The notes beneath the pieces are model-generated. The model saw only the letters and a program-made list of their open reading frames with translations, had not been told where the DNA came from and did no database searches. The position numbers were made by a program, and so were the translations under genes. Source: Atopobiaceae bacterium (lineage in GTDB: Bacteria; Actinomycetota; Coriobacteriia; Coriobacteriales; Atopobiaceae). From it: DNA of 64,000 nucleotides. Of the stretch, positions 1 to 64,000 are shown piece after piece. The stretch spans positions 1 through 64,000 of the forward strand of contig JAFWKQ010000074.1 in the NCBI GenBank assembly GCA_017545665.1, given 5' to 3'. Positions within the stretch are counted from its first letter, which is position 1. The number at the start of each line of letters is the position of its first letter.

Positions 1-110
1 GGCTCGGCAGCAGGCGCGGGCTCGGCGCTGGCGGCCGCAGGCGCGGGCTCGGCGCTCTGCTCTGCCTTGGAAGGCTCCTCTGCCTTGGAAGGCTCTTTGG
101 CCGAGGAGGC
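1..110 (-). repeat. Tandem repeats encoding an Ala/Pro/Glu/Ser/Lys-rich tail
   Basis: Short units encoding SKAEEPSKAEQ and SAEPAPAA-like residues are repeated head to tail inside the secreted peptidase gene. Two near-identical copies of a 20-base unit lie at about 10-56, and two copies of an 18-base unit at about 60-95. Such arrays change length by slippage. Confidence 0.7.
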
Positions 111-2174
111 ATCTGCGGTCTTTGCCGCCGCCTGAAGCTGTTGCGACTGCTGCTGCGAGGTCGCAACAACCTTGTTTGGATTGCTCTTGCCTCCGCCAAT
201 GTTTGCCACGTCGCTCTTTACCGTTGTCTCAACGGCAGTGTTGGATTCAACGATGCGCAGGTACTCAGACTCGCCCTTCTTGTTGGAGTCAAGCATCGTG
301 TTGTATTGCCGATCAAAGTCAAGGAGTATCGACCCATTGGGACGCAGGTTGGGAAGGCTGTTGTCAACGCGAATCATGTAGTTGAGGAACTGCTCAACGA
401 AGCCGAGCGAATAGTCATCGGCATGGAACACGTTCTTGTCGTCCAGGGTGCCCTTTATGAACTGCGCCGCAAAAGAATCAGTGCTGGTATAGATTGCCTT
501 GCCGTTTTCCTTGGGCGACAAAACCACAATGAGTTCGTCGAGGGTCTTTCCATTGTGCAAGCTGTTCAGAAGCGCATTGAGTCCGCCTCGAAGCATCCCT
601 GCGTCTACGGTCGTAACCCCGTTATTCGTTTGGATCGCCGATTTGCCGTAAACGTTGAACGCCGCAAGGTCGCTCAGGTAAAGGGATGCCAGGTAGCCAG
701 TTACGTAACGCGAGGCGGAGGTGTCAACGGGATTGCCGTTTCTGTCCTTGGTGGCGTTGCACATCTCTATGTCGAACCACACGTTGCTTCCGTCGTTGTA
801 CTTGGCGAAGAGATAGTTGTTAAGGATGACTTGCGAGGTAAAGGAGTCGTTGAGAGCGCCCCTGCCATAGACTCCGTTTTCATCCTGTGCCCTTCGCAGT
901 ATTTGGAAATAGTCATAGCGGTACTGGTAGACGTTCTCCACTGCCGACGCGGTGCCTTCCACGAACCACTTGGGGTACCTAAGCGTGTTGTAACGAATGG
1001 CCTGTTCTCTGGTTTTAAAGGAACCGTCCGGATTGGTGATTACGTCCTTGAGATCGGTTGCGCCCGCCATGCCTGTGCGGGTGAAGTCGTGCGTGATGGC
1101 GTGGAAGAGCTCATGGACAATGGTGTTCTCCAAGTTGATCATTCCGGTACCTTCGCGGAGGAGTATGTATTTGCCCGTTTGAGGATTGCGAATGGGCTTC
1201 TTTGTGGAATCCTTCTTCAAAAGGCTGTCCACGTCCACCGCAAGCATGTAGCAGTATTTGGGCACGCCCTCCTTTAGCATGGCCTCGGCCGAAACGTAGG
1301 CAAGCGTGTTTTCCAACGTATCGTGGTTGGGGTCGCCGTCCTTGTCTCCCTTTTTGTAATAGATGTACAAGCCAATCTCCTTGCCGATCTCGCCTCGTTT
1401 GGCGGCCTGGCCAAACGCCGGGAACTTTGCAAGGAGAAGCTCTACGGCCTGCGGCTCCAAGCGCTCGCGAATGAGCTCTATGAGCCACTCAAGATCGTCG
1501 TCGGTAAGGGCGTCGCGCGCGGTCTTTGCGCAGTAGATGTCTACGAGCGTCTCGCCGCCAGAGGCGTGAAGGTATTCCTGTTCGGCAGGGGAGGGCTGGG
1601 CGCTTGCCGCGTTGTTGTTACCCTCAGGCTCTGCCTTGGACTCTGCCTTGGGCTCTGCTGGCGCGTTGGATTCATTGGCGCGCGCAAAGAGGTTCCTGAG
1701 CGAGGTGGGAATGATGTAGGTGATGCCGGTTGAGGCATCGTAAACCGAAATGATGTCCTGGGTGCCAAAGAGCGCGGTAAGGGAGTCGGAGAGCGTTACG
1801 GTAAAGGTGTTGCTGCCGAGCGAGTACTCCTGCGGCACGAAGAAGGCCAGCACTGGCAAATAGGCGTGCCCTTCATCGGCTTTGCCCTGGATGATCTGCA
1901 GGTCGTCCCGTACCCACAGGACGGGAATGTCCCACATGTGGCCTTCGGCGGTGCCAACGGTGGCCTTGTCGTCTAGCTCGACGCCAGGCTTTGGCTTGTC
2001 CACGCCGTCGATGAGGATGTTGCTTACCTGCGTTGCCTCAACGTGGTTTGCGTCGCCCTCAGTCACCTCCACCTTGCGCTGCACGGCAAAGGCGGCTGAG
2101 GGTAGGACAAATTGTAGTGCCAGCACCGTAGAAAGGAAGAGTAATGCGATTTTCTTGAGTTTTGAGCTTGTCAT
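1..2174 (-). CDS. Secreted HExxH metallopeptidase-like protein, 3' end outside window
   Basis: The frame opens at an ATG read from position 2174 and stays open to the left edge (about 724 codons), so the C-terminus is missing. The N-terminus is a clear Sec signal peptide: basic residues, a hydrophobic core, then PSAAFA before the likely cleavage site. HELFH at residues 354-358 (VHELFHAITHD) is a gluzincin-type zinc site, and a downstream WFVEGTASAVE segment could supply the third ligand. Residues about 185-215 and the last visible 60 residues are low-complexity Ala/Glu/Pro/Ser repeats, as in wall-spanning linkers, so a cell-wall or membrane anchor may lie beyond the edge. The likely role is an extracellular protease; the substrate is unknown. 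The long open frame on the opposite strand here is only its shadow. Confidence 0.8.
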   Translation of the reverse strand, partial: MTSSKLKKIALLFLSTVLALQFVLPSAAFAVQRKVEVTEGDANHVEATQVSNILIDGVDKPKPGVELDDKATVGTAEGHMWDIPVLWVRDDLQIIQGKADEGHAYLPVLAFFVPQEYSLGSNTFTVTLSDSLTALFGTQDIISVYDASTGITYIIPTSLRNLFARANESNAPAEPKAESKAEPEGNNNAASAQPSPAEQEYLHASGGETLVDIYCAKTARDALTDDDLEWLIELIRERLEPQAVELLLAKFPAFGQAAKRGEIGKEIGLYIYYKKGDKDGDPNHDTLENTLAYVSAEAMLKEGVPKYCYMLAVDVDSLLKKDSTKKPIRNPQTGKYILLREGTGMINLENTIVHELFHAITHDFTRTGMAGATDLKDVITNPDGSFKTREQAIRYNTLRYPKWFVEGTASAVENVYQYRYDYFQILRRAQDENGVYGRGALNDSFTSQVILNNYLFAKYNDGSNVWFDIEMCNATKDRNGNPVDTSASRYVTGYLASLYLSDLAAFNVYGKSAIQTNNGVTTVDAGMLRGGLNALLNSLHNGKTLDELIVVLSPKENGKAIYTSTDSFAAQFIKGTLDDKNVFHADDYSLGFVEQFLNYMIRVDNSLPNLRPNGSILLDFDRQYNTMLDSNKKGESEYLRIVESNTAVETTVKSDVANIGGGKSNPNKVVATSQQQSQQLQAAAKTADASSAKEPSKAEEPSKAEQSAEPAPAAASAEPAPAAE

Positions 2175-2482
2175 AGCTACCCCCTCTGCCACGGCCTTTG
2201 TACTTTTAGATTATTGCATAGAAAATGAGGGAAATCGGCTTTTACATACCTAGGCTTAGGCCGCTCCCGATTCTTTGGGGACGGTGACTGCGGGGGCACT
2301 CTCCTTTGCCTGGGGTGCGAACGGTGGCAAAAGCGTTTTTGTGCATACCGAGGCATCGATTGTGCATTCCCAACGTAACCCAATGTAAATAAAAAAAGAC
2401 ATAGTAAGCCTATTGCATGATGTATCGGGATGATATTATTAGCTATCACGCGAACAGCCTCTTGCGCAAAGTGGAGGGCGGT
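2175..2482. other. Intergenic region between divergent genes
   Basis: Holds the upstream regions of the leftward peptidase gene and the rightward small gene. It is AT-richer near 2385-2400. I see no convincing gene or paired promoter boxes. Confidence 0.4.
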
Positions 2483-2779
2483 ATGGTAAACGGCAACTAC
2501 GCAATCTACGTCAATACACTCCTCGGCGAACAGCCAGGCAGCGTGACGTTGCGTGCAGAAGGCCCGAAGACGTTTGCGGATATAAATGCGCCTGTTATTG
2601 GCAAACAATTCATTGAGGCGCAGGTGGAGGGCAACACCTTTACGGCGGAGGGAACGTTTTGGCTCATGTTCATGGGCATGATCAAATACTTCTTGCATGG
2701 CGTTGTGGAAGGCGATGACCTGCGCATTCTCATTCAGTCCAGTAAAGGCAATTTCGATATTAGGGGCACCCGTATATAA
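2483..2779 (+). CDS. Small beta-rich conserved hypothetical protein
   Basis: 98 residues. The start at 2483 is chosen because GGAGGG sits four bases upstream; an in-frame ATG at 2417 would add 22 residues but has no ribosome site. The alternating pattern (NGNYAIYVNT, GSVTLRAEG, ..., VEGNTFTAEG, VEGDDLRILI, GNFDIRGTRI) resembles the small single-domain beta-barrel-like proteins common in Firmicutes and Actinobacteria, often found as accessory domains of flavoproteins. No catalytic residues or signal peptide are visible. Function unknown. Confidence 0.65.
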   Translation: MVNGNYAIYVNTLLGEQPGSVTLRAEGPKTFADINAPVIGKQFIEAQVEGNTFTAEGTFWLMFMGMIKYFLHGVVEGDDLRILIQSSKGNFDIRGTRI

Positions 2780-2865
2780 GAGAGTAGATTTGTTTGGCGC
2801 GCCCCCGTTCGCGACAAGAGTTGTACGATAGGTAAGTCGAATCACGATCGGGAGAGCGGTAGCGT

Positions 2866-3558
2866 ATGGTGCGGGAAACGCTGCGTGAAGGACAAAAATT
2901 GCGTCGCGAGGCCGAACGCCGGCTTCTTTTCGAGTCCTACCAGAAGAGCAAGCTGCTTGGAAAGCAGATTGGCGAACTGCTCAACAGGGCACGGCAAAGC
3001 GCGGAGGACGACTCTCGCGTAAAGCTGTTTGCGACAATCCCGTGCCTCGAGGGCAATCACATCGTGCTCGACCGCGTGGTGGACTCCGATGCCAACGCGT
3101 TGCGCGACCTCATTGCGAACCCACATGTGCAACGCTTCATCCCAACGTATCTGTTCGAAAAGCAACGCGACGACGTCTATGCGACGATTCAGATGCTCTA
3201 TGGAGACTTGTTCGAAAGCAAGGAGTCACTGATTCTGGCCATACGCGCAAAGGACTCGGGTGAGCTGGCGGGCTTGGCCGAGTTCTATGGTCTGCGTGAT
3301 GAGCTCCACAAGGTGAGTGTTGGCTATCGCCTGCGAGAATGCTTTTGGGGGCGTGGCTTTGCCACCGAAGCCGCAAGTCTTATGGTGGACTACCTTTATG
3401 GAAAGACCGATATCGAAATAATTACGGCCAGCGTTATGGTGGAAAATCCTGCTTCTGCGCGAGTCCTCGAAAAATGCGGCTTCATACGTACCGCCCGCAG
3501 CGTTGAGGAGGACTGGGGCTTTGATGAGCCAGTTATCGTGGACAAGTTCTTCTGTTAG
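2866..3558 (+). CDS. GNAT-family N-acetyltransferase (RimJ/RimL type)
   Basis: 230 residues. The first 60 are a charged helical extension. A GNAT core follows: the family start (IVLDRVVDSDANALRDLIANPHV), an acetyl-CoA loop region around GYRLRECFWGRGFATEA and the closing ENPASARVLEKCGF element. This last motif is typical of the RimJ/RimL group, which transfers acetyl from acetyl-CoA to a protein N-terminus or small amine. The substrate cannot be told from sequence. The next gene starts 12 bases downstream, so the two may be co-transcribed. Confidence 0.8.
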   Translation: MVRETLREGQKLRREAERRLLFESYQKSKLLGKQIGELLNRARQSAEDDSRVKLFATIPCLEGNHIVLDRVVDSDANALRDLIANPHVQRFIPTYLFEKQRDDVYATIQMLYGDLFESKESLILAIRAKDSGELAGLAEFYGLRDELHKVSVGYRLRECFWGRGFATEAASLMVDYLYGKTDIEIITASVMVENPASARVLEKCGFIRTARSVEEDWGFDEPVIVDKFFC

Positions 3559-3570
3559 GCGAGCGGGGCT

Positions 3571-4416
3571 ATGGGAAGGATTGGGGATAGGGCCTTGAGC
3601 CTCATAATGAGGCTCAAGGTAGAGTGGCAGAGGTTTTCGGTTGTTGGTGCGTCGACCCATGCCTCAAGCATTTCCTACTATACGTTCTTCTCGCTTGTTC
3701 CTTGTACGGCTCTTTTTATCTCGCTCATTTTGATGCTGGGGGTAAACGAGCAAGAGGTTTACGCCTTGCTTTCGAGGTTCGTGCCTGAGGCGTTAAACGG
3801 CCTTGTGTCTACACTGGTTTCGGACGCTTTCGCGCGGTCGGGCCTTGCGATTTCGGTGTCTACCATCTCGTTGCTTTGGTCGGCGTCAAAAGGCACCAAG
3901 GCGCTCCGCGTGGGGCTCAACGCTTCCTATGACGAACGGGAAACAAGAAACGCGCTTGTGGTGGTGCTCATATCAATCATGGCGGTTATCGTGATGAGCG
4001 CCCTCATTGCCGCGGCGATGTGGGCCATCTTTGGCAATAGCGCTCTCCATGCCCTTTCTGAGCAAATTCCTGCGACGCGGTTTCACGAGGGCGTTTCGGA
4101 GGTTGTGAACGTAGTCGCATTACTAATCGTTGGCATGCTTATGATTGCGCTTTGCTATACCTTTTTGCCTGCGGGAAAAAGGCGCTTCATGCAACAGTTG
4201 CCCGGTGCTGCATGCGCTATGGCTGCCTGCGGCGTTCTCTCGTTTGGATTTCGGCTATACGTCGATAACTTTTGCTCCTTCACGGTGCTGTATGGCAGCA
4301 TTGGTACGGTAGCCCTTCTACTGTTTTGGATGTATCTCGTGTTCTACATCCTGGTAACGGGCGCGTACGTCAACCGTCGCATTTCGGAACTCCGCGCCTC
4401 TCGGGCATCGGGGTAG
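3571..4416 (+). CDS. YihY/BrkB-family inner-membrane protein
   Basis: 281 residues with about six membrane segments. The family pattern is clear: STHASSISYYTFFSLVPCTALFISLIL near residues 25-50, a central TISLLWSASKGTKAL segment and a final GSIGTVALLLFWMYLVFYILVTGAYVN. Members were once called ribonuclease BN by mistake; their real role is unsettled (transport or envelope function). It lies 12 bases after the GNAT gene and is followed by a perfect 32-bp palindrome that probably ends transcription. Confidence 0.85.
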   Translation: MGRIGDRALSLIMRLKVEWQRFSVVGASTHASSISYYTFFSLVPCTALFISLILMLGVNEQEVYALLSRFVPEALNGLVSTLVSDAFARSGLAISVSTISLLWSASKGTKALRVGLNASYDERETRNALVVVLISIMAVIVMSALIAAAMWAIFGNSALHALSEQIPATRFHEGVSEVVNVVALLIVGMLMIALCYTFLPAGKRRFMQQLPGAACAMAACGVLSFGFRLYVDNFCSFTVLYGSIGTVALLLFWMYLVFYILVTGAYVNRRISELRASRASG

Positions 4417-4432
4417 GTGCCAGGCGTAGCGT

Positions 4433-4497
4433 GGGTGTGTCACGGGGACGGGGCGTTGACACACTGTGTGTCAACGCCCCGTCCCCGTGACACACCC
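4433..4497. repeat. Perfect 32-bp-arm palindrome, GACGGGGCG family, copy 1
   Basis: Arms 4433-4464 and 4466-4497 are exact reverse complements with one base between them. The core GTCACGGGGACGGGGCGTTG recurs at 44268-44341 and in degenerate form at 40772-40876. It lies between convergent genes, so it may act as a bidirectional terminator, though no T-run follows. Confidence 0.9.
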
Positions 4498-4529
4498 GTG
4501 GCGCACACGTGGCATATGGCCAGTTTAAC

Positions 4530-5003
4530 TTAGTCGTCAATCTCGGATTTGCCCTTAAGAATGGCGCCGGTTGCGGGGTCGATGTCGTAGTCATACTCCC
4601 TTTGGCCTACGTGGAAGTCTACCTCCCACTTGGTAACGCCGTCGTCGGTGTCCAGGTGTACGCTCAGTTGCGTTACTTCCTGCTCAGACACACCTGCGTC
4701 CTTGAATGCAATGTTCTTGGCCTCCTCGTCGCTGATTTGTGTGCCCTGCTGCTGGGTCGTGGCGCTGCTGGAAGTTGGCTGCGACGAGGTCTGCTGTGCG
4801 GCGCTGCTGGAAGTCTGCTGCTCCGAACTGCTGCTAGATGTTTGTTGTGCCGAACTGCTGCTGGAGCTCTGTTGTTGGCTCGAGCTGCTGGAAGCCTGCT
4901 GTTGCGCGGAGCTGCTGGAAGCCCGTTGCCCTCCGCATGCACCCAGAATAAGAGCCATTGTTGTGGCGCCTGCCATAAGAGTCGCTGCGAATGCCTTCTT
5001 CAT
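4530..5003 (-). CDS. PepSY-domain lipoprotein
   Basis: 157 residues. A lipoprotein signal peptide ends in the lipobox LGAC, so the mature protein should be lipid-anchored at Cys23. A low-complexity Ser/Gln linker of about 65 residues follows. Next is a PepSY domain: ISDEEAKNIAFKDAGVSEQEV, then WEVDFHVGQREYDYDIDPATGAIL. PepSY domains are thought to bind or inhibit peptidases outside the membrane. Converges with the BrkB-type gene. Confidence 0.88.
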   Translation of the reverse strand: MKKAFAATLMAGATTMALILGACGGQRASSSSAQQQASSSSSQQQSSSSSSAQQTSSSSSEQQTSSSAAQQTSSQPTSSSATTQQQGTQISDEEAKNIAFKDAGVSEQEVTQLSVHLDTDDGVTKWEVDFHVGQREYDYDIDPATGAILKGKSEIDD

Positions 5004-5280
5004 GCCGTTCTCCTAACGTTTGTGTGTCGGCTTGCGCGTAATCGCTGTGATTACACGGTTTTATTGTATACATACGCGTGCAAGGCTCTTATGTCCCACA
5101 AAGATCGATGTTCGCTGAAATTTTGCGACGTTGCATGGCATCACGCACGTCTTTTTTGCCAAGTGAGTGAGAAAAGGGAGGCGTGCGAGAATGTGTTCCG
5201 AGATTCTTGTTTAGAATGAAGGAGTCGAGCGGGCAGGCTCTACATTCTCCTTTTGATCGTTCGGCAAAACGGAGGCAGAT

Positions 5281-7458
5281 ATGAATAGACTCAAAAAGCG
5301 GGTCAACGGTGGCATTCAGCAAAAGATGTTTAGCCTCGTGTTCCTAACGATTCTGCTCATAATCGCAGCCTTCGCAGTCGTTATCGTTTGGCAGTCGTTC
5401 CAATTGCGCGACTTGGTTACAAATACGAACGCGCGGCAAAAAGAGGCCATTACCAATACGGTGCAGCAGACCATGGACGACCGTCTGACCAAGGATCTAA
5501 AGACGTCTACGCAGCAAGATGCCGCCCTTGCCGACGCCATGTTTGCGGACCTCGCAAACTCCGTGTCTATGATGGCAGACTACGCGCAAAAGCTGAACGC
5601 TAACCCGAGCGCCTATCCTGCCAGGGAAGTCGCGCTTCCGAATGCGGCCACAGATGGCCAGACAACCGTTCAGTTGCTTACGGAGTCGGGAGTAAACACG
5701 TCCGACCCGACAATCCAGCGGCAGATCGCGCTCTTTGGCAACATGTCCGATCTCCTCGCTTCGCTCTTCAATCACACTCAAATCGACTCGTGCTACATCG
5801 CGTTGCCAAGCGGCATCATGATTCTTGCGGACGATCACGCTTCCTCGAAGTTTGCGAGCGATGGGTCAATAGCGCCCATCGAGATGACCCACCGTCCGTG
5901 GTATACCGGTGCCGCGCAGAAGCATGGAATCTACTTTACCGACGTTGCAACCGACGTCTTTACGGGCAACGTCGGCATTATGTGCGCCATGCCGGTCTAT
6001 AACAACGACGAGCTGGTGGCGGTGGTCGGAGCCGACTTTTTGCTCGGCGATATGGAGAAGACCATCGCGACGTCTGGAGAGGGCAACGACTTTAGCTGCA
6101 TAATCAACGACAAGGGCCACGTGGTGTTCTCGCCCAAGAAGGACGGCGTCTTTAAGGTGCAAGAGTCCTCCCATGCGGCCGACCTCCGTCAAACAAGGGG
6201 CGCGACCGGGGGCTTTGTGAGCGAGTCGCTTAAGGGCACCACGGCGCCCACCATGGTGGAGGCGGATGGTGTTATTTACTACATGTGCGGTTCGCCCATA
6301 AAGACGGTGGGATGGGCCGTCGTAAATGCGGTAGACCAGCAGGCAACCGACGCGGTAACCGCACGTCTGCGCAGCGAGTTTGACGGCATCGTGGATTCGG
6401 CGCAGGCTGAGGTTGGCGAGAGTTTGTCTCGTACGCTCGTTACAATGATCATTCTGATCTTGGCGGTACTGGGACTTGCCCTTACGGGCGCGCTCGTGCT
6501 GTCCAGGCGCATCGTCAAGCCCTTAGGCCTCATAACCGATCGCGTGCGTTCGCTCGGTGGCGACAATCTCCGATTTATAATGGAAGACGAGTATCGGACG
6601 GGCGACGAGATCGAGGTGCTGGCGGATTCCTTTGCAAAGCTCTCTGCCAAGACGCTTGAGTATGTGGATGAGGTTACGCGCGTGACGGCCGAGAAGGAGC
6701 GCATTGGCGCGGAGCTCGACATGGCCACAGACATTCAGGCCAGCCAGCTGCCCAGGCTGTTCCCGGCATTCCCCAACATACCTGAGTTCGACATATATGC
6801 GTCCATGACGCCCGCAAAGGAGGTCGGCGGCGACTTCTATGATTTCTTCCTCGTCGACGATACGCACATTGGCCTTGTGATGGCGGATGTGTCTGGCAAG
6901 GGCGTTCCTGCGGCGCTGTTTATGATGGTCTCCCGGGTGCTGCTAAAATCGCATCTCCAAAACGGCGAGAGCCCCTCCGAGGCGCTCGAGAGCGTTAACG
7001 ATCAGCTGTGCGAGAGCAACGAGGCGGAGTTCTTCGTTACCATGTGGGTGGCGGTAATCGACGTTGCCACGGGCAAGGGCGTCGCGGCAAACGCAGGCCA
7101 CGAACACCCGGCCCTTCGCCGTGCGGGCGGGCAATACGAGCTCGTTGTGTATCGCCATTCGCCTGCCGTTGGCGTGATGGAGGGAATACCTTTCCGCGAA
7201 CACGATTTTGAGCTGTATCCAGGCGATAGCTTGTTCGTCTACACGGACGGTGTGCCGGAGGCCACGAGCGACGATGAGGAGCTCTTCGGCAACGATCGCA
7301 TGCTCGAGGCGCTCAACAAGAATCCGGATGCCGATGCCAAAGAGGTGCTTGCCAACGTTACCGAGGGCATAGAGAAATTCGTGGCGGGTGCGGAGCAGTT
7401 TGACGACACCACAATGCTGTGCGTTAGGTACCTTGGCCCAGACGAGGATGAGGAGTAG
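5281..7458 (+). CDS. Membrane sensor phosphatase: Cache - HAMP - SpoIIE/PP2C
   Basis: 725 residues. There is one membrane segment at 20-42, then an extracellular region of about 330 residues with double-Cache features (HRPWYTGAAQKHGIYFTDVATDVFTGNVGI; GADFLLGDMEK). A second membrane segment (about 382-405) and a HAMP linker follow. The C-terminal SpoIIE-type serine phosphatase shows metal-binding GGDFYDFF at about 515-522 and ADVSGKG at 534-540, plus a late FVYTDGVPEA. Such proteins sense a ligand outside and dephosphorylate an anti-sigma-factor antagonist inside. No partner gene is adjacent. An 11-base gap after an AGGCAG-like site precedes the ATG. Confidence 0.9.
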   Translation: MNRLKKRVNGGIQQKMFSLVFLTILLIIAAFAVVIVWQSFQLRDLVTNTNARQKEAITNTVQQTMDDRLTKDLKTSTQQDAALADAMFADLANSVSMMADYAQKLNANPSAYPAREVALPNAATDGQTTVQLLTESGVNTSDPTIQRQIALFGNMSDLLASLFNHTQIDSCYIALPSGIMILADDHASSKFASDGSIAPIEMTHRPWYTGAAQKHGIYFTDVATDVFTGNVGIMCAMPVYNNDELVAVVGADFLLGDMEKTIATSGEGNDFSCIINDKGHVVFSPKKDGVFKVQESSHAADLRQTRGATGGFVSESLKGTTAPTMVEADGVIYYMCGSPIKTVGWAVVNAVDQQATDAVTARLRSEFDGIVDSAQAEVGESLSRTLVTMIILILAVLGLALTGALVLSRRIVKPLGLITDRVRSLGGDNLRFIMEDEYRTGDEIEVLADSFAKLSAKTLEYVDEVTRVTAEKERIGAELDMATDIQASQLPRLFPAFPNIPEFDIYASMTPAKEVGGDFYDFFLVDDTHIGLVMADVSGKGVPAALFMMVSRVLLKSHLQNGESPSEALESVNDQLCESNEAEFFVTMWVAVIDVATGKGVAANAGHEHPALRRAGGQYELVVYRHSPAVGVMEGIPFREHDFELYPGDSLFVYTDGVPEATSDDEELFGNDRMLEALNKNPDADAKEVLANVTEGIEKFVAGAEQFDDTTMLCVRYLGPDEDEE

Positions 7459-7464
7459 CGACCT

Positions 7465-7527
7465 AAATAGGGAATAGGCCCAAGTTTGGATTTCGCGAAA
7501 CCACAACTTGGGGCCTGTTTCCTATTT
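7465..7527. terminator. Hairpin after the phosphatase gene
   Basis: Arms AAATAGGGAATAGGCCCAAG (from 7465) and the matching strand to 7527 pair over about 22 bp with few mismatches. It sits directly after the stop codon. No strong T-run, so this is a probable transcript end or stabiliser. Confidence 0.6.
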
Positions 7528-7610
7528 GAGGCGTACAAGGTTGAGATAGCGCGCGAGTGAGCGCGTATATAGTGATATACGGCAGGGCAACAGCAGGGGA
7601 GATGTTGGCC

Positions 7611-8372
7611 ATGAAGAAGCGTGCTTTCACAGCTGTTATGGGAACCCTTTTGGTAACAATTGCGCTGGCAGGTTGCGGCGGTGCGCCCGCCGCCTCGTCG
7701 CAAGTCGACTCCGGGTCCTCAATCTCTCAGAGTTCCTCATCCACAGAGGCGCCTCCCGAGCAACTCGCTGGCGGTTGGCGTACTTACGATGGTGCCACGC
7801 CTGCGTATACCGACGAGGAGAAGGCGGTATTCGACAAGGCGACCGAGGGCGCTACTGGCGTCGGTTACGAGCTGGTACGCACGCTCGGCACTCAGGTGGT
7901 CTCGGGTACGAACTACGCCTTCCTGGCACGCGGCACCACCGTTACGGCAGAGCCCGTAACAGCCTGGTATGTAATCGTCGCCTATCGGGACCTTTCGGGC
8001 AATGTGTCGCTTTCCTCCGCGCAGCCCATAGACTTGGCCAATCCCAAGACCACCGACAAGACCGCCTCTACCAATGTGGTTGGCGCCTGGGAGCTGTGTC
8101 CGCCGTCCAACGCCGTGCTGGAACCCAAAGAGGTGGGAGACGCGTTCAGTAAGGCAAGCCAGGGCTATGCGGGCGTTGCGCTGAGCCCAATCGCAACGCT
8201 TGGCTCGCAGGTGGTGTCTGGTGCAAACTACCTTGTGCTCTGCGAGGGAACGCCCGCGGCGCAGGACGCAAAGGAACAGCTCTATCTTGTTACTCTCTAC
8301 GTTGACCCCCAGGGCACGGCAACTATTTCGGACGTGCGGGGATTCGATCTGCTTGGCTACCTTGCCGGATGA
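7611..8372 (+). CDS. Lipoprotein with two cystatin-like repeats
   Basis: 253 residues. The start at 7611 is chosen for the AGGGGAGA site upstream. The signal peptide ends in lipobox LAGC, followed by a Ser-rich linker. Two homologous repeats follow, each containing the cystatin loop: QVVSGTNY at residues 95-102 and QVVSGANY at 200-207. Cystatin-fold proteins inhibit papain-like cysteine proteases through exactly this loop, so a surface protease-inhibitor role is plausible but unproven. Codon use matches the neighbours. Confidence 0.75.
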   Translation: MKKRAFTAVMGTLLVTIALAGCGGAPAASSQVDSGSSISQSSSSTEAPPEQLAGGWRTYDGATPAYTDEEKAVFDKATEGATGVGYELVRTLGTQVVSGTNYAFLARGTTVTAEPVTAWYVIVAYRDLSGNVSLSSAQPIDLANPKTTDKTASTNVVGAWELCPPSNAVLEPKEVGDAFSKASQGYAGVALSPIATLGSQVVSGANYLVLCEGTPAAQDAKEQLYLVTLYVDPQGTATISDVRGFDLLGYLAG

Positions 8373-8399
8373 GACCCTCCCAGGAGCGACCGGTTTTTA

Positions 8400-8530
8400 T
8401 CGCTCATGTCCCACGCTCGCGCCGTCCCGCAAGCGGCGACTCACGAAGTGAGCGAGCGAAGCGAGCGCGGAGCCGCATGCGGGCCGGGCGTGGCTTGGGG
8501 CGCGAACAGCAACCGAGCAACCGATAAAAG
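8400..8530. repeat. Palindromic repeat with GGCGACTCACGAAGTGAGCG core, copy 1
   Basis: A 36-base core at 8435-8470 is identical to 20195-20230 and 20295-20330. Flanking arms (CGCGCCGTCCCGC side and CGGGCCGGGCG side) pair imperfectly, making a long hairpin in the gap after the cystatin-like gene. Confidence 0.85.
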
Positions 8531-8606
8531 AGCCCGCATACGCTAAGCCATCACTTTCTCTGATAGTATCTTCTTGTTGGACAAAAACCAAAAAATGGGA
8601 GGTACG

Positions 8607-10025
8607 ATGAGAAAGCGCGTGGGCATTTTGGCAGGCGTCTTTGCGGTTTTGCTAGCCGTCTGCACGTTGTTTGGCTGTGGCAACACGCCTGCAAGTGGCG
8701 GGGGATCGTCTTCCGCATCGTCGAGCTCGCAAGCGGCGTCGAGCAGCTCTTCCGCAAAAGTCGAGTCCACGTATGCAAGCGCCTGGAAGAAGAAGGACGG
8801 CTATACGCTCAAGCAGGTGGTTGCCATGAGCCGTCACAACCTTCGCGCGCCGCAGGACAAGACCATAGACACCCTGGTAAAGTCCACGCCTCACTCTTGG
8901 ATCGAGTGGACGGCAGGTGGAAGCGAGCTTACCAACAAAGGCGGCGTTGCCGAGACGATCATGGGCGAGTTCTTCCGTACCTGGCTCGAGGACGAAGGGC
9001 TCATTGCCCATAACTATATTCCCGAGGACGGGGCGGTGCGCTTTTATTCCAACCCGCGCCAGAGGACGCTTGCCACGACGCAGTACTTCTCGAGCGGCAT
9101 GCTGCCGGTGGGCAACGTGAAGGTTGAGTATCACGGCGAATACGACAGCCGCGACACCGTGTTCATGCCGCGATTCTTCTATACGAGCGATTCCTATGCC
9201 AAGGCCGCAACCGATCAGATTGCGTCGCAGGGTGGAAATGCCGGCCTGGCAGGGCTCGATGCCGACTTGCAACCGAGCTACGACCTCATTACCGAGGTTT
9301 TGGACTACAAGAACTCTGCAGCGTTCAAGGACGGCGGTAAAGAGCTTAAGGCGGGAGATGCGTCGTACGAAGTGAAGAAGGAAGAGGAGCCCAAGGTCAA
9401 GGGTTCGCTCGCAACAGCCAATCCCCTCAGCGATGCACTGGTGCTGCAATACTACGAAGCCGCAAACGACGCGGAGGCAGGCTTTGGCAAGGAGCTGAGC
9501 CGCGACCAGTGGATGCAGATTGCTGCGGCCAAGAATGCCTATGGCGATCGCCGCTATAACTCCAAGCTCGTGGGCGTGGACTGCGCACACCAGCTCGTGG
9601 ACGCGATATCGGAAGAGCTTGGCAAGGACGGTCGCAAGTTCTCGTTCCTGTGCGGCCACGACTCAAATCAGTCGAGCCTGCTGCATGCCCTTGGCGTCAC
9701 CGACTACACGCTGCCCGACACCATAGAAACGAAGACTCCCATTGGTGGCAAGATTCTCTTTGAGATATATGAGAACGCTTCGGGTGAACAGCTTTGCAAC
9801 ATTCGCTATGTGTATGCCACGACGGATCAGGTGCGCGCTTTGAGTCCGCTTACGCTCGTGACTCCTCCCGCATCGTATGACCTTGAGTTTGAGGGAATCA
9901 AGCGCAATGCCGACGGGATGTACAAGCTTGAGGACGTGAAGAAGCTCTTGTCCGATACTTCCGCCGCCTACGACAAGCTTGCGACGGACTATCCCGAGCA
10001 GCAGGAGCTAAAGCAAGCGGCGTAG
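8607..10025 (+). CDS. Histidine acid phosphatase family lipoprotein
   Basis: 472 residues. The start at 8607 has GGGAGG five bases upstream; an ATG at 8574 has none. The signal peptide ends in lipobox LFGC, followed by a Ser/Ala linker. The catalytic motif is SRHNLRAP at 75-82, where the family usually has RHGxRxP, so Asn replaces Gly78; His77 is the expected phospho-acceptor. The proton-donor motif is HD at 351-352. Branch-2 members hydrolyse phytate, sugar phosphates or other monoesters; the substrate here is not evident. It is probably a surface phosphatase that scavenges phosphate. Confidence 0.82.
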   Translation: MRKRVGILAGVFAVLLAVCTLFGCGNTPASGGGSSSASSSSQAASSSSSAKVESTYASAWKKKDGYTLKQVVAMSRHNLRAPQDKTIDTLVKSTPHSWIEWTAGGSELTNKGGVAETIMGEFFRTWLEDEGLIAHNYIPEDGAVRFYSNPRQRTLATTQYFSSGMLPVGNVKVEYHGEYDSRDTVFMPRFFYTSDSYAKAATDQIASQGGNAGLAGLDADLQPSYDLITEVLDYKNSAAFKDGGKELKAGDASYEVKKEEEPKVKGSLATANPLSDALVLQYYEAANDAEAGFGKELSRDQWMQIAAAKNAYGDRRYNSKLVGVDCAHQLVDAISEELGKDGRKFSFLCGHDSNQSSLLHALGVTDYTLPDTIETKTPIGGKILFEIYENASGEQLCNIRYVYATTDQVRALSPLTLVTPPASYDLEFEGIKRNADGMYKLEDVKKLLSDTSAAYDKLATDYPEQQELKQAA

Positions 10026-10034
10026 AATCCTGAC

Positions 10035-10130
10035 TAAGACAGGCCCCGAGGTTAGGCCCCGAGCTTGAGTTGACGCGTCTCTGCAGTTGCGTCGCGAACT
10101 CAAGCTCGGGACCTGTCCCTAAGACAGGTG
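10035..10130. terminator. Long nested hairpin after the phosphatase gene
   Basis: The inner arms (GGCCCCGAGCTTGAGTT from 10055 and GAACTCAAGCTCGGG ending near 10110) pair over 15 or more bp. Outer AGACAGG / CCTGTC segments extend the structure. It lacks a clean T-run. Confidence 0.6.
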
Positions 10131-10351
10131 CGTAAGACGGCTGTGGCGCATGGAACAAGAAATACGCAAGCGGTACGTAAATGGACGTTACGGGTGAATT
10201 CATGTTTGCGCCAAAGAATCCCCCGACTCGTGCTAATGTAGGTCTGTATGTAAATCGAAAAATGGTTGCCGACGGAGGGAAAGACCGCATTGAAGCTCAC
10301 GTGCCCACATAGAGGCCGAGCCATGTCATGCCGCGTGGGAGGATGCTCGGC

Positions 10352-11206
10352 ATGAAGATTAGGGTATCCCATAAGGTCCGCAACGATCGTTGGATTACGT
10401 GCGAGACGGCCGCAAACGCTGACGCGCTACGTAAGAACAACCTTCAGCATGCCAACCAAGTTTCCGAACCGGTGCACTTTGTAGGCAACACCTTTTACAT
10501 CCGCTTTGTTAAGCGTGGCTTCGACATCGTCCTCTCGGGTACAGCGCTCGTCATAACGCTTCCCATAAACCTCGTGTTGGCAGGCATAACCACCTTTGAC
10601 GTGGGCATGCCCATTCTTTTTGGACAACAGCGGACGGGCAAGGGCCTCAAGTCCTTTACCCTGTGGAAGTTTCGCAACATGACCGAGCAAAAGGACGAGA
10701 ACGGCGATCTTCTTGCCCCCGACGAACGCATTACGAAATGGGGCCTTTTCGTGCGCCGTCACTCCTTCGACGAGCTCTTGAACTTTTGGTCGGTGTTTAA
10801 GGGCGATATGTCGCTCATTGGCCCAAGGCCGCTGCCCGTGGAGTTTACCAATCGCATGACCGAACGGCACAAGCAACGCTATCTTGTGCGTCCTGGCCTG
10901 GAGAATCCATTTATCGACATGGCAACGTACGAGAAGTGGCGCTATGCGCATGCGCGCTTTGAGAATGACGTCCAGTATGTGGAGTCCATCTCATTCAAGA
11001 CCGATGTCATGCAGGCGTTCAGGCTCATTGCCATGGTGTTTGGCAAGCGGCGCACCACGGGCTCCACGGGTACCGATGGGCACTTTGTGGGCTACGACCA
11101 CAACGGCCTAGCCCTGAGTAACGGCGACCTTAAAGACCAGGATCTCTATCGCATTGAGATTTTGGGAATCAACAATCCCAACGTGGATGAGCCGGCTCAT
11201 GAGTAG
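10352..11206 (+). CDS. Bacterial sugar transferase (initiating phosphoglycosyl transferase)
   Basis: 284 residues. The start at 10352 follows GGGAGG nine bases upstream. An N-terminal region of about 45 residues precedes a reentrant membrane helix (FVKRGFDIVLSGTALVITLPINLVL). The PglC/WcaJ core follows: PILFGQQRTGKGLKSFTLWKFRNM, then WGLFVRRHSFDELLNFWSVFKGDMSLIGPRPLP with the Asp-Glu and the conserved IGPRPLP. These enzymes move a sugar phosphate from UDP-sugar to undecaprenyl phosphate, starting surface glycan synthesis. It overlaps the next gene by 8 bases, so the pair is an operon. Confidence 0.9.
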   Translation: MKIRVSHKVRNDRWITCETAANADALRKNNLQHANQVSEPVHFVGNTFYIRFVKRGFDIVLSGTALVITLPINLVLAGITTFDVGMPILFGQQRTGKGLKSFTLWKFRNMTEQKDENGDLLAPDERITKWGLFVRRHSFDELLNFWSVFKGDMSLIGPRPLPVEFTNRMTERHKQRYLVRPGLENPFIDMATYEKWRYAHARFENDVQYVESISFKTDVMQAFRLIAMVFGKRRTTGSTGTDGHFVGYDHNGLALSNGDLKDQDLYRIEILGINNPNVDEPAHE

Positions 11207-12092
11207 GCTGGGAATCGTTGGCGCAGGAAGCTTTATTGGCGTTGCGGTTGAGGCGCACTTGCAGGCAGAGCGTCCTGGGGCGTTTGAGATTACGCACATA
11301 GAAACGCGAGACGGCGCTTGGCGCGGTACGGACTTCTCATGTTACGACTCGCTCTTCTACGTTGCGGGCGTGGTGCCATGGGCGCTCGACCGCAAGGGGT
11401 TGGGCATATCGTCCGAAGCCGATGAGCAAACATACCTTAATGCCGTCAACGCCGACCTGACGTATCAAATTGCGAAGAAGGCCAAGGCCGACGGGGTCTC
11501 GCATGTTGCGTTTTTGAGCACGAGCGATGTGTATGCCAAACGCGATTCCGCAGATCCGCGGTGCGTGGTGGACATGCGTACGGAGCCCGAGCCACAGAGC
11601 ACGTACGGCAAGAGCAAGCTTAAGGCCGAGGGCATGCTGCGCGAGTTGGAATCGACGGACTTCAGCGTGGCCGTCCTTCGTCTTCCCATGGTGTATGGAC
11701 CAAACTGCACCAAAGGCTCGTTTGCAAGCCTGGTTAAGCTCTGCGCAAAGGTGCCCACGTTTCCCAACGTCAGCAACGCGCGTTCCACGCTCTTTACCGG
11801 TAATCTTGCGGAGTTGGCTGCGCTCCTCGCCCTCTCGAAAGCCAGCGGCACCTATTTGCCGCAAGATCCTGCGTGGGCAAGTACCTCTGAGTTGGTGCGA
11901 CTCATTTGTGCGGCGCAGGGAAAGCGGGTGAGACTCGTTGGCGGCCTTTCTGGTCTCTGCTCGTTCATGGCGCGCCACAACGAGACGGCTCGCAAGGTGT
12001 TTGGCAACTTCCGATACGACCATGACGCGAGCGGTGAGGAGTTGGGGTACCAACGCTTTAACCTGGAAGAGGCCATTGAGCTAAGCCTATAG
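11199..12092 (+). CDS. NAD-dependent epimerase/dehydratase family protein
   Basis: 297 residues. It starts with a Rossmann motif (LGIVGAGSFIG) and has the short-chain-dehydrogenase catalytic features: STSDVYAK in the position of the Ser/Thr element and STYGKSKLKAE containing Tyr-xxx-Lys. It is translationally coupled to the sugar transferase by an 8-base overlap, so it probably makes or modifies the nucleotide sugar, or a lipid-linked sugar, for that pathway. The exact reaction is unknown. Confidence 0.82.
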   Translation: MSRLGIVGAGSFIGVAVEAHLQAERPGAFEITHIETRDGAWRGTDFSCYDSLFYVAGVVPWALDRKGLGISSEADEQTYLNAVNADLTYQIAKKAKADGVSHVAFLSTSDVYAKRDSADPRCVVDMRTEPEPQSTYGKSKLKAEGMLRELESTDFSVAVLRLPMVYGPNCTKGSFASLVKLCAKVPTFPNVSNARSTLFTGNLAELAALLALSKASGTYLPQDPAWASTSELVRLICAAQGKRVRLVGGLSGLCSFMARHNETARKVFGNFRYDHDASGEELGYQRFNLEEAIELSL

Positions 12093-12229
12093 GGCGCGGA
12101 ATGGGGGAGCATTCCCCAGCCCACCACGTTAGAGCGCGTCCTTTTCGTTTCCGATTTGTGGCGGGCCATGGAGAACCCGTCCATATGGGGTATTCTCTGT
12201 CAGTTAAATCGAGCGGAAAGGGAATGCCT

Positions 12230-13027
12230 ATGCGGGTCGCAGACGTACATGTGCATATTTACCCCAACAAGATCGCCCAGAAGGCGACGCAAAGCATCGG
12301 CGAGTTCTACAACATTCCCATGGCCGAAAGCGACGGCACCGTGGCGCGGCTGCAACGACGGATGCAGGACGCCGAGATCCAAAGATGCGTGGTGCATTCC
12401 GTCGCGGTACGACCGGGTACCGTGCACAGCATAAACGACTTCATTGCCGCCACGTGCTCTGAGCATCCGGAGTTCGTGGGCTTCATGACGTTGCATCAGG
12501 ACACCGAGGATATGGCGGCCGAGATCGAACGCGCGTGCAACATGGGTTTGCGCGGGATAAAGCTGCATCCCGACACGCAGCAGGTCAACATGGATGACGA
12601 TCGCCTGATGCGCGCGTACGAGATCGCAGAGAAACGGGGCCTGCCGCTCATAATCCACTGTGGCGACTATAGGTACGACTTCTCCCATCCGCGGCGACTC
12701 AGGCGCATCCTGCACGAGTTCCCGAACCTCGTGGTTAACGCCGCACACTTTGGCGGTTGGTCCGTGTACGACTATGCGCTGGAGTTTTTGGAGCACGAGC
12801 GCTGCTATTTGGACATGTCGAGCTCCATGCGCTACTTAGGGCCCAGGCGTACGCGCGAGCTTGTGGAGGCGTACGGTTACGATCGCATTCTGTTCGGATC
12901 CGACTTCCCCATGTGGACGCCGACAGACGAGCTGCGGGTTTTTACGAGCCTGGATTTTGGCGAGGCTGCCTTAGAGCGTATGTGCTGGTTCAATGCGGAG
13001 CGCTTCCTGGGCATGGATTTGGATTGA
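12230..13027 (+). CDS. Amidohydrolase (metal-dependent hydrolase, TIM-barrel)
   Basis: 265 residues. The start at 12230 has GAAAGGGA upstream. Motifs of the amidohydrolase-2 group are VADVHVHIYP near the N-terminus (metal HxH), GIKLHPD at about 107, LIIHCGD at about 140, an AAHFGG segment and ILFGSDFPMW with the catalytic Asp. Members include decarboxylases and hydrolases acting on carboxylated rings or lactones. No pathway neighbour narrows it. Confidence 0.85.
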   Translation: MRVADVHVHIYPNKIAQKATQSIGEFYNIPMAESDGTVARLQRRMQDAEIQRCVVHSVAVRPGTVHSINDFIAATCSEHPEFVGFMTLHQDTEDMAAEIERACNMGLRGIKLHPDTQQVNMDDDRLMRAYEIAEKRGLPLIIHCGDYRYDFSHPRRLRRILHEFPNLVVNAAHFGGWSVYDYALEFLEHERCYLDMSSSMRYLGPRRTRELVEAYGYDRILFGSDFPMWTPTDELRVFTSLDFGEAALERMCWFNAERFLGMDLD

Positions 13028-13123
13028 GATTCAACGCTTTTGCCTGTGGCGCGCTCGCGCCCGAGACCCTAAAAAAGTAGACTGTCCTTTGCAGTTTTTG
13101 CTGGATTGGCAACGGAGAAGAGC

Positions 13124-13873
13124 ATGGACAACAATTTGAGGAATCGCAGCTTTGGTCGCGACGTGAATCGAATGCGACCCGTTAAGCTTACGCGCGAGCA
13201 GCTCAAGCACGCCGCGGGTTCGTGTATGGTTGAGTTTGGCGACACACGCGTGCTGTGCGCTGCCACCATAGAGGAGAGCGTCCCGCGCTGGCGCAAGGGA
13301 TCGCGGGCGGGCTGGGTTACGGCGGAATACGCAATGCTGCCGGCCTCCACCAACAGGAGGAGTCCGCGTGAGCAGCGCGGACGAAAGGGCCGCTCCATGG
13401 AGATCGAGCGTCTTATTGGCCGCAGCCTTCGCACGGTCGTAGACCTTCGGGCCTTGGGTGAGATAACCATAACCGTAGATTGTGATGTTATTCAGGCAGA
13501 TGGCGGCACGCGCACCGCGTCTGTCACGGGCGCTTGGGTGGCACTGCACGACGCCCTTATGAGCTTGGTAAAAACGGATGCTCTGGCACGGTTGCCGCTT
13601 AGCGGCCAGGTTGCGGCGGTGTCTGTGGGCGTGGTGGATGGCTTGGCCCTGCTTGATCTGGACTACGGCGAGGACAGCAATGCCCAAGTGGACCTTAACC
13701 TGGTGGGCACGGCAGACGGGCGCATGGTGGAGGTGCAGGGAACGGGAGAGAAGACCCCGTTCGACCGCGCACAACTTAACGAGTTGCTGGACCTTGGCCA
13801 GGCGGGCATCGCGCAGCTCATCGAACTGCAGCAACAGGTAACGAATTTCGGCAAAGTTGGGGGTAACGTATGA
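13124..13873 (+). CDS. rph: Ribonuclease PH
   Basis: 249 residues, slightly longer than usual. Diagnostic stretches are [45 protein letters not shown] and [14 protein letters not shown]. It trims tRNA 3' ends by phosphorolysis. The start at 13124 follows GGAGAAG. It overlaps rdgB by 4 bases (ATGA), a pairing common in Gram-positive bacteria. Confidence 0.96.
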
Positions 13874-14499
13874 GCACCTTTGATCCCAAGCGTACCGTAG
13901 TGGTAGCCACGGGCAATTCGCACAAGCTGGCGGAGATTCGGGCCATCTTGGGCGCCTCGCCAGTACTTGCGCAAATGGACTTCGTGGCTCTGGGCGATTT
14001 GGGGGACTTTCCCGAGCCCGAGGAGAACGGACAGACGTTCTTTGAAAACGCCCTCATTAAGGCACGTGCGGCTTTGGACCAAACGGGCATGTGCATGGCG
14101 GTGGCAGACGATTCCGGCTTGGTCGTAGACGCACTGGACGGTGCGCCAGGAATCTTCTCGGCGCGATGGGCTGGGGAGCATGGTAACGACGAGGCCAACA
14201 ACAACAAGCTCCTCGCACAGATGGAGGACGTGCCCAACGGTATGCGTACCGCCCGGTTCCATTCGTCGGTGGCTTTCGTCTCGCGTGACGAGGACGGCGA
14301 GGAGGTCCTGTGTGGCGAAGGCGACTGCGAGGGGGGCATTGCCCACGACAAGCGAGGGAGCAACGGCTTTGGCTACGACCCTCTGTTTGAGTTGGCCGAC
14401 ATCCCCGGCAAACGCATGGCAGAGCTCGAGCCCGACGAGAAGAATGCCGTAAGCCACAGACGCCGCGCACTGGATGACCTTGTCGCCAAGCTCTCTTAA
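13870..14499 (+). CDS. rdgB: XTP/dITP diphosphatase (RdgB/HAM1)
   Basis: 209 residues. Motifs are [13 protein letters not shown] at the start, [52 protein letters not shown] and [13 protein letters not shown]. It removes non-canonical purine nucleotides (inosine and xanthosine triphosphates) before they enter DNA. Coupled to rph. Confidence 0.96.
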
Positions 14500-14537
14500 C
14501 GTCAGCCCAGTGTGTCGTGCATCCGGAGCATCGCCGG

Positions 14538-14567
14538 CGCCTTATGTTCCCTCGGGCGCATAAGGCG
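14538..14567. terminator. Hairpin between convergent rdgB and Xaa-Pro peptidase genes
   Basis: CGCCTTATG and CATAAGGCG pair around a loop of about ten bases. Its position between two converging genes fits a bidirectional terminator. Confidence 0.65.
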
Positions 14568-14581
14568 TTGGAAGAAAGAGG

Positions 14582-15670
14582 CTAGACGTCCAGCACCACG
14601 GGCTCGTGAGTGTAGTGGTTAAGGACCTCGCAACCATTCTGGGTTACGAGTACAAGATCCTCTATGCGTACCCCAATGGTATTCGGAATATATATTCCCG
14701 GCTCAATTGAGAAAATCTGGCCGGGACGCACCTCGTCAAGATTGGCGGCGCTTACGTCACCGGGTTCGTGGACGCTCAGTCCTATCTGGTGTCCGAGTCG
14801 ATGATTGAAGTTGGGGCCATAGCCCTCATCTTCGATGACCTTGCGAGCGGTGCGGTCAATTTCGCTAAAGCGCACCCCCGGCCGTATTATGGTCTCTGCG
14901 GCCTCGTTGGCTCGGCGCACTGTGTCGTATACCTTGAGTTGCAGCTCAGTTGGCTCTTCGGTGAAGAACGTTCTGGTCATGTCGGCGCAGTACCAGTCGT
15001 ACTTGCATCCCACGTCAAACAGGACCATGTTACCCTTGGCAAAGGGGGTCGAGTCGGGCTCGTGATGGGGGTCTGCGGCATTCGCGCCAAAGCTTATGAT
15101 GGGGTCGAATGAGTTGCCTTCGGCTCCAAGCTCGCGATATGCGCTGGGAAGACGCTCTGCGATGCCACGCTCCGTTTGGCCAACATGCACTTGTGCGGTG
15201 AGCCACTCCATGCCCCGGTCGTTTAGGTGGCTGGCAATGCGCATGAGCGTCTGCTCATCCGGGTCTTTTATTGACCTTGCGTCGTCAATGGCGCTTGAGG
15301 CAAGGCGCACCGAAGCGCATGCCCCCGCCTCCATGAGCGGAATGAGCCAACGGGCCTGCAGGCTCTTGTCTATGCCCAGGGGAAGGGTGGGGTCGCAGGC
15401 CTGCGCAACAAGCGCTATTGGGTTTTGCGTGTCGCTAAACGTTATGACCTCGTGCGCGGCGCCCTCGGCGGAGGGGAAAAGTTCGTTGCAGAATAACGTA
15501 GCGCGGGCCCTTGAGCCGCGCTGCGTTAGATGGAGTGCGAAAAAGCGTTCCATGGGCTCGACGTAGTAACCCGTAAGGTACCAAACGGAGAGTGGATCGC
15601 ATATAAGCGCCTGTGAGATTCCAAGGTTCGCAAGGTTTTCCATGGTACGGGCGATGCGTGCATTTTGCAT
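14582..15670 (-). CDS. Xaa-Pro aminopeptidase / M24 family peptidase
   Basis: 362 residues with the start taken at 15670, where GGAG lies six bases upstream; an ATG 93 bases earlier has no such site. An N-terminal creatinase-like domain (to about 130) precedes the pita-bread fold. Metal-ligand regions visible are MVLFDVGCKYDWYCADMTRTF (two Asp), NHRLGHQIGLSVHEPGD (His), FSIEPGIYI (Glu) and GVRIEDLVLV (Glu). It releases N-terminal residues preceding proline. Cytosolic, no signal peptide. Confidence 0.9.
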   Translation of the reverse strand: MQNARIARTMENLANLGISQALICDPLSVWYLTGYYVEPMERFFALHLTQRGSRARATLFCNELFPSAEGAAHEVITFSDTQNPIALVAQACDPTLPLGIDKSLQARWLIPLMEAGACASVRLASSAIDDARSIKDPDEQTLMRIASHLNDRGMEWLTAQVHVGQTERGIAERLPSAYRELGAEGNSFDPIISFGANAADPHHEPDSTPFAKGNMVLFDVGCKYDWYCADMTRTFFTEEPTELQLKVYDTVRRANEAAETIIRPGVRFSEIDRTARKVIEDEGYGPNFNHRLGHQIGLSVHEPGDVSAANLDEVRPGQIFSIEPGIYIPNTIGVRIEDLVLVTQNGCEVLNHYTHEPVVLDV

Positions 15671-15886
15671 TGGTTGCTCCGAATCCTTGTTCGCTCCCAA
15701 AAACAATAGATTTTGAGCGCCCCTCGTAAGGCCGACGGTTTTTGGGGCGGAGTTCATGGTCATCCGTTCCCCTAGTGTAGCGCTCTGTTCCTTATCCGCA
15801 CACGCCGTTTGTCGACAGGAGAGTTATCGCAGATAACAGTGGGTATGACATTCTGGAATGCCCTAAATTTTTTGTGGGCTTTTATC

Positions 15887-15914
15887 TTGACGCAGCAATG
15901 CAGACTGATATGGT
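15887..15914 (+). promoter_or_regulatory. Likely sigma-70-type promoter of the AMP-binding gene
   Basis: TTGACG at 15887-15892 and TATGGT at 15909-15914 are 16 bases apart. They lie upstream of the strongly translated gene at 16012, leaving a leader of about 90 bases. Confidence 0.5.
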
Positions 15915-16011
15915 ATGAGTTCGTATCTGTTTGACCCTGACTGACTTTATTATGAAAAGCAAATAAAGCGCCTTAAAGTCAGTGTCCTTATGGAAGGAGG
16001 ACTTTCGCCTA

Positions 16012-18639
<2,628 letters not shown>

Positions 18640-18671
18640 CCCATAAACCTCCTACGGGAATAAGTAAGCGC

Positions 18672-18711
18672 AAGTCAGGCCGTGTCCGCAAAAACGGGCA
18701 TGGCCTGACTT
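18672..18711 (+). terminator. Hairpin after the AMP-binding gene
   Basis: AAGTCAGGCCGTG and CATGGCCTGACTT pair over 12 or more bp around a 14-base loop, 33 bases after the stop codon. No T-run follows. Confidence 0.65.
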
Positions 18712-18949
18712 CAATGGTGGATGCGGGATTATGTGTGGCCCATGCAATGGAACCGTACGCACCTCGTACCTGTGCCTGACTCGCAAGCGGCGTGGGACCA
18801 CACGCGGGTCGGTCGCAGGGGCGTGAGCAGCAACTACATTAGCCTTACGAATCGGTTACACAAACCGAAAGCTTTGCATATTGCTGCTCTGCTGAGGTAT
18901 TATATCGGTGGTTATTTATGTATGGACGCTATGGAAGTTGTGATGTCCC
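18712..18949. other. Gene-free leader region upstream of veg
   Basis: No convincing gene. A fragment near 18781-18830 resembles the arms of the GGCGACTCACGAAG repeat family but lacks its core. It must contain the veg promoter; TATTATATC near 18898-18906 is a candidate -10. Confidence 0.4.
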
Positions 18950-19240
18950 ATGGAAAATGAGGTCCCGCCCGTCAACAGAGTCGATCAGATTCATGCCGAG
19001 CTGGCCAGTTTGGTAGGACAACGAATTCGTGTGAGGGCAAATATGGGTCGCTCTCGCATTGTTGAGCGCGTTGGCATTCTTTTGCAAACTTATCCTGCGT
19101 TGTTTGTGGTAGAGGTCGAGGAACGCCGTGGCCGCAAGGCACGCCAATCGTATCAATACGTCGATGTGCTTACGGGAACAGTCGAGCTGTACGACGTGCA
19201 AACGGGTGAGCGCCTACTGGATTTCTCCGAAGAAGAATAG
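18950..19240 (+). CDS. veg: Veg family protein
   Basis: 96 residues. Family features are an N-terminal helix (VDQIHAELASLVGQRIRVRANMGRSR), the beta-rich GILLQTYPALFVVEVEE and SYQYVDVLTGTVELYD. In Bacillus, Veg affects biofilm matrix regulation, and veg commonly sits just upstream of ispE, as here. The gene ends immediately before the ispE start. Confidence 0.9.
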   Translation: MENEVPPVNRVDQIHAELASLVGQRIRVRANMGRSRIVERVGILLQTYPALFVVEVEERRGRKARQSYQYVDVLTGTVELYDVQTGERLLDFSEEE

Positions 19241-20149
19241 GTGCGCGTTGGTATGCGCGACCTTGAGCTAGAAGCACCCGCCAAACTAAACTTGCATCTT
19301 GGCATATACTCCGAGCTGGATGGCAGGGGCTACCATAGGGCGGATTCGCTCATGGTGGCAGTTGGTCTGTGCGACAGGGTTAAAGTTCGGGAGACGCGCT
19401 GCGAAAATGCGCCAAAAGGTAACGGAGCGCTGCAGGTGGATTGCATTCCGTCCGTGGGGATTCCCGAGGAGCGGAACACGGCCTACAGGGCTGCTCAAGA
19501 ACTTGCCAATCGCGTGGGACGCGTCCCCAGGGTGCAAGTAACCATTCAAAAGCACATTCCCGACCAAGCTGGTATGGGAGGGTCTTCGTCCGACGCCGCA
19601 GCGGTTTTGCGTGCGCTGTGTGAGCTGTGGGACATCGATTTGGGTGATCCTGTCGTGGCCGAAGCTGCGCGTTCGGTGGGGGCCGACGTACCCTTCTTCC
19701 TCGATCCCGTACCAACATTGCTGGTGGGTGCAGGTGATGTGGTAGATAGGAAATTCAAACCGTTTGCCGAGCCCATACCCGTGGCGTTGGTAAGACCGGA
19801 AGGCCCAGGCGTAAGTACGCCCGCCGCCTATAAGGCCTTTGACGAACAACCAAGCGCGCCAGCAAGTCCTGACGCCCTGTGCGAGATTCTGCAAAGCGGT
19901 TGCGTTAGTGCGGACGGCATTGCGAAGCGCCTGTTCAATAACTTGGACCCCGTTGCGTGCAGGCTTCTTCCCAAAGTTTCGGAGGTGCGCTCCTGGCTCG
20001 TGGCGCAGGAGGGTGCATTGGGTGTGCAGGTAACTGGTTCGGGAAGCTGCGTGTTTGCCATCTGTGCCACATCGGAGGACGCCAATCGCATTGTGGATGC
20101 GGCGCGTGCAGAGCTTGGCGCCTGGGCATCCTCAACCCACATTGCATAA
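19241..20149 (+). CDS. ispE: 4-diphosphocytidyl-2-C-methyl-D-erythritol kinase
   Basis: 302 residues. The fold starts with LEAPAKLNLHLGIYSELDGRGYH, and the GHMP ATP loop is IPDQAGMGGSSSDAAAVLRAL. The late QVTGSGSCVFAI closes the fold. It phosphorylates CDP-methylerythritol in the MEP isoprenoid pathway; ispD and ispF lie at 45.5-46.8 kb. GTG 19241 directly abuts the veg stop and has AAGAAG at good spacing; ATG 19253 is an alternative start. Confidence 0.94.
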   Translation: MRVGMRDLELEAPAKLNLHLGIYSELDGRGYHRADSLMVAVGLCDRVKVRETRCENAPKGNGALQVDCIPSVGIPEERNTAYRAAQELANRVGRVPRVQVTIQKHIPDQAGMGGSSSDAAAVLRALCELWDIDLGDPVVAEAARSVGADVPFFLDPVPTLLVGAGDVVDRKFKPFAEPIPVALVRPEGPGVSTPAAYKAFDEQPSAPASPDALCEILQSGCVSADGIAKRLFNNLDPVACRLLPKVSEVRSWLVAQEGALGVQVTGSGSCVFAICATSEDANRIVDAARAELGAWASSTHIA

Positions 20150-20165
20150 GCCTTGGCGAATGGAC

Positions 20166-20330
20166 CGCGCCCTGTGCCCCGCCGCCCCGCAGGCGGCGAC
20201 TCACGAAGTGAGCGAGCGAAGCGAGCGCGGAGCCGCATGCGGGGCGGCGGGGCACAGGGCGCGAGCAGTCCCGTGCCTGCGTCCGGCTGCAGGCGGCGAC
20301 TCACGAAGTGAGCGAGCGAAGCGAGCGCGG
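20166..20330. repeat. Long hairpin with two copies of the GGCGACTCACGAAGTGAGCG core
   Basis: Perfect 25-bp arms at 20166-20190 and 20239-20263 enclose one 36-base core (20195-20230). A second identical core follows at 20295-20330 without arms. Same family as 8435-8470. Confidence 0.9.
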
Positions 20331-20411
20331 GGCAGTGGGTGCGTGAACTTGTTCCCTGCTTTCGTTCTGTTTCTCATGTATTGGCATTTCGTAGTGGCTG
20401 TACATTTGCGC

Positions 20412-20417
20412 TATAAT
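20412..20417 (+). promoter_or_regulatory. Consensus -10 box upstream of the L,D-transpeptidase gene
   Basis: A perfect TATAAT lies 50 bases before the start codon. A matching -35 at 17 bases is weak (TTTCGT at 19 bases is the nearest). Confidence 0.45.
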
Positions 20418-20467
20418 CAATCGAACACTGCAGATTAAACGAAGCAAAAACGTTAGAGGTGCTTGCT

Positions 20468-21940
20468 ATGAAGCGTCTTGTCACCGAGGGTGCCGAGCTC
20501 ACTCATGCCTCTGTTGATTCTTCAGCACGCGATCGAGTGAGGTCTCGTCGATTGGCGCGTAAGAGGCGTAAAACCTTAAGAATCGTTGCGGTAGTTCTTG
20601 CGATATGCGGTTTGGTGGGTGGCACGTACGCTCTGGGCTTTTGGTATTTTTCTTCCCACTATTACCCTGGAACACGAGCGGTTGGCGTAGATGCCGGAGT
20701 TATGACTCAGGAAGAGTTTGCGCAGGCAATAGACTCGCATTTGCAGGGTTACCAGATGCATGCGTCCAAAGGTGGCTTCATCCTTAACATTCCTGGGTCG
20801 TTGGTTGATCTAAAAGGGGACGCCAATGCAATCTCGAGCGACTACCTTATGTCTCAGGATGCCAAGTTTTGGCCCTTGGAACTGCTAATGAATGTCCGAC
20901 CAAACGCCGCGACGCTCTCCCTAGACGCCAACAAGCTTGCCGCTACGGTAAACGAAGAGGTGAACGCCTACAACGTGAGGGCAACGCGACCAGTTTCCGC
21001 CACATTAAAGCTCAATGCCGCAAAGGATGCATTCGAATTGCAGAAGGAGAAGACGGGCACGGCATTGGATGCCCCGTCGATATGCGCGGTTGTGGGCGAT
21101 GCCATTGCGCATGGAATCGATTCGGTTGAACTTGGCGAGGATATAGTGATGCAGCCGGCATTTTTCAAGGACTCCCCGCAGGCCAAAAAGGCGCTCGATC
21201 ATGCCAACGAGGTGTTTGGCTACGACGTCGGCTTCACGCATGACGGCAAGCGCCTTTCGCATATGGATGCGCAGACATTTATGCCGTGGATTGTGGTTCA
21301 AGACGACTTGACGCTTGGCATAGACCAAGAGGCTGCCGCGCAGTGGGCCGATCGGGAATTGTGGTATGTTACGGATTACACAGACGACAAGAACGTATAC
21401 AGCCTGGATACAAAGGCCTTTGCCCAGAATCTTTCGGATTCCATACGCTGGAAGGATGGCGCTTCCTTTGACGTGCCGTATCGCAAGATGGAGCGATATC
21501 TGCCAGGGGGAGGGACGCTCAACTCGACTCCTTGGAACCCCGAACTCGGTCGCTATATTGACGTAAACAAGAAGGACCAGGTGGCCTGCATGTTTGATGC
21601 TAAGGGCAACGTCATGTGGGAGACGCTTGTAACCACGGGAAACATCCTTACAAAAGACGATACGCCCTCAGGCAAATTCGGCATCTATGACAAAAAGACC
21701 GATTTCGTGCTCGTGGGCTTCGACACAAACAACGACGGCAAGTCCGACTACCAGAACTTCGTCAATTATTGGATGCCATTTAACTTGGGCATTGGGCTTC
21801 ACGACGCTCCGTGGCGCACCGTATTTGGTGGTGAGGAGTACAAGGAGCACGGAAGTGGCGGGTGCGTTAACCTGCCTGTGGATGTTGCGGGAATATTGTA
21901 CTCGATGGCCCATGTAGGTGACGTGGTAATCATTCACTAA
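20468..21940 (+). CDS. L,D-transpeptidase (YkuD) with PG-binding domains
   Basis: 490 residues. The start at 20468 has AGAGGTG upstream. A short cytoplasmic basic stretch precedes one membrane anchor (TLRIVAVVLAICGLVGGTYALGFW). Two extracellular PG-binding-4-type repeats follow (GTRAVGVDAGVMTQEEFAQAI; later ALDAPSICAVVGDAI). The C-terminal YkuD domain ends with GIGLHDAPWR and the catalytic HGSGGCVNLP with the nucleophile Cys. It makes 3-3 peptidoglycan crosslinks or attaches proteins, resisting beta-lactams that target D,D-enzymes. Confidence 0.93.
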   Translation: MKRLVTEGAELTHASVDSSARDRVRSRRLARKRRKTLRIVAVVLAICGLVGGTYALGFWYFSSHYYPGTRAVGVDAGVMTQEEFAQAIDSHLQGYQMHASKGGFILNIPGSLVDLKGDANAISSDYLMSQDAKFWPLELLMNVRPNAATLSLDANKLAATVNEEVNAYNVRATRPVSATLKLNAAKDAFELQKEKTGTALDAPSICAVVGDAIAHGIDSVELGEDIVMQPAFFKDSPQAKKALDHANEVFGYDVGFTHDGKRLSHMDAQTFMPWIVVQDDLTLGIDQEAAAQWADRELWYVTDYTDDKNVYSLDTKAFAQNLSDSIRWKDGASFDVPYRKMERYLPGGGTLNSTPWNPELGRYIDVNKKDQVACMFDAKGNVMWETLVTTGNILTKDDTPSGKFGIYDKKTDFVLVGFDTNNDGKSDYQNFVNYWMPFNLGIGLHDAPWRTVFGGEEYKEHGSGGCVNLPVDVAGILYSMAHVGDVVIIH

Positions 21941-21976
21941 TAAGGGAAAAGACGTGTAACGCGACGGATATTCTGC

Positions 21977-21982
21977 TACAAT
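21977..21982 (+). promoter_or_regulatory. Likely -10 box of tRNA-Pro
   Basis: TACAAT lies 15 bases before the tRNA 5' end, the expected distance for a tRNA promoter. The -35 box is not clear. Confidence 0.45.
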
Positions 21983-21996
21983 GTGTTCTTGCGCTT

Positions 21997-22073
21997 CGGG
22001 ACGTGGCGCAGTTTGGTAGCGCGCACGGTTCGGGACCGTGAGGCCGCTGGTTCGAATCCAGTCGTCCCGACCA
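21997..22073 (+). tRNA. tRNA-Pro (anticodon CGG)
   Basis: The full cloverleaf is visible. The acceptor CGGGACG pairs with CGTCCCG. The anticodon stem CACGG/CCGTG encloses loop TTCGGGA, giving CGG. A T arm GGTTCGAATCC is present and the terminal CCA is encoded. It reads proline codon CCG. Confidence 0.97.
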
Positions 22074-22082
22074 GACTTTTCG

Positions 22083-22116
22083 CAGGCCAGGGGGCTTTCC
22101 TCTGGTCTGTTTTTCT
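22083..22116 (+). terminator. Rho-independent terminator of tRNA-Pro
   Basis: CAGGCCAG and CTGGTCTG pair over 7-8 bp and are followed by TTTTTC. Confidence 0.8.
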
Positions 22117-22145
22117 TTGTGCTGCGACTGCGGGTTATTGACGCT

Positions 22146-22811
22146 CTAACGTTTATGCGTGCGAAGACGCGTTGTTACGAACCAGAGTATGGCTATGAGC
22201 GCAGACGCTGCGGCAAGAAGCACCACAAACCAGAGCGACGTTTGCCAAAAAGGCATGTTCCACACGAGGAAGAAAGGGTACGGTCCCTCAAAGACTCGGA
22301 AGTAATTGCAGGTGTAGGCCACAAGGGCGTACGTGAGCGTAGGCGTGAGGGCCAGGATGCACTCACGGAGCCGAGGTAAGGGCTCGCGTTCGTAAAGAAG
22401 ATAGCTCAAGATGGTAAGTGCTGGGCCAAGCAGGTGTGTAACCGGCATGACCCCCGTAAGGAAGAGGTATTGGAAGCCGTTCTGGCCGGTTGAGTTTATC
22501 ATGGGGACAAGCACGAAGACCACCACCACAAACGTCATAAGCTGGGTTGCGCACGCGCAAAATTTGAGTACATGCGCGTGTGCTGCGTTGACTTTTCCTG
22601 CGTTGGCTGCCAGGCAAACGACGCCGGCGATGGCTGCCAGAAGGTTGGAGCACTGCGTGTAGTACTGAAACATAGAGAGGTCGGAGTTGCTAAAACGCAC
22701 GATTAGCGCTCCCGTTTCGAGCACAACAAGAAGCACGTTGAGGATTGTGTCTGCCAACCATGGCGTCCGCCTGTTCTGCGTTACCCTCGTTTTCTCTTTG
22801 TTCCGCGCCAT
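22146..22811 (-). CDS. Polytopic membrane protein (about six TM helices)
   Basis: 221 residues. After a basic N-terminus there are six hydrophobic segments, with MFQYYTQCSNLLAAIAGVV near residue 48 and LTGVMPVTHLLGPALTILSYLLYE near 118. The pattern resembles the Pr6Pr/AIG1-like (FAR-17a) membrane protein group; function is unknown. It ends near the tRNA terminator region. Confidence 0.7.
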   Translation of the reverse strand: MARNKEKTRVTQNRRTPWLADTILNVLLVVLETGALIVRFSNSDLSMFQYYTQCSNLLAAIAGVVCLAANAGKVNAAHAHVLKFCACATQLMTFVVVVFVLVPMINSTGQNGFQYLFLTGVMPVTHLLGPALTILSYLLYEREPLPRLRECILALTPTLTYALVAYTCNYFRVFEGPYPFFLVWNMPFWQTSLWFVVLLAAASALIAILWFVTTRLRTHKR

Positions 22812-22845
22812 TTACGTGCCTCCGCCTGACTTGTGGCTCTTGTCA

Positions 22846-22887
22846 GCTCATAATAGCGAAAAAAAGTTGACAAGTGACCTGTTTCCC
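22846..22887. repeat. Degenerate copy of the CTGACAAG palindrome family
   Basis: A stretch with AAAGTTGACAAGTGACCTGTTTCCCC matches the 35-bp unit repeated at 30044-30146. It lies between two divergent genes. Confidence 0.6.
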
Positions 22888-22975
22888 CGTTGGGTTTTGT
22901 GCTCTTGTCTTGCCATGCGAATCGTTGCACAATACATGCGAGTGGACATCGATTGACGCAATAGAATGGTGAGGC

Positions 22976-24700
22976 ATGACGAGCCAGCTTATGTATTATG
23001 CGGCCTTAGCCGCCTTATCAATGCTGTTTACGCTCTTGTATGTGTTTTGGTGGCGGAAGCAGTTCGAAGTGCACATGACGGTAATATTCATCGTCATCCC
23101 CATTACCAACCTTGCCTATTTGCTCATGTACGCCAGCCACGAGTTGGGGGCGGTAACTTCGCTCATGAAGTTCGTGTACGTGGGTGGCTGCTTTCTTCCT
23201 TGGCTGGTTACCATGTGCGAGCTGGCGCTTTGTCACATACCAGTGAGTCGTCGAATACGGTTGGCGACGCTGCTGGTTAGCACGGCTGTATTTGTCTCCG
23301 TGCTGAGCGCTGGGTATTCGGACGTGTTCTACCAGAGCCTGACGCTTGACTGGGCCGGCGATGCCATGATTATATACAGGCAGTACGGTCCCATGCATAC
23401 GGTGCACTACGTTTGCGTTATTCTCTACCTCATTGCGGACTTGGCAATACTGGCATACACCTACTACAAAAAGCGACAGGTCTCGCGCGTCGTCTTGTTT
23501 TTGTTGTTCGCTCCCATTCCCATAACGATAGCGGTTTACCTTGGCGGACGATTCTTCGCGAATACGGGGTTCGAACTCACGCATCTTTCGTATACCGTGG
23601 CACAGGTCATCTACCTGTTCATTGCGCGCAGGATGAGCTACTACAACGTGAGTGAGATGGTGGTTGAGTCCATGGTGCAATCGGGCGAAACCGGATTCGT
23701 TACCATAGACCACAAGGGCCGATACCTTGGAAGCAACCAAACCGCCCAAGAGGCCCTGCCCGACCTGGGCCACCTGGCTGTTGACCAGCGCATCGGCTCG
23801 GTTGAGGGCTTGCGGCAAACCGTAGTTGCCTGGTTGGAGGACTTCAAGAAGAACGGTGGGAAAGACAAGTTCCTCTTTACGCAAGGCAACAATGGCGATG
23901 GCGAAGAGAGGATCTACGCCGTTAGCGTCGATTACCTTTTTGACGGACGCGTGCAATGCGGTTACCAGGTCTTTTTGCAGGACGATACCAAAAATCAGCA
24001 ATACATTCGACTGTTGGATCGATACAACTCCGACCTTCAGGCCGATGTGGCGGCAAAGACGGAGCGCATCGTTGCCATGCACGATCAGTTGATTTTGGGC
24101 ATGGCCGCCATGGTGGAGAGTCGCGACAACTCAACGGGCGGACATATTCGCCGAACCAGCGTGGGGGTGCGCCTGCTTGTTGAGGCAATCCAAGAGGACA
24201 ACGGCCTGCTGCTTTCCGACGAGTTCTGCCAGTGCATCATTAAGGCCGCTCCCATGCACGACTTGGGCAAGATTGCAGTAGACGATGCGATTCTTCGCAA
24301 GCCGGGGCGGTTTACGTCCGAAGAGTTTGAGAAGATGAAGGCACACGCCGCGGAAGGCGCGCGCATCGTACATGAGATTTTAAGCGACACCGATGATGAC
24401 GAGTTTCGTCGCATTGCCGAGAACGTGGCGCATTACCATCACGAGCGCGTGGACGGGTCTGGCTATCCCCAGGGCCTCAAGGGAGACGAGATACCCCTCG
24501 AGGCGCGAATCATGGCGATTGCGGACGTGTACGACGCGCTGGTGAGTAAGCGCGTGTACAAGGAGGCGTTCTCCTTTGAAAAGGCCGATGCCATTATTAT
24601 GGACGGAATGGGCACGCAGTTTGACGCCCGACTGGAACGCTATTACTGCATGGCGCGTCCGCACCTGGAGGAGTATTACGCCTCGCAGCAAAAAAGCTGA
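22976..24700 (+). CDS. HD-GYP phosphodiesterase with 7TM-type sensor
   Basis: 574 residues. About seven membrane helices (1-215) resemble the histidine-kinase 7TM sensor domain. A degenerate PAS-like domain (about 225-345), a short coiled linker and an HD-GYP domain follow. HD-GYP residues: MHDLGKIAVDD (HD at 428-429), a downstream HYHHERVDGSGYP with GYP at about 495-497, and MAIADVYDAL. It should hydrolyse cyclic di-GMP or a related dinucleotide. The stop codon is contributed by a copy of the CTGACAAG repeat. Confidence 0.9.
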   Translation: MTSQLMYYAALAALSMLFTLLYVFWWRKQFEVHMTVIFIVIPITNLAYLLMYASHELGAVTSLMKFVYVGGCFLPWLVTMCELALCHIPVSRRIRLATLLVSTAVFVSVLSAGYSDVFYQSLTLDWAGDAMIIYRQYGPMHTVHYVCVILYLIADLAILAYTYYKKRQVSRVVLFLLFAPIPITIAVYLGGRFFANTGFELTHLSYTVAQVIYLFIARRMSYYNVSEMVVESMVQSGETGFVTIDHKGRYLGSNQTAQEALPDLGHLAVDQRIGSVEGLRQTVVAWLEDFKKNGGKDKFLFTQGNNGDGEERIYAVSVDYLFDGRVQCGYQVFLQDDTKNQQYIRLLDRYNSDLQADVAAKTERIVAMHDQLILGMAAMVESRDNSTGGHIRRTSVGVRLLVEAIQEDNGLLLSDEFCQCIIKAAPMHDLGKIAVDDAILRKPGRFTSEEFEKMKAHAAEGARIVHEILSDTDDDEFRRIAENVAHYHHERVDGSGYPQGLKGDEIPLEARIMAIADVYDALVSKRVYKEAFSFEKADAIIMDGMGTQFDARLERYYCMARPHLEEYYASQQKS

Positions 24701-24752
24701 CAAGCGACCCCTATTTAGGGACAAAGGGGACTGTCCCCTTTGTCCCGCTTTT
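24691..24752 (+). terminator. Hairpin terminator after the HD-GYP gene
   Basis: GGGACAAAGGGGAC and its complement at 24718-24746 form a perfect 13-bp stem with a TGT loop, followed by GCTTTTC. It is preceded by a half copy of the AAAAGCTGACAAG repeat, and lies between convergent HD-GYP and trpA. Confidence 0.8.
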
Positions 24753-24791
24753 CGAAAAGCCGATAAGCGGCCTGTCTCCTTGCCAGTCTTT

Positions 24792-25583
24792 TTACCTCAC
24801 GTTGTGGACGGCATCTGCCATCTCGCGAACGTAATCGTACACGGGTCCCACGCATGCCTCTCCCAACTCGCCGATCATGCGTACGATGGCAGAGCCCACA
24901 ATGGCTCCGTCGGACACGGCCGCCATGTTTGCGGCCTGCTCGGGCGTGGATATGCCAAAACCTACGGCGCAGGGCAGATCGGGCCGTTCGTTCTTCACAA
25001 GGTCAACCATGGCACCAATGTCGGTCGTTATTTTGCTGCGTACGCCTGTGACGCCTAAGGAGCTTACGCAATACACGAATCCCTTCGCATCGCGTGCGAT
25101 AGCGCGGATGCGTTCGTGTGAAGTCGGCGCAATGAGGCTCACCACGTCAAGGCCAGCGGCACCAAAGGGCTTGTCGAACTCCTCTTTCTCTTCGTGCGGG
25201 ACGTCAGGCAGGATGACGCCACCCATGCCAAGCTCCGCTTGGCGTGCGGCAAATCGCTCTATGCCATAGGAGTACACCACGTTGGCGTAGGTCATGATTA
25301 CCAGGGGTGCATCACAGCGGGTGCGCAGGCGTTCCACCATGCCAAACACGTCGTCGGTGGTAACCTTGTTGCGCAGCGCACGAAGGTTGGCGGCTTGGAT
25401 AACGGGACCCTCGGCAGTGGGGTCGCTAAACGGGATTCCCAGCTCAATGAGGTCGGCTCCAGCATCCGCCATGGCCACTACCAATTCCTCCGTTACGTCG
25501 AGCGTGGGATCACCTGCCGTAATAAACGGTATGAACGCCTTGCCTCCGGGTGCCGCTGCAAACGCCGTGCCTATTCTACTCAT
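24792..25583 (-). CDS. trpA: Tryptophan synthase alpha chain
   Basis: 263 residues. ALFA-type landmarks are [41 protein letters not shown] with the catalytic Glu and Asp, [25 protein letters not shown] and [11 protein letters not shown]. It cleaves indole-3-glycerol phosphate to indole. It overlaps trpB by 8 bases and is the last gene of the operon. Confidence 0.97.
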
Positions 25584-26775
25584 GGAGGTCCTCCCCTCTG
25601 TAGCGGGCTATGGCCGCCACGTCTTTGTCGCCACGACCCGATAGGGTTACGATTACGACTTGGTCCTTTTCCATGCGGGGAACGATCTTCATGGCATGAG
25701 CGACGGCGTGCGCGCTTTCTATAGCCGGAATCACGCCCTCTATGCGGCTTAGGTATTCGAATGCGTCTACTGCCGCGTCGTCGGTTATGGCAACGTATTC
25801 GGCTCGGCCCGCGTCAAAGAGCGCCGCATGCTCGGGACCGACGCCCGGATAGTCCAAACCTGCGCTTATGGAGTACACCGGTGCGATTTGTCCGTACTCG
25901 TCCTGACAAAAGTAGCTCTTCATGCCATGGAAGATTCCCAAGCGGCCGCAGGATATGGTGGCCGCCGTCTCTTTTGTGTGTATGCCGCGCCCCGCCGCCT
26001 CGCAGCCAATGAGCCTCACGTCCTTGTCGCCTAGGTAGTGATAAAAGCTTCCGATGGCGTTGGACCCGCCGCCAACGCAGGCGAGCACGGCGTCGGGCAG
26101 GCGACCCTCTAGCTCGAGAATCTGCCGTCTGCTCTCGCGGCTTATGATGGCTTGGAAGTCACGTACGATGGTGGGGAAGGGGTGGGGTCCCATAACCGAC
26201 CCCAGACAGTAGTGGGTGTCGTCTATGCGACTGGTCCACTCGCGAAAGGTCTCGCTTACGGCATCCTTGAGTGTGGCCGTGCCTGCGTCCACGCCGCGAA
26301 CCTCAGTTCCAAGCAGTCGCATGCGGTACACATTGAGCGCCTGGCGCTCCATGTCCTCGCGTCCCATGTACACCACGCACTCCATACCCATAAGCGCGGC
26401 TGCCGTGGCCGTGGCAACGCCGTGCTGTCCGGCACCGGTTTCGGCGATAAGACGGGTCTTGCCCATGCGCTTTGCCAGGAGTGCCTGACCCAGTACGTTG
26501 TTAATCTTATGCGCGCCGGTGTGGTTTAGGTCTTCGCGCTTGAGGTACACGCGAGCCCCACCAAGGTCGGCCGTCATGTTGGCGGCAAAGTACAACAGGC
26601 TTGGTCGGCCGGCATAGTTGTTGAACAGTTCCGTGAGCTCGGCGTTAAAGGAGGGGTCGGCCTTGTAGCGGTCGTATGCCTTTTCCAGCTCCAATACGGC
26701 GTTCATCAGCGTTTCGGGAATGTATTGACCGCCATGGATGCCAAACCTCCCGCGCGATGTGCTCGAGTTACTCAT
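25576..26775 (-). CDS. trpB: Tryptophan synthase beta chain
   Basis: 399 residues with the start at 26775 after GGGAG; a longer open frame adds 25 unlikely residues. Key segments are [31 protein letters not shown] with the PLP lysine, [12 protein letters not shown] and [10 protein letters not shown] for phosphate binding. It condenses indole with serine. It overlaps the end of trpF by 8 bases. Confidence 0.97.
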
Positions 26776-27445
26776 ATTGTCTCCCATCTGCCTCATATGT
26801 GGTGGGGGAAAGCCCGTCTGGCCTCTCCCCAAGGTTTCGCACGGCAGCAACGGCTGCGCGCATCTTTTGGGGGTCCTTCCTTCCGTTGGTCTCTATGCCG
26901 CTGCTCATGTCTACGGCCCAGGGACGTACGGCTCGTATTGCGTCTGCCACATTGTTTGGCCCCAGCCCGCCGGCGAGCATGAAGGGCCTTTGCATGCCCT
27001 GCAGCAGCGACCAGTCAAACGTTTGGCCAGTGCCTTGTCCGCTGTCTAGCAGCACGTAGTCCGCCTCGCTTGCCTGCGCTTTGGAAACATCGTCTTTCGT
27101 ACGTATGCGAAACGCCTGAATAACGGTTGCGTCCACCTGCGCGCGAAGGCGTGCGAGATAACTGGCGTCTTCGGTGCCGTGGAGTTGCACAACGTCAATC
27201 GCTCCCGTGCGATGCAGATGCGCAACGGCTTCAACGGGCTCGTTCACGAATACGCCCACCCGCGCGATTCCATCTGACACCCGGCTTGCGAGCTCAACTG
27301 CGCGCTCCGCAAAAAGGGATCGGTGGGACTTGGGGAAGTCGATGACAAAACCCACGAAGTCGGGACGCACCTCGTTTACGGCGTCAATGTCGTCTTCGCA
27401 AAACATACCACACAGTTTTATGCGTACTCCGCCCGCTTCCCTCAC
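26768..27445 (-). CDS. trpF: Phosphoribosylanthranilate isomerase
   Basis: 225 residues. [27 protein letters not shown] carries the catalytic Cys, with VQLHGTED and [15 protein letters not shown] later. The GTG start overlaps the trpC stop by 4 bases. Confidence 0.95.
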
Positions 27446-28248
27446 AGCTCGCTCCTCAAGTCCTCGAGCATGGCTCGTTTGTTGGGCGCACGCATGAGCG
27501 TCTCTCCAATAAGCACGGCATCGATTCCGGCGTTAGCAAGACGCGCCACGTCACGGGCCGTTTCCACCCCGCTCTCGCTCACGAATAGCCGGTCGGCGCC
27601 AACAAGAGGACGAAGGTCTATGCTGCGGCCAAAATCCACCTCAAAGGTGCGCAAGTCGCGATTGTTTACGCCCACCACACGGGCGCCGGCCGCAAGCGCC
27701 CGTGGTACCTCGTTAGGCTCGTATGCCTCCACGAGCGCCGAGAGTCCCAGGCTGTGGCAAAGCTTTACGTAGCGCATGAGCTCGTCGTCGGTAAGGATGG
27801 CGCAAATAAGCAGCACGGCATGCGCTCCCAGCACCTTTGCCTCGTAGATCATGTACTCGTCCACAACGAAGTCCTTGCGCAAAACGGGGAGACGCACCGC
27901 GTGGGCAATGCCCGCAAGATAACGGTCGTCTCCCTCGAAGAAGAACGGCTCGGTAAGGCAGCTTATTGCGGCTGCCCCAGCCCGCTCATAATCGCTGGCG
28001 ATGGCTACCGGATCAAAGTCTGGCGCAATGAGCCCCTTTGAGGGAGACGCTTTCTTGCACTCGCAGATGAATGACATGCCTGGAGCTGCCAGTGCCTCCT
28101 CAAAGGGGAAGTACCTCGCCTCCTCGCTTGCCGCCAAGTCACGCGCTTGCAGGGCCAGCCGCTCAAGAGGCACGCTCTCTCGGGCGATGGCGCAGCGCTT
28201 GCGCGTGCGTGCGGCTATGCGCTGAAGAATGTTTTCCCGTTGTCGCAT
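27442..28248 (-). CDS. trpC: Indole-3-glycerol-phosphate synthase
   Basis: 268 residues with the start at 28248 after GGGAAGGG; a longer frame upstream overlaps trpD and is not supported. ECKKASPSKG (catalytic Lys), SCLTEPFFFEGDDRYL, RKDFVVDEYMIYEAKVLGAHAVLLI, VGVNNRDLRTFEVD and SESGV are all present. Confidence 0.96.
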   Translation of the reverse strand: MRQRENILQRIAARTRKRCAIARESVPLERLALQARDLAASEEARYFPFEEALAAPGMSFICECKKASPSKGLIAPDFDPVAIASDYERAGAAAISCLTEPFFFEGDDRYLAGIAHAVRLPVLRKDFVVDEYMIYEAKVLGAHAVLLICAILTDDELMRYVKLCHSLGLSALVEAYEPNEVPRALAAGARVVGVNNRDLRTFEVDFGRSIDLRPLVGADRLFVSESGVETARDVARLANAGIDAVLIGETLMRAPNKRAMLEDLRSEL

Positions 28249-28265
28249 GGTGCCCTTCCCAACGA

Positions 28266-29291
28266 TTACTGCGCGTTTGACTCTTCGACAAATGCTTCCA
28301 GAACGCGCGCTGTGGTCCCGCAGTCCACCAGGTCGGCAGCCATATTCACGCCTTCCGCTATGTCTTGTGCGCGGCCGGCAACATAGAGTGCGCATCCGGC
28401 GTTCAGCAGGGCTGCGTTGCGCTTGGGCCCTCGCTCGGTGCCGTCGAGTATTTGTCGCACCGTTTGGGCGTTCTGCTTGGGTGTGCCGCCTAGGAGGTCC
28501 GCCTTTGCGCAGCGTGTGAGGCCTACGTCCTCGGGCTTGAGCTCGAAGGTGCGGTAATAGCCATCCTTGAGCTCGCAGATCGTGGTTGGGGCCGAGAGCG
28601 AGATTTCGTCCATCCGATCTTGCCCATACACCACAAAGCCACGTCGCACGCCCAGCGACGACAAGACCTTTGCCACCGGCTCAGCCAGGTACTCGTCGTA
28701 GACGCCGAGCAGGTAGAATGCCGGCTTCGCTGGGTTGGTGAGCGGGCCCAAGATGTTAAAGACGGTGCGGAAGCCAAGCTCCCTGCGAATGGCTCCCACG
28801 TAGCGCATGGCGGGATGGTACTTCTGGGCAAACAGGAAGCACATCCCCACCTCGTCGAGCAGGCGCACGCACGTTTGCGGATCCTGCTCGATGTTTACGC
28901 CGAGCGCCTCCAAGCAGTCTGCGGTGCCGCATTGGGAGCTCGCGGCGCGGTTGCCGTGCTTTGCCACCTTTACCCCTGCGCTTGCGCAAATAAGGGCCGA
29001 GACGGTGGAGATGTTGAAGGTGTTTGCCCGGTCGCCGCCCGTACCGACTATTTCCAGCACCTCCATGCCGGGATGCTCGACGGGCGTTGCGAGCTCCCGC
29101 ATGGCTTCGGCGCAACCGCTTATCTCGTTGATGGTCTCCGCCTTGGCGCTCTTGGTGGAAAGCGCGGCCAGGAAGGCGGCGTTTTGCGTTGCCGACGTGG
29201 CACCCTCCATAATCTCGCGCATAACGGCGTATGCCTCATCGTAGGTGAGGTCTTCCTTCATGACGATCTTCTCGATGGCTTCCTTGATCAT
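28266..29291 (-). CDS. trpD: Anthranilate phosphoribosyltransferase
   Basis: 341 residues. [53 protein letters not shown] is split here only for naming: GTGGD is the PRPP loop and KHGNRA the anthranilate site. A later [13 protein letters not shown] follows. It attaches phosphoribose to anthranilate. Its start overlaps the upstream chimera by 4 bases. Confidence 0.96.
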
Positions 29292-29680
29292 GATGTGCTC
29301 CTATCGTTCGCAGCGTATACGACGTTCACAAAGCCCCTTGCCATGGCATGGCCCTCGGGCGTAAGGATGGATTCGGGATGAAATTGCAGGCCAAAGGTAG
29401 GATGTTCCGTGTGGCTTACGGCCATCACCTCTCCGCCTTCGGTGCTTGCCGTAACGCGTAGGCACGAAGGCATCGTGTCCTCTGTGGCGATGAGCGAGTG
29501 ATATCGTCCCACTTGCGTCGAGGGTCCGATTGCACAGAAGGTCGGACACGTTTCGTCATGCAACGCTTCGGTAAAGCTGTTGGCATACAGCTCGCGCATA
29601 ACAGGTACGCGCTCATATGTATTCGAGGCAAACAGCTCACGCACCTCTTCCAAGGACGGCCTCATGGCTTTTTGGACCAT
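29288..29680 (-). pseudogene. trpE-trpG deletion chimera (start of TrpE joined to end of TrpG)
   Basis: 130 codons, with a strong GGAAGGAGG site. Residues about 6-40 (MRPSLEEVRELF, YERVPVMRELYANSFT) match the beginning of anthranilate synthase component I. From about residue 42 (HDETCPTFCAIGPSTQ, VGRYHSLIA, then FGLQFHPESILTPEG) the sequence is the last third of component II. Missing are nearly all of TrpE, including the chorismate catalytic domain, and the first half of TrpG with its nucleophile Cys; the HPES His/Glu pair survives. The frame is open, and the ATGA overlap with trpD is preserved, so downstream translation should not suffer. The join appears to be one in-frame deletion. Confidence 0.82.
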
Positions 29681-29710
29681 GACCTACCTCCTTCCGATGG
29701 GCCTTGTCAT

Positions 29711-29750
29711 GCAAAAACCCGTCCCGACGTCCAATACGTCCAAGGACGGG
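29711..29750 (-). terminator. Regulated terminator of the T-box leader
   Basis: On the minus strand CCCGTCC...GGGACGGG is followed by five T residues. It is mutually exclusive with pairing of the T-box bulge. Confidence 0.85.
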
Positions 29751-29965
29751 CCAGAAGGCTCGCGGTGCCACCTTGGTTCACGGCGTGGGCCGTGCGCTTT
29801 GCGGAATGCCATCACATCCCTGGCGCGTAACGTGCGCCATGCGTCGCAGCCTACTGGGCAAGTGCCGTTCGGTGCGCCCTCGGCGGCCCATTCAGCGTCT
29901 CGCATTTCGTCCTGGCTCACACCATCCCAGGCTCGCTCGTCGCGCGTGTGACGTCTACTTTCCGC
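29711..29965 (-). promoter_or_regulatory. T-box riboswitch (tRNA-Trp sensing) of the trp operon
   Basis: The complement strand carries the diagnostic T-box AAGGTGGCACCGCG at 29761-29774. It is followed by a terminator: CCCGTCC and GGGACGGG pair across 29711-29750, ending in TTTTTG. Upstream sequence to about 29960 can fold as Stem I. A TGG followed by G at 29888-29890 is a candidate Trp specifier. Uncharged tRNA-Trp would stabilise the antiterminator and let the operon be read. The leader appears intact despite the damaged first gene. Confidence 0.88.
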
Positions 29966-30043
29966 CTCATCGGTTTTGCGCTATGGGAACTATAGCCAAG
30001 TTATGCGTCATATTGCATATACGAAATCTACTGTACACAAAAG

Positions 30044-30146
30044 CTGACAAGGGGACAGGTCACTTGTCAGCTTTTTAACTGACAAGGGGACAGGTCACTT
30101 GTCAGCTTTTTAACTGACAAGGGGACAGGTCACTTGTCAGCTTTTT
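30044..30146. repeat. Three tandem 35-bp palindromic units, CTGACAAG family
   Basis: Each unit is CTGACAAGGGGACAGGTCAC then TTGTCAGCTTTTTAA; copies start at 30044, 30079 and 30114. Every unit folds as an 8-bp stem followed by TTTTT on the plus strand, so the array can act as stacked terminators. The last unit supplies the stop codon of the leftward TRIC-type gene. Related copies are near 22850, 24695 and 35189. Confidence 0.92.
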
Positions 30147-30822
30147 GTTCGTCTGCACGCTTGTCTTCCAGCTTTCGGGTAATCCGATGCTTGGTCTTTC
30201 GCACCTTGTCCTCCAACCCCACCTCGGTGGGGGACTCGATGTTGTAGTGCAAGGAGAGGCGCCGGGTTACGAGCACGGCGACGACGGTTATTGCGGCTGC
30301 GACCTCTGGGTTCAGATTGGCGTAGTGCGCGCACAGGTAGTAGCAAATCGATCCGGCGAGCGCAGAGATTGCATAGAAGTTGGATTTCTTGAACACGTGC
30401 GGGACTTCGCCAAGAAATACATCGCGTAGCATGCCGCCGCCAACACCGGTGATAATGCCCATAAGGATCGTGGCGCTGCCATGCAACCCATAGGCAAGCG
30501 CCTTGCTTGCCCCCGCCACGACGAACAGCGCAACCGACAGGATGTCTACCCACTCATAGAGAGTTGGGTAGCGCTTAACGAGGCTCGGAAAGAGAAACCC
30601 CACAAGACCCGTAAGTACACAAAGGATGATAGGCCAGCGTGAGTTAAGCGCATATACGTCGCCCGTCTGCATGATGGCGTCGCGCAGAAGGCCGCCGCCA
30701 AGCGCACAGATGATGCACATGCCCACATAGCCAACAAGGTCGAGTTTGCGCTCCTGGGCCACGAGCACGCCCGCAAGCGCGCCAACCACAACAGCCGCCA
30801 AATCAAGCCACGCGTGAATCAT
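30130..30822 (-). CDS. TRIC-type cation channel family protein (UPF0126)
   Basis: 230 residues with the start at 30822 after GGTGAG. It is built of two repeats of three helices, each with the glycine signature: ALGGGLLRDAIM near residue 43 and GVGGGMLRDVFLGEVPHVF near 127, as in bacterial TRIC potassium channels. A basic tail follows (TRRLSLHYN...). The last residues, QKADK, come from the repeat element, so the C-terminus has probably been extended by it. Confidence 0.88.
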   Translation of the reverse strand: MIHAWLDLAAVVVGALAGVLVAQERKLDLVGYVGMCIICALGGGLLRDAIMQTGDVYALNSRWPIILCVLTGLVGFLFPSLVKRYPTLYEWVDILSVALFVVAGASKALAYGLHGSATILMGIITGVGGGMLRDVFLGEVPHVFKKSNFYAISALAGSICYYLCAHYANLNPEVAAAITVVAVLVTRRLSLHYNIESPTEVGLEDKVRKTKHRITRKLEDKRADEQKADK

Positions 30823-31290
30823 CGTATTTCTCACCCAGCTTCCGCACGTTCGAGCGCGTAGTGATTATAGACGTACATGCGAGGGGCAATTACGTTTACG
30901 TCGCTGTTGTGGAGCATGTCCATATGTTTAGGACATCTTGTTCCAGCGGTGGCGCTTGTCTGACAAAGGATGGCGTTAAACCGAAAAACAATGCCGCTTG
31001 CCGAGTCGCCTCAAGGCCGCCGTGGGTGTATCTCCAAGAAATACGGTAACCAGCAATACAACTTTTTAAATAATCGATTATCAGGCAAAAGAGAGCCAAC
31101 GCGCTCACTCCTAATACGTCTGCGGAATCGATATCACGTACGTTCAAATGCGCGTTTAGCAAATGTGACGAGTGATGGCCTTGTACGAAAACGTGCTGGA
31201 TTCGCAACGGCTTAGCGTCTTAAACGCTTCTCGGTGTGAACCAAGAAGACAAAAACGCTGACCGATTGCCAAAAAAACGTGATTTTTATG
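30823..31290. other. Gene-free region upstream of the mannose PTS promoter
   Basis: About 470 bases of lower GC content. No open frame shows a plausible start and protein-like composition. It probably carries regulatory sites for the PTS operon and the divergent TRIC-type gene. Confidence 0.4.
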
Positions 31291-31320
31291 TTTACAAACC
31301 GTTTCAAAAGAGGCTACAAT
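31291..31320 (+). promoter_or_regulatory. Promoter of the mannose PTS operon with operator-like spacer
   Basis: TTTACA at 31291-31296 and TACAAT at 31315-31320 are 18 bases apart. The spacer contains AAACCGTTTCA, which resembles LacI/CcpA-type operator half sites but does not fit the cre consensus fully. A leader of about 90 bases with an AAAGGAGGG site follows. Confidence 0.6.
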
Positions 31321-31414
31321 CATGCTTTGTGTAGGGCTTATGGAGGCCCGGGGGTTCGGAAGCCGTGAATCCGTTCCCTCAAACGTACACGGAAAGTAGT
31401 AAAGGAGGGAACAT

Positions 31415-32422
31415 ATGGTAAGTATCGTCCTTGCAAGCCATGGTGCGTTTGCCGAGGGCATCAAGCAGTCTGGCCAGATGATTTTTGGGCCGCAAGAGGC
31501 TGTTGAGGCTGTCGTGCTCACGCCGGAGATGGGGCCGGAGGACCTGCGAGCCAAACTGCTCGACGCCATCTCGACGTTCGAGAACCAGAAGGAAGTGCTC
31601 TTCCTCGTAGACCTGTGGGGTGGCACCCCGTTCAACCAGGTCAGCCTGCTCCTTGAGGAGCCGGGTCACGAGAACTGGGTTGCGGTCACGGGCCTCAACC
31701 TGCCTATGCTCGTTGCAGCATACGGCGAGCGTCTTGGTGATGTTGACTCTGCAGCCGACATCGCGAAGGCAATCTTCCCCGAGGCTCAGGGTGGCGTAAA
31801 GATCAAGCCCGAGGACATCCAGCCCGCTAGCGCCGCTGCTCCCGCAGCCGCTGCTCCCGCAGCCGCTCCGGTTGGCGCCATCCCGCCGGGAACCGTTCTT
31901 GGCGACGGCCACATCAAGATCGCATTTGCCCGTATCGACACGCGCCTGCTTCACGGTCAGGTAGCTACTACCGTCACGAAGATGGTCAATCCCGACCGCA
32001 TTATCGTGTGCTCCGATGACGTGTCACACGACGATCTGCGCAAGTCCATGATCGTGCAGGCAGCACCTCCCGGAGTAAAGGTGCACGTTGTGCCCATCTC
32101 CAAGATCATCGAGGTCTCCAAGGACGTTCGCTTTGGCGACACCAAGGCGATGCTGTTGTTTGAGACCCCTCAGGACCTGCTGCGCGCGCTCGAGGGCGGC
32201 GTGGACATCAAAGAGGTCAACCTCGGTTCCATGGCTCACTCGCAGGGCAAGGTCGTTGTCACCAACGCCGTGGCAATGGATCGGGCTGACGTGGAGTGCA
32301 TCGAGAAGATCGCATCCATGGGCGTTAAGTTCGACGTCCGTAAGGTTCCGGCCGACAACCCCGAGAACTTTGAGGCCATCATGAAGAAGGCCAAGTCCGA
32401 GCTTGCGGCTCAAGGCCAATAG
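31415..32422 (+). CDS. manX: Mannose-family PTS EIIAB fusion
   Basis: 335 residues. The EIIA domain (1-130) begins VSIVLASHGAFAEG with the phospho-His at residue 9. An Ala/Pro-rich linker (about 135-160) leads to EIIB, where ARIDTRLLHGQVAT has the phospho-His at 180. It passes phosphate from HPr to the incoming sugar. First gene of an EIIAB-EIIC-EIID operon. Confidence 0.95.
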   Translation: MVSIVLASHGAFAEGIKQSGQMIFGPQEAVEAVVLTPEMGPEDLRAKLLDAISTFENQKEVLFLVDLWGGTPFNQVSLLLEEPGHENWVAVTGLNLPMLVAAYGERLGDVDSAADIAKAIFPEAQGGVKIKPEDIQPASAAAPAAAAPAAAPVGAIPPGTVLGDGHIKIAFARIDTRLLHGQVATTVTKMVNPDRIIVCSDDVSHDDLRKSMIVQAAPPGVKVHVVPISKIIEVSKDVRFGDTKAMLLFETPQDLLRALEGGVDIKEVNLGSMAHSQGKVVVTNAVAMDRADVECIEKIASMGVKFDVRKVPADNPENFEAIMKKAKSELAAQGQ

Positions 32423-32438
32423 AAGGAGGTAGAAACAA

Positions 32439-33257
32439 ATGGGAGGAATCTCTATAGTCTTGGTCGTCCTGGTGGCCTTCCTTGCTGGTATGGAAGGCAT
32501 TTTGGACGAGTTCCAGTTCCACCAGCCGCTGGTGGCCTGCACCCTTATCGGTATCGTTACGGGACATCCCACTGAGGGCATCATGCTCGGTGGCTCCCTG
32601 CAGATGATCGCCCTTGGTTGGGCAAACGTTGGCGCAGCCGTAGCCCCCGACGCAGCACTCGCTTCCGTGGCATCGGCCATCATCATGGTCAAGGGCCTCG
32701 GTGAGGGCAGCTCAGTTGACCCCAAGGTTGCCATCGATGCTGCTATCGCAATGGCAGTTCCTCTGTCGGTTGCCGGCCTCTTCCTTACGATGCTTTGCCG
32801 TACCATCGCTATCCCGATGGTCCACTTCATGGACGCAGCCGCCGAGAAGGCTAACTTCCGCGGCGTAGAGCTCTGGCAGATTCTGGCCATCTGCCTGCAG
32901 GGTGTTCGTATCGCCATCCCCGCGGCCATGCTGTGCATGGTTCCTGCTGATGCCGTTACCGCTATGCTCCAGGCAATGCCTGAGTGGCTCTCCGGCGGCA
33001 TGGGCGTCGGCGGCGGCATGGTAGCTGCAGTTGGTTACGCAATGGTTATCAACATGATGGCGACCAACGAGGTCTGGCCGTTCTTCGTCCTCGGCTTCGT
33101 CCTCGCTGCTCTTGGTGAGCTCACGCTCATCGCACTCGGCGCTCTTGGCGTTGCTCTTGCGCTTATCTACATTGGCCTCAAGGAGCTCGCAAAGCAGGGC
33201 GGCGGCGCAGGCGGCGGCTCTGGCGATCCGCTCGGCGACATTCTGAACGACTACTAA
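32439..33257 (+). CDS. manY: Mannose-family PTS EIIC permease subunit
   Basis: 272 residues, hydrophobic, with family segments LVACTLIGIVTGHPTEGIMLGGSLQMIALGW and a Gly-rich C-terminus (GGGAGGGSGDPLG). It starts 16 bases after the EIIAB stop, with AGAAGGAGG. With EIID it forms the sugar channel. The Gly-rich extension is unusual. Confidence 0.95.
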   Translation: MGGISIVLVVLVAFLAGMEGILDEFQFHQPLVACTLIGIVTGHPTEGIMLGGSLQMIALGWANVGAAVAPDAALASVASAIIMVKGLGEGSSVDPKVAIDAAIAMAVPLSVAGLFLTMLCRTIAIPMVHFMDAAAEKANFRGVELWQILAICLQGVRIAIPAAMLCMVPADAVTAMLQAMPEWLSGGMGVGGGMVAAVGYAMVINMMATNEVWPFFVLGFVLAALGELTLIALGALGVALALIYIGLKELAKQGGGAGGGSGDPLGDILNDY

Positions 33258-33280
33258 GCCGATAAGGAGAGTGATACAAA

Positions 33281-34195
33281 ATGGCAGAAATCAAGCTTGA
33301 TAAGAAAGACCGCATGGCGGTCGCATGGCGCCACCAGTTCCTGCAGGGTTCTTGGAACTACGAGCGTATGCAGAACGGCGGTTGGTGCTACGCCATGATC
33401 CCCGCCATCAAGAAGCTCTACTCCAGCAAGGAGGAGCAGGCGGCGGCGTTGAAGCGTCACCTTGAGTTTTACAACACGCACCCTTACGTGTCCGCTCCGG
33501 TTATCGGCGTAACGCTGGCACTGGAGGAGGAGCGCGCAAACGGTGCTCCCGTTGAGGATCAGGCCATCCAGGGCGTCAAGGTTGGTATGATGGGCCCGCT
33601 GGCCGGCGTCGGCGACCCTGTGTTCTGGTTCACCGTGCGCCCGATCCTTGGTGCTCTTGGTGCCTCCATGGCGCTGAGCGGCTCCATCATCGGCCCGCTG
33701 CTGTTCTTCCTGGCATGGAACATCATCCGCATGGCCTTCCTGTGGTACACCCAGGAGTTCGGCTACAACGTGGGTACCTCCATTGCTAAGGACCTCTCTG
33801 GTGGCCTTCTGGGCAAGATCACCGAGGGCGCTTCCATCCTTGGTATGTTTATCATCGGCGCACTGGTACAGCGCTGGGTATCCATCACCTTTACGCCGGT
33901 TGTCTCTGTAGTCGAGCAGTCGGAAGGCGCCTACATCGACTGGGCTGCCCTGCCTGGTGGCGCCGAGGGAATCAAGAGCGCTCTTGAGCAGTATTCCGTG
34001 CTTGGCCCCACTGGCCTTAACGTTGAGAAGGTCACAACGCTTCAGGGCAACCTGGACCAGCTCATTCCTGGTCTGGCCGCGGTGGGCCTCACGCTTCTGT
34101 GCTGCTTCTTGCTGAAGAAAGGCATTTCGCCGATCGTCATCATCCTCTGCCTCTTTGCAGTGGGTATCGCTGGCCGTTTCTTCGGATTCATGTAA
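33281..34195 (+). CDS. manZ: Mannose-family PTS EIID permease subunit
   Basis: 304 residues. Typical stretches are FLQGSWNYERMQNGGWCYAMIPAIKKLY, NTHPYVSAPVIGVTLALEE, MMGPLAGVGDPVFWFTVRPI and a hydrophobic C-terminus. Follows EIIC by 23 bases. Confidence 0.95.
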   Translation: MAEIKLDKKDRMAVAWRHQFLQGSWNYERMQNGGWCYAMIPAIKKLYSSKEEQAAALKRHLEFYNTHPYVSAPVIGVTLALEEERANGAPVEDQAIQGVKVGMMGPLAGVGDPVFWFTVRPILGALGASMALSGSIIGPLLFFLAWNIIRMAFLWYTQEFGYNVGTSIAKDLSGGLLGKITEGASILGMFIIGALVQRWVSITFTPVVSVVEQSEGAYIDWAALPGGAEGIKSALEQYSVLGPTGLNVEKVTTLQGNLDQLIPGLAAVGLTLLCCFLLKKGISPIVIILCLFAVGIAGRFFGFM

Positions 34196-34217
34196 GATGT
34201 AGTACGCATTGGCGTAC

Positions 34218-34255
34218 TGGGGGCATGCCTCTGCGAGGCGTGCCCCTTTTTTATT
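34218..34255 (+). terminator. Rho-independent terminator after EIID
   Basis: GGGGCATGCCTC and GAGGCGTGCCCC pair around TGC and are followed by TTTTTT. It may attenuate rather than block transcription into the ManO-like gene. Confidence 0.88.
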
Positions 34256-34281
34256 GGGCGTACGAGGAAGGTGCCAACACT

Positions 34282-34686
34282 ATGGCTCAATCGCAAAACA
34301 CGAAGGTGGACCTTGCCATTAAGGCCACCTCGTTTTCCGGCATGGGGACCTATGGCGATGTGATGGTGGGGGATGTGGCGTTTGAGTTCTACAACGAGCG
34401 CAACCCAGAGGACTACATCCAAATACCTTGGAGCGAAATCGACTATGTGTCGGCCGAAGTCATAGCCAAGAGAAAAATTGTGCGGTTTGCCATCTTTGTC
34501 AAGCAGGGCGGACACTTTGACTTCTCCACACGCGACAACAAAAAGACGCTGCGCACCATGCGCGATTACTTGGGGGACGAGAAGCTCTTGCGTTCCCCAG
34601 GTGTAATCGACGTGCTTAAGGCTAGCTTTGTGAGCATTGGCAAGGGCGTGTCAAATTTGTTCCATCGCAACAAGGGGGATGAGTAA
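34282..34686 (+). CDS. manO: DUF956 / ManO family protein
   Basis: 134 residues. AIKATSFSGMGTYGDVMVGDVAFEFYNERNPEDYIQIPWSEIDYV is split here for naming only; the family opening is TSFSGMGTYGDVMVGD and the core IPWSEIDYV. ManO proteins accompany mannose PTS operons in Firmicutes and are thought to modulate them. GAGGAAGG precedes the start. It overlaps the next start by one base. Confidence 0.85.
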   Translation: MAQSQNTKVDLAIKATSFSGMGTYGDVMVGDVAFEFYNERNPEDYIQIPWSEIDYVSAEVIAKRKIVRFAIFVKQGGHFDFSTRDNKKTLRTMRDYLGDEKLLRSPGVIDVLKASFVSIGKGVSNLFHRNKGDE

Positions 34687-35183
34687 TGGATTCAAACCAG
34701 CTGGTGGCTACCGGGTTTGGTATCGCAAGCCTAGGAATCGTTGTCGCGATTGTGCTTGTCTTCTACGCGCTGTTTGTTGTGGCCAATTGGCGTATGTTTA
34801 CCAAGGCAGGCGAGAAGGGGTGGAAGTCCCTGATCCCCATCTACTCGGACTACACGTTGTTCAAGCTTGTATGGAATACCAAAAGCTTTTGGATTTACGT
34901 CGCAATGTGCCTCGTCTGCATAATTGCGATGGTCTTTAGCGGAAGCTATGTGATTTCGCCCGACGGCCAGTTGATGATCGCCGCAGGCGGAAACGCGGTG
35001 GTGGGTATCGTGTACAACATCGCCAGCATAGTCGTATTAGTGTACATGTCGCTCTTGGCCATAAACACTTCCCTGGCTTACGGTAAGGGAATGGTGTATG
35101 CCATTGGCTTGCTCCTGCTGCCCGGCATATTTAGGATGATATTAGGATTTGGTTCTGCGGAGTATCGAGGTCCTAGAGGATAG
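34686..35183 (+). CDS. DUF5684-type membrane protein
   Basis: 165 residues, about four membrane helices. AGEKGWKSLIPIYSDYTLFKLVW is the diagnostic loop; the shared core WKSLIPIY is what I recognise. Coupled to the ManO-like gene by TAATG. Function unknown. Confidence 0.75.
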   Translation: MDSNQLVATGFGIASLGIVVAIVLVFYALFVVANWRMFTKAGEKGWKSLIPIYSDYTLFKLVWNTKSFWIYVAMCLVCIIAMVFSGSYVISPDGQLMIAAGGNAVVGIVYNIASIVVLVYMSLLAINTSLAYGKGMVYAIGLLLLPGIFRMILGFGSAEYRGPRG

Positions 35184-35188
35184 TAAGA

Positions 35189-35225
35189 AAAGCTGACAAG
35201 TGACCTGTCACCTTGTCAGCTTTTT
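35189..35225. repeat. CTGACAAG palindrome between convergent genes
   Basis: AAAAGCTGACAAGTGACCTG then TCACCTTGTCAGCTTTTTC makes a 10-13 bp stem with T/A tracts on both sides. It should terminate in both directions. Confidence 0.88.
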
Positions 35226-35408
35226 CTATTGTCCTGAGACTTCAGTCCAGGTGTGCCCGCATTTGTTGCAGTACCACACCTTTATGGTGCGCCCAAGGCT
35301 GTCGGTGGTTGTTTGCTTGCATACCACGTCCTCGCTTCCGCACTGAGGGCAATCGGGCTCCAAGAGCCACTCGTCCAATCCGGTGCCGCTCATAACATCG
35401 TTTGCCAT
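35226..35408 (-). CDS. Small zinc-ribbon protein
   Basis: 60 residues. Four cysteines as CPQCGSEDV...YCNKCGHTW form a zinc ribbon resembling those of TFIIS or primase-like domains. Role unknown; possibly nucleic-acid binding. The PTS-operon side gene converges on it. Confidence 0.75.
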   Translation of the reverse strand: MANDVMSGTGLDEWLLEPDCPQCGSEDVVCKQTTTDSLGRTIKVWYCNKCGHTWTEVSGQ

Positions 35409-35576
35409 ACAGCCTCCCCATTTCAGAGAATACTACTTGCGTAATACCTATAATAGAGCGTTCTAACACAGAAAGATTGTGTGTTGGAAGATTCTGTGTC
35501 TTTTGTCGGCTATACTATCCTGTGCAGCATGCGAGTAGATGCATGTGGCAGTTGTTACCAGACATTGGAGGATTCG

Positions 35577-35774
35577 ATGAATCTTGGCCCTATGGAAATC
35601 GTGGTCATCCTTGTGGTCGTTCTGCTTATCTTTGGCCCCAAAAACCTTCCTAAACTCGGTTCTGCCGTGGGAAAGACGGTTAAGAACGTTCGCGAAGGCA
35701 TGGATGGTGCCGAGGATGAGGAAAAGGACGAGCCCAACGACAAAGGGGATGCGTCCGAAAAGGAATCTGAATAG
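35577..35774 (+). CDS. tatA: Sec-independent translocase protein TatA/E
   Basis: 65 residues. The start at 35577 follows TTGGAGG. One N-terminal helix (MNLGPMEIVVILVVVLLIFGP), the FGPKNLPKLGSAVGKTVKNVREG hinge and amphipathic helix, and an acidic tail are all typical. TatC is not in the window. Confidence 0.9.
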   Translation: MNLGPMEIVVILVVVLLIFGPKNLPKLGSAVGKTVKNVREGMDGAEDEEKDEPNDKGDASEKESE

Positions 35775-35829
35775 ACGTGTTATGGAGGGGCGCGAAGTCG
35801 CTTCTCAATGCTAGATTGGTAGGGTAAGT

Positions 35830-36339
35830 ATGGCGGAGAGCAGACAGACCATTACCGCGGCAGGCCGCAAAAAGTATGAGGAGGAGCTCTATACGCGCGA
35901 ACACGAGACGCGCGAAGAGATTAACAAGCGTCTCCAAGAGGCAAGGGAGTTCGGTGACCTTTCCGAGAACGCCGAATACGATGCGGCGCGCGAGGAACAG
36001 AGTGCAAACGAGTCGCGCATCAACGTTCTTAAGCAAATTCTCGCTACAGCACAGGTTGCGGATGCATCTGCCATAAACACGGCAGACCTTACGGTTGCCG
36101 TGGGCACCGAGGTGGAGCTTGAGGATGCTTCGGGAAGGCGCGTTACCTTCTCGCTCGTGGGCACCACCGAGACGAACTCGCTCCTTAACCAAATTTCCAA
36201 CGAGTCACCCGCGGGGGAGGCCCTGATCGGCCATCGGTCGGGAGACTCCATATCGTTTATGCTGCCCTCCGGCAAGATGGCGTCGTATCGGATTGTGGGA
36301 GTAAAGATCGTAAACGAGGGCCAAGACGCTGACGAATAA
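35830..36339 (+). CDS. greA: Transcription elongation factor GreA
   Basis: 169 residues. An N-terminal coiled coil (AAGRKKYEEELYTREHETREEINKRLQEAREFGDLSENAEYDAAREEQ region) carries the acidic tip DLSENAEYDAA; the C-terminal FKBP-like domain ends with the ALIGHRSGDSI segment. It rescues backtracked RNA polymerase. Upstream of lysS, a common arrangement. Confidence 0.95.
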   Translation: MAESRQTITAAGRKKYEEELYTREHETREEINKRLQEAREFGDLSENAEYDAAREEQSANESRINVLKQILATAQVADASAINTADLTVAVGTEVELEDASGRRVTFSLVGTTETNSLLNQISNESPAGEALIGHRSGDSISFMLPSGKMASYRIVGVKIVNEGQDADE

Positions 36340-36354
36340 AGGGCATTAGGAAGA

Positions 36355-36412
36355 TTCGAAAAGGGGTCACCACTTTCGTGGTATGTGTTACGAAAGGGGT
36401 GGCCCCTTTGTA
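36355..36412 (+). terminator. Hairpin between greA and lysS
   Basis: AAAAGGGGTCACCACTTTCG and CGAAAGGGGTGGCCCCTTT pair over about 18 bp with one bulge. T-rich sequence follows. May terminate greA or attenuate lysS. Confidence 0.75.
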
Positions 36413-36432
36413 ACGTTTTGTGGAGAGGCACC

Positions 36433-38574
36433 ATGGCAGACAACACATCTGTAAACACCAACGACGAGCGCGCAATGCGCCGAGCCAAGCGGCAGACGCT
36501 CATAGATGCGGGCGTGGATCCCTACCCCATAGCGTCCACCGTAACGACGCACGTGTGTGACCTCGCATCCACCTACGCCAACTTGGAGGCTGGCGGTATG
36601 GGGCCTGAGGACGAGGTCTATTATCTTGCGGGGCGGATTCGTGGCTATCGCGGGCATGGAAAACTGCTCTTCATCGACCTTGAGGATCGGTCTGGACAAA
36701 TTCAGCTTTTCTGCCGGGTGAACAACCTCGAGTCGGATGTGTGGGAGCTCGCGCATCAACTGGATGTGGGCGACATCGTGGAGGCCCGGGGTACCATTAT
36801 GCGCACCAAGCGCGGAGAGCTCTCGCTTATGGTTTCGGGCTTGCGGCTACTCTCCAAATCGCTGCGGCCCCTTCCCGAGAAGTTCCATGGGCTTTCGGAT
36901 CGCGAGATGCGATATAGGCAGCGCTACGTGGATCTTATTATGAATCCCGAGGTTAAGGACACGTTCGTAAACCGCTCGCGCATTATATCGGCGATTCGTC
37001 GCTACATGGAGGACCAAGGTTACCTTGAGGTAGAGACGCCCATTTTGCAGGAGACGTTGGGTGGCGCCAATGCCAAGCCCTTTACCACGCACTTCAACGT
37101 GCTCGACCAGGATTGCTATCTGCGCATTGCTACCGAGCTGCACCTCAAGCGCTGCCTTGTGGGCGGACTCGAGCGCGTGTTTGAGGTGGGCCGGCAGTTC
37201 CGCAACGAGGGCATGGACCTCACGCACAACCCGGAGTTCACGTCCATGGAGGCGTACTGCGCCTATTCCGACCTGCAGGGCATGAAGGAACTTTCCGAGG
37301 GACTTTTCCAAGCTTGCGCCGCGGCGATTGGAAAGGACAACACGATTGAGTATCAGGGGCAGACGGTCGATCTTTCCAGCCCCTGGCGCTCCGCTCCCAT
37401 GCATGAGCTGGTGAGCGAGGCCGTGGGCGAAGAAGTGAGCATCGATACCCCCGTTGAGCGCCTGCGCGAGCTTATGGATGCCAATGGACTCGAGTGGGAT
37501 GCAGACTGGGGCGCCGGCAAGCTCATATTTGAGCTGTATGACGAGCTGTGCGAGAAGGCCATCGTTAACCCCACATTTGTGTGCGACTATCCCGTGGAGG
37601 TCAGTCCGCTTGCCAAGCGCAAGGCGGACGACCCGCGGCTTACCGATCGCTTTGAGCTGGTTGTATGTGGCAAGGAGTATGCCAATGCGTTTAGCGAGCT
37701 CAATGACCCCGTGGATCAAGAGGGACGCTTTGCCGCGCAGGTAGAGGCCAAGGCCGCGGGTGACGACGAGGCCATGGAGTACGATTACGACTATGTGCGT
37801 GCTCTCGAGTACGGTATGCCGCCTGCCGGTGGCATTGGCTTTGGCGTGGACCGCATGATCATGCTGTTCTGTGACCAGCCTGCCATTCGTGACGTGCTTC
37901 TGTTCCCGCATCTGCGTCCCGAGCGCCGCGAGGGCGCGCCCAAGGGCGCCGGTTCGGCGGATAAGCCCCAGGCGGAGGCGGACAAGCTTGATCCTGGCAT
38001 CTCTCGCGAGGATGCGTTCGCCCTGCTGAAGAAATACAACAAGGACGAGTTCCACATTCGCCATGCACAGACGCTCGAGGGGCTCATGCGCTACTATGCG
38101 CAAAAGTATGACCCCGAGAACGTCGAGTTCTGGGGAATCGTGGGGTTGCTCCACGATTTGGACTGGGAGGAATGGCCCGATTCGGAGCAGCATACCGTTA
38201 AGACCGCCGAGCTCTTGGCCGAGGCGGGTGCGAATCCCGCTGTGGCGCGTGCCATCCAAACGCATAACTCCGACAACAACGAGGACTTGCCCAAGCCTGA
38301 GCACAAGATGGAGTGCGTGTTGTGGGCGTGCGACGAGCTGTCTGGGCTTATCCAGGCCGCGATCCTTATGCGCCCGAGTAAGTCCGTAATGGACTTCAAC
38401 GTTAAGTCGCTGCGCAAGAAGTACAAGGACAAGCGCTTTGCGGCCGGCTGCGATCGCGCACAGATTGCAAAGGGCGCTGAGCTGAATGGTATGGAGCTGG
38501 GCGAGCTGTTTGCCAGCGTGATTGAGGCCATGAAGGCCATCGCGCCCGACCGTGATACCTTTGGCAAGGAGTAA
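36433..38574 (+). CDS. lysS: Lysyl-tRNA synthetase (class II) fused to an HD-domain hydrolase
   Basis: 713 residues; a normal LysS is about 500. Residues 30-160 are the OB-fold anticodon domain. The class II core shows motif 2 (FRNEGMDLTHNPEFTSMEAY) and motif 3 (GIGFGVDRMIMLFCDQPAIRDVLLFP). A charged linker (about 500-525) leads to a C-terminal HD domain with LLHDLDWEEWP (HD at 574-575), the upstream His of FHIRHAQTLEGLMR, HTVKTAELL and IQTHNSD. This domain resembles HDIG hydrolases and appears in other Coriobacteriia (from memory). Why it is fused is unknown. GAGAGG precedes the ATG at 36433. Confidence 0.93.
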   Translation: MADNTSVNTNDERAMRRAKRQTLIDAGVDPYPIASTVTTHVCDLASTYANLEAGGMGPEDEVYYLAGRIRGYRGHGKLLFIDLEDRSGQIQLFCRVNNLESDVWELAHQLDVGDIVEARGTIMRTKRGELSLMVSGLRLLSKSLRPLPEKFHGLSDREMRYRQRYVDLIMNPEVKDTFVNRSRIISAIRRYMEDQGYLEVETPILQETLGGANAKPFTTHFNVLDQDCYLRIATELHLKRCLVGGLERVFEVGRQFRNEGMDLTHNPEFTSMEAYCAYSDLQGMKELSEGLFQACAAAIGKDNTIEYQGQTVDLSSPWRSAPMHELVSEAVGEEVSIDTPVERLRELMDANGLEWDADWGAGKLIFELYDELCEKAIVNPTFVCDYPVEVSPLAKRKADDPRLTDRFELVVCGKEYANAFSELNDPVDQEGRFAAQVEAKAAGDDEAMEYDYDYVRALEYGMPPAGGIGFGVDRMIMLFCDQPAIRDVLLFPHLRPERREGAPKGAGSADKPQAEADKLDPGISREDAFALLKKYNKDEFHIRHAQTLEGLMRYYAQKYDPENVEFWGIVGLLHDLDWEEWPDSEQHTVKTAELLAEAGANPAVARAIQTHNSDNNEDLPKPEHKMECVLWACDELSGLIQAAILMRPSKSVMDFNVKSLRKKYKDKRFAAGCDRAQIAKGAELNGMELGELFASVIEAMKAIAPDRDTFGKE

Positions 38575-38720
38575 GTGCCGAGTCTGACGCCGGGCCACTT
38601 TTCGGCCCGCGGACATCCCTGCCGTGCTCGCTCTTGGGGAGGGGCGCAAGGATGCGCACGGCGGGCAGCGCCGCCCCGTGCTCCAGGCCGGCGCGATGGC
38701 GCAAGGCCAGATATCAGGGT

Positions 38721-39486
38721 CTGCACGGTGACCGTCACCGTGATCGGGCGCGGCAACTACGCGGGGAGCAGGAGCGCCACGTTCCGCATCGTCGCCTCAT
38801 CCGTCTCCTACCGCACCCACGTGCAGAACGTGGGCTGGATGGGCTGGGCGAAGAACGGCGCCCAGGCCGGCACCGCCGGCTACAGCTACCGCCTGGAGGC
38901 CATCCAGGTCGTGCTGCGCCCCAAGGGCTCCGCTGCGCCGGGCTCCACCGCTAGCGCGTTCAGGCAGAGGGGCGCGTCCAATGCGAACCGGAACAACAAC
39001 AAAGCGGCTCGAACTGCGTACGATGCCCTGCTCCGGTCTCTCTACAAGAAGGGAATGGTCCACAAGCCTGCAAACTGCCGTTTTATGGATATCACGGGAG
39101 ATGGCATTGACGAGATGATTCTCAGCTGGTGACCTTCCGTTTACACGTATAAGAACGGCAAAGCCGTGCGGGTGGACAGCGGGTCGACGGGCAGCAACGC
39201 ATACGCGGGCGTATACAAGAGCAAGAGGGTCATTGTTCGCAGAGAGTTCGACCATGCGGGCTCTTATTCGGAGACCTATCTCCAATGGAATGGAAATGCG
39301 TTTGTGGCAGAGGCGACGATTTATGAGCTTTCGTCTGTCGCTAGGAGGTACTACCAAAATGCCAAGAGTTATTACTGGGTGCAGGGCAAAGGCGAGGTCT
39401 CGTCCTCAGTCGCAAAGCAATACGTGAGGAACCTCGTTGGCGGTACGTCGAGGACGGCTATTGGTTACCAGAAGTACTCGTTCTAG
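38721..39486 (+). pseudogene. Broken surface protein with a ChW repeat
   Basis: The frame enters in an Ig-like strand (VTVTVIGRGNYAGSRSATF) without a start codon or signal. It continues through a clear ChW (clostridial hydrophobic Trp) repeat: YRTHVQNVGWMGWAKNGAQA, then GYSYRLEAI. A calcium-loop-like DITGDGIDEMILSW follows. A TGA at 39130-39132 interrupts the frame, after which it resumes (PSVYTYKNGKAVRV) to a natural stop at 39486. So both a 5' truncation and a nonsense mutation are present. The intact ancestor would be a secreted adhesin or wall protein. Confidence 0.75.
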
Positions 39487-39528
39487 CGTGGGGAAGAGAT
39501 CGGGCTGTTTCGGCAGATCGGGAATCGC

Positions 39529-39553
39529 GGGCGAGGGACGTGCTCCCTCGCCC
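39529..39553. terminator. Hairpin after the ChW remnant
   Basis: GGGCGAGGGA and TCCCTCGCCC pair perfectly around five bases. Confidence 0.65.
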
Positions 39554-39605
39554 CTCGTGTTTGGCAGGGCGGTCAATCGCAACATATGCATAAAGGTTAT
39601 ACGTT

Positions 39606-39677
39606 AATGGGAAATGAACTGAGGCAAAAATGCCGCCAACTGGGCCTTTGCATTTTTGAACAGATTCATTTCCCATT
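39606..39677 (+). repeat. 72-bp palindromic-ended repeat, unit 1
   Basis: The ends AATGGGAAATGAA and TTCATTTCCCATT are exact inverted repeats. The middle contains CAACTGGGCCTTTG. Unit 2 at 39691-39762 is the same element in reverse orientation. Confidence 0.88.
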
Positions 39678-39690
39678 GGCTATTTTATGC

Positions 39691-39762
39691 AATGGGAAAT
39701 GAATCGGCCTGCTCCGAACAAAAGCCCAGTTGCGTCAGTTTTGAACAAATTCATTTCCCATT
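39691..39762 (-). repeat. 72-bp palindromic-ended repeat, unit 2 (inverted)
   Basis: Same length and the same 13-bp ends as unit 1. Read on the minus strand the middle has CAACTGGGCTTTTG, matching unit 1, while the rest has diverged. Confidence 0.88.
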
Positions 39763-40261
39763 AATGTTAGGGTTGGTAAACTATTGTGGCTTGATGGGGG
39801 AGGCTCTGCGGCCAGAGGACAGTCCCTTTTGCGCGCCTGGACCACTTGTCCCACACACAGTCTTGTCTGCGCGCGGTGGGCCCAACTGCAGGATGGGAAG
39901 GATCCCAGAGGCCCGAAACAGTGTGGGGCCACCCTGACTACAGAGTCTTGCCAGGGATGCCTCCGCGATGGCTCCCGGCGTGGCGAGGACTGCAAGTCTG
40001 TCGACGGGCCAGCCGTCCCCGCGCTCCGAGGCCCCCAATGCTACCGCTTCGGCGAAAAACTTGTTTCTCAGCCGCCCCGCGCACTCTGAGGGGCTGCCCC
40101 TGTCCTTGGCCTCGCCATGTACGCACCCCCAGCCATCGCTATCTTTGCCGCGCGCCCGTCCCTGCGGGGTTATCCTTATGTTGGCGACACGGACGCTTTT
40201 TTGGGATGCGAGATATCGCGCTGCGTATTGGGACTATAGCAAGTGGCAAAAGGAGACCAAC
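39763..40261. other. Gene-poor, repeat-derived stretch
   Basis: No convincing gene. Bases 39873-39925 (GGTGGGCCCAACTGCAG ... CCAGAGGCCCGAA) match 41070-41120, so this stretch shares repeat sequence with the palindromes beyond the next gene. The GC-rich portion 39960-40200 has no recognised content. Confidence 0.5.
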
Positions 40262-40738
40262 ATGAAAAAGGTGATGGTGAACGACAGCCTGGAGATCGCT
40301 CAACCCGAGGGATTCCGTCTTATGGACAAGCAGGAGCTCGTCCACGCATACGAGATCGACTATCCGCTCATGTGGGGAATGCGAGACGAGGAGCGCCATG
40401 TTGTGCTGTCGGTGTTCTGGAAGGTGAACAACAGGCTTCTCGCAAAGCTCGCGACCCCCAAGCTCGTGGCTGATTCGAGGCGGAATACCTTGCGTCGAAT
40501 CCTCAGGGAGCGCGACCTTCATTTTGACGAGGAGTTCACCGGTGAGATTGCTGGCCTAAAGGCGCGGGGACTGCGCTATAGATATGTGAACAACGGCAAT
40601 CAATATACCTGTGAATACGTTGTTGTAATTAATGATAGGACATGCTATACGATCGACTACTACTCGCGGTCCGACCATGCCGAGGAAAATCGCTCTCTGT
40701 ACGAGGAGATTCTCTCCTCGGTGGCCTTTGTCGGATAG
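40262..40738 (+). CDS. Conserved hypothetical protein, possible DcrB/PsbP-like fold
   Basis: 158 residues. AAAAGGAGACC precedes the ATG at 40262. The pattern of an N-terminal FRLMDKQELVHAYEIDYPLMWGMRDEERHVVLSVFW, a central amphipathic helix and C-terminal VVVINDRTCYTIDYYSRSDHAEENRSLYEEILSSVAF is of one compact alpha/beta domain; key short motifs are WGMRDEERH and DHAEENR. No signal peptide or membrane helix. I recall similar unnamed proteins in gut Firmicutes and Actinobacteria. It is isolated between repeat blocks. Confidence 0.6.
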   Translation: MKKVMVNDSLEIAQPEGFRLMDKQELVHAYEIDYPLMWGMRDEERHVVLSVFWKVNNRLLAKLATPKLVADSRRNTLRRILRERDLHFDEEFTGEIAGLKARGLRYRYVNNGNQYTCEYVVVINDRTCYTIDYYSRSDHAEENRSLYEEILSSVAFVG

Positions 40739-40771
40739 TTTGGGCGTGGCGGAAGGGTGTTGCCCCTCGGT

Positions 40772-40876
40772 CACGTGTCAGGGGGACGTGCCTGTGCGCC
40801 GTGTCAGGGGGTGTCAGGGGGACGGAGGCGTTGACACACTGCTTGCGTGCCAATGCCTCCGTCCCCGCGACACGTG
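40772..40876. repeat. Degenerate GACGGGGCG-family palindrome, copy 2
   Basis: GGGGACGGAGGCGTTGACAC and the opposing GCCTCCGTCCCC pair. GTGTCAGGGGG is repeated three times on the left side, suggesting local slippage. Related to 4433-4497 and 44268-44341. Confidence 0.75.
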
Positions 40877-40909
40877 GTCTTGTCTGCGTGTGGCAGCCCC
40901 CCGACCTTA

Positions 40910-41084
40910 CAGTTTGGCCCACCGCAAACTTCCCACGAGCCCAAATGCGCATTTGACCCACCCCCAAACTGCAGGGCTCCCGCAAAGTCGCAGGTAGATG
41001 GCCTGCGGAGACAAAACCTGCAGTTTACCACCCCCTCAGATGCGCATTTGGGTCCCACGGAAGTTTGCGGTGGGCCAAACTGCA
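40910..41084. repeat. Large inverted repeat, arms of about 65 bp
   Basis: Left arm 40910-40974 (starts CAGTTTGGCCCACCGCAAAC) and right arm 41019-41084 are near-perfect reverse complements with a 44-base spacer. The arms share CCCAAATGCGCAT. It could extrude as a cruciform or form a long RNA hairpin. Confidence 0.85.
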
Positions 41085-41199
41085 GGTTGGAAGAATTCCA
41101 GAGGCCCGAAGTCGTGCTAAGAGGGCTGTCTCTGACCCAAAATCGTGCGTAGGGTACCTCCATGGCAGCTTCGACCATGCGCGTCCGGCCTCGCGGGAC

Positions 41200-41440
41200 G
41201 GGCTGGGCGCACTTTTGCTTCCGCGAACGTCTACGCCAGGCACGCTTACCAGATGGTCGCGGGAGCCGGGTACACTTTTGCGCCCGCGAACGTCCCCACC
41301 GGGTACACAAATGACCGATTTGTGTACCCAGCAGGGATGCCTGCGGGCCGAAAAGTGTACCTGGCGGAAGGCACGGCACCGGTAAGTGCGCACGGTGGGG
41401 ATGCCTGCGGGTCGAAAAGTGTACCCGGCCCCCGAGTGGT
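41200..41440. repeat. Nested palindromes of GGTACACTTTTG / CGAAAAGTGTACC
   Basis: A central GGGTACACAAAT-ATTTGTGTACCC hairpin (about 41306-41331) is flanked by inverted GTACACTTTTGCGCCCGCGAACG and GCCTGCGGGCCGAAAAGTGTAC units. A further right-hand copy occurs near 41400-41430 and a diverged left copy near 41205-41235. No gene is evident. Confidence 0.75.
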
Positions 41441-41644
41441 CGCAGAAGTGTGCGCAGCAGGGAGGTTTGTGGCCAAATATCCCAGCGAAGCACGCTACCT
41501 CTGCTAGCCGTCTCTTCCACGTCATGGGTTGCGTGGGTTTTGGCGCGTTCTCGCGTCGGATGTTTACCGTATGCGTATTATGGGTACACCACTCTTGTCA
41601 AACCGAATGAGGCCATCATGTGGCCAAGGGGAAGAGAGACCCAT

Positions 41645-44242
41645 ATGTTTGAGAAGTTTACCGACAAAGCGCGAAGGGTCATGAACCTCGCGCAAGACGA
41701 GGCGCGTAATTTGGGGCGCATGTTCGTGGGCACCGAGCATCTGCTCCTGGCGCTCATAAAGGAGGGGGAGGGCATTGCCGCGCAAGCCCTTTCCTCGCTG
41801 GACGTCACGTACGACGAGACGATCGAAACCGTCCGCGGGCTCTCCAAGGACGACAGCGAGCCAACTCCGGGAGGCCACATTCCGTTTACGCCGCGAGCTA
41901 AGCGCGTACTGGAAAACTCCTACCGCGAGATGATGAATCACGGCCAAACCTATATTGCCACCGAGCACCTGCTCCTGGGCATCGTTTCCGAGGGCAATGG
42001 TCGTGCCATGGAGGCGCTGGGCCGTATGGGCGTCTCTGGCGATGCGGTGCGCAACGCCGTAGACGAGCTCATAGCAAACAACAAGGAAAGTTCAGAGGGA
42101 CGCCAGACTGCGGGCGTCGGTGACGTGCGCAACATGGGTCCCATACCCTTTGGCAATCAGCCGCAGGGAAACCAGGACGACGGCTCGCTTTTGGAGCGCT
42201 TTGGTCGAAATCTCACCAAGCAGGCTACCGACGGCAAGCTCGACCCCGTAATTGGGCGCGACCAAGAGGTCGAGCGCGTTATGCAGGTTATGGCACGGCG
42301 CCAGAAAAACAACCCACTCATTCTGGGCGACCCAGGCGTGGGCAAGACGGCCATCGTGGAAGGGCTGGCTCAGCTCATCGCGAGCGGCAACGTTCCCGAC
42401 ATCCTGCGCGACAAGCAAATATGGACGCTGGACATCGCATCGCTGGTGGCGGGCTCGAAGTATCGCGGTGAGTTTGAGGAACGCCTGAAGAAGGTCGTGT
42501 CCGAGGTCATGGAGTCGAGTAACGCCATCCTATTCATCGACGAGATGCACACCATAATTGGCGCTGGCTCGGCAGAGGGGTCCATCGATGCGGCAAGCAT
42601 TCTTAAGCCGCCCCTCTCCCGAGGCGAAATCCAGGTAATCGGCGCCACTACGGCCGACGAATACCGCAAGCACATCGAGAAGGACTCCGCCTTGGAGCGT
42701 CGCTTCCAGCCGGTGAACATCGGCGAGCCCAGTCCCGAGGACACCCTGCAAATCCTAAAGGGCCTGCAAGCCGCTTATGAGGAGCACCATCACGTGCGCT
42801 ATACCGACGATGCCATGGCTGCGGCGGTGACGCTTTCCAATCGTTACGTGCAAGACCGCTTCCTGCCCGACAAGGCCATAGACCTGCTCGACGAGGCTGG
42901 TGCTCGTACGCGCGTGCACAAGATGGCGCTTCCACCCGAGCTCGCGACCGTGGACGAGGAGTTGGCACGCGTAAAGCAGGCCAAGTCCGACGCCGCTCAA
43001 GCCCAAGAATTCGAGGAAGCTGCTCGCCTGCGCGACCAAGAGCGCGAGCTCAACGCAAAGAAGACGGAGCTGGAAGAGGCGTGGCGCGCGGCCATGGATG
43101 CCAACGTGGTCGTGGTGGACGAGTCCGATATCGCCGATGTCGTTTCGTCGATTTCGGGCGTGCCGGTGAGCAACCTCACCGAAGGGGAGGCCAGCAAACT
43201 GCTGCGCTGCGAGGACGTGCTTCACCAGCGCGTCATTGGCCAGGACGAGGCCGTCAATGCCGTGAGCCGTGCCATCCGCCGCAGTCGCTCCCCGCTTAAG
43301 GATCCGCGTCGCCCCGGTGGGTCGTTCATCTTCCTCGGGCCGTCGGGCGTGGGGAAAACCGAGCTTGCCAAGGCACTTGCCGAGTTCCTGTTTGGAAGCG
43401 AGGATGCGCTCATTAGTTACGACATGAGCGAGTTCATGGAGAAGCACGCCGTGAGCAAGCTGGTTGGCGCCCCTCCGGGATACGTGGGCAACGACGAGGG
43501 TGGCGAGCTTACCAAGGCTGTGCGTCGGAGGCCCTACTCGGTGGTCCTGTTCGACGAGATCGAGAAGGCCCATCCGGACGTATTCAACATCTTGCTGCAG
43601 ATTTTGGACGAGGGTCGCCTGACCGACGGTCAGGGCCGTCATGTGGACTTCTCCAACACCGTGGTTATCATGACGTCCAACATCGGCGCACGCGATATTG
43701 CGCAAACTACCACCATGGGCTTTGGTGGCTCGGGCTCTGGCCTTTCGGACAAGGAAATAAACTCGCGCGTGATGTCCGAGCTCAAGAAGCTCTTCCGTCC
43801 CGAGTTCCTCAATCGTGTGGACGAGGTTGTGGTGTTCAAGTCGCTAACTTCCAAGCAGCTTCGCGGCATAGTGGACCTCATGGTTATGGACCTGCGTCGT
43901 CGTCTGTATACGCAGGGCATGTCCATCGAGCTTACGAATGCGGCACGCGATCTGGTTGCAGAGCGCGGTACCGACAAGATCTATGGCGCGCGTCCTCTGC
44001 GTCGCTCTATCCAGACCCTCATAGAGGATCAGCTTGCGGAGGAGATGCTCAGCGGCAAGTGGCAGGCGGGCGACATCATTTACGTTGACGTCAGTGAAGA
44101 CGGGGAGTCGCTCACCTTTACCAAGGGCGCCGGTCAGATTGCCCCTCCGGAGGAGCGCGTGCACATGGAGCTCAAGCCTGCGGCGCGTAACCGTTGGACG
44201 GGCCCACGCACTCCTGCGCCAGACACCACATCTGCGGAATAG
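41645..44242 (+). CDS. clpC: ATP-dependent Clp protease ATP-binding subunit (ClpC type)
   Basis: 865 residues with the start at [12 protein letters not shown], the normal ClpC N-terminus; longer upstream frames are not supported. Two N-terminal repeats ([32 protein letters not shown]) precede AAA+ domain 1 with Walker A GDPGVGKT at 228-235 and a UVR-like middle helix ([16 protein letters not shown]). AAA+ domain 2 has Walker A GPSGVGKT at 565-572. It unfolds substrates for ClpP. No ctsR or mcsAB lies next to it, unlike Bacillus. Confidence 0.95.
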
Positions 44243-44267
44243 CGCACGCAAAACCCTAGGGAACAGG

Positions 44268-44341
44268 CCCAACGTGTCACGGGGACGGGGCGTTGACACA
44301 CTGACGCGTGTGTCAACGCCCCGTCCCCGTGACACGTTGGG
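44268..44341. repeat. Perfect palindrome with 34-bp arms, GACGGGGCG family, copy 3
   Basis: Arms 44268-44301 and 44308-44341 are exact complements with a six-base loop. The core equals the 4433-4497 copy. It follows clpC and probably ends its transcript. Confidence 0.92.
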
Positions 44342-44396
44342 CGAGTCAATCAGTTTGGATTAGGCTTTCTGCCCTTATCTCCTGACTGTTAAAACC

Positions 44397-44427
44397 TTGG
44401 GCTACTTCCACATCTGTCGCGTATACT
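44397..44427 (+). promoter_or_regulatory. Possible promoter of disA
   Basis: TTGGGC at 44397-44402 and TATACT at 44422-44427 with a 19-base gap, 41 bases before the disA start. Confidence 0.45.
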
Positions 44428-44468
44428 AAAACGTACCCGTAAAAGAACGAAGAGGAAGGCGGCTCGCA

Positions 44469-45536
44469 ATGCAAAACACACCCATCGCCTCCGACGTGCG
44501 CGAGCGCGTTTATGAGGCCATTAGGATGACGGCCCCAGGTTCTCCTCTTCGGCATGCGCTGGACATGATCATTGCTGGCCATATGGGAGCCCTCATTTGT
44601 GTGGGTGACGAGGACAGCGTGCTCAATGCCGGTAATGACGGTTTTCCGCTCAACATTTCGTTTACGTCAAACCGCTTGTTCGAACTTTCCAAGATGGATG
44701 GCGCCATTGTGGTTGATCGCGGCCTTACGCAGATCCTACGCGCCAACTATCATCTAAATCCTGATCCGGGACTTCCTACCAACGAAACGGGGATGCGCCA
44801 TCGTACGGCTGCTCGTATGAGCATTCTTACGGATGCCATAGTTATCTCGGTTTCCGAGCGGCGTCAGGTTATTAACGTGTTCGTAAGCGGTCATGGATAT
44901 GAGCTCAAGACGGTCGCTGAACTCATGGGATTAGTCAATCAGCTGGTCGCTGCCATGCAGTCCACGCGCGACCGCCTGGACAGGCGTCTTGGTCGCTTGA
45001 CCTCCCTAGAACTTCAAAATCAGGTTACCTTGGCCGACCTTACCGAGGTGTTTTACCTGTTTGAGGTTCTTACCACGGCAGGTGAGGACCTCAAGCGAAT
45101 TATTTTGCAGTTGGGCAACGAAGGTCGTACCGTGCGCATGCAGCATGAGGAGTTCTTGGGCGATTTGGACGACGAGTACACGCTCATGATTCGCGACTAC
45201 GCAGCCGATAGCTCGGAAGAGAACGCAGCCGAGATTCGTCGTGCGCTGGATGACACGGCGAATTCCCAGGTGCACAAGGCTACCAACATCGCGCATCTTT
45301 TGGGCTACGAGGACCTGCGCGAGGACTCCGTTATGACGCCGCTTGGCCTACGTACGCTGTCTAACGTTTCGGTGGTGCGCGAAGGTATGGCCGAGCAGAT
45401 CGTGGACGAGTACGGCTCGCTGCAGGATCTCATTGACGTTATAGACCAGAATCCCGAGCGACTGGAAGAGACGGGCGTACGCAATCCCTCGATTCTTGCC
45501 GACACCCTAAGCCGCATGAGAGGCACGCGAGCATGA
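44469..45536 (+). CDS. disA: DNA integrity scanning diadenylate cyclase DisA
   Basis: 355 residues. The diadenylate-cyclase domain has DGAIVV at about 76-81 and RHRTA at 110-114, which bind ATP and metal. A linker helix and C-terminal helix-hairpin-helix (RNPSILADTLSRMRG preceded by IDVIDQNPERLEE) complete the protein. It makes cyclic di-AMP and scans DNA for branched structures. Four-base overlap with ispD. Confidence 0.96.
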   Translation: MQNTPIASDVRERVYEAIRMTAPGSPLRHALDMIIAGHMGALICVGDEDSVLNAGNDGFPLNISFTSNRLFELSKMDGAIVVDRGLTQILRANYHLNPDPGLPTNETGMRHRTAARMSILTDAIVISVSERRQVINVFVSGHGYELKTVAELMGLVNQLVAAMQSTRDRLDRRLGRLTSLELQNQVTLADLTEVFYLFEVLTTAGEDLKRIILQLGNEGRTVRMQHEEFLGDLDDEYTLMIRDYAADSSEENAAEIRRALDDTANSQVHKATNIAHLLGYEDLREDSVMTPLGLRTLSNVSVVREGMAEQIVDEYGSLQDLIDVIDQNPERLEETGVRNPSILADTLSRMRGTRA

Positions 45537-46303
45537 GTGGCGCTGTGCCTTGCGCATATGCAAAAGAGAAGCGTGTGGATGCGGCGGGAGGAGTCGCAGA
45601 CACGTGTGCGATAATAGTTGCGGGAGGTTCGGGCGAGCGTTTTGGCGACCCGCGAGGAAAGCAGTTCGTGGAGCTGGCGGGTTTGCCCTTGGTTGCGTGG
45701 TCTATCCTTGCGTTCGACCGCGCCCCGAGCGTGGACCATTTGGTAGTTGTGTGCCCGCGGGGACGTGAGTCCATGATGCGCGAGGACGTGCTGGCGCGCC
45801 TGGAGCTGCGGCACGAGGTCGTGCTTGCCGCTGCCGGCGCAACGCGGCAAGACTCGGTGTTCTCTGGGCTTATGGCAGTGCCTCTCGATCTTGACTATGT
45901 GGCGATTCACGATGGCGCGCGTCCGCTTGTGGAGGTGGACAGCATAGAGAAGTGCTTGCAAGCGGTGCGTGCGAACAAGCAGGTGCAGGGGGCAATATGT
46001 GCCGCGCGAACGACCGACACCCTTAAGGTGGTGGACGAGTCGGGCCGCATTGTGGGAACCCCCGATCGCTCGCAGTATTGGTGCGCGCTTACGCCGCAAT
46101 GCTTTGCGCGCACCACCATAATCGCTGCCCACGAAAAAGCCTTGCTTCAGGGCTTTGTGGGAACCGATGACGCCAGTTTGGTTGAGCATGCGGGCGGATG
46201 TGTGGTCGTAGTGGAGTCACCGCGCGACAACATAAAGGTTACAGTACCCGAAGACCTTGCCATTGCAGAGGCTACGCTTGCCGCGCGTATGGGAATTGCA
46301 TAG
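45533..46303 (+). CDS. ispD: 2-C-methyl-D-erythritol 4-phosphate cytidylyltransferase
   Basis: 256 residues. The first 22 are an extension; the CTP-binding start [13 protein letters not shown] and [17 protein letters not shown] follow, with HDGARPLV and a late [11 protein letters not shown]. It makes CDP-methylerythritol. Coupled to disA and followed 20 bases later by ispF. Confidence 0.95.
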
Positions 46304-46323
46304 CCGCTCGAAAAGGAGATAAG

Positions 46324-46800
46324 ATGCTGCGCATAGGGCACGGATACGACGTTCATCAGTTTGCCGAGGGACGTCGCTGTATTCTTGGTGGGGTTGACGT
46401 TCCCAGCGAGCGGGGATTGCTTGGCCATTCCGACGCAGACGTGCTTGCGCATGCGTTAGCCGATGCCGTGCTTGGGGCCGCGCGATTGGGTGACATTGGC
46501 AAGCTCTTCCCCGACACCGATCCGGCGTATAAGGGTGCTGACTCGTTGGTCTTGCTTTCGCATGTGGCGGCGCTCGTGCGCAAGAAGGGCTTCTCTATTT
46601 TGGACGTGGACTGCACGGTTGCTGCGCAAGTGCCCAAGCTGTCGCCGTATAGGGAGCAGATGAGAGAGAACCTTGCGGCGGCATTGGGTGTGGATGTGGG
46701 GCAAGTGGGCGTGAAGGCGACCACCACCGAGGGTCTGGGCTTTGTAGGCCGCAAGGAGGGCATAGCCGCTTGGTCCGTGGCGCTGCTGAGCAAGGGCTAG
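46324..46800 (+). CDS. ispF: 2-C-methyl-D-erythritol 2,4-cyclodiphosphate synthase
   Basis: 158 residues. [11 protein letters not shown] (metal Asp and His), [26 protein letters not shown] region with GHSDADV, FPDTDP and [19 protein letters not shown]. Start at 46324 after AAAAGGAGATAAG. Confidence 0.96.
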
Positions 46801-47079
46801 GCTCATTATGTTTTAACCCGCATAGCATGGATGCTGGGACAAGAGCCCACGGCACCTTATGAGCAAGGGACTGTGGCGGTCTCGCGCGTGCATGTCCGCG
46901 ACGGAAGTGCTGGGAAGCCTTCGTCCGCGCACTCAAACGCCTTAAATATTTGAGGTAAAGAATCTACCAGAGATCGTCTGTGGACGTTCGCAGACGGCTA
47001 CATTATTAGTAACGGATCCAAAGCGAGGCCAGTCTCAACGGCGGACGATGTGCTCGCAATCAAGTGTAAGGAGCAGTCC
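46801..47079. other. Boundary between core genes and the accessory island
   Basis: No gene, tRNA or clear att site is visible. Composition becomes more AT-rich from about 46940. Confidence 0.4.
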
Positions 47080-48618
47080 ATGAGCAAGAGCGAATCAAAC
47101 GGTAAGATGACGTGCACCGAAATGATTGAGTCCTGGTGTGCAAGAGCAGAGAGATCGGGATACAAAATCAACGCCGAGAAGCTCAATCGCATGCTACAGG
47201 GCGCCGGCCTCATCACGAAGGTCCGCTTGGGTGAAAACAGGGAATTGAAATGGGTTCCCACTAGGGCGGGAGAGCAGATTGGCATTGTGCTGGATAAGAA
47301 AAAAGGCAAATCGGGAAAGACGTACTACAGCATGTACTATACGCCGGAGGCTTCCGAAGCCATTCTAACGCGCTATCTGGCGCCTGACTATCCGCAAAGG
47401 CTTCCTGGCGTCACTCCTCTCTTTGTGCGCGATCGCAAAGCATCCGATTGGTTGGAGCTATTCCATCAGTATCTAAATGAGCGCGCCCAATTTCTTTGCG
47501 ATAGGTGGAACGCTGCCGACGATGCAGAGAAGCTCCATATAGTCGACGAGTATCGGAAGTCGCGCGTGCAGGAGACCGACGAGGCCGTGGACTCGGAGAT
47601 TTACGAGGACGAGCTCTCTGAAAGCTTCTATGTTGCCAGCTACTCCGAGTTCAACGCCTTCGAGTACAACACGCTCATGCAAGTTGTTCTGAACAACATG
47701 GCGCGGCGCCGGAACGGCGAGGTTGGCAATATTAGCATGGCGTCCATAGGCTGTGGATCCGAGATGGACCTTGCTGGCGCTCTGTATGCGGCTTGTTTCT
47801 ATGCAAGCGGGAAAACCAGACTCGAATACGTTCCCGTTGAGCTGGCGCGCTGGCCCCATCGCTTCTCGGAATGGCTCGCGCAGCATACGGACGAAGAATA
47901 TGTCGTTCCTAGCGTCGTGGGCTTGAATGGCGTAGTGCCACAAGGCATAAAGGACGGGAACGGTGCCTGTGACTTCTTTGACAAGGACAACCAAGCGAGT
48001 GTTTGCAAACACAACGTCATCCTGTTCCCCAAAATTATGAGCGAGCTGTCAGATAAGGTGAAGCAAGACCTCGTTGCGGGCATTCGAAACACGTCGTTTA
48101 CCGCTAACGAGGTGTTCGTGTGTGTCTCGCACCTTAACGAATGCTGCCTCGAGGAGCGGCGAAAGTCGGTTGCAACGGGCAACGCGGTATTGGATGCCTT
48201 TAGGGATGCAATGGAAGGCACGCACGACATGGTGCTCGGCGATTCGCTGAAGATGCCCTCATGGTTCAATAGGGGCGAATGGTGGCGGCTGTGGTGCAAT
48301 GTTAACAACGACGTTACCGACTACCCTTGGTTTTCGTTTGGGCCAACTGTGGCGAGCAGGGACAAAGGCTTCACGTACCTGCATATCTCAAAGGTGAGCC
48401 GGGAATTCTCGTGGCTCGATAAAGACGGCGATGGCAAATGCTTCCGGGATTTGGTAGACGAGATGAAAGACTATGTGAGCCAAGGCCATGGCAATTCCGC
48501 CCGAAAGACCGACGAGTTAAAGAACCCGCGGTTCAACTGCTTCGCCCTGCGTGACGATGGCACAAACATGAACGCAGGTCTTGCATTCCAAATCGTGAAG
48601 TTCGTCAAGAGGAAATAG
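47080..48618 (+). CDS. Methyltransferase-like protein with phage-antirepressor-like N-terminal domain
   Basis: 512 residues; AAGGAG lies eight bases before the ATG. Residues about 10-95 form a small domain with KLNRMLQGAGLI, KWVPTRAGEQIGIV, KTYYSMYYTPEASEAILTRYL; the same layout occurs at the N-terminus of the AAA-M41 protein at 50640. Near 219-232, ISMASIGCGSEMDLAGAL resembles SAM-binding motif I of class I methyltransferases, followed by a strand ending in VPVELARW. No catalytic motif IV (DPPY/NPPY) is obvious, so activity is uncertain. Family not recognised. It could be a sensor or modifier in a defence system. Confidence 0.55.
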   Translation: MSKSESNGKMTCTEMIESWCARAERSGYKINAEKLNRMLQGAGLITKVRLGENRELKWVPTRAGEQIGIVLDKKKGKSGKTYYSMYYTPEASEAILTRYLAPDYPQRLPGVTPLFVRDRKASDWLELFHQYLNERAQFLCDRWNAADDAEKLHIVDEYRKSRVQETDEAVDSEIYEDELSESFYVASYSEFNAFEYNTLMQVVLNNMARRRNGEVGNISMASIGCGSEMDLAGALYAACFYASGKTRLEYVPVELARWPHRFSEWLAQHTDEEYVVPSVVGLNGVVPQGIKDGNGACDFFDKDNQASVCKHNVILFPKIMSELSDKVKQDLVAGIRNTSFTANEVFVCVSHLNECCLEERRKSVATGNAVLDAFRDAMEGTHDMVLGDSLKMPSWFNRGEWWRLWCNVNNDVTDYPWFSFGPTVASRDKGFTYLHISKVSREFSWLDKDGDGKCFRDLVDEMKDYVSQGHGNSARKTDELKNPRFNCFALRDDGTNMNAGLAFQIVKFVKRK

Positions 48619-48698
48619 CGTGACAAACCGAATGCCAACCCAGGCTCGGAGACAGTTCCCGAGTTTGGCTGACGATTGCCCCACAAGAAGGAGGCCGT

Positions 48699-49667
48699 AT
48701 GATAATCAGCGTTTCTCGGCGCACCGATGTGCCGTGCTTCTTTTCGGATTGGTTCTACAATCGCGTGCAAGAGGGGTATGTGTGCGTGCGAAATCCAATG
48801 AGCGCGCATCAGGTGAGTCGTATTACGCTGACGCCCGATGTGGTGGATTGCTTTGTGTTTTGGAGCAAGAACCCTGGCCCCATGATTGACCGTCTTGGCG
48901 AGCTGGAGGGGTTTAACTACTACTTTCAGTTCACCCTTACGGGCTATGGCCACGATATTGAGGCGGGTGTACCGCATAAGCGCAACGTCATGATCCCCAC
49001 GTTTCAGCGGCTGGCCCAAATGGTTGGTCCAGAGCGCGTGGTGTGGCGCTATGACCCCATAGCGTTCTCGTCCAAGTACACGACCGACTACCACCTTCAT
49101 GCGTTCGAGTCCATCGCAACGGCCTTGAGGGGTTGCACGGAACGCTGCGTGATTAGCTTCGTGGATACCTACCAAAAGAACAAGGCACGCTTGCGCGAGG
49201 CGGGGCTTTCCGACCAAGGCGATTCCGGTCTCGAGTCGTTTGCGCGTGAGCTTGCCAACGTGGCCAAGCAAAACGGAATGAGCGTGGGTACCTGCGCCGA
49301 GAAGATCGACCTTGCGGCTGTGGGCATCGAGCACAACGCCTGTGTGAGTCGCGAGCTCATACAGCGCATTGCCCATGCTCAGATGAAGGTGGGCAAGGAC
49401 ACTGGGCAGCGCACCGAGTGCGGGTGCGTGCAAAGCATAGACATAGGCACCTATAACACCTGTCGTCTGGGATGCAAATATTGCTATGCCAACTTTAGCC
49501 CCCAGACGATCGCGCAAAACGTCTCTCGTTACGATGCGACGTCGCCGCTGTTGTGCGACGCATTGCGCGAGGACGATGTGGTAACGGAGCGTAAGATGCG
49601 CTCTCTGTTCGTACCGCAGCTAAGTCTATTTGGAGATGGGGACCGCAAATCGGTCGGACGCTCCTAG
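48699..49667 (+). CDS. DUF1848 family protein
   Basis: 322 residues; AAGAAGGAGG precedes the ATG. Family features are MIISVSRRTDVPCFFSDWFYNRV, FWSKNPGPMI, WRYDPIAFS and a Cys-rich C-terminus: TECGCVQSIDIGTYNTCRLGCKYCYAN with CxxGCxYCYA, suggesting an iron-sulfur cluster. The overall shape resembles radical-SAM-like barrels. Function unknown; often found alone in accessory regions. Confidence 0.88.
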   Translation: MIISVSRRTDVPCFFSDWFYNRVQEGYVCVRNPMSAHQVSRITLTPDVVDCFVFWSKNPGPMIDRLGELEGFNYYFQFTLTGYGHDIEAGVPHKRNVMIPTFQRLAQMVGPERVVWRYDPIAFSSKYTTDYHLHAFESIATALRGCTERCVISFVDTYQKNKARLREAGLSDQGDSGLESFARELANVAKQNGMSVGTCAEKIDLAAVGIEHNACVSRELIQRIAHAQMKVGKDTGQRTECGCVQSIDIGTYNTCRLGCKYCYANFSPQTIAQNVSRYDATSPLLCDALREDDVVTERKMRSLFVPQLSLFGDGDRKSVGRS

Positions 49668-49763
49668 CGCGAAGGGTTGGCACGAGACTGTCTTTCCAAA
49701 CTGCAGCAATCGAAAGAGCGGGAGCGGTGGCCGCAAGGATGCGGCGATAAGGAGGTTGCCCCT

Positions 49764-50510
49764 ATGATTTTCGTGACTGGCGACACCCACGGCAATAACG
49801 ATCTCTACAAGATTAGCCCAGACTTTTGGCCCGAGGGGCAGGATCTCATGCGTGACGATGCCCTTATTGTTTGCGGTGACTTTGGCGCACTGTGGTCAGG
49901 CGGTTCGCGCGACGAAGAGCTTCTGCGTTGGTACGAGCGCCAACCGTGGACAACGCTCTTCGTCGACGGAAACCACGAGAACTTCGACCTCATTAATGAG
50001 TTGCCCGTAGAGAGGCGCTTTGGTGGGCGCGTCCACACCATCCCTGGCTATCCGCACGTGATTCATCTGATGCGTGGCGAAGTCTATGACCTGCGGGTTT
50101 CCGATTCCAAGAGCGTACGTGCCTTTGTGATGGGCGGGGCCCCCTCAATAGATGCCGCATGGCGTGTGCCTGGCCTGTCTTGGTGGTTCGACGAGATGCC
50201 CGATTATACGGAATACGACAACGCTTGGCGAAACCTGGAGCGTGTGGGTTGGAGCGTCGACTACGTCTTCACGCACGAGTTACCCTTTGAGGGCGTACGG
50301 GATGCCTTGGAATGGGTCGATGGCTACGAAGAGCCTGAGCCTATCCAAAACGAGCTATCGGAATTCCTGCAGAGCGTTGACGATTGCCTTGACAAAAGAC
50401 GCCTGAAGATGTGGTATGCGGGACATTACCACATTGACGCTGAAATAATGGACGATCAGCATTGCGTGCTCTACGAGCAGGTCTTGGAGCTTGGGTCGAG
50501 CCCCCTTTAA
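49764..50510 (+). CDS. Calcineurin-like metallophosphoesterase
   Basis: 248 residues. GDTHGN at 6-11, VCGDFGALW near 38, a GNHEN at about 74-78 and GHYHID near the C-terminus are the metal-binding motifs. AAGGAGG precedes the ATG at 49764. Such enzymes cleave phosphodiesters or phosphomonoesters; the substrate may be a nucleotide or protein. In the same direction as the flanking island genes. Confidence 0.88.
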   Translation: MIFVTGDTHGNNDLYKISPDFWPEGQDLMRDDALIVCGDFGALWSGGSRDEELLRWYERQPWTTLFVDGNHENFDLINELPVERRFGGRVHTIPGYPHVIHLMRGEVYDLRVSDSKSVRAFVMGGAPSIDAAWRVPGLSWWFDEMPDYTEYDNAWRNLERVGWSVDYVFTHELPFEGVRDALEWVDGYEEPEPIQNELSEFLQSVDDCLDKRRLKMWYAGHYHIDAEIMDDQHCVLYEQVLELGSSPL

Positions 50511-50639
50511 GGAGTGTGAGCGGTAATAGCACGCCGCTTTGCTGTGACCTTTGGGGAAAGGGTGCCACCATTTTAGATACCCCATTGTTTATACTGCTGA
50601 AAACAGTGCAACAATACCAAGACGAGGAGAAATATACGA

Positions 50640-53600
50640 ATGGGTGCCTATGGAATCTCTCTTACGGGTGTCATCAACGAAGCGCGCGACGACGCAAACC
50701 TGAGCGTTGCGCAGCGCGAGGCCCTGCGCAAACTTCAGACGAGCGATGCGAATAAGATTCTGGCCGACGAGGGCTTGTTGGAGGGTAAGCCAAAATATTG
50801 GCATGTGAGCAAAACAGGCCATGACCTTGGCATACGAGAAGGGCAGAGGACGAATGACCGCGGAGAGAGCTACACGGCTATTCTCTACAGCGAGCATGCC
50901 AAGGAAGAGGTAGTGGCAATACTGCTAAAAAGGTTGCTGGGCAACCTGATTTCGGAAAGACAAGATGCGCCAGAAAGTGATGCACAGGTAACAACCCAAG
51001 ATTCAGACGAAGGCAATTTCTATTGGTCTGAGGATCAGGACCACGACGAGATATCGGTTTTTGCGATTGACGACGAGCTCAATGATTATCTGCATGGTCA
51101 AACCACGCCCGATGCCAATATCCAAAAAAACAGGCGTCCAAAAAGACGCGCTCGACTTAGCGATTGCGAACTTAGAAAGCATCGTCGAGACGTTAAGAAT
51201 TTCATTGGCGAATGGCGGTCGTTCCTGACCGGTTCACACGTGGCGCTCGAAAGATTGTTGAATGGGGATGCCGCATCCTGCTTCGCGTCTCTTGTGGTTG
51301 AGGACCAGGCACGATTGAATCAGTTTACGGGTGAGGTCTCTGAGCTGTTTGAGAAATCCGGACAAGGTCCCAGAGGCAAGGCGCTTGTTACCACGCTGTC
51401 GGAGCTTGCCGAGCGCTACGACATCCAGGATTGTCAGTTCGTGGTTGGGGACTATGAGGGAGTGGATCTTCCGGAGGGGCGCCTTTTGGTGCTTGACGGC
51501 CTGCGTGCATTCTTGGATCAATACGAAGAAGACAGGCCCGTACTCGGGATGGATGCAAACAACGCAGCGGTCGACCGGGCCATACGAGAAAAGGCCGTTA
51601 TCGACGCGCTCAAGCGAGAGTCCCTGGGGCGTTACGTGTTGCTGATCGGCACTGATTCCGATCTTCAGGATCTTTGTGCGCTTGATGCCGTGTTCGCACA
51701 GTCCTTTGGTTCCAACCGCATCCAATTGGAGGGTCTTGAGGTTCAGAGCATGGCAAGAATATACCTTCGGGAGCTTGATCCAGAGGTACGTGAACAGACC
51801 AAAGAGATCGAGGGATTCGGAGGCAAGCTTATGCGACACATTGCCTTCAACCAGCGTCTCCAGCCGTTACGCGGTGCTGCGTATGCCAAGCATTTGGCTA
51901 AATACTCAAATAGGGCGCGCAAGCCGATTCTGGAGTGCCCAGAGAATGGATACGACTACGACAGAATCCAATCGAGGCTCGATGCGGTCGTTGGGCTTGA
52001 GGCAGTAAAGCGGACCTTGCACGAGCTTGAGGGCCAAGCTCTGTTTAACATGCGGGCGGAGGCATATGGGCGCGAGGATGTTGCAAGCTGCAAGCACATG
52101 CTCTTTGTGGGGAATCCCGGCACGGGCAAAACTATGATGGCACGCATATTTGCCGACCTGCTTCCCGTTATGGGTGTTATAAAGCTGCCAGAGGGCAAAG
52201 ATGGCAAAGAGAGCAAAAAGGGTAAGTTCAAAGAAGTCACGGCAAGCGACATCTTTTCCATGTATGTAAGTCAAAGTGAGGTAAAGGCGAAGGAGATCAT
52301 TGAGGAGGCACGCGGTGGAGTGCTGTTCGTAGACGAGGCCTACTCAATGATGGGGCATGTGGGAGAAAAAAGCGATGCAACCAGTCAGGTAATTAGCGTA
52401 TTCGTGAAGGCGATGGACGACTACAAGGATGAACTTGTGATTATCTTTGCCGGTTACGAGAAAGAGATGGCACGCTTCATGGAGTCCAATCCAGGACTCA
52501 AGTCGCGGACGCCCTATACGTTCCGTTTTGAGGACTATAGCACCGAAGAGCTCATCGAGCTGTTCTCGCGGAATCTTAGGGATATGGGCTACGACTACGA
52601 AAGGGAATCCGTTGAAGTCAAGCTAAGGGACTTGTTCGAGCGCAATCGCAACTTTAGGGATTTCGGCAACGGTCGTTTTGTGAGGAACGTGGTCTCGGCG
52701 GCAAAGCGCCATCATGCCACTGCCACAAACGACGGCAAGGTGGAAGCCGGCAAGCTATTTGTGATATCGGGCGATGACATCCCAAGCCAAAACGAGCTTA
52801 TGGGTGTTAGCGACTGGTCGTTCAAAGGCGCTCGAGAGCTACTGAAACCACTCATTGGGATGGACCAGATAAAGGAAACGGTCCTTCGCTTCGAAAAGGA
52901 GGTGGCGTATCGGGAACAGATGCGCCTGCAGGGCTGCCCTCTTCCCCGAAAGAACATGCACATGCTTCTTACGGGAAATCCCGGAACGGGCAAGACGACG
53001 CTCGCCCGCATTCTGGGGAAGATCCTATACAACGTAGGCGTGCTTCCTACCAACAAGTTCCTTGAGGTCGAGGGACACGATCTTGCAAAGGTGGGATCGG
53101 GCAATCAGCTAGAGGCGACAAATTACCTTAAAGACGCCATGGGAGGCGTGCTGTTCATAGATGAGGCGTACGCAATCCTGAGCTCACCGGGGAGAGACAG
53201 CATCATTGCCACGCTGGTAAAGGCCATGGAAGACCATAAAGGCGACTTTGTGGTCATGTTTGCGGGATATAGAAAAGAAATGAAGGCCTTTACGGAGTGG
53301 AATCCCGGCTTGGAGTCACGCATTGGCTATAAGTTCGACTTCCAAGATTACGGAGAGGCCGAGCTCCAGGAGATATTCGAGCTCAAGATCAAAAGTGCCG
53401 GCCTTGAGATTACCGAAGCTGCTCAGGAAAAGAGTCGAAATGTGTTCCGGTTCTTCCAAGGCGTACGGGGCATCGGAAACGGTCGCTTTGCTGGGAAGCT
53501 TCTTGATGAGGCGATTTCGCTTCACGCCCAGAGCGCAAGCGTAGCCAATTTGAGGACGCTCGATGCGGACGACATCCCCTCAATAGAGCATATGGCAAGT

Positions 53601-54176
53601 ATTGTGGCGGTAAATGTTGCGTCGTGCTTTGGCAACGACAACAAAGCCGTACTACAACGACGCACCGTACATGAGCTCGGGCATGCCATATGCCTATTGG
53701 AGCTCAGGCGACTTACAAATATCAGGTGTATTACCATACGCGAAGAGGGCACAGGTGCAGCGGCCTATGTGGCATACACACCTAACTTCGAGATAAACAC
53801 TGCCAACGACATAGAAAGCGAAATAGTGGCAGCGCTGGGCGGCTTGGCGGCAGAGGAGGTTGTGCTCGGCGAATATGGTGTTGGGGGGACGAGCGATTTG
53901 GCCCGCGCTACAGAGACTGCTCGAGCATATGTTACGAAAACGGGGCTATCGAGCGCCGGTCTTCTTGTGTACGGTGACGTGGATGTTCACGAGCTGCCAG
54001 AATCGGTGCGTGAGACCATAAGCCAACTGTTGGACGACGCCTTTGCAAAGGCAAGGCGTATTATTGTTGCGCGGAGGAACGTTCTTATAGCCTTGTATGA
54101 GAAGCTGATGAAAGAGAGGACCATATCGGGCGAGTGCGTCATAGACGTGTGGAACCAAATTGTGAGTGGACAATAA
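50640..54176 (+). CDS. Giant AAA+ - AAA+ - M41 (FtsH-like) peptidase fusion
   Basis: 1178 residues; GAGGAG lies upstream. Residues 1-100 form a DNA-binding-like domain (ANKILADEGLL, YWHVSKTGHDLGI, SYTAILYSEHAKEEVVAILL) shared with the 47080 protein. An acidic linker and an unrecognised domain (about 180-430) follow. Two CbxX/CfxQ-EccA-type AAA+ modules have Walker A GNPGTGKT at 491-498 and 779-786, each with a Walker B (GVLFVDEAYSM; GVLFIDEAYAI). The C-terminus is an FtsH-like M41 zinc peptidase: HELGH at 1011-1015, LGGLAAEEVVLGE, then GGTSDLARAT with the third ligand Asp1086. FtsH normally has one AAA domain of another clade and membrane helices; none are seen here. It is probably a soluble ATP-driven protease. 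I know no named family with this architecture. Confidence 0.8.
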   Translation: MGAYGISLTGVINEARDDANLSVAQREALRKLQTSDANKILADEGLLEGKPKYWHVSKTGHDLGIREGQRTNDRGESYTAILYSEHAKEEVVAILLKRLLGNLISERQDAPESDAQVTTQDSDEGNFYWSEDQDHDEISVFAIDDELNDYLHGQTTPDANIQKNRRPKRRARLSDCELRKHRRDVKNFIGEWRSFLTGSHVALERLLNGDAASCFASLVVEDQARLNQFTGEVSELFEKSGQGPRGKALVTTLSELAERYDIQDCQFVVGDYEGVDLPEGRLLVLDGLRAFLDQYEEDRPVLGMDANNAAVDRAIREKAVIDALKRESLGRYVLLIGTDSDLQDLCALDAVFAQSFGSNRIQLEGLEVQSMARIYLRELDPEVREQTKEIEGFGGKLMRHIAFNQRLQPLRGAAYAKHLAKYSNRARKPILECPENGYDYDRIQSRLDAVVGLEAVKRTLHELEGQALFNMRAEAYGREDVASCKHMLFVGNPGTGKTMMARIFADLLPVMGVIKLPEGKDGKESKKGKFKEVTASDIFSMYVSQSEVKAKEIIEEARGGVLFVDEAYSMMGHVGEKSDATSQVISVFVKAMDDYKDELVIIFAGYEKEMARFMESNPGLKSRTPYTFRFEDYSTEELIELFSRNLRDMGYDYERESVEVKLRDLFERNRNFRDFGNGRFVRNVVSAAKRHHATATNDGKVEAGKLFVISGDDIPSQNELMGVSDWSFKGARELLKPLIGMDQIKETVLRFEKEVAYREQMRLQGCPLPRKNMHMLLTGNPGTGKTTLARILGKILYNVGVLPTNKFLEVEGHDLAKVGSGNQLEATNYLKDAMGGVLFIDEAYAILSSPGRDSIIATLVKAMEDHKGDFVVMFAGYRKEMKAFTEWNPGLESRIGYKFDFQDYGEAELQEIFELKIKSAGLEITEAAQEKSRNVFRFFQGVRGIGNGRFAGKLLDEAISLHAQSASVANLRTLDADDIPSIEHMASIVAVNVASCFGNDNKAVLQRRTVHELGHAICLLELRRLTNIRCITIREEGTGAAAYVAYTPNFEINTANDIESEIVAALGGLAAEEVVLGEYGVGGTSDLARATETARAYVTKTGLSSAGLLVYGDVDVHELPESVRETISQLLDDAFAKARRIIVARRNVLIALYEKLMKERTISGECVIDVWNQIVSGQ

Positions 54177-54178
54177 AG

Positions 54179-54216
54179 GCGCGGGGCGGGGCTGGAACGG
54201 CCCCGACGCCTCGCCT
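54179..54216. terminator. GC-rich hairpin between convergent island genes
   Basis: GGCGCGGGGCGGGGC and GCCCCGACGCCTCGCC pair around TGGAACG. No T-run. Confidence 0.6.
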
Positions 54217-54220
54217 CGCG

Positions 54221-55480
54221 CTATGCGAGGCCCTCGTAGGGGCCGCGCGCCCTGTCAAGATACGCAAGGTACTCCTCGACCGTCTTGGAATGGTCCCGGT
54301 TAAGACGCTCCATGAGCCTCTGCCAATCGTTGCCGATTTCAGCGCTGCCAAGAAGCGCTCGCAAGAGGTCTTGCCAAGGGCTGCTCAAGAGCACGGCGGG
54401 AAGGGGTGGCTCCACCATCACGACGCCGTCGCCCGCCGCCGTGAGCCAACGGTAGAACAACTCGAACGGCTTGTTGATGTGTACCATGGTAAGGGCGGTT
54501 GAGGCGGGGTTGCCCGTTTCGCCCTCGAACTGGTCGAACTGGAGGTCGAACCCAAAGCGATCGAACATGAAGTTCGACCTGTCCGAGCGTGCGCGCAAAA
54601 AGAGGTAGCGCCCCTTTTTTGTGCTCGCGCCTTCGTGTCTTAGGCGGGCTTCTGCGTCGGCTTTCGCCTTCTCGATTTCCTTGCCCCGCTCCACGGGCGT
54701 GTCCGAGACCCTTGTACCAACCATACGGTCGACGCGCAGGCGCTGGACCGTGGAGTGGCCCCTCCACTTCTTGGACGAGAAGGTATCGACGTAGTAGTTG
54801 CCCCCTATGTACGCGACCGCCAGTGGCGTTTCGTCGCGCCACGTGCTGCCGTCATCGTCCGAAAGGATGCAGCGTTCGTGCCCTCCTGCCATGGACCTGC
54901 CCTTGTCGCTCCTACGGGCGTTGCTCATGCTTACGTAGCTGTACTGGAAGCGGACCCTCCTTCCCTCCTTCATGGCGCGGAATATGGTCTGCACGGTCCT
55001 GAAGACCTTCTTGTCCTCCGGCTGCATGCGCTCGTCCACGAACACGGTGCCATCCAGGTCATCCTCTTGGTAGATGCTCACGAGGTCGAGCAGGCCACCC
55101 TGCAAACGCTTGCTTTGGTGCATGGTGAGCGTGTGCGACGAGCGGATGGCGTTGAGCAGCAAGTGAACATCGGCAGTCGTAAAGTCGCTGCGCTTGCACC
55201 AAAAGCCTCTGTTGCGGTCGGCCTTCTTTATCTGGATACCAGCGAAGCAGTTGTTTGTTAGCGCCCTCAGGTCACCGCCCACGGTGTTTTCGGCTGGTGT
55301 TTCGCCAAAGCGTTCCTCCAGTATGGCGCGTATGCTAGCGTTCGAGAGCGGGTGTCGCTCGTCGCTGAACCGCTTTAGTATCTCTACGATGCACAGCAGG
55401 CGCTCGCGCGGGTTGTCGCAGCTGAGTCCCTGCGGGAGGAGGCTGGCAAATTCCTCGACGTCGTACTGTGAAAGCGCCAT
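54221..55480 (-). CDS. WYL-domain transcriptional regulator
   Basis: 419 residues with the start at 55480, GAGGG six bases upstream; a longer frame lacks support. An N-terminal winged helix (LLCIVEILKRFSDERHPLSNASIRAILEE, with TVGGDLRALTNN) precedes a WYL domain (ETPLAVAYIGGNYYVDTF in the strand position of the WYL triad) and a C-terminal extension. WYL regulators sense ligands, often nucleic acids or nucleotides, and commonly control defence operons. It is divergent from the helicase gene and convergent with the AAA-M41 gene, so it may control either. Confidence 0.85.
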   Translation of the reverse strand: MALSQYDVEEFASLLPQGLSCDNPRERLLCIVEILKRFSDERHPLSNASIRAILEERFGETPAENTVGGDLRALTNNCFAGIQIKKADRNRGFWCKRSDFTTADVHLLLNAIRSSHTLTMHQSKRLQGGLLDLVSIYQEDDLDGTVFVDERMQPEDKKVFRTVQTIFRAMKEGRRVRFQYSYVSMSNARRSDKGRSMAGGHERCILSDDDGSTWRDETPLAVAYIGGNYYVDTFSSKKWRGHSTVQRLRVDRMVGTRVSDTPVERGKEIEKAKADAEARLRHEGASTKKGRYLFLRARSDRSNFMFDRFGFDLQFDQFEGETGNPASTALTMVHINKPFELFYRWLTAAGDGVVMVEPPLPAVLLSSPWQDLLRALLGSAEIGNDWQRLMERLNRDHSKTVEEYLAYLDRARGPYEGLA

Positions 55481-55687
55481 GGGTGTCCCTCGCAAACGGA
55501 AGTGGGCGGTGAGCACGAAGAACATACCATGGAAAGAGGCAAATTGTGTGCGCGCGTCGGTTTCCCCAACGATAAAACGCTGCGATTTCGCACGTTTGCC
55601 TAAACGAGTAGTTCGCTGGATGTGACTGATTGGATAATGGGTTGCGTATCGCCTGCGACAGATCTTAATGGGCAAGGGGAGTTTGTG
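55481..55687. promoter_or_regulatory. Divergent control region between WYL regulator and helicase
   Basis: About 200 bases must hold both promoters and probably the WYL operator. I do not see a clear inverted operator. GGGGAG at about 55677 is the helicase ribosome site. Confidence 0.4.
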
Positions 55688-58192
55688 ATGGATAATGAGA
55701 CAGAGTATTTTGATTATTTACCTAAGCACGAGAGGGACTTGGAACGCTATCTTGGCCTTCGTAAAGACCCCGATGATGTAATCAAGGAAAACTTGACAAC
55801 GCATATAGCGATAAGTCGCAGAAAACACAGCAGCATGGTGGATTACCGTGATAGCGGAAACAAGATTCGCACACTCATTGAGCGCGCAATCGTTCACTTA
55901 CTCAATAAAAATGGAATCTCCACCAAAGGTGTTGGTGATAATGGCAAAGAAAGAGACATTGCGCTGGCAGACAACATCAATCGCGCTAAGAGAGAGGGAA
56001 TAATAAAAGCTAAGCAAAGTGACTACTATCACGAATGTCGGAAGCATACCAATCCCTTCGAACATGCGAGCCAGGCGTTGCAGGAGCAGGATATTGTTGA
56101 GTCTTTAATATATCTTGACAGGTTGCTGCGCAGCCACCTGATAAATGATCTGCGGAAAAAAGAAATCGCTAAGGGGGTTTCGAACGCCAAAAGGGAATCT
56201 ATGCTCGCGACCTACGACCCCGAAGCAGAAACAAAGGCGGCTATTGCGGATGCAATAAGTCGGACTGAGACTAAATATCAGCAAAGAATAGAGGAACAAA
56301 ACAAACGGGCGCGGGACTTGGATAGGCGATTCGAGGAGTTAACCCAAGAGCGCGATGCTTTAGTCAAGGAACACGAGGCACTGGGTGAACTGTCGGAAGA
56401 GGCGGAACAGAACTACTTGACTAGCGAACAGGAGAATGAAAGCCTTCGCCTAAAGATTGAAGAGGCAAAGCAAAAGCTTGAAGCGACGGAGCAAAAGCTG
56501 GAGACGATAAGGCAAGATCGTGCAGAGGTCATCAAACAACGCGACGAGGTAATGCGGGAAGTGGATGCGGTTCTCAACGAGCACGACTTCATTCGCAAGC
56601 TCCTGCAAAATGGAGGCAAGGCGACGGACGAGCAGCGCAGCGTGATGTTTGCCATTGGTCGCGATGAGCAAGAGCTTAGAAACAACAATAATCGCGAGAG
56701 GCATGGCATCATAAAGGTGAGGGGCGGCGCTGGTACAGGCAAGACCCTGTGCCTTCTTGCTGCAATTATGCATAGGCTGGAAACTGGGGGACAGATGTCG
56801 TTTGAGTCATTGCAGGCTCACAGGAACGCGTTGTTCCTGTGCTTCAACAAAGAACTGGCTGCGTACGTTCGAGGTCTGGTAGCCGGTTTTCCAGAGGTCG
56901 CGGACCGTATTTACGTTGAGAGCTACGATGCCTTCTTGAATCAGCTGGTGGTATGTGACGTGAGGCAAGGCTACGAGTACCTCGAAGACTACAATAAAGA
57001 CAACCGCTTTCCCTACATGTCGGACCTGCCGCACTATTGGGGGCTAATCTACGATGATAGGGAGAGTGGGCCACAGTATTTCAAGAACTCTGTTAGAAAG
57101 CCGGAGAGCTGGACCGTTGGCGAAATCGTCGAGGAGGCCATGAGTGAGGTCGCCAAAAAAGAACCACAGCTCCTGGCCTCTGGCTCGACGATTGCTCGTC
57201 TCGTGGACTCGAGTGAGGCGCGCAACGTCCGTTGGATGACGGACGAGATCCTGTGGATGGATAACCGATACAGTGACGTGCAAGATGCTTTCGCGCGCTA
57301 TCCTCAAGACACTCGCGCGGGACGGGGAGGCGCTCGTCGGGCTGACAAGGGCAGCGATGCCCGCAAGGTGATTCTTGAGGTGTGGCGAGAATTCCAAAAT
57401 AAGCTCAGAGAGCATCGGACGTATACGATGGGCCGGGTTGTTGCAAGGCTCCTGGATCCGAAGTCCAACGATCTTCCGCGGTACGATGTAGTCGCCGTGG
57501 ACGAAGCCCAAGACCTATCGGTAAGCATGGTGCGGCTTTTTAGGAGATTCGTAAAAGACGACGGGTATCTCTTCATAGCGGGTGATGAGGGACAGCAACT
57601 ATATATGCGTGACTTTAGCTGGAGAGACGTGGATGAGGGTTTAGGCTATACTCCTCGGTTCCGCACACTTACCAAGAATATGCGCAATCCACCAGACATC
57701 CAGCGTTTCGTGGAGCGGCTTCACGACACGGAGCTCCCGGACGAAGAGCTCCGTTACATGGGCCAGCCGAACAAAGAAAAGGCCGATCTCGTGTGGGTGA
57801 GCGATCAAGAGATGCCAGGGTGGATCGCAAACATAGTCGACCCAAATCAATCCACGGTTGTTATCACCAACAACAATCATCGCCTGCAGATGGTCAATAG
57901 CCTTACGAGCGCCGGGCTCGAGGTCCGAGAAAGCGTTGAGGGCCATATGAGCGGTGCCATACAAAACGGCCTCTACGTTCTGTCGGTGTTGAGCGGAAAG
58001 GGGCTGGAGTTCGACACGGTTATTGTGGACTACCGCGAGCAACTCTACAGCCAAGATCCTGAGCGGGAGCTTAAGACCCGCAACATGCAATTCACGCGTG
58101 CGCGGAAGCGGCTGTTCGTGTTGCATCACAGCGAGTTGGGAGAGATACCGCTGCTGGAAAACTATCGCGACTACTTCCCAGAGTGGCAGTAA
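55688..58192 (+). CDS. Coiled-coil SF1 (UvrD-like) helicase with HEPN/DUF4145-like N-terminus
   Basis: 834 residues. The helical N-terminal domain (about 40-165; IRTLIERAIVHLLNKNGIS and ECRKHTNPFEHASQ, then LDRLLRSHLI) resembles DUF4145/HEPN-type domains, though the R-x4-6-H spacing is imperfect. A long coiled coil spans about 180-310. The helicase part has Walker A GGAGTGKT at 346-353, DEAQD at 605-609, a GDEGQQLY motif, KNMRNPPDIQRF, GLEFDTVIV and a final QFTRARKRLFV. It likely translocates on DNA or RNA at the cost of ATP. Defence helicases with HEPN partners are known, but this arrangement is not one I can name. Confidence 0.8.
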   Translation: MDNETEYFDYLPKHERDLERYLGLRKDPDDVIKENLTTHIAISRRKHSSMVDYRDSGNKIRTLIERAIVHLLNKNGISTKGVGDNGKERDIALADNINRAKREGIIKAKQSDYYHECRKHTNPFEHASQALQEQDIVESLIYLDRLLRSHLINDLRKKEIAKGVSNAKRESMLATYDPEAETKAAIADAISRTETKYQQRIEEQNKRARDLDRRFEELTQERDALVKEHEALGELSEEAEQNYLTSEQENESLRLKIEEAKQKLEATEQKLETIRQDRAEVIKQRDEVMREVDAVLNEHDFIRKLLQNGGKATDEQRSVMFAIGRDEQELRNNNNRERHGIIKVRGGAGTGKTLCLLAAIMHRLETGGQMSFESLQAHRNALFLCFNKELAAYVRGLVAGFPEVADRIYVESYDAFLNQLVVCDVRQGYEYLEDYNKDNRFPYMSDLPHYWGLIYDDRESGPQYFKNSVRKPESWTVGEIVEEAMSEVAKKEPQLLASGSTIARLVDSSEARNVRWMTDEILWMDNRYSDVQDAFARYPQDTRAGRGGARRADKGSDARKVILEVWREFQNKLREHRTYTMGRVVARLLDPKSNDLPRYDVVAVDEAQDLSVSMVRLFRRFVKDDGYLFIAGDEGQQLYMRDFSWRDVDEGLGYTPRFRTLTKNMRNPPDIQRFVERLHDTELPDEELRYMGQPNKEKADLVWVSDQEMPGWIANIVDPNQSTVVITNNNHRLQMVNSLTSAGLEVRESVEGHMSGAIQNGLYVLSVLSGKGLEFDTVIVDYREQLYSQDPERELKTRNMQFTRARKRLFVLHHSELGEIPLLENYRDYFPEWQ

Positions 58193-58269
58193 CCCAACCA
58201 TCACCCGGGGCTACCCCCGAGTGGTGGTGGCTGGGGCCCGGGTGTCGGTTGCTCTTGTCCAGTTGCATG

Positions 58270-58291
58270 CCACCTCAAGATATTGAGGTGG
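58270..58291. terminator. Hairpin downstream of the helicase gene
   Basis: CCACCTCAA and TTGAGGTGG pair perfectly around GATA. Lies between the helicase stop and the RNA element. Confidence 0.65.
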
Positions 58292-58350
58292 TCGCGACGT
58301 TTGCGATGAAATGAGGGGGTCTCTCGGTGGCATACTATTTGCAGCAAGAG

Positions 58351-58950
58351 CGAAGCTTGAGAACTGAATCGAGTCCGTTGGACCTCGGTGCATAAGGGGA
58401 TTGCAGCCCTTCCGAGGCGGGATGGATGGGACGGAAGTCCCGGTGGGGATACCCGCCGGGGCGAGCCGCGAGGCGGGCCCGCGAGGGCTGCCGACGAGGG
58501 AGAAAGGCCCAAGCCCAAGTCCTGGCGCGCGCGATGGCGCTCCGAACGTGCAGAACTCCTGGCACACCTCAATAGACGCCCCAGTGGGGAAGAACCTTGG
58601 GACTAGGCGGGTCGCGCCGCTCGACAGTAGGCAAGGAATGCCAAAGGTGTAGTTCGTCTTGAGGTCGGGAAACCGACTATAACAGGAGTCGCTGGCCAAA
58701 GTAGCCGTAGGGACGGTTTGACCTCGAGTATACAAAGTAAAGGGCGAAATCCATCTCTGAAGCTCGGTGAAATCTGGGGGTAACCATTCCCCCGCAGGGC
58801 CCCAAAGGGAGGTTTGGCAGCCTCCTCGGGCAAGAAGCCATGGGTCGCTCCCGGAAGCTCAGACTTGTCTGCCTGCTGACGGAACACGGGGAAGCCATTT
58901 GTAGCGTAGGGCGAAGGCTCACAACGGATTCGATTCAGTTCTCATGCTCG
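58351..58950 (+). ncRNA. Large structured non-coding RNA candidate, about 600 nt
   Basis: A 22-bp terminal helix joins 58359-58380 (GAGAACTGAATCGAGTCCGT and on) to 58922-58943, and can extend to about 30 bp with a bulge. Within it many local hairpins are visible: CCTCGG/CCGAGG at 58383/58412 with AAGGG/CCCTT inside, GGGACGGAAGTCCC at 58428-58441, GGTGGGGATACCCGCC at 58442-58457, and GTCGG-GAAA-CCGAC at 58664-58677. The region has no plausible protein frame. One terminal-helix pair and one in the 58442 hairpin are G-U on the plus strand but A-C on the minus strand, which argues for plus-strand transcription. Size and closed-end layout recall ROOL/OLE/GOLLD-class ornate RNAs; I cannot assign it to one. 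Confidence 0.72.
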
Positions 58951-59112
58951 CGCGCTTCCATCGCTTCGCTTCTGTGGCATTTGGAAACGCCGGCAACGTC
59001 GTTGCGAGTTGATGATTTGCTATGTGACATAGTAAGATGGTGTGAATATATTCGTGAAAATCTTCATTAATATATGTTAGCATGCTCCTATACCAACGTA
59101 TGGGGAGGTTAC

Positions 59113-59436
59113 ATGGCTTTGCCTGCAGAAGTGCTAGACAACATCGTTTCGGTTAGCGAATTCTCGCGTGGCGGTGCCTCGCGTGCGTTCGAGAAGGCCA
59201 AGGGCAGTACGCCGGTTATCGTGATGAAAAACAACAAGCCGACCGCCGTCATAACGTCGCCCGAGGAGTATGCGTACCTGAGCGAGATGGAGGAGGACTT
59301 TATCCTGCTGGGTCAGTCGATTGCGCGTCTCGCGCGCAACGACGTTAGGCCTACCGTCCCGTTTGACGAGGTTCTTGCGGAGTTTGGCATAACCGACTCC
59401 GAGCTCGACGAGGCTGAAGACGTGGGGATTGGCTAG
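59113..59436 (+). CDS. Phd/YefM-family antitoxin
   Basis: 107 residues. GGGGAGG precedes the ATG at 59113. The opening NIVSVSEFSRGGASRAFEKAKGSTPVIVMKNNKPTAVITSPEEY region contains the Phd/YefM dimer-DNA-binding pattern (VIVMKNNKPTAVI). The acidic C-terminus should bind the toxin. The toxin gene follows after two bases. Confidence 0.9.
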   Translation: MALPAEVLDNIVSVSEFSRGGASRAFEKAKGSTPVIVMKNNKPTAVITSPEEYAYLSEMEEDFILLGQSIARLARNDVRPTVPFDEVLAEFGITDSELDEAEDVGIG

Positions 59437-59438
59437 CC

Positions 59439-59768
59439 ATGGCATGGAGGGTCGAGTTCCTGGAAGAAGCGGTTGACGATCTTCGCAAGCTCGATGGGTC
59501 GGTGCGAACACATGTCCTAAAGGCAATTCGCAAGGTTTCGTCAAACCCTCTTCCACAAAGTGAGGGAGGTTACGGCAAGCCTCTTGGGAATCGCAACGCG
59601 ATTGATCTAGTCGATCTTTTCAAAGGTAAACTGCGTTCGGATGGCATACGCATTGTGTACCGTCTGCAACGTTCAAAGACGGAGATGCTCGTTGTGGTAG
59701 TTGGCGTTCGTACGGATGCGGAGGTGTACCGGGAGGCTGCTCGTCGTCGCAAGGCACGTGGGCTTTAA
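59439..59768 (+). CDS. RelE/ParE-family toxin
   Basis: 109 residues. WRVEFLEEAVDDLRKLDGSVR, then YGKPLGNRN, DLFKGKLRSDGIRIVYRL and a basic tail are the RelE layout. It would cleave mRNA at the ribosome or poison gyrase; which one is not clear from sequence. It forms an operon with the antitoxin at 59113. Confidence 0.9.
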   Translation: MAWRVEFLEEAVDDLRKLDGSVRTHVLKAIRKVSSNPLPQSEGGYGKPLGNRNAIDLVDLFKGKLRSDGIRIVYRLQRSKTEMLVVVVGVRTDAEVYREAARRRKARGL

Positions 59769-59866
59769 CGGATGTGGGGGCCTTGACGAGTGCGACAAAA
59801 CAGGTATGGAGTGCTTGTCATAAAGCGCGAAATACTTTCTCGTTAAGTGTGAAACAGGGCAAGTCG

Positions 59867-60016
59867 TTAGTTGTCGGTAATCTTGAGCATAACGTTCGTC
59901 TCTGCGTCTATTTCCGTCCCCAGTTTTGTTTCGAGGGATTCGGCAACGACCTTTAATTGTGCCTCATAGCTCAGGCCATAAATTTTGTATGTTTCGGTAT
60001 CGTCATGGTAAGTCAT
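59867..60016 (-). CDS. Small protein of unknown function, possible gene remnant
   Basis: 49 residues (MTYHDDTETYKIYGLSYEAQ..., ending NVMLKITDN). It overlaps the end of the next leftward frame by a few bases, the way coupled genes do. Not recognised. Confidence 0.4.
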   Translation of the reverse strand: MTYHDDTETYKIYGLSYEAQLKVVAESLETKLGTEIDAETNVMLKITDN

Positions 60017-60264
60017 CCGCCGAATAGGTTGTAGTACTGCATGAACCCAAATCTGTTGGGTGCGTCCTGCATGTCGCTTGCCATTCCACTGCCCCGAGAG
60101 GAGTGCTCGAGAAACAGATACGGATAGGGCCTTCCGCTCCACCACGTGAGTAGCGATTTTGCCTGGATGAGGTGCATCAAGGGCCCTTTGCTCTGGCAAT
60201 AGTGACAGAAGGTATTGTTGCCTACCGGTATGTGACAACGGGGGTGGATATGACAATGCCCTCG
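60013..60264 (-). pseudogene. 3' fragment of an unknown Cys/His-rich protein
   Basis: The frame shows CHIHPRCHIPVGNNTFCHYC, a plausible zinc site, then SGRPYPYLFLEHSSRGSGMASDMQDAPNRF (shown in parts) and ends QYYNLFGG. There is no start; homology-like sequence stops close to the silent hsdS segment, so the 5' part was probably lost to rearrangement there. I could not name the family. Confidence 0.4.
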
Positions 60265-60348
60265 TTCCCGTCGCCGACTAAGCGGATGACGGGTGGCTGG
60301 TGTTTGTGGGTCGGCCAGTGGGGGCATTGCGCCGACTTCGACGTTTGC

Positions 60349-60467
60349 TCTTCCGCGATTCCGATGGGTCGCACTATGAGAAGCGCGTAGACGCGCGTGG
60401 CCGCGAGGGCGAGCCCGTGTGCATCGACGACGAGATTCCGTTCGAGATTCCGGAGAGCTGGGTGTGG
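60349..60467 (+). repeat. Left arm of the 119-bp hsdS inverted repeat
   Basis: About 91 percent identical by eye to the reverse complement of 63610-63728. It encodes the conserved HYEKRVDARGREGEPVCIDD and FEIPESW part of HsdS, so recombination here swaps specificity domains. Confidence 0.9.
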
Positions 60468-60950
60468 GTGCGCATGTCAACGCTCTGCGATTTCGGCAGG
60501 TGCGTGAATATCGAGTATGATGCCGTAGCCCCAGGTACTTGGAACCTCGACCTCGAAGATCTTGAGAAGGATTCGGGACGCATACTCCAGAAGAAGAGAA
60601 AGCGAGCAGATGAGAAAGGTAGCACAAAGCATGTTTTCTCTGCGGGAATGGTTCTTTATAGCAAACTGAGGCCATACCTTAACAAAGTGGCAATAGCCGA
60701 TAAGAATGGAGTGTGCACGTCAGAGATACTTCCTCTGGCTTTTAATGGTGTGACTCCGGAGTTTGCGCAAATCGTTCTCATGGCACCATTGTTCGTTGAT
60801 TACGCTAAGGCTCATTCATACGGAGTAAAGATGCCGAGATTGGGCACAGTTGACGGAGCAAACTTTCTTGTATCGATACCGCCAATTCCAGAACAACAGC
60901 GCATTGTAGAGGCCATTACCAATTTCTGGGTCTTCACCAATCAACAATAA
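60349..60950 (+). pseudogene. Silent hsdS cassette (one target-recognition domain)
   Basis: The frame begins inside the conserved HsdS N-terminal segment without start codon or ribosome site. It contains one target-recognition domain (STLCDFGRCVNIEYDAV ... FSAGMVLYSKLRPYLNKVAI ... SIPPIPEQQRIVEAI) and ends TNQQ. It is in opposite orientation to the expressed hsdS at 63169-63903. After inversion between the repeats it would be fused to the expressed 5' end and give a different DNA specificity. Confidence 0.85.
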
Positions 60951-61184
60951 TGCCAGTCGCGATGCACTTAGCCGGGGCAGTGCGCCACGGATAGACTATG
61001 GCTGTCCATCAGAGTCGATCCACTGACCTCTGTCACCGATAGTGGACTCTGGCTCCTCCGGGTTATCTCTCAGTCTCGGATACGCCCTAATGGGGTATAC
61101 TTCATGTCAGAAGCCACCCCCAAGGGGGAACGGAAGTGGGAGCTGGATAAGCCGGAGCGTTCTCGGGCCCCGGCTTCCGCGCTT
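60951..61184. other. Non-coding gap inside the invertible region
   Basis: No gene seen. It contains a hairpin at 61153-61178 (AAGCCGG / CCGGCTT) suited to ending the leftward DUF3800-like gene. Confidence 0.5.
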
Positions 61185-61799
61185 TTATAGGGCGATTTCC
61201 CTTCGCTCAATCCTCTTTTCCAAGCGTCTCCACTCAAACGCCCAGTCCTCGTGTGCGCCGCCCTTGGCGTCGACGTGGCCCTGCGCCCCGAGAATCTGGT
61301 CTGGCAACCAAAGCCTGGGCTCGTCGTCACCACGCATGTGAGCGAGCCTGACGTTGCCGAGCCAGCCCCTCCGTATGAGACTCACGGCCATCTCACGGTC
61401 GCGCTTGTCCAATGCGTCGCCCCTGGACTCCATGACGACGCGTCCCGCTCCCGCCGAGCCGAGCAGCGGCAGCAGCACCTCAAGGCATTTCCGCCTCGCC
61501 CTCTCCTGCTTCCTTGGGTTGATCGGGCGTCCCGAGACGACGATGGCGTTCATGGCAAGCGACCCCAAGAGCTTGAGGGAGTCCCCCTGCAGGGAGACGC
61601 CCATCTGGCGCCAGTGGAGCTTCTTTGCCCCCTTCGGCAAGAGGGAGCGTAGTCTCTGAATCGCGACCTCGTCCACGGCGCGGTCGACAACCGCGCACAG
61701 ATAGTACGTGGTCTCTCCGTCGAAGGTGCGCATGCTCTCGTCGACATATGCGACTGTCTCGTTGCCCAATGGTGCCTCCCCGTTGCTTTGTGGCATCAT
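61185..61799 (-). CDS. DUF3800-like protein
   Basis: 204 residues with the start at 61799 (a frame 63 bases longer is possible; neither has a good ribosome site). It has the family start VAYVDESMRTFDGETTYYLCAVV with the conserved DE, then KLHWRQMG, a central SGRPINPRKQERARRKCLEVLLP and a late WLPDQILGAQGH. DUF3800 proteins have an RNase-H-like fold and occur near mobile elements and defence genes. Lies inside the invertible region. Confidence 0.7.
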   Translation of the reverse strand: MMPQSNGEAPLGNETVAYVDESMRTFDGETTYYLCAVVDRAVDEVAIQRLRSLLPKGAKKLHWRQMGVSLQGDSLKLLGSLAMNAIVVSGRPINPRKQERARRKCLEVLLPLLGSAGAGRVVMESRGDALDKRDREMAVSLIRRGWLGNVRLAHMRGDDEPRLWLPDQILGAQGHVDAKGGAHEDWAFEWRRLEKRIERREIAL

Positions 61800-61912
61800 A
61801 CCGCTACTAGCTGTCGGGAGCGACCAGTTTGCTTGTCTGTGCTTGGCGAATGTTACGCTCATTACAGACCATTGTTTTGCTCGTGTTCCGACCGCCTCGT
61901 TCTTCTGAACCT

Positions 61913-62005
61913 CTATTGGCGGAGTTGCAAGCCGAGCACCGCATTGAACAGCGCGTCCATGTCCTCCCAGGCAAGTGGGGAGAGCTCGGAATCAGGCCTG
62001 TGCAT
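61913..62005 (-). CDS. Very small gene after the antitoxin
   Basis: 30 residues (MHRPDSELSPLAWEDMDALF and on), beginning 14 bases before the antitoxin stop in another frame. Protein-like composition, but too short to be sure; it may be the remnant of a toxin. Confidence 0.3.
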   Translation of the reverse strand: MHRPDSELSPLAWEDMDALFNAVLGLQLRQ

Positions 62006-62255
62006 TCGTCACCATCTCTGCGAGATGGGCACGGGCCTCGGCAAGGCTCCTTGTGTCCTCCGTCGCCGACGCGCGACCTCGGTCAAGCTCGTCCACGAGC
62101 ATCCTCGCGGCCTCGATGCAGTCCCAGTCGTCGATGTCCACCACGGCGTAGCGGCCACGGCCATTGCGTGTGAGGAACACGGGCTTTCCGGGGGCGACCT
62201 TTCGCAGGACTTCGCCGTAGTTTCGTAGGTCCGTTACGGGCATGATGGTGGGCAT
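61992..62255 (-). CDS. Phd/YefM-type antitoxin, apparently without toxin
   Basis: 87 residues. VTDLRNYGEVLRKVAPGKPVFLTRNGRGRYAVVDIDDW contains the family core PVFLTRNGRGRYAVV. The ribosome site is a run of six G next to a run of eight A, about nine bases before the ATG. No intact toxin gene follows. Confidence 0.8.
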   Translation of the reverse strand: MPTIMPVTDLRNYGEVLRKVAPGKPVFLTRNGRGRYAVVDIDDWDCIEAARMLVDELDRGRASATEDTRSLAEARAHLAEMVTNAQA

Positions 62256-62380
62256 TTCTTTTACCCCCCTTTTTTTTCTTCGATGAATCCGTCGACGTAT
62301 TAAACGATATGATACTACGTCTTCATCTTAGCCATCCCATCGGCCAGACAATCCTCCATATCGAGTGAAAGGAGCCATAC

Positions 62381-63182
62381 ATGAAGGATTACAGGGCCTA
62401 CCTAATGGGGAAGGGCTTCTCCACCCATACCGTCGATTCATACCTGTTCGCCATTCGCCAGATGAGAGGGGATTGGCGAGGAGCCTACGAGCGAAGACTT
62501 GCTCAACCACAAGGACTGGCTCGCCGCACACTTTGCCGCCAAGACTGTCAACCTGCGCGTCACAGCCATCAACTCGTACCTCGACTACATAGGTCATTCC
62601 GGCATCCGGCTGAAGGGCCTTCGCATACAGCAGAAACCTTACCTCGATAACGTAATCAGTCAGGCAGACTACGAATTGCTTCGTGACTCGTTATTGCGTG
62701 ATGGCGAGCTGTTCTGGCACTTCGTCGTGCGATTCCTCACCTGCACGGGAGCGCGCGTCAGCGAATTGCGTCAGTTCACGGTGGAATCGGTGCGAGATGG
62801 ACACCTCGACATCGTCTCCAAGGGCCATAAGCTCAGGCGTATCTACATTCCCACGAGCCTGCAATGCGACGCTGCTAGATGGCTGGATGAGATTGGCCGA
62901 AGGAACGGGTACGTCTTCTCCTCGAAGAGTGGCAAACCGATGACCGCCAGGGGCATATCAATGGGCCTGAAGCGCTTTGCCGAAAAGTACGGCATCGACC
63001 AGGATGTCGTCTACCCGCACTCGTTCCGGCACCGCTTCGCGAAGAACTTCATCGAGAGGAACCCGGACATCGCGTTTCTGGCCGACCTCATGGGCCACGA
63101 GAGCCTCGAGACCACGCGCGTCTACCTACGGCGCACCGCCTCGGAGCAGCGTGAGGCAGTCGACGCAACTATTGATTGGTGA
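62381..63182 (+). pseudogene. Tyrosine recombinase (XerC/D-like) with a one-base frameshift
   Basis: AAAGGAG precedes ATG 62381. The first frame gives an N-terminal core-binding start (MKDYRAYLMGKGFSTHTVDSYLFAIRQMRG, shown to name the part) and then breaks. The second frame continues from GIGEEPTSEDLLNHKDWL. Removing one G from the GGGG at 62468-62471 joins them perfectly (about 266 residues). Catalytic residues are all present: TGARVSELR, SKGHKLR, HSFRHRFA, GHESLETTRVY. Its position between two opposed hsdS segments marks it as the specificity invertase. Its function is currently off, or phase-variable, unless the frameshift is bypassed. Confidence 0.85.
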
Positions 63183-63903
63183 GTTCTTGGAAGGCGTTGT
63201 ATGCCTCTTTGATGCGTGCTTGCTCAGAAATCGGCGGGACAGGGATGAGCACGTCGACAATCTTTGAGACCGCGAGTCCGGGCTGTGCCGTTGCGGTTGC
63301 ATACTGATTGAGGTTGAGGGCTTCAAGCACGAGACAGGCCCAGCCCACGTCAGTCTTATCGAAGCATGTTGTAACAATCGCATGCTCAGTTGCATAAAAC
63401 CCGCCTTCGGCATAATTGACGCATCCACAGAGTGCACCCTGACGGCCCACGATTGGGAAGCGCCCGTTCCTGTTGGACTCTTTCACATATCCGCGGATGC
63501 CGTTGCCGCCGAAACAGGGATACGGATGGTCTCCATCTTGCGTATCACTGATTCTCGCGGCGGCAATGTTTTTGCCAGCTTGCATGCTAAATAGGGTACC
63601 TATCCTCGACCACGCCCAGCTCTCCGGGATCTCGAACGGGATCTCGTCGTCGATGCACACGGGCTCGCCCTCGCGCCCCCGCGCGTCCACGCGCTTCTCA
63701 TAGTGGCCGCCATCGGAAGCGCGGAAGATTACGGACTCGCCGCCCCTGGGGGCCTTGATCTTCTTTTCCTTTATGAGCTTTGCGCGCTCCTTGCGAATGC
63801 GCTCCACAAGCACGGACGCGGGCTCGTCGGCAGGGTCCTGCGGCACGAGCTTTCCCTGCACGGCCATCTGCAGGATTGAGTTACGCAGGTCCTTAGCCTT
63901 CAT
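63169..63903 (-). CDS. hsdS: Type I restriction-modification specificity subunit HsdS (expressed copy, single TRD)
   Basis: 244 residues with the start at 63903 after AAGGAG. The conserved opening KAKDLRNSILQMAVQGKLVPQDPADEPASVLVERIRKERAKLI has the recognisable MAVQGKLVPQDP. One target-recognition domain follows the FEIPESW segment and the protein ends PPISEQARIKEAYNAFQELTNQ region (AFQELTNQ then stop), about half the usual HsdS. Either a half-subunit that dimerises or a gene cut by inversion. Upstream gene end at 63963 is probably hsdM or hsdR. Confidence 0.88.
   Translation of the reverse strand: MKAKDLRNSILQMAVQGKLVPQDPADEPASVLVERIRKERAKLIKEKKIKAPRGGESVIFRASDGGHYEKRVDARGREGEPVCIDDEIPFEIPESWAWSRIGTLFSMQAGKNIAAARISDTQDGDHPYPCFGGNGIRGYVKESNRNGRFPIVGRQGALCGCVNYAEGGFYATEHAIVTTCFDKTDVGWACLVLEALNLNQYATATAQPGLAVSKIVDVLIPVPPISEQARIKEAYNAFQELTNQ
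63610..63728 (-). repeat. Right arm of the 119-bp hsdS inverted repeat
   Basis: Partner of 60349-60467, within the expressed hsdS. The interval between the arms, about 3.1 kb, carries the silent cassette, DUF3800-like gene, antitoxin and recombinase. Confidence 0.9.
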
Positions 63904-63962
63904 CTCATGCTCCTTGCCCATCGGAATTACGCACGCACTGCGTACGCAATTCGACCGCTATA

Positions 63963-63998
63963 CTATGACTCATTGTCATCAATACCGTCCTCGGCACC
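63963..63998 (-). CDS. 3' end of an upstream gene, probably hsdM, running off the window
   Basis: The visible frame GAEDGIDDNES then TAG enters from the right edge. An acidic tail upstream of hsdS in the same direction fits HsdM, but too little is seen to be sure. Confidence 0.35.
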   Translation of the reverse strand, partial: GAEDGIDDNES

Positions 63999-64000
63999 AT

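Follow-up and report, generated by a model that had tools for sequence, protein, structure and literature searches.

A putative soluble ATP-dependent zinc protease with SpoVK/CbbX/EccA-type AAA modules, encoded in a mobile gene cassette of a gut Atopobiaceae bacterium

The stretch of DNA analysed here, called the window, comprises the first 64,000 nucleotides of contig JAFWKQ010000074.1 from a gut Atopobiaceae bacterium (GCA_017545665.1). It encodes a protein of 1178 amino acids, whose gene starts with the ATG at 50640, is preceded by a GAGGAG Shine-Dalgarno sequence at 50624-50629 and has its stop ending at 54176. The features of this gene and of its surroundings are listed in Table 1.

Table 1. 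Features of the protease gene and its surroundings; positions refer to the window.
Feature	Position	Strand	Basis
Accessory cassette, 7.4 kb	46796..54232	.	absent from closest relative G001
522-aa protein without known domain; homologous to the protease at its N-terminus	47050..48618	+	local alignment
DUF1848 protein, candidate link to protease only	48699..49667	+	Pfam; same cassette
Metallophosphoesterase, likely start 49764, candidate link to protease only	49764..50510	+	Pfam; same cassette
Soluble AAA0-AAA1-AAA2-M41 protease (predicted), 1178 aa	50640..54176	+	ORF, Pfam/NCBIfam matches, alignments, structure model
~75-aa N-terminal module (residues ~21-98)	50700..50933	+	predicted secondary structure, local alignment
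AAA0, degenerate CbbX-fold AAA module, P-loop lost (residues 176-433)	51165..51938	+	hhalign, model, structure comparison
AAA1 (residues 441-715)	51960..52784	+	Pfam, NCBIfam, CbbX Z 24.8
AAA2 (residues 731-980)	52830..53579	+	Pfam, PDB matches, structure comparison
M41 peptidase domain (residues 1001-1170)	53640..54149	+	Pfam, FtsH alignment, structure comparison
HELGH zinc-binding/catalytic motif (1011-1015)	53670..53684	+	alignment to FtsH zinc ligands
Asp1086, predicted third zinc ligand	53895..53897	+	alignment
WYL-domain protein adjoining the cassette	54221..55675	-	Pfam; present in G001 too

Pfam assigns to this protein two AAA domains (1.8e-32), two AAA_lid_6 domains and a Peptidase_M41 domain at residues 1010-1167 (5.1e-20). 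The nearest NCBIfam models for the AAA parts are those of SpoVK, EccA and CbbX, and the FtsH model matches best on the peptidase part (1009-1165). Among the solved structures of the PDB, the matches of AAA2 are limited to CbbX and EccA1 and those of the C-terminus to FtsH-family proteases. AAA1 contains Walker A at residues 491-498, Walker B at 562-566, a Y542-V-S pore loop, a sensor-1 AGY at 604-606 and the sensor-2 arginine R679 (GNGRF); in AAA2 we found Walker A at 779-786, Walker B at 838-842, AGY at 875-877 and R949 (GNGRF). Sensor-1 GY and a second (sensor-2) arginine are listed as marks of the SpoVK/CbbX/EccA clade (PMC10659427). The pore-loop aromatic is absent from AAA2 in the window protease and in most Coriobacteriia copies, so this module may not grip the substrate, which counts against the protease reading given below. 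Asp1086 of the peptidase domain lines up with the Asp in the GAANDIERAT motif of FtsH. The aligned homologues retain Asp1086, HExxH and the two Walker A/B pairs, apart from one Clostridial AAA1 with N for D in Walker B. No membrane helix was detected in the protease, whose highest 19-residue hydropathy is 1.38 as opposed to 2.24 and 2.64 for the two FtsH proteins of the host genome.

An AlphaFold2 model of the protease was built from 14 homologues and has a mean pLDDT of 73.7. CbbX is the closest structure to AAA1 (Z 24.8, 5.1 A, 281 residues), the match of AAA2-M41 to FtsH spans the two domains (Z 22.6, 7.0 A, 386 residues), and M41 by itself aligns with AFG3L2 (Z 19.6, 2.6 A, 173 residues); Foldseek agrees with these matches. 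The predicted structure of the C-terminal domain shows a peptidase fold.

The original prediction, made from the letters of the DNA alone, had described two CbxX/EccA-type ATPase modules fused to an FtsH-like M41 domain in a soluble protein, with an AAA clade other than that of FtsH. The open reading frame, its motifs, the fusion and the lack of a membrane helix are all borne out, and the difference in clade is confirmed by the NCBIfam models and by the AAA tree described below. The two modules also stand, but a third and degenerate one, AAA0, had been overlooked. Pairwise comparison by hhalign aligns AAA0 with AAA1 nearly end to end over 185 columns (E 8e-6). AAA0 is modelled with a pLDDT of 87.9, and structure comparison puts CbbX first (Z 13.2, 4.5 A over 230 residues), the next protein reaching Z 9.9. 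Clostridial versions of AAA0 retain a partial P-loop, GSKDTGKRK.

Most Coriobacteriia relatives of the protease have a Cys-rich element in the N-terminus. The window copy is devoid of it and carries the ~75-aa module in its place. This module recurs in the N-terminus of the 522-aa cassette protein and at the C-terminal end of a helicase encoded in the same island and on the same contig (C23, gene 85403-88441, module 88202-88438). The two local alignments score 66 and 63, whereas shuffled sequences average ~26, and none of 2000 shuffles scored as high. In the whole host genome there are just these three strong matches and one weak match to the module. Its predicted secondary structure is helix-helix-helix-strand-strand-helix, and although the model is of low confidence in this region, the module would fit a winged helix. 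Pfam gave no match up to E 0.5, KilA and winged-helix families included, and an identity of this kind by Pfam was dropped. The DNA-binding-like N-terminus of the original prediction is thus a guess, and the linkage to a sensor that it proposed is not established.

The protease gene lies in a 7.4-kb segment for which the closest relative, G001, has only 75 bp, the flanks matching at 88% and 84%. The genes for the protease, the 522-aa protein, the DUF1848 protein and the metallophosphoesterase differ from G001 as one block. This difference could result from gain in the host or from loss in G001; gain is favoured, because the protease is rare in the genus and occurs in only one of 16 genomes, that of the host. 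Direct repeats of 10 bases or more were not found at the cassette ends. The protease is part of the accessory, mobile content of the host genome. The WYL gene had been considered as part of the protease unit, which is weakened by the fact that G001 carries it without the protease; we therefore regard the WYL protein as a neighbour.

In relatives ispF lies next to cysS or not far from it; in the host the two are 42 kb apart. The island between them includes an integrase, type I restriction genes, a toxin-antitoxin pair and a T4SS coupling protein. Of the defence-like island that had been predicted, the variable island stands and the defence role is not established. Several other loci of this region may be mentioned. 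A Phd/YefM antitoxin and a ParE-like toxin are encoded at window positions 59074-59768, and a full-length ROOL RNA (RF03087, 238 bits) lies at 58360-58939 (+), where the same place matches G001. A type I restriction specificity subunit is found beside a tyrosine integrase at 62499-63921 and on along the contig to ~66 kb, which is perhaps a shuffling hsdS locus. Beyond the window, on the same contig (69393-74213, L041), the mobile-looking island encodes an RNA polymerase beta'-like protein of 1606 aa in which the NADFDGD motif is intact, followed at 74161-75357 by an open reading frame with a sigma-70 region 2 match; the two could possibly represent element-encoded transcription machinery.

Scanning contigs with the window protein alone gave no matches, whereas the family alignment as query found relatives. 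The protease is a member of a scattered family that has no name so far. Full-length relatives are sparse in Coriobacteriia, with eight carriers among the 140 genomes of the host family, the window's own included, and in Clostridia they are present in 12 of the 31 genomes of one order. The fusion recurs in both groups. Pfam, NCBIfam, PADLOC and PHROGs yielded no homologue that belongs to a system with a name. The unfamiliar architecture proposed originally is supported. A sequencing or assembly accident that joined two genes is ruled out by the same fusion in many genomes of two phyla. One split copy (G066) contains frameshifts and is probably due to error or decay rather than representing a two-gene form. 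The order of modules, N-terminus - AAA0 - AAA - M41, is constant in the family, in which one (L121-L125), two (the window protease and most others) or three (L126) AAA modules are active. Neither HExxH nor the third zinc ligand varies across the two phyla.

In a tree of AAA domains, 36 peptidase-linked domains of common descent form one clade (97/91), and FtsH lies far outside. The clade adjoins SpoVK-like proteins without peptidase. While NPGxRSR, with an Arg at position +4 after the conserved Asn, is the signature of CbbX, of EccA and of most relatives that have no peptidase, the peptidase-linked AAA modules have N[PSA]GxxSR, and the +4 Arg is absent from every one of them that we have seen. 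It is a mark of the SpoVK/CbbX/EccA clade that an Asn precedes the first arginine finger by four residues. In the window protease the Asn residues are present (Asn617 and Asn888), position +4 is occupied by K621 and E892, and the Arg is kept at +6 only. Because of this, control of the ATPase may differ, which counts against the protease reading. The +4 Arg is also missing from L128 (6476-10486), a peptidase-free protein of Clostridia in which four AAA modules are of the SpoVK type. The AAA branches of the window protease are long (1.37 and 1.05).

The flanks of the relatives reveal a partner gene. A YbjN-like gene (PF10722) was present no farther than ~0.43 kb from the protease gene at every one of the ten other Coriobacteriia loci whose flanks could be read, and at an eleventh, frameshifted locus it follows directly downstream, so that all eleven loci with usable flanks have it next to the protease gene or less than 0.5 kb away. 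Of the eight protease genomes seven contain strong YbjN matches (E below 1e-20), as opposed to zero of the 132 other genomes of the host family; a naive count gives a chance of 4e-11 for this, related genomes not being independent. A YbjN HMM gave no match anywhere in the window or further along the contig as far as ~96 kb, and the sole YbjN found in the host genome is encoded on another contig and is 23% identical. The window copy is therefore atypical, being fast-evolving, without a YbjN gene nearby and with a replaced N-terminus, and on account of its long branch and the missing YbjN it may have changed function. Near three Coriobacteriia proteases we also noticed a protein of ~750-970 aa without known domain (L063, 4583-7162; L066, 2433-5348; L068, 5785-8046), and an N-terminal stretch of the L063 copy is strongly hydrophobic.

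The family combines traits of several known systems. With FtsH and the m-AAA and i-AAA proteases it shares the M41 fold, HExxH, the third Asp ligand and an AAA part upstream in one chain; it differs in that its AAA modules belong to another clade, two of them being active in the window protease (the family has one to three) and a further one dead, in the absence of membrane helices and in the N-terminus. With SpoVK, CbbX and EccA it has in common the AAA sequence, the CbbX fold, sensor-1 GY and the sensor-2 Arg, but the window protease carries a peptidase, has tandem modules and, behind an Asn that is present, has the +4 Arg replaced. It would work in the manner of ClpAP and ClpCP, in which two stacked ATPase rings feed a peptidase chamber and small adaptor proteins are used, although here the peptidase is part of the same chain, is a zinc M41 domain rather than ClpP, and the AAA modules are of another family. 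YbjN and the TY-chaperones come in through the PF10722 gene of the relatives, which is not near the window copy. In the open literature searched, no link of YbjN with M41 or with the SpoVK/CbbX/EccA clade was found.

In their survey, Delerue et al. 2023 reported no peptidase fusions or interactions for the SpoVK/CbbX/EccA clade, unlike other classical AAA+ proteins (PMC10659427), and this absence is their description of the clade, not its definition. As the AAA-M41 fusion is conserved in two phyla, the family is a counterexample to this description. We found no account of an M41 fusion in this clade in the open literature that was searched. Two rules are broken together, as the clade has been described as one of dedicated chaperones unconnected with peptidases, and FtsH is where M41 is known from. 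Natural versions with one, two and three rings make it testable how many rings an unfoldase needs and whether a SpoVK/CbbX motor threads, and the poorly understood YbjN fold gains a testable partner.

We consider it likely that the window protein is a soluble ATP-dependent zinc protease with stacked rings and an exchangeable intake. AAA1 and AAA2 would form stacked hexameric rings, which would unfold the substrate and thread it into a hexameric M41 chamber, in the manner of the FtsH AAA ring. The intake side would consist of the inactive AAA0 together with the N-terminus, which is exchangeable. YbjN and T3SS/TY-chaperones are peptide-binding chaperones (PMC9503650), and delivery of substrate by YbjN is the natural reading of this; in most Coriobacteriia relatives the Cys-rich N-terminus and the YbjN-fold protein, probably a dedicated substrate-delivery chaperone, would select or deliver the substrates, and in the window copy the island-shared ~75-aa module may take their place. 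Selective, soluble ATP-dependent proteolysis is the most likely predicted function. Against it speaks that the SpoVK/CbbX/EccA proteins studied are described as remodelling chaperones and not as unfoldases of proteases (PMC10659427).

Several biological roles would be compatible with such a protease. It could be an anti-phage or anti-plasmid effector, in which an invader is detected through the N-terminal module or the 522-aa cassette protein, whereupon the protease cuts a phage protein or an essential protein of the host. AAA+/peptidase pairs do occur in defence, for example IetAS, which resembles the present case as an AAA+ protein plus a peptidase on variable islands. The location in the 42 kb island with its integrase, restriction, toxin-antitoxin and T4SS genes, the patchy spread in genus and family and immune-like neighbours in Coriobacteriia (TIR-like, L068 and L072; DUF4062-NUDIX, L063; RyR, L062; WYL, L065 and L071) fit this role. 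However, none of these neighbours is constant across loci, islands contain much non-defence cargo, and the PADLOC match to IetA is weak (E 2.4e-10) and limited to the generic ATPase part, without an S8 peptidase; beyond that part PADLOC gave no match of the window protease to known anti-phage systems. The Clostridial members, moreover, are found in conserved ordinary gene contexts, so the family is not restricted to defence. The effector role put forward originally is therefore not established; phage defence is possible for the window protease, and we hold the effector role as a whole to be rather doubtful. We would give slightly less weight to the wider proposal that the proteins form a new class of soluble, YbjN-served, adaptor-dependent AAA+ metalloproteases, with the SpoVK/CbbX motor joined to M41, which Coriobacteriia would employ as mobile immune or conflict effectors retargeted by swaps of the N-terminus.

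The conserved positions in Clostridia, where 12 of 31 genomes of one order have the protease, and the intact M41 and AAA sites would agree with general housekeeping or stress quality control in the manner of a soluble FtsH or Lon. The sparse occurrence in Coriobacteriia, the mobile cassette, the exchangeable N-terminus and the dedicated chaperone argue instead for narrow substrates, and Delerue et al. describe the AAA clade as narrow-target (PMC10659427), so that we judge this role to be about as doubtful as that of an effector. Somewhat less likely still is that the peptidase serves the mobile element, for instance by turnover of an element regulator bearing the ~75-aa module. The occurrence of this module in protease, cassette protein and island helicase would agree with such a role, but the proteases of the relatives do not possess it, and it is poorly modelled and its function a guess. 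Only one alternative contradicts the protease reading itself, namely a pure remodelling chaperone whose M41 domain is kept for assembly alone. Plant FtsHi pseudo-proteases are cases in which M41 domains persist without activity (PMC8197885), and the AAA clade is otherwise chaperone-like (PMC10659427). Since HExxH and the third ligand do not vary between the phyla, we think this very improbable.

Concerning mobile carriers of the protease, phage and plasmid collections yielded no full-length relative, and the matches were confined to the ATPase part with one exception. This phage match (H21) ran past the ATPase part and turned out to be a 936-aa AAA protein without HExxH in its sequence. Viral contigs were likewise dismissed as carriers of this family, as they encode other AAA-M41 proteins only. 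These are open frames of 686 and 747 aa (L077, 5049-7106; L078, 8420-10660) with other AAA parts, and they represent further non-standard carriers of M41.

Follow-up and report, generated by a model that had tools for sequence, protein, structure and literature searches.

A chromosomal ROOL RNA in Atopobiaceae and its predicted co-regulation with RtcB and Ro60 genes

To our knowledge, ROOL RNAs are among the largest natural assemblies made of RNA only, and have no known function or partner. The literature treats them as encoded by phages and prophages, often near tRNAs, and assigns them no function. One member, ROOL env-120, forms an octameric cage, the structure of which has been solved (PMC12286853). 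Another is carried by the Ligilactobacillus salivarius megaplasmid, where its deletion revealed no clear function (PMC5643018). In Salmonella, the rsr-yrlBA-rtcBA operon, which contains Ro60, Y RNA and RtcB and is controlled by the sigma-54 activator RtcR, is induced by cleaved tRNA (PMC7790460).

The RNA described here was found in a window of 64,000 nucleotides (positions 1 to 64,000 of contig JAFWKQ010000074.1, assembly GCA_017545665.1) from a rumen bacterium of the Atopobiaceae. It resembles env-120 in its full-length covariance-model match, terminal helix and covarying stems (PMC12286853), and the L. salivarius RNA in being carried by a host outside phage, but has a predicted WYL operator whereas no regulator was identified for the megaplasmid copy (PMC5643018). 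Unlike env-120 and the phage-encoded ROOLs of the literature, it is a chromosomal host copy, one of two in a single island, with no adjoining tRNA array and with a putative operator for an RNA-repair regulator. The arrangement in Coriobacteriia is like that of Salmonella in that Ro60, Y RNA and RtcB would answer to one damage-responsive regulator, and differs in that the regulator is predicted to be of the WYL type, the regulon is dispersed rather than one operon, and ROOL is added (PMC7790460). A literature search returned no paper naming both ROOL RNA and RtcB.

Identity and descent of the RNA

58354-58948, plus strand: ROOL RNA copy a including its 27-nt terminal helix (covariance-model match at 58360-58939, helix, covariation)

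The 600-base structured RNA is a ROOL RNA. When the whole window was searched with cmscan, ROOL (RF03087; Rfam gathering score 99.1) matched at 58360-58939 on the plus strand with 238 bits (E = 7.4e-53) over model positions 1-574 of 574, and was the sole RNA-family match at this place; the OLE, GOLLD, HEARO and group II intron models gave no match in the window at Rfam thresholds. The arms of the terminal helix (58354-58380 and 58922-58948) are 27 nt long, 93% complementary and 541 nt apart. The folding energy of the plus strand was -266.9 kcal/mol (z -3.7), which none of 100 shuffles equaled, and the minus strand folded more weakly (-237.4 kcal/mol, z -3.0). The original prediction, an ornate RNA of about 600 nt with a long terminal helix, transcribed from the plus strand, was therefore borne out; from the candidates it had named by size class, ROOL stood while OLE and GOLLD fell away.

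Among the 151 Rfam pairs present in copy a, 124 were standard. Across eight Coriobacteriia ROOLs, 76% of consensus pair cells were standard and 47 of the 151 pairs had changed on both sides, compared with 37%-52% and 12-26 pairs when the partners were slid by 1-3 nt, so that compensatory changes, which the original prediction had proposed to look for, were present in the helices. The structure is under selection in Coriobacteriia. The stretch has listed open reading frames on each strand, and the RNA that occupies it is full-length and covaries. That the RNA is instead another element (a group II intron, OLE or GOLLD) or a chance fold was refuted by the covariance search: the size class is common to these RNAs, but ROOL alone matches, over its full length and at 7e-53, and the covariation is strong, leaving this reading a negligible probability.

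A second, diverged full-length ROOL (copy b; 66424-66996, plus strand, 204.6 bits) was found on the same 103,504-base contig, approximately 7.5 kb downstream of copy a. The two copies are 81% identical, with compensatory changes at 7 pairs. ROOL was rare in the order, occurring in 6 of 397 genomes. Below, G000 denotes the window's own genome (3.74 Mb) and G015 the other ROOL genome of the same genus; the five ROOLs of the window's family are G000 copy a, G000 copy b and those of G015, G131 and G137, and the two ROOL genomes of the other family are G252 and G339. The eight Coriobacteriia ROOLs formed one clade (support 100) on a long stem, and because copy b branched outside the group of copy a, G015, G131 and G137, a recent duplication within the island was unsupported. 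Pairs of ROOLs in direct succession, with about 30-40 nt between them, were seen in the Coriobacteriia MAG G339 (L188:6735-7932) and in a Solobacterium MAG (L212:9127-10236).

Chromosomal setting and the neighboring WYL gene

54221-55483, minus strand: WYL-family regulator (420 aa from the start shared with homologues; fold similar to PafBC, DriD, BrxR and CapW)
55622-58192, plus strand: UvrD-like helicase, upstream of ROOL
59074-59768, plus strand: Phd/YefM antitoxin and ParE-like toxin, downstream of ROOL (a similar pair is present in the ROOL-less locus of G004)

Gene names at the flanks (ispD, ispF, cysS, recQ) were read from translations. The ROOL island of G000 lies between ispD and cysS, and in G015 a WYL gene and ROOL lie beside ispF/ispD; the equivalent slot of G004 (cysS-ispF) holds a WYL gene and a toxin-antitoxin pair without ROOL. 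In G137, a WYL-ROOL pair lies between two genes that in G131 are separated by only about 216 bp. At the Coriobacteriia ROOL loci examined there was no tRNA array; on the contig stretches examined, the only tRNAs lay about 36 kb upstream (window 21997-22070) and about 33 kb downstream (C23:92363-92437). A tRNA was present within 1.5 kb at 25 of 26 viral ROOL loci, and an array also at five other genome loci. Several chromosomal ROOLs of Firmicutes are likewise flanked by ordinary genes. The Coriobacteriia clade is best explained as host-resident and settled at chromosomal sites.

The helicase and the toxin-antitoxin pair flank the window ROOL, as originally noted, but were rejected as conserved partners, since the ROOLs of G015, G131 and G137 have neither next to them; no evidence was found for a functional link between helicase and ROOL. 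The informative neighbor is the WYL regulator, whose gene adjoins ROOL in G015 and G137 and is one gene away in the window. A search of the ROOL genomes with the generic WYL domain (PF13280) was too broad, missed the divergent WYL protein of the window and returned one neighbor only (G419); the window protein was therefore used as the query, and homologues were found across the family. It matched the PADLOC WYL profile at 3e-13 and the Pfam WYL domain at 20.5 bits, just under the cut-off of 21.8. In Foldseek searches its predicted structure matched PafBC on RNA polymerase (E = 1e-10), DriD (1e-8), BrxR (9e-5) and CapW (2e-4), and the fold and profile matches together identify a winged-helix DNA-binding domain and a WYL domain in the protein. 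Local confidence of the model was good (mean pLDDT 80.5) and global confidence poor (pTM 0.43). PDB sequences searched with a profile of the WYL alignment gave no matches, while the fold search did. PafBC and DriD are damage-responsive activators, and the defense-island WYL regulators BrxR and CapW are repressors. By its modeled fold, the window protein is likely an activator similar to PafBC and DriD, from which it differs in its predicted targets.

The island is rich in defense functions and contains type I restriction pieces, a recombinase and a conjugation coupling protein. At 60300-63921 of the window, two oppositely oriented type I specificity (HsdS-like) genes share a repeat and have a tyrosine recombinase between them, which suggests a specificity locus that can invert. 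Pieces resembling hsdR are found at C23:65136-66151. The contig also encodes a divergent second beta' subunit of RNA polymerase (C23:69393-74213; L003:13394-18214), 1606 aa long and with the NADFDGD motif kept; a sigma-70 region 2 protein follows it (C23:74161-75357), and the island includes a T4SS coupling protein. In other members of the genus only the normal rpoC was seen. As a ROOL-linked feature this polymerase subunit was rejected, since it was not found in G015, the genus's other ROOL genome. Calcineurin-like phosphoesterases occur twice in the island (window 49677-50510 and C23:77453-78211), and chromosomal ROOLs of rumen Ruminococcus (L192:8477-9196, L198:42-761, L207, L215) adjoin a phosphoesterase resembling that at window 49677-50510.

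The ROOL operator and the genes that share it

58272-58289, no strand assigned: palindromic operator ACCTCAAGATATTGAGGT (0 mismatches to ACCTCAA-N4-TTGAGGT)
58331-58336, plus strand: candidate extended -10, TGG-CATACT, 50 bp from the operator centre

The palindrome ACCTCAA-N4-TTGAGGT, with 0-1 mismatch, was found upstream of all five ROOLs of the window's family, at different chromosomal sites, and was absent upstream of ROOL in the other-family genomes G252 and G339. Identity among these five promoters, which are few and related, was 0.88 in the operator and near random in the 5' flank (0.28) and 3' flank (0.34). At up to 1 mismatch the G000 genome contains two sites, both at ROOL promoters, and the single site of G015 separates ROOL from the WYL gene. 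Counted over whole genomes at 1 mismatch, the palindrome was about as frequent as the control pattern; the evidential weight is in the position of the sites, not in their number. From the operator centre to a TATAGT-like -10 the distances at the five ROOLs were 50, 50, 50, 49 and 48 bp (computed for G000a, G000b and G137, and read off the sequences for G015 and G131). Transcription of copy a is predicted to start at about 58343-58346, which puts the operator centre approximately 61 bp upstream, a distance that suits an activator.

In relatives, the palindrome also precedes the WYL gene, rtcB and a TROVE/Ro60 gene. A systematic scan at up to 3 mismatches placed it before 10 of 12 TROVE, 8 of 21 rtcB and 17 of 29 WYL genes, and reversed and complemented patterns used as controls scored 0. 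The two TROVE genes without a site (G003, G008) and five of the rtcB genes without one (G003, G006, G007, G008, G009) belong to genomes in which the window-type WYL protein had no strong match. A -10 was placed 51 bp from the operator centre at TROVE (z 4.4) and at rtcB (z 5.5), and in none of the three promoter classes did more than 1 of 20,000 shuffles give a spacing as good; Fisher tests performed alongside the shuffles ignore relatedness. At the family level, the site is shared by rtcB, Ro60/Y RNA and ROOL. Y-RNA-like (YrlA) modules, below Rfam's curated score with E values of 1e-7 to 2e-5, lie between operator and TROVE in G131, G132, G135 and G137, which is the order that a unit of Ro60 and Y RNA should have. 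Downstream of recQ in G131, the operator precedes ROOL, and in this genome the WYL gene and rtcB are divergent; at recQ in G137, it precedes rtcB, and the WYL gene adjoins ROOL. The pair reads as a swap, in which the putative recQ-side operator would serve ROOL in one genome and rtcB in the other, and the WYL gene neighbors rtcB or ROOL, respectively. Co-regulation of ROOL with rtcB, Ro60 and the WYL gene, as predicted from these sites, is well supported.

In the window's own genome no TROVE gene was found, and neither rtcB (contig C52) nor the WYL gene itself has an operator, so that the link of ROOL to repair genes rests on relatives. There the regulon may consist of ROOL alone, plus a run of genes at 47050-54176, which is preceded by a weaker site suggesting that it is likewise under operator control:

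46939-46956, no strand assigned: weaker operator, 2 mismatches (TACATT 51 bp from its centre)
47050-48618, plus strand: 522-aa protein, possible regulon member (no Pfam, NCBIfam or PADLOC match)
48699-49667, plus strand: DUF1848 protein, second gene of the run
49677-50510, plus strand: calcineurin-like phosphoesterase
50640-54176, plus strand: protein with two CbxX/SpoVK-type AAA+ domains and an M41 peptidase

Around non-coriobacterial ROOLs, neither RtcB nor TROVE was found within about 10 kb or less on each side, and matches to the WYL profile at ROOL loci were confined to Coriobacteriia. Elsewhere in G131, an exact operator copy is followed by about 400 nt with no predicted gene and no Rfam match (L262:7922-8346; G131:C2:119921-120345), possibly a further RNA of the regulon. 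A protein of about 190 aa has an operator beside its gene in two genomes (L264:4078-4656, L279:4164-4721), gave no Pfam match in the one copy scanned, and is a possible regulon member.

Proposed role and competing readings

The reading we prefer, with a probability of roughly 0.6, is that a WYL activator resembling PafBC and DriD switches ROOL on in a response to RNA damage. ROOL is thereby placed among the effectors of that response through the regulator that it would have in common with Ro60/Y RNA and RtcB. We infer from the sites and the modeled fold that the WYL protein would bind the palindrome and activate transcription upon a damage signal, and that the window copy would form a cage with a role in the response. 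Damage to RNA, above all tRNA, or to DNA, as in phage attack, would activate the WYL regulator; the regulator would bind ACCTCAA-N4-TTGAGGT about 61 bp upstream of the start and turn on ROOL, and in relatives would also control Ro60 with its Y-RNA-like partner and the RNA ligase RtcB. ROOL would then accumulate and assemble into an RNA cage, which may shelter or sequester RNA or ribosomal particles, with repair by RtcB and sorting by Ro60/Y RNA going on meanwhile.

Two other readings were weighed. The RNA might be a passenger of mobile DNA, its palindrome moved along as part of its own promoter, with no role in RNA repair. ROOLs elsewhere are phage-borne beside tRNA arrays, the island holds the restriction pieces, recombinase and coupling protein listed above, and ROOL presence is patchy. 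However, genomes without ROOL have the palindrome, with its -10 spacing, before rtcB and Ro60, the palindrome is also found before the WYL gene, and the operator was kept around ROOL although its flanks diverged; we regard this reading as unlikely.

Less likely still is that the WYL protein is a repressor and ROOL belongs to a defense or plasmid-maintenance circuit rather than to RNA repair; a role of this kind has been suggested for the megaplasmid ROOL of L. salivarius, the loss of which lowered megaplasmid copy number (PMC5643018). The defense-rich island would suit such a circuit. BrxR and CapW do repress, but are the weaker fold matches, the best being activators; the operator centre is at an activator-typical distance from the predicted start, not over the promoter; and the regulon partners are RtcB and Ro60, not defense genes.

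If instead, as we prefer, ROOL is activated within an RNA-damage response, the induction of the Salmonella operon by cleaved tRNA and the position of phage ROOLs beside tRNA arrays fit a theme of tRNA damage. A wider proposal, which we offer only tentatively, is that ROOL cages are RNA-damage effectors in general: hosts would induce them together with RtcB and Ro60/Y RNA through a WYL activator, and the tRNA-array copies of phages would serve the same purpose, protecting or replacing tRNA cut in phage-host conflict.

As far as we have found, the operator shared with RtcB and Ro60 is the first link of ROOL to a defined physiological response. The connection to RNA damage would give the first concrete lead to the purpose of the cage, and may help to explain the retention of ROOL next to tRNA arrays in phages.
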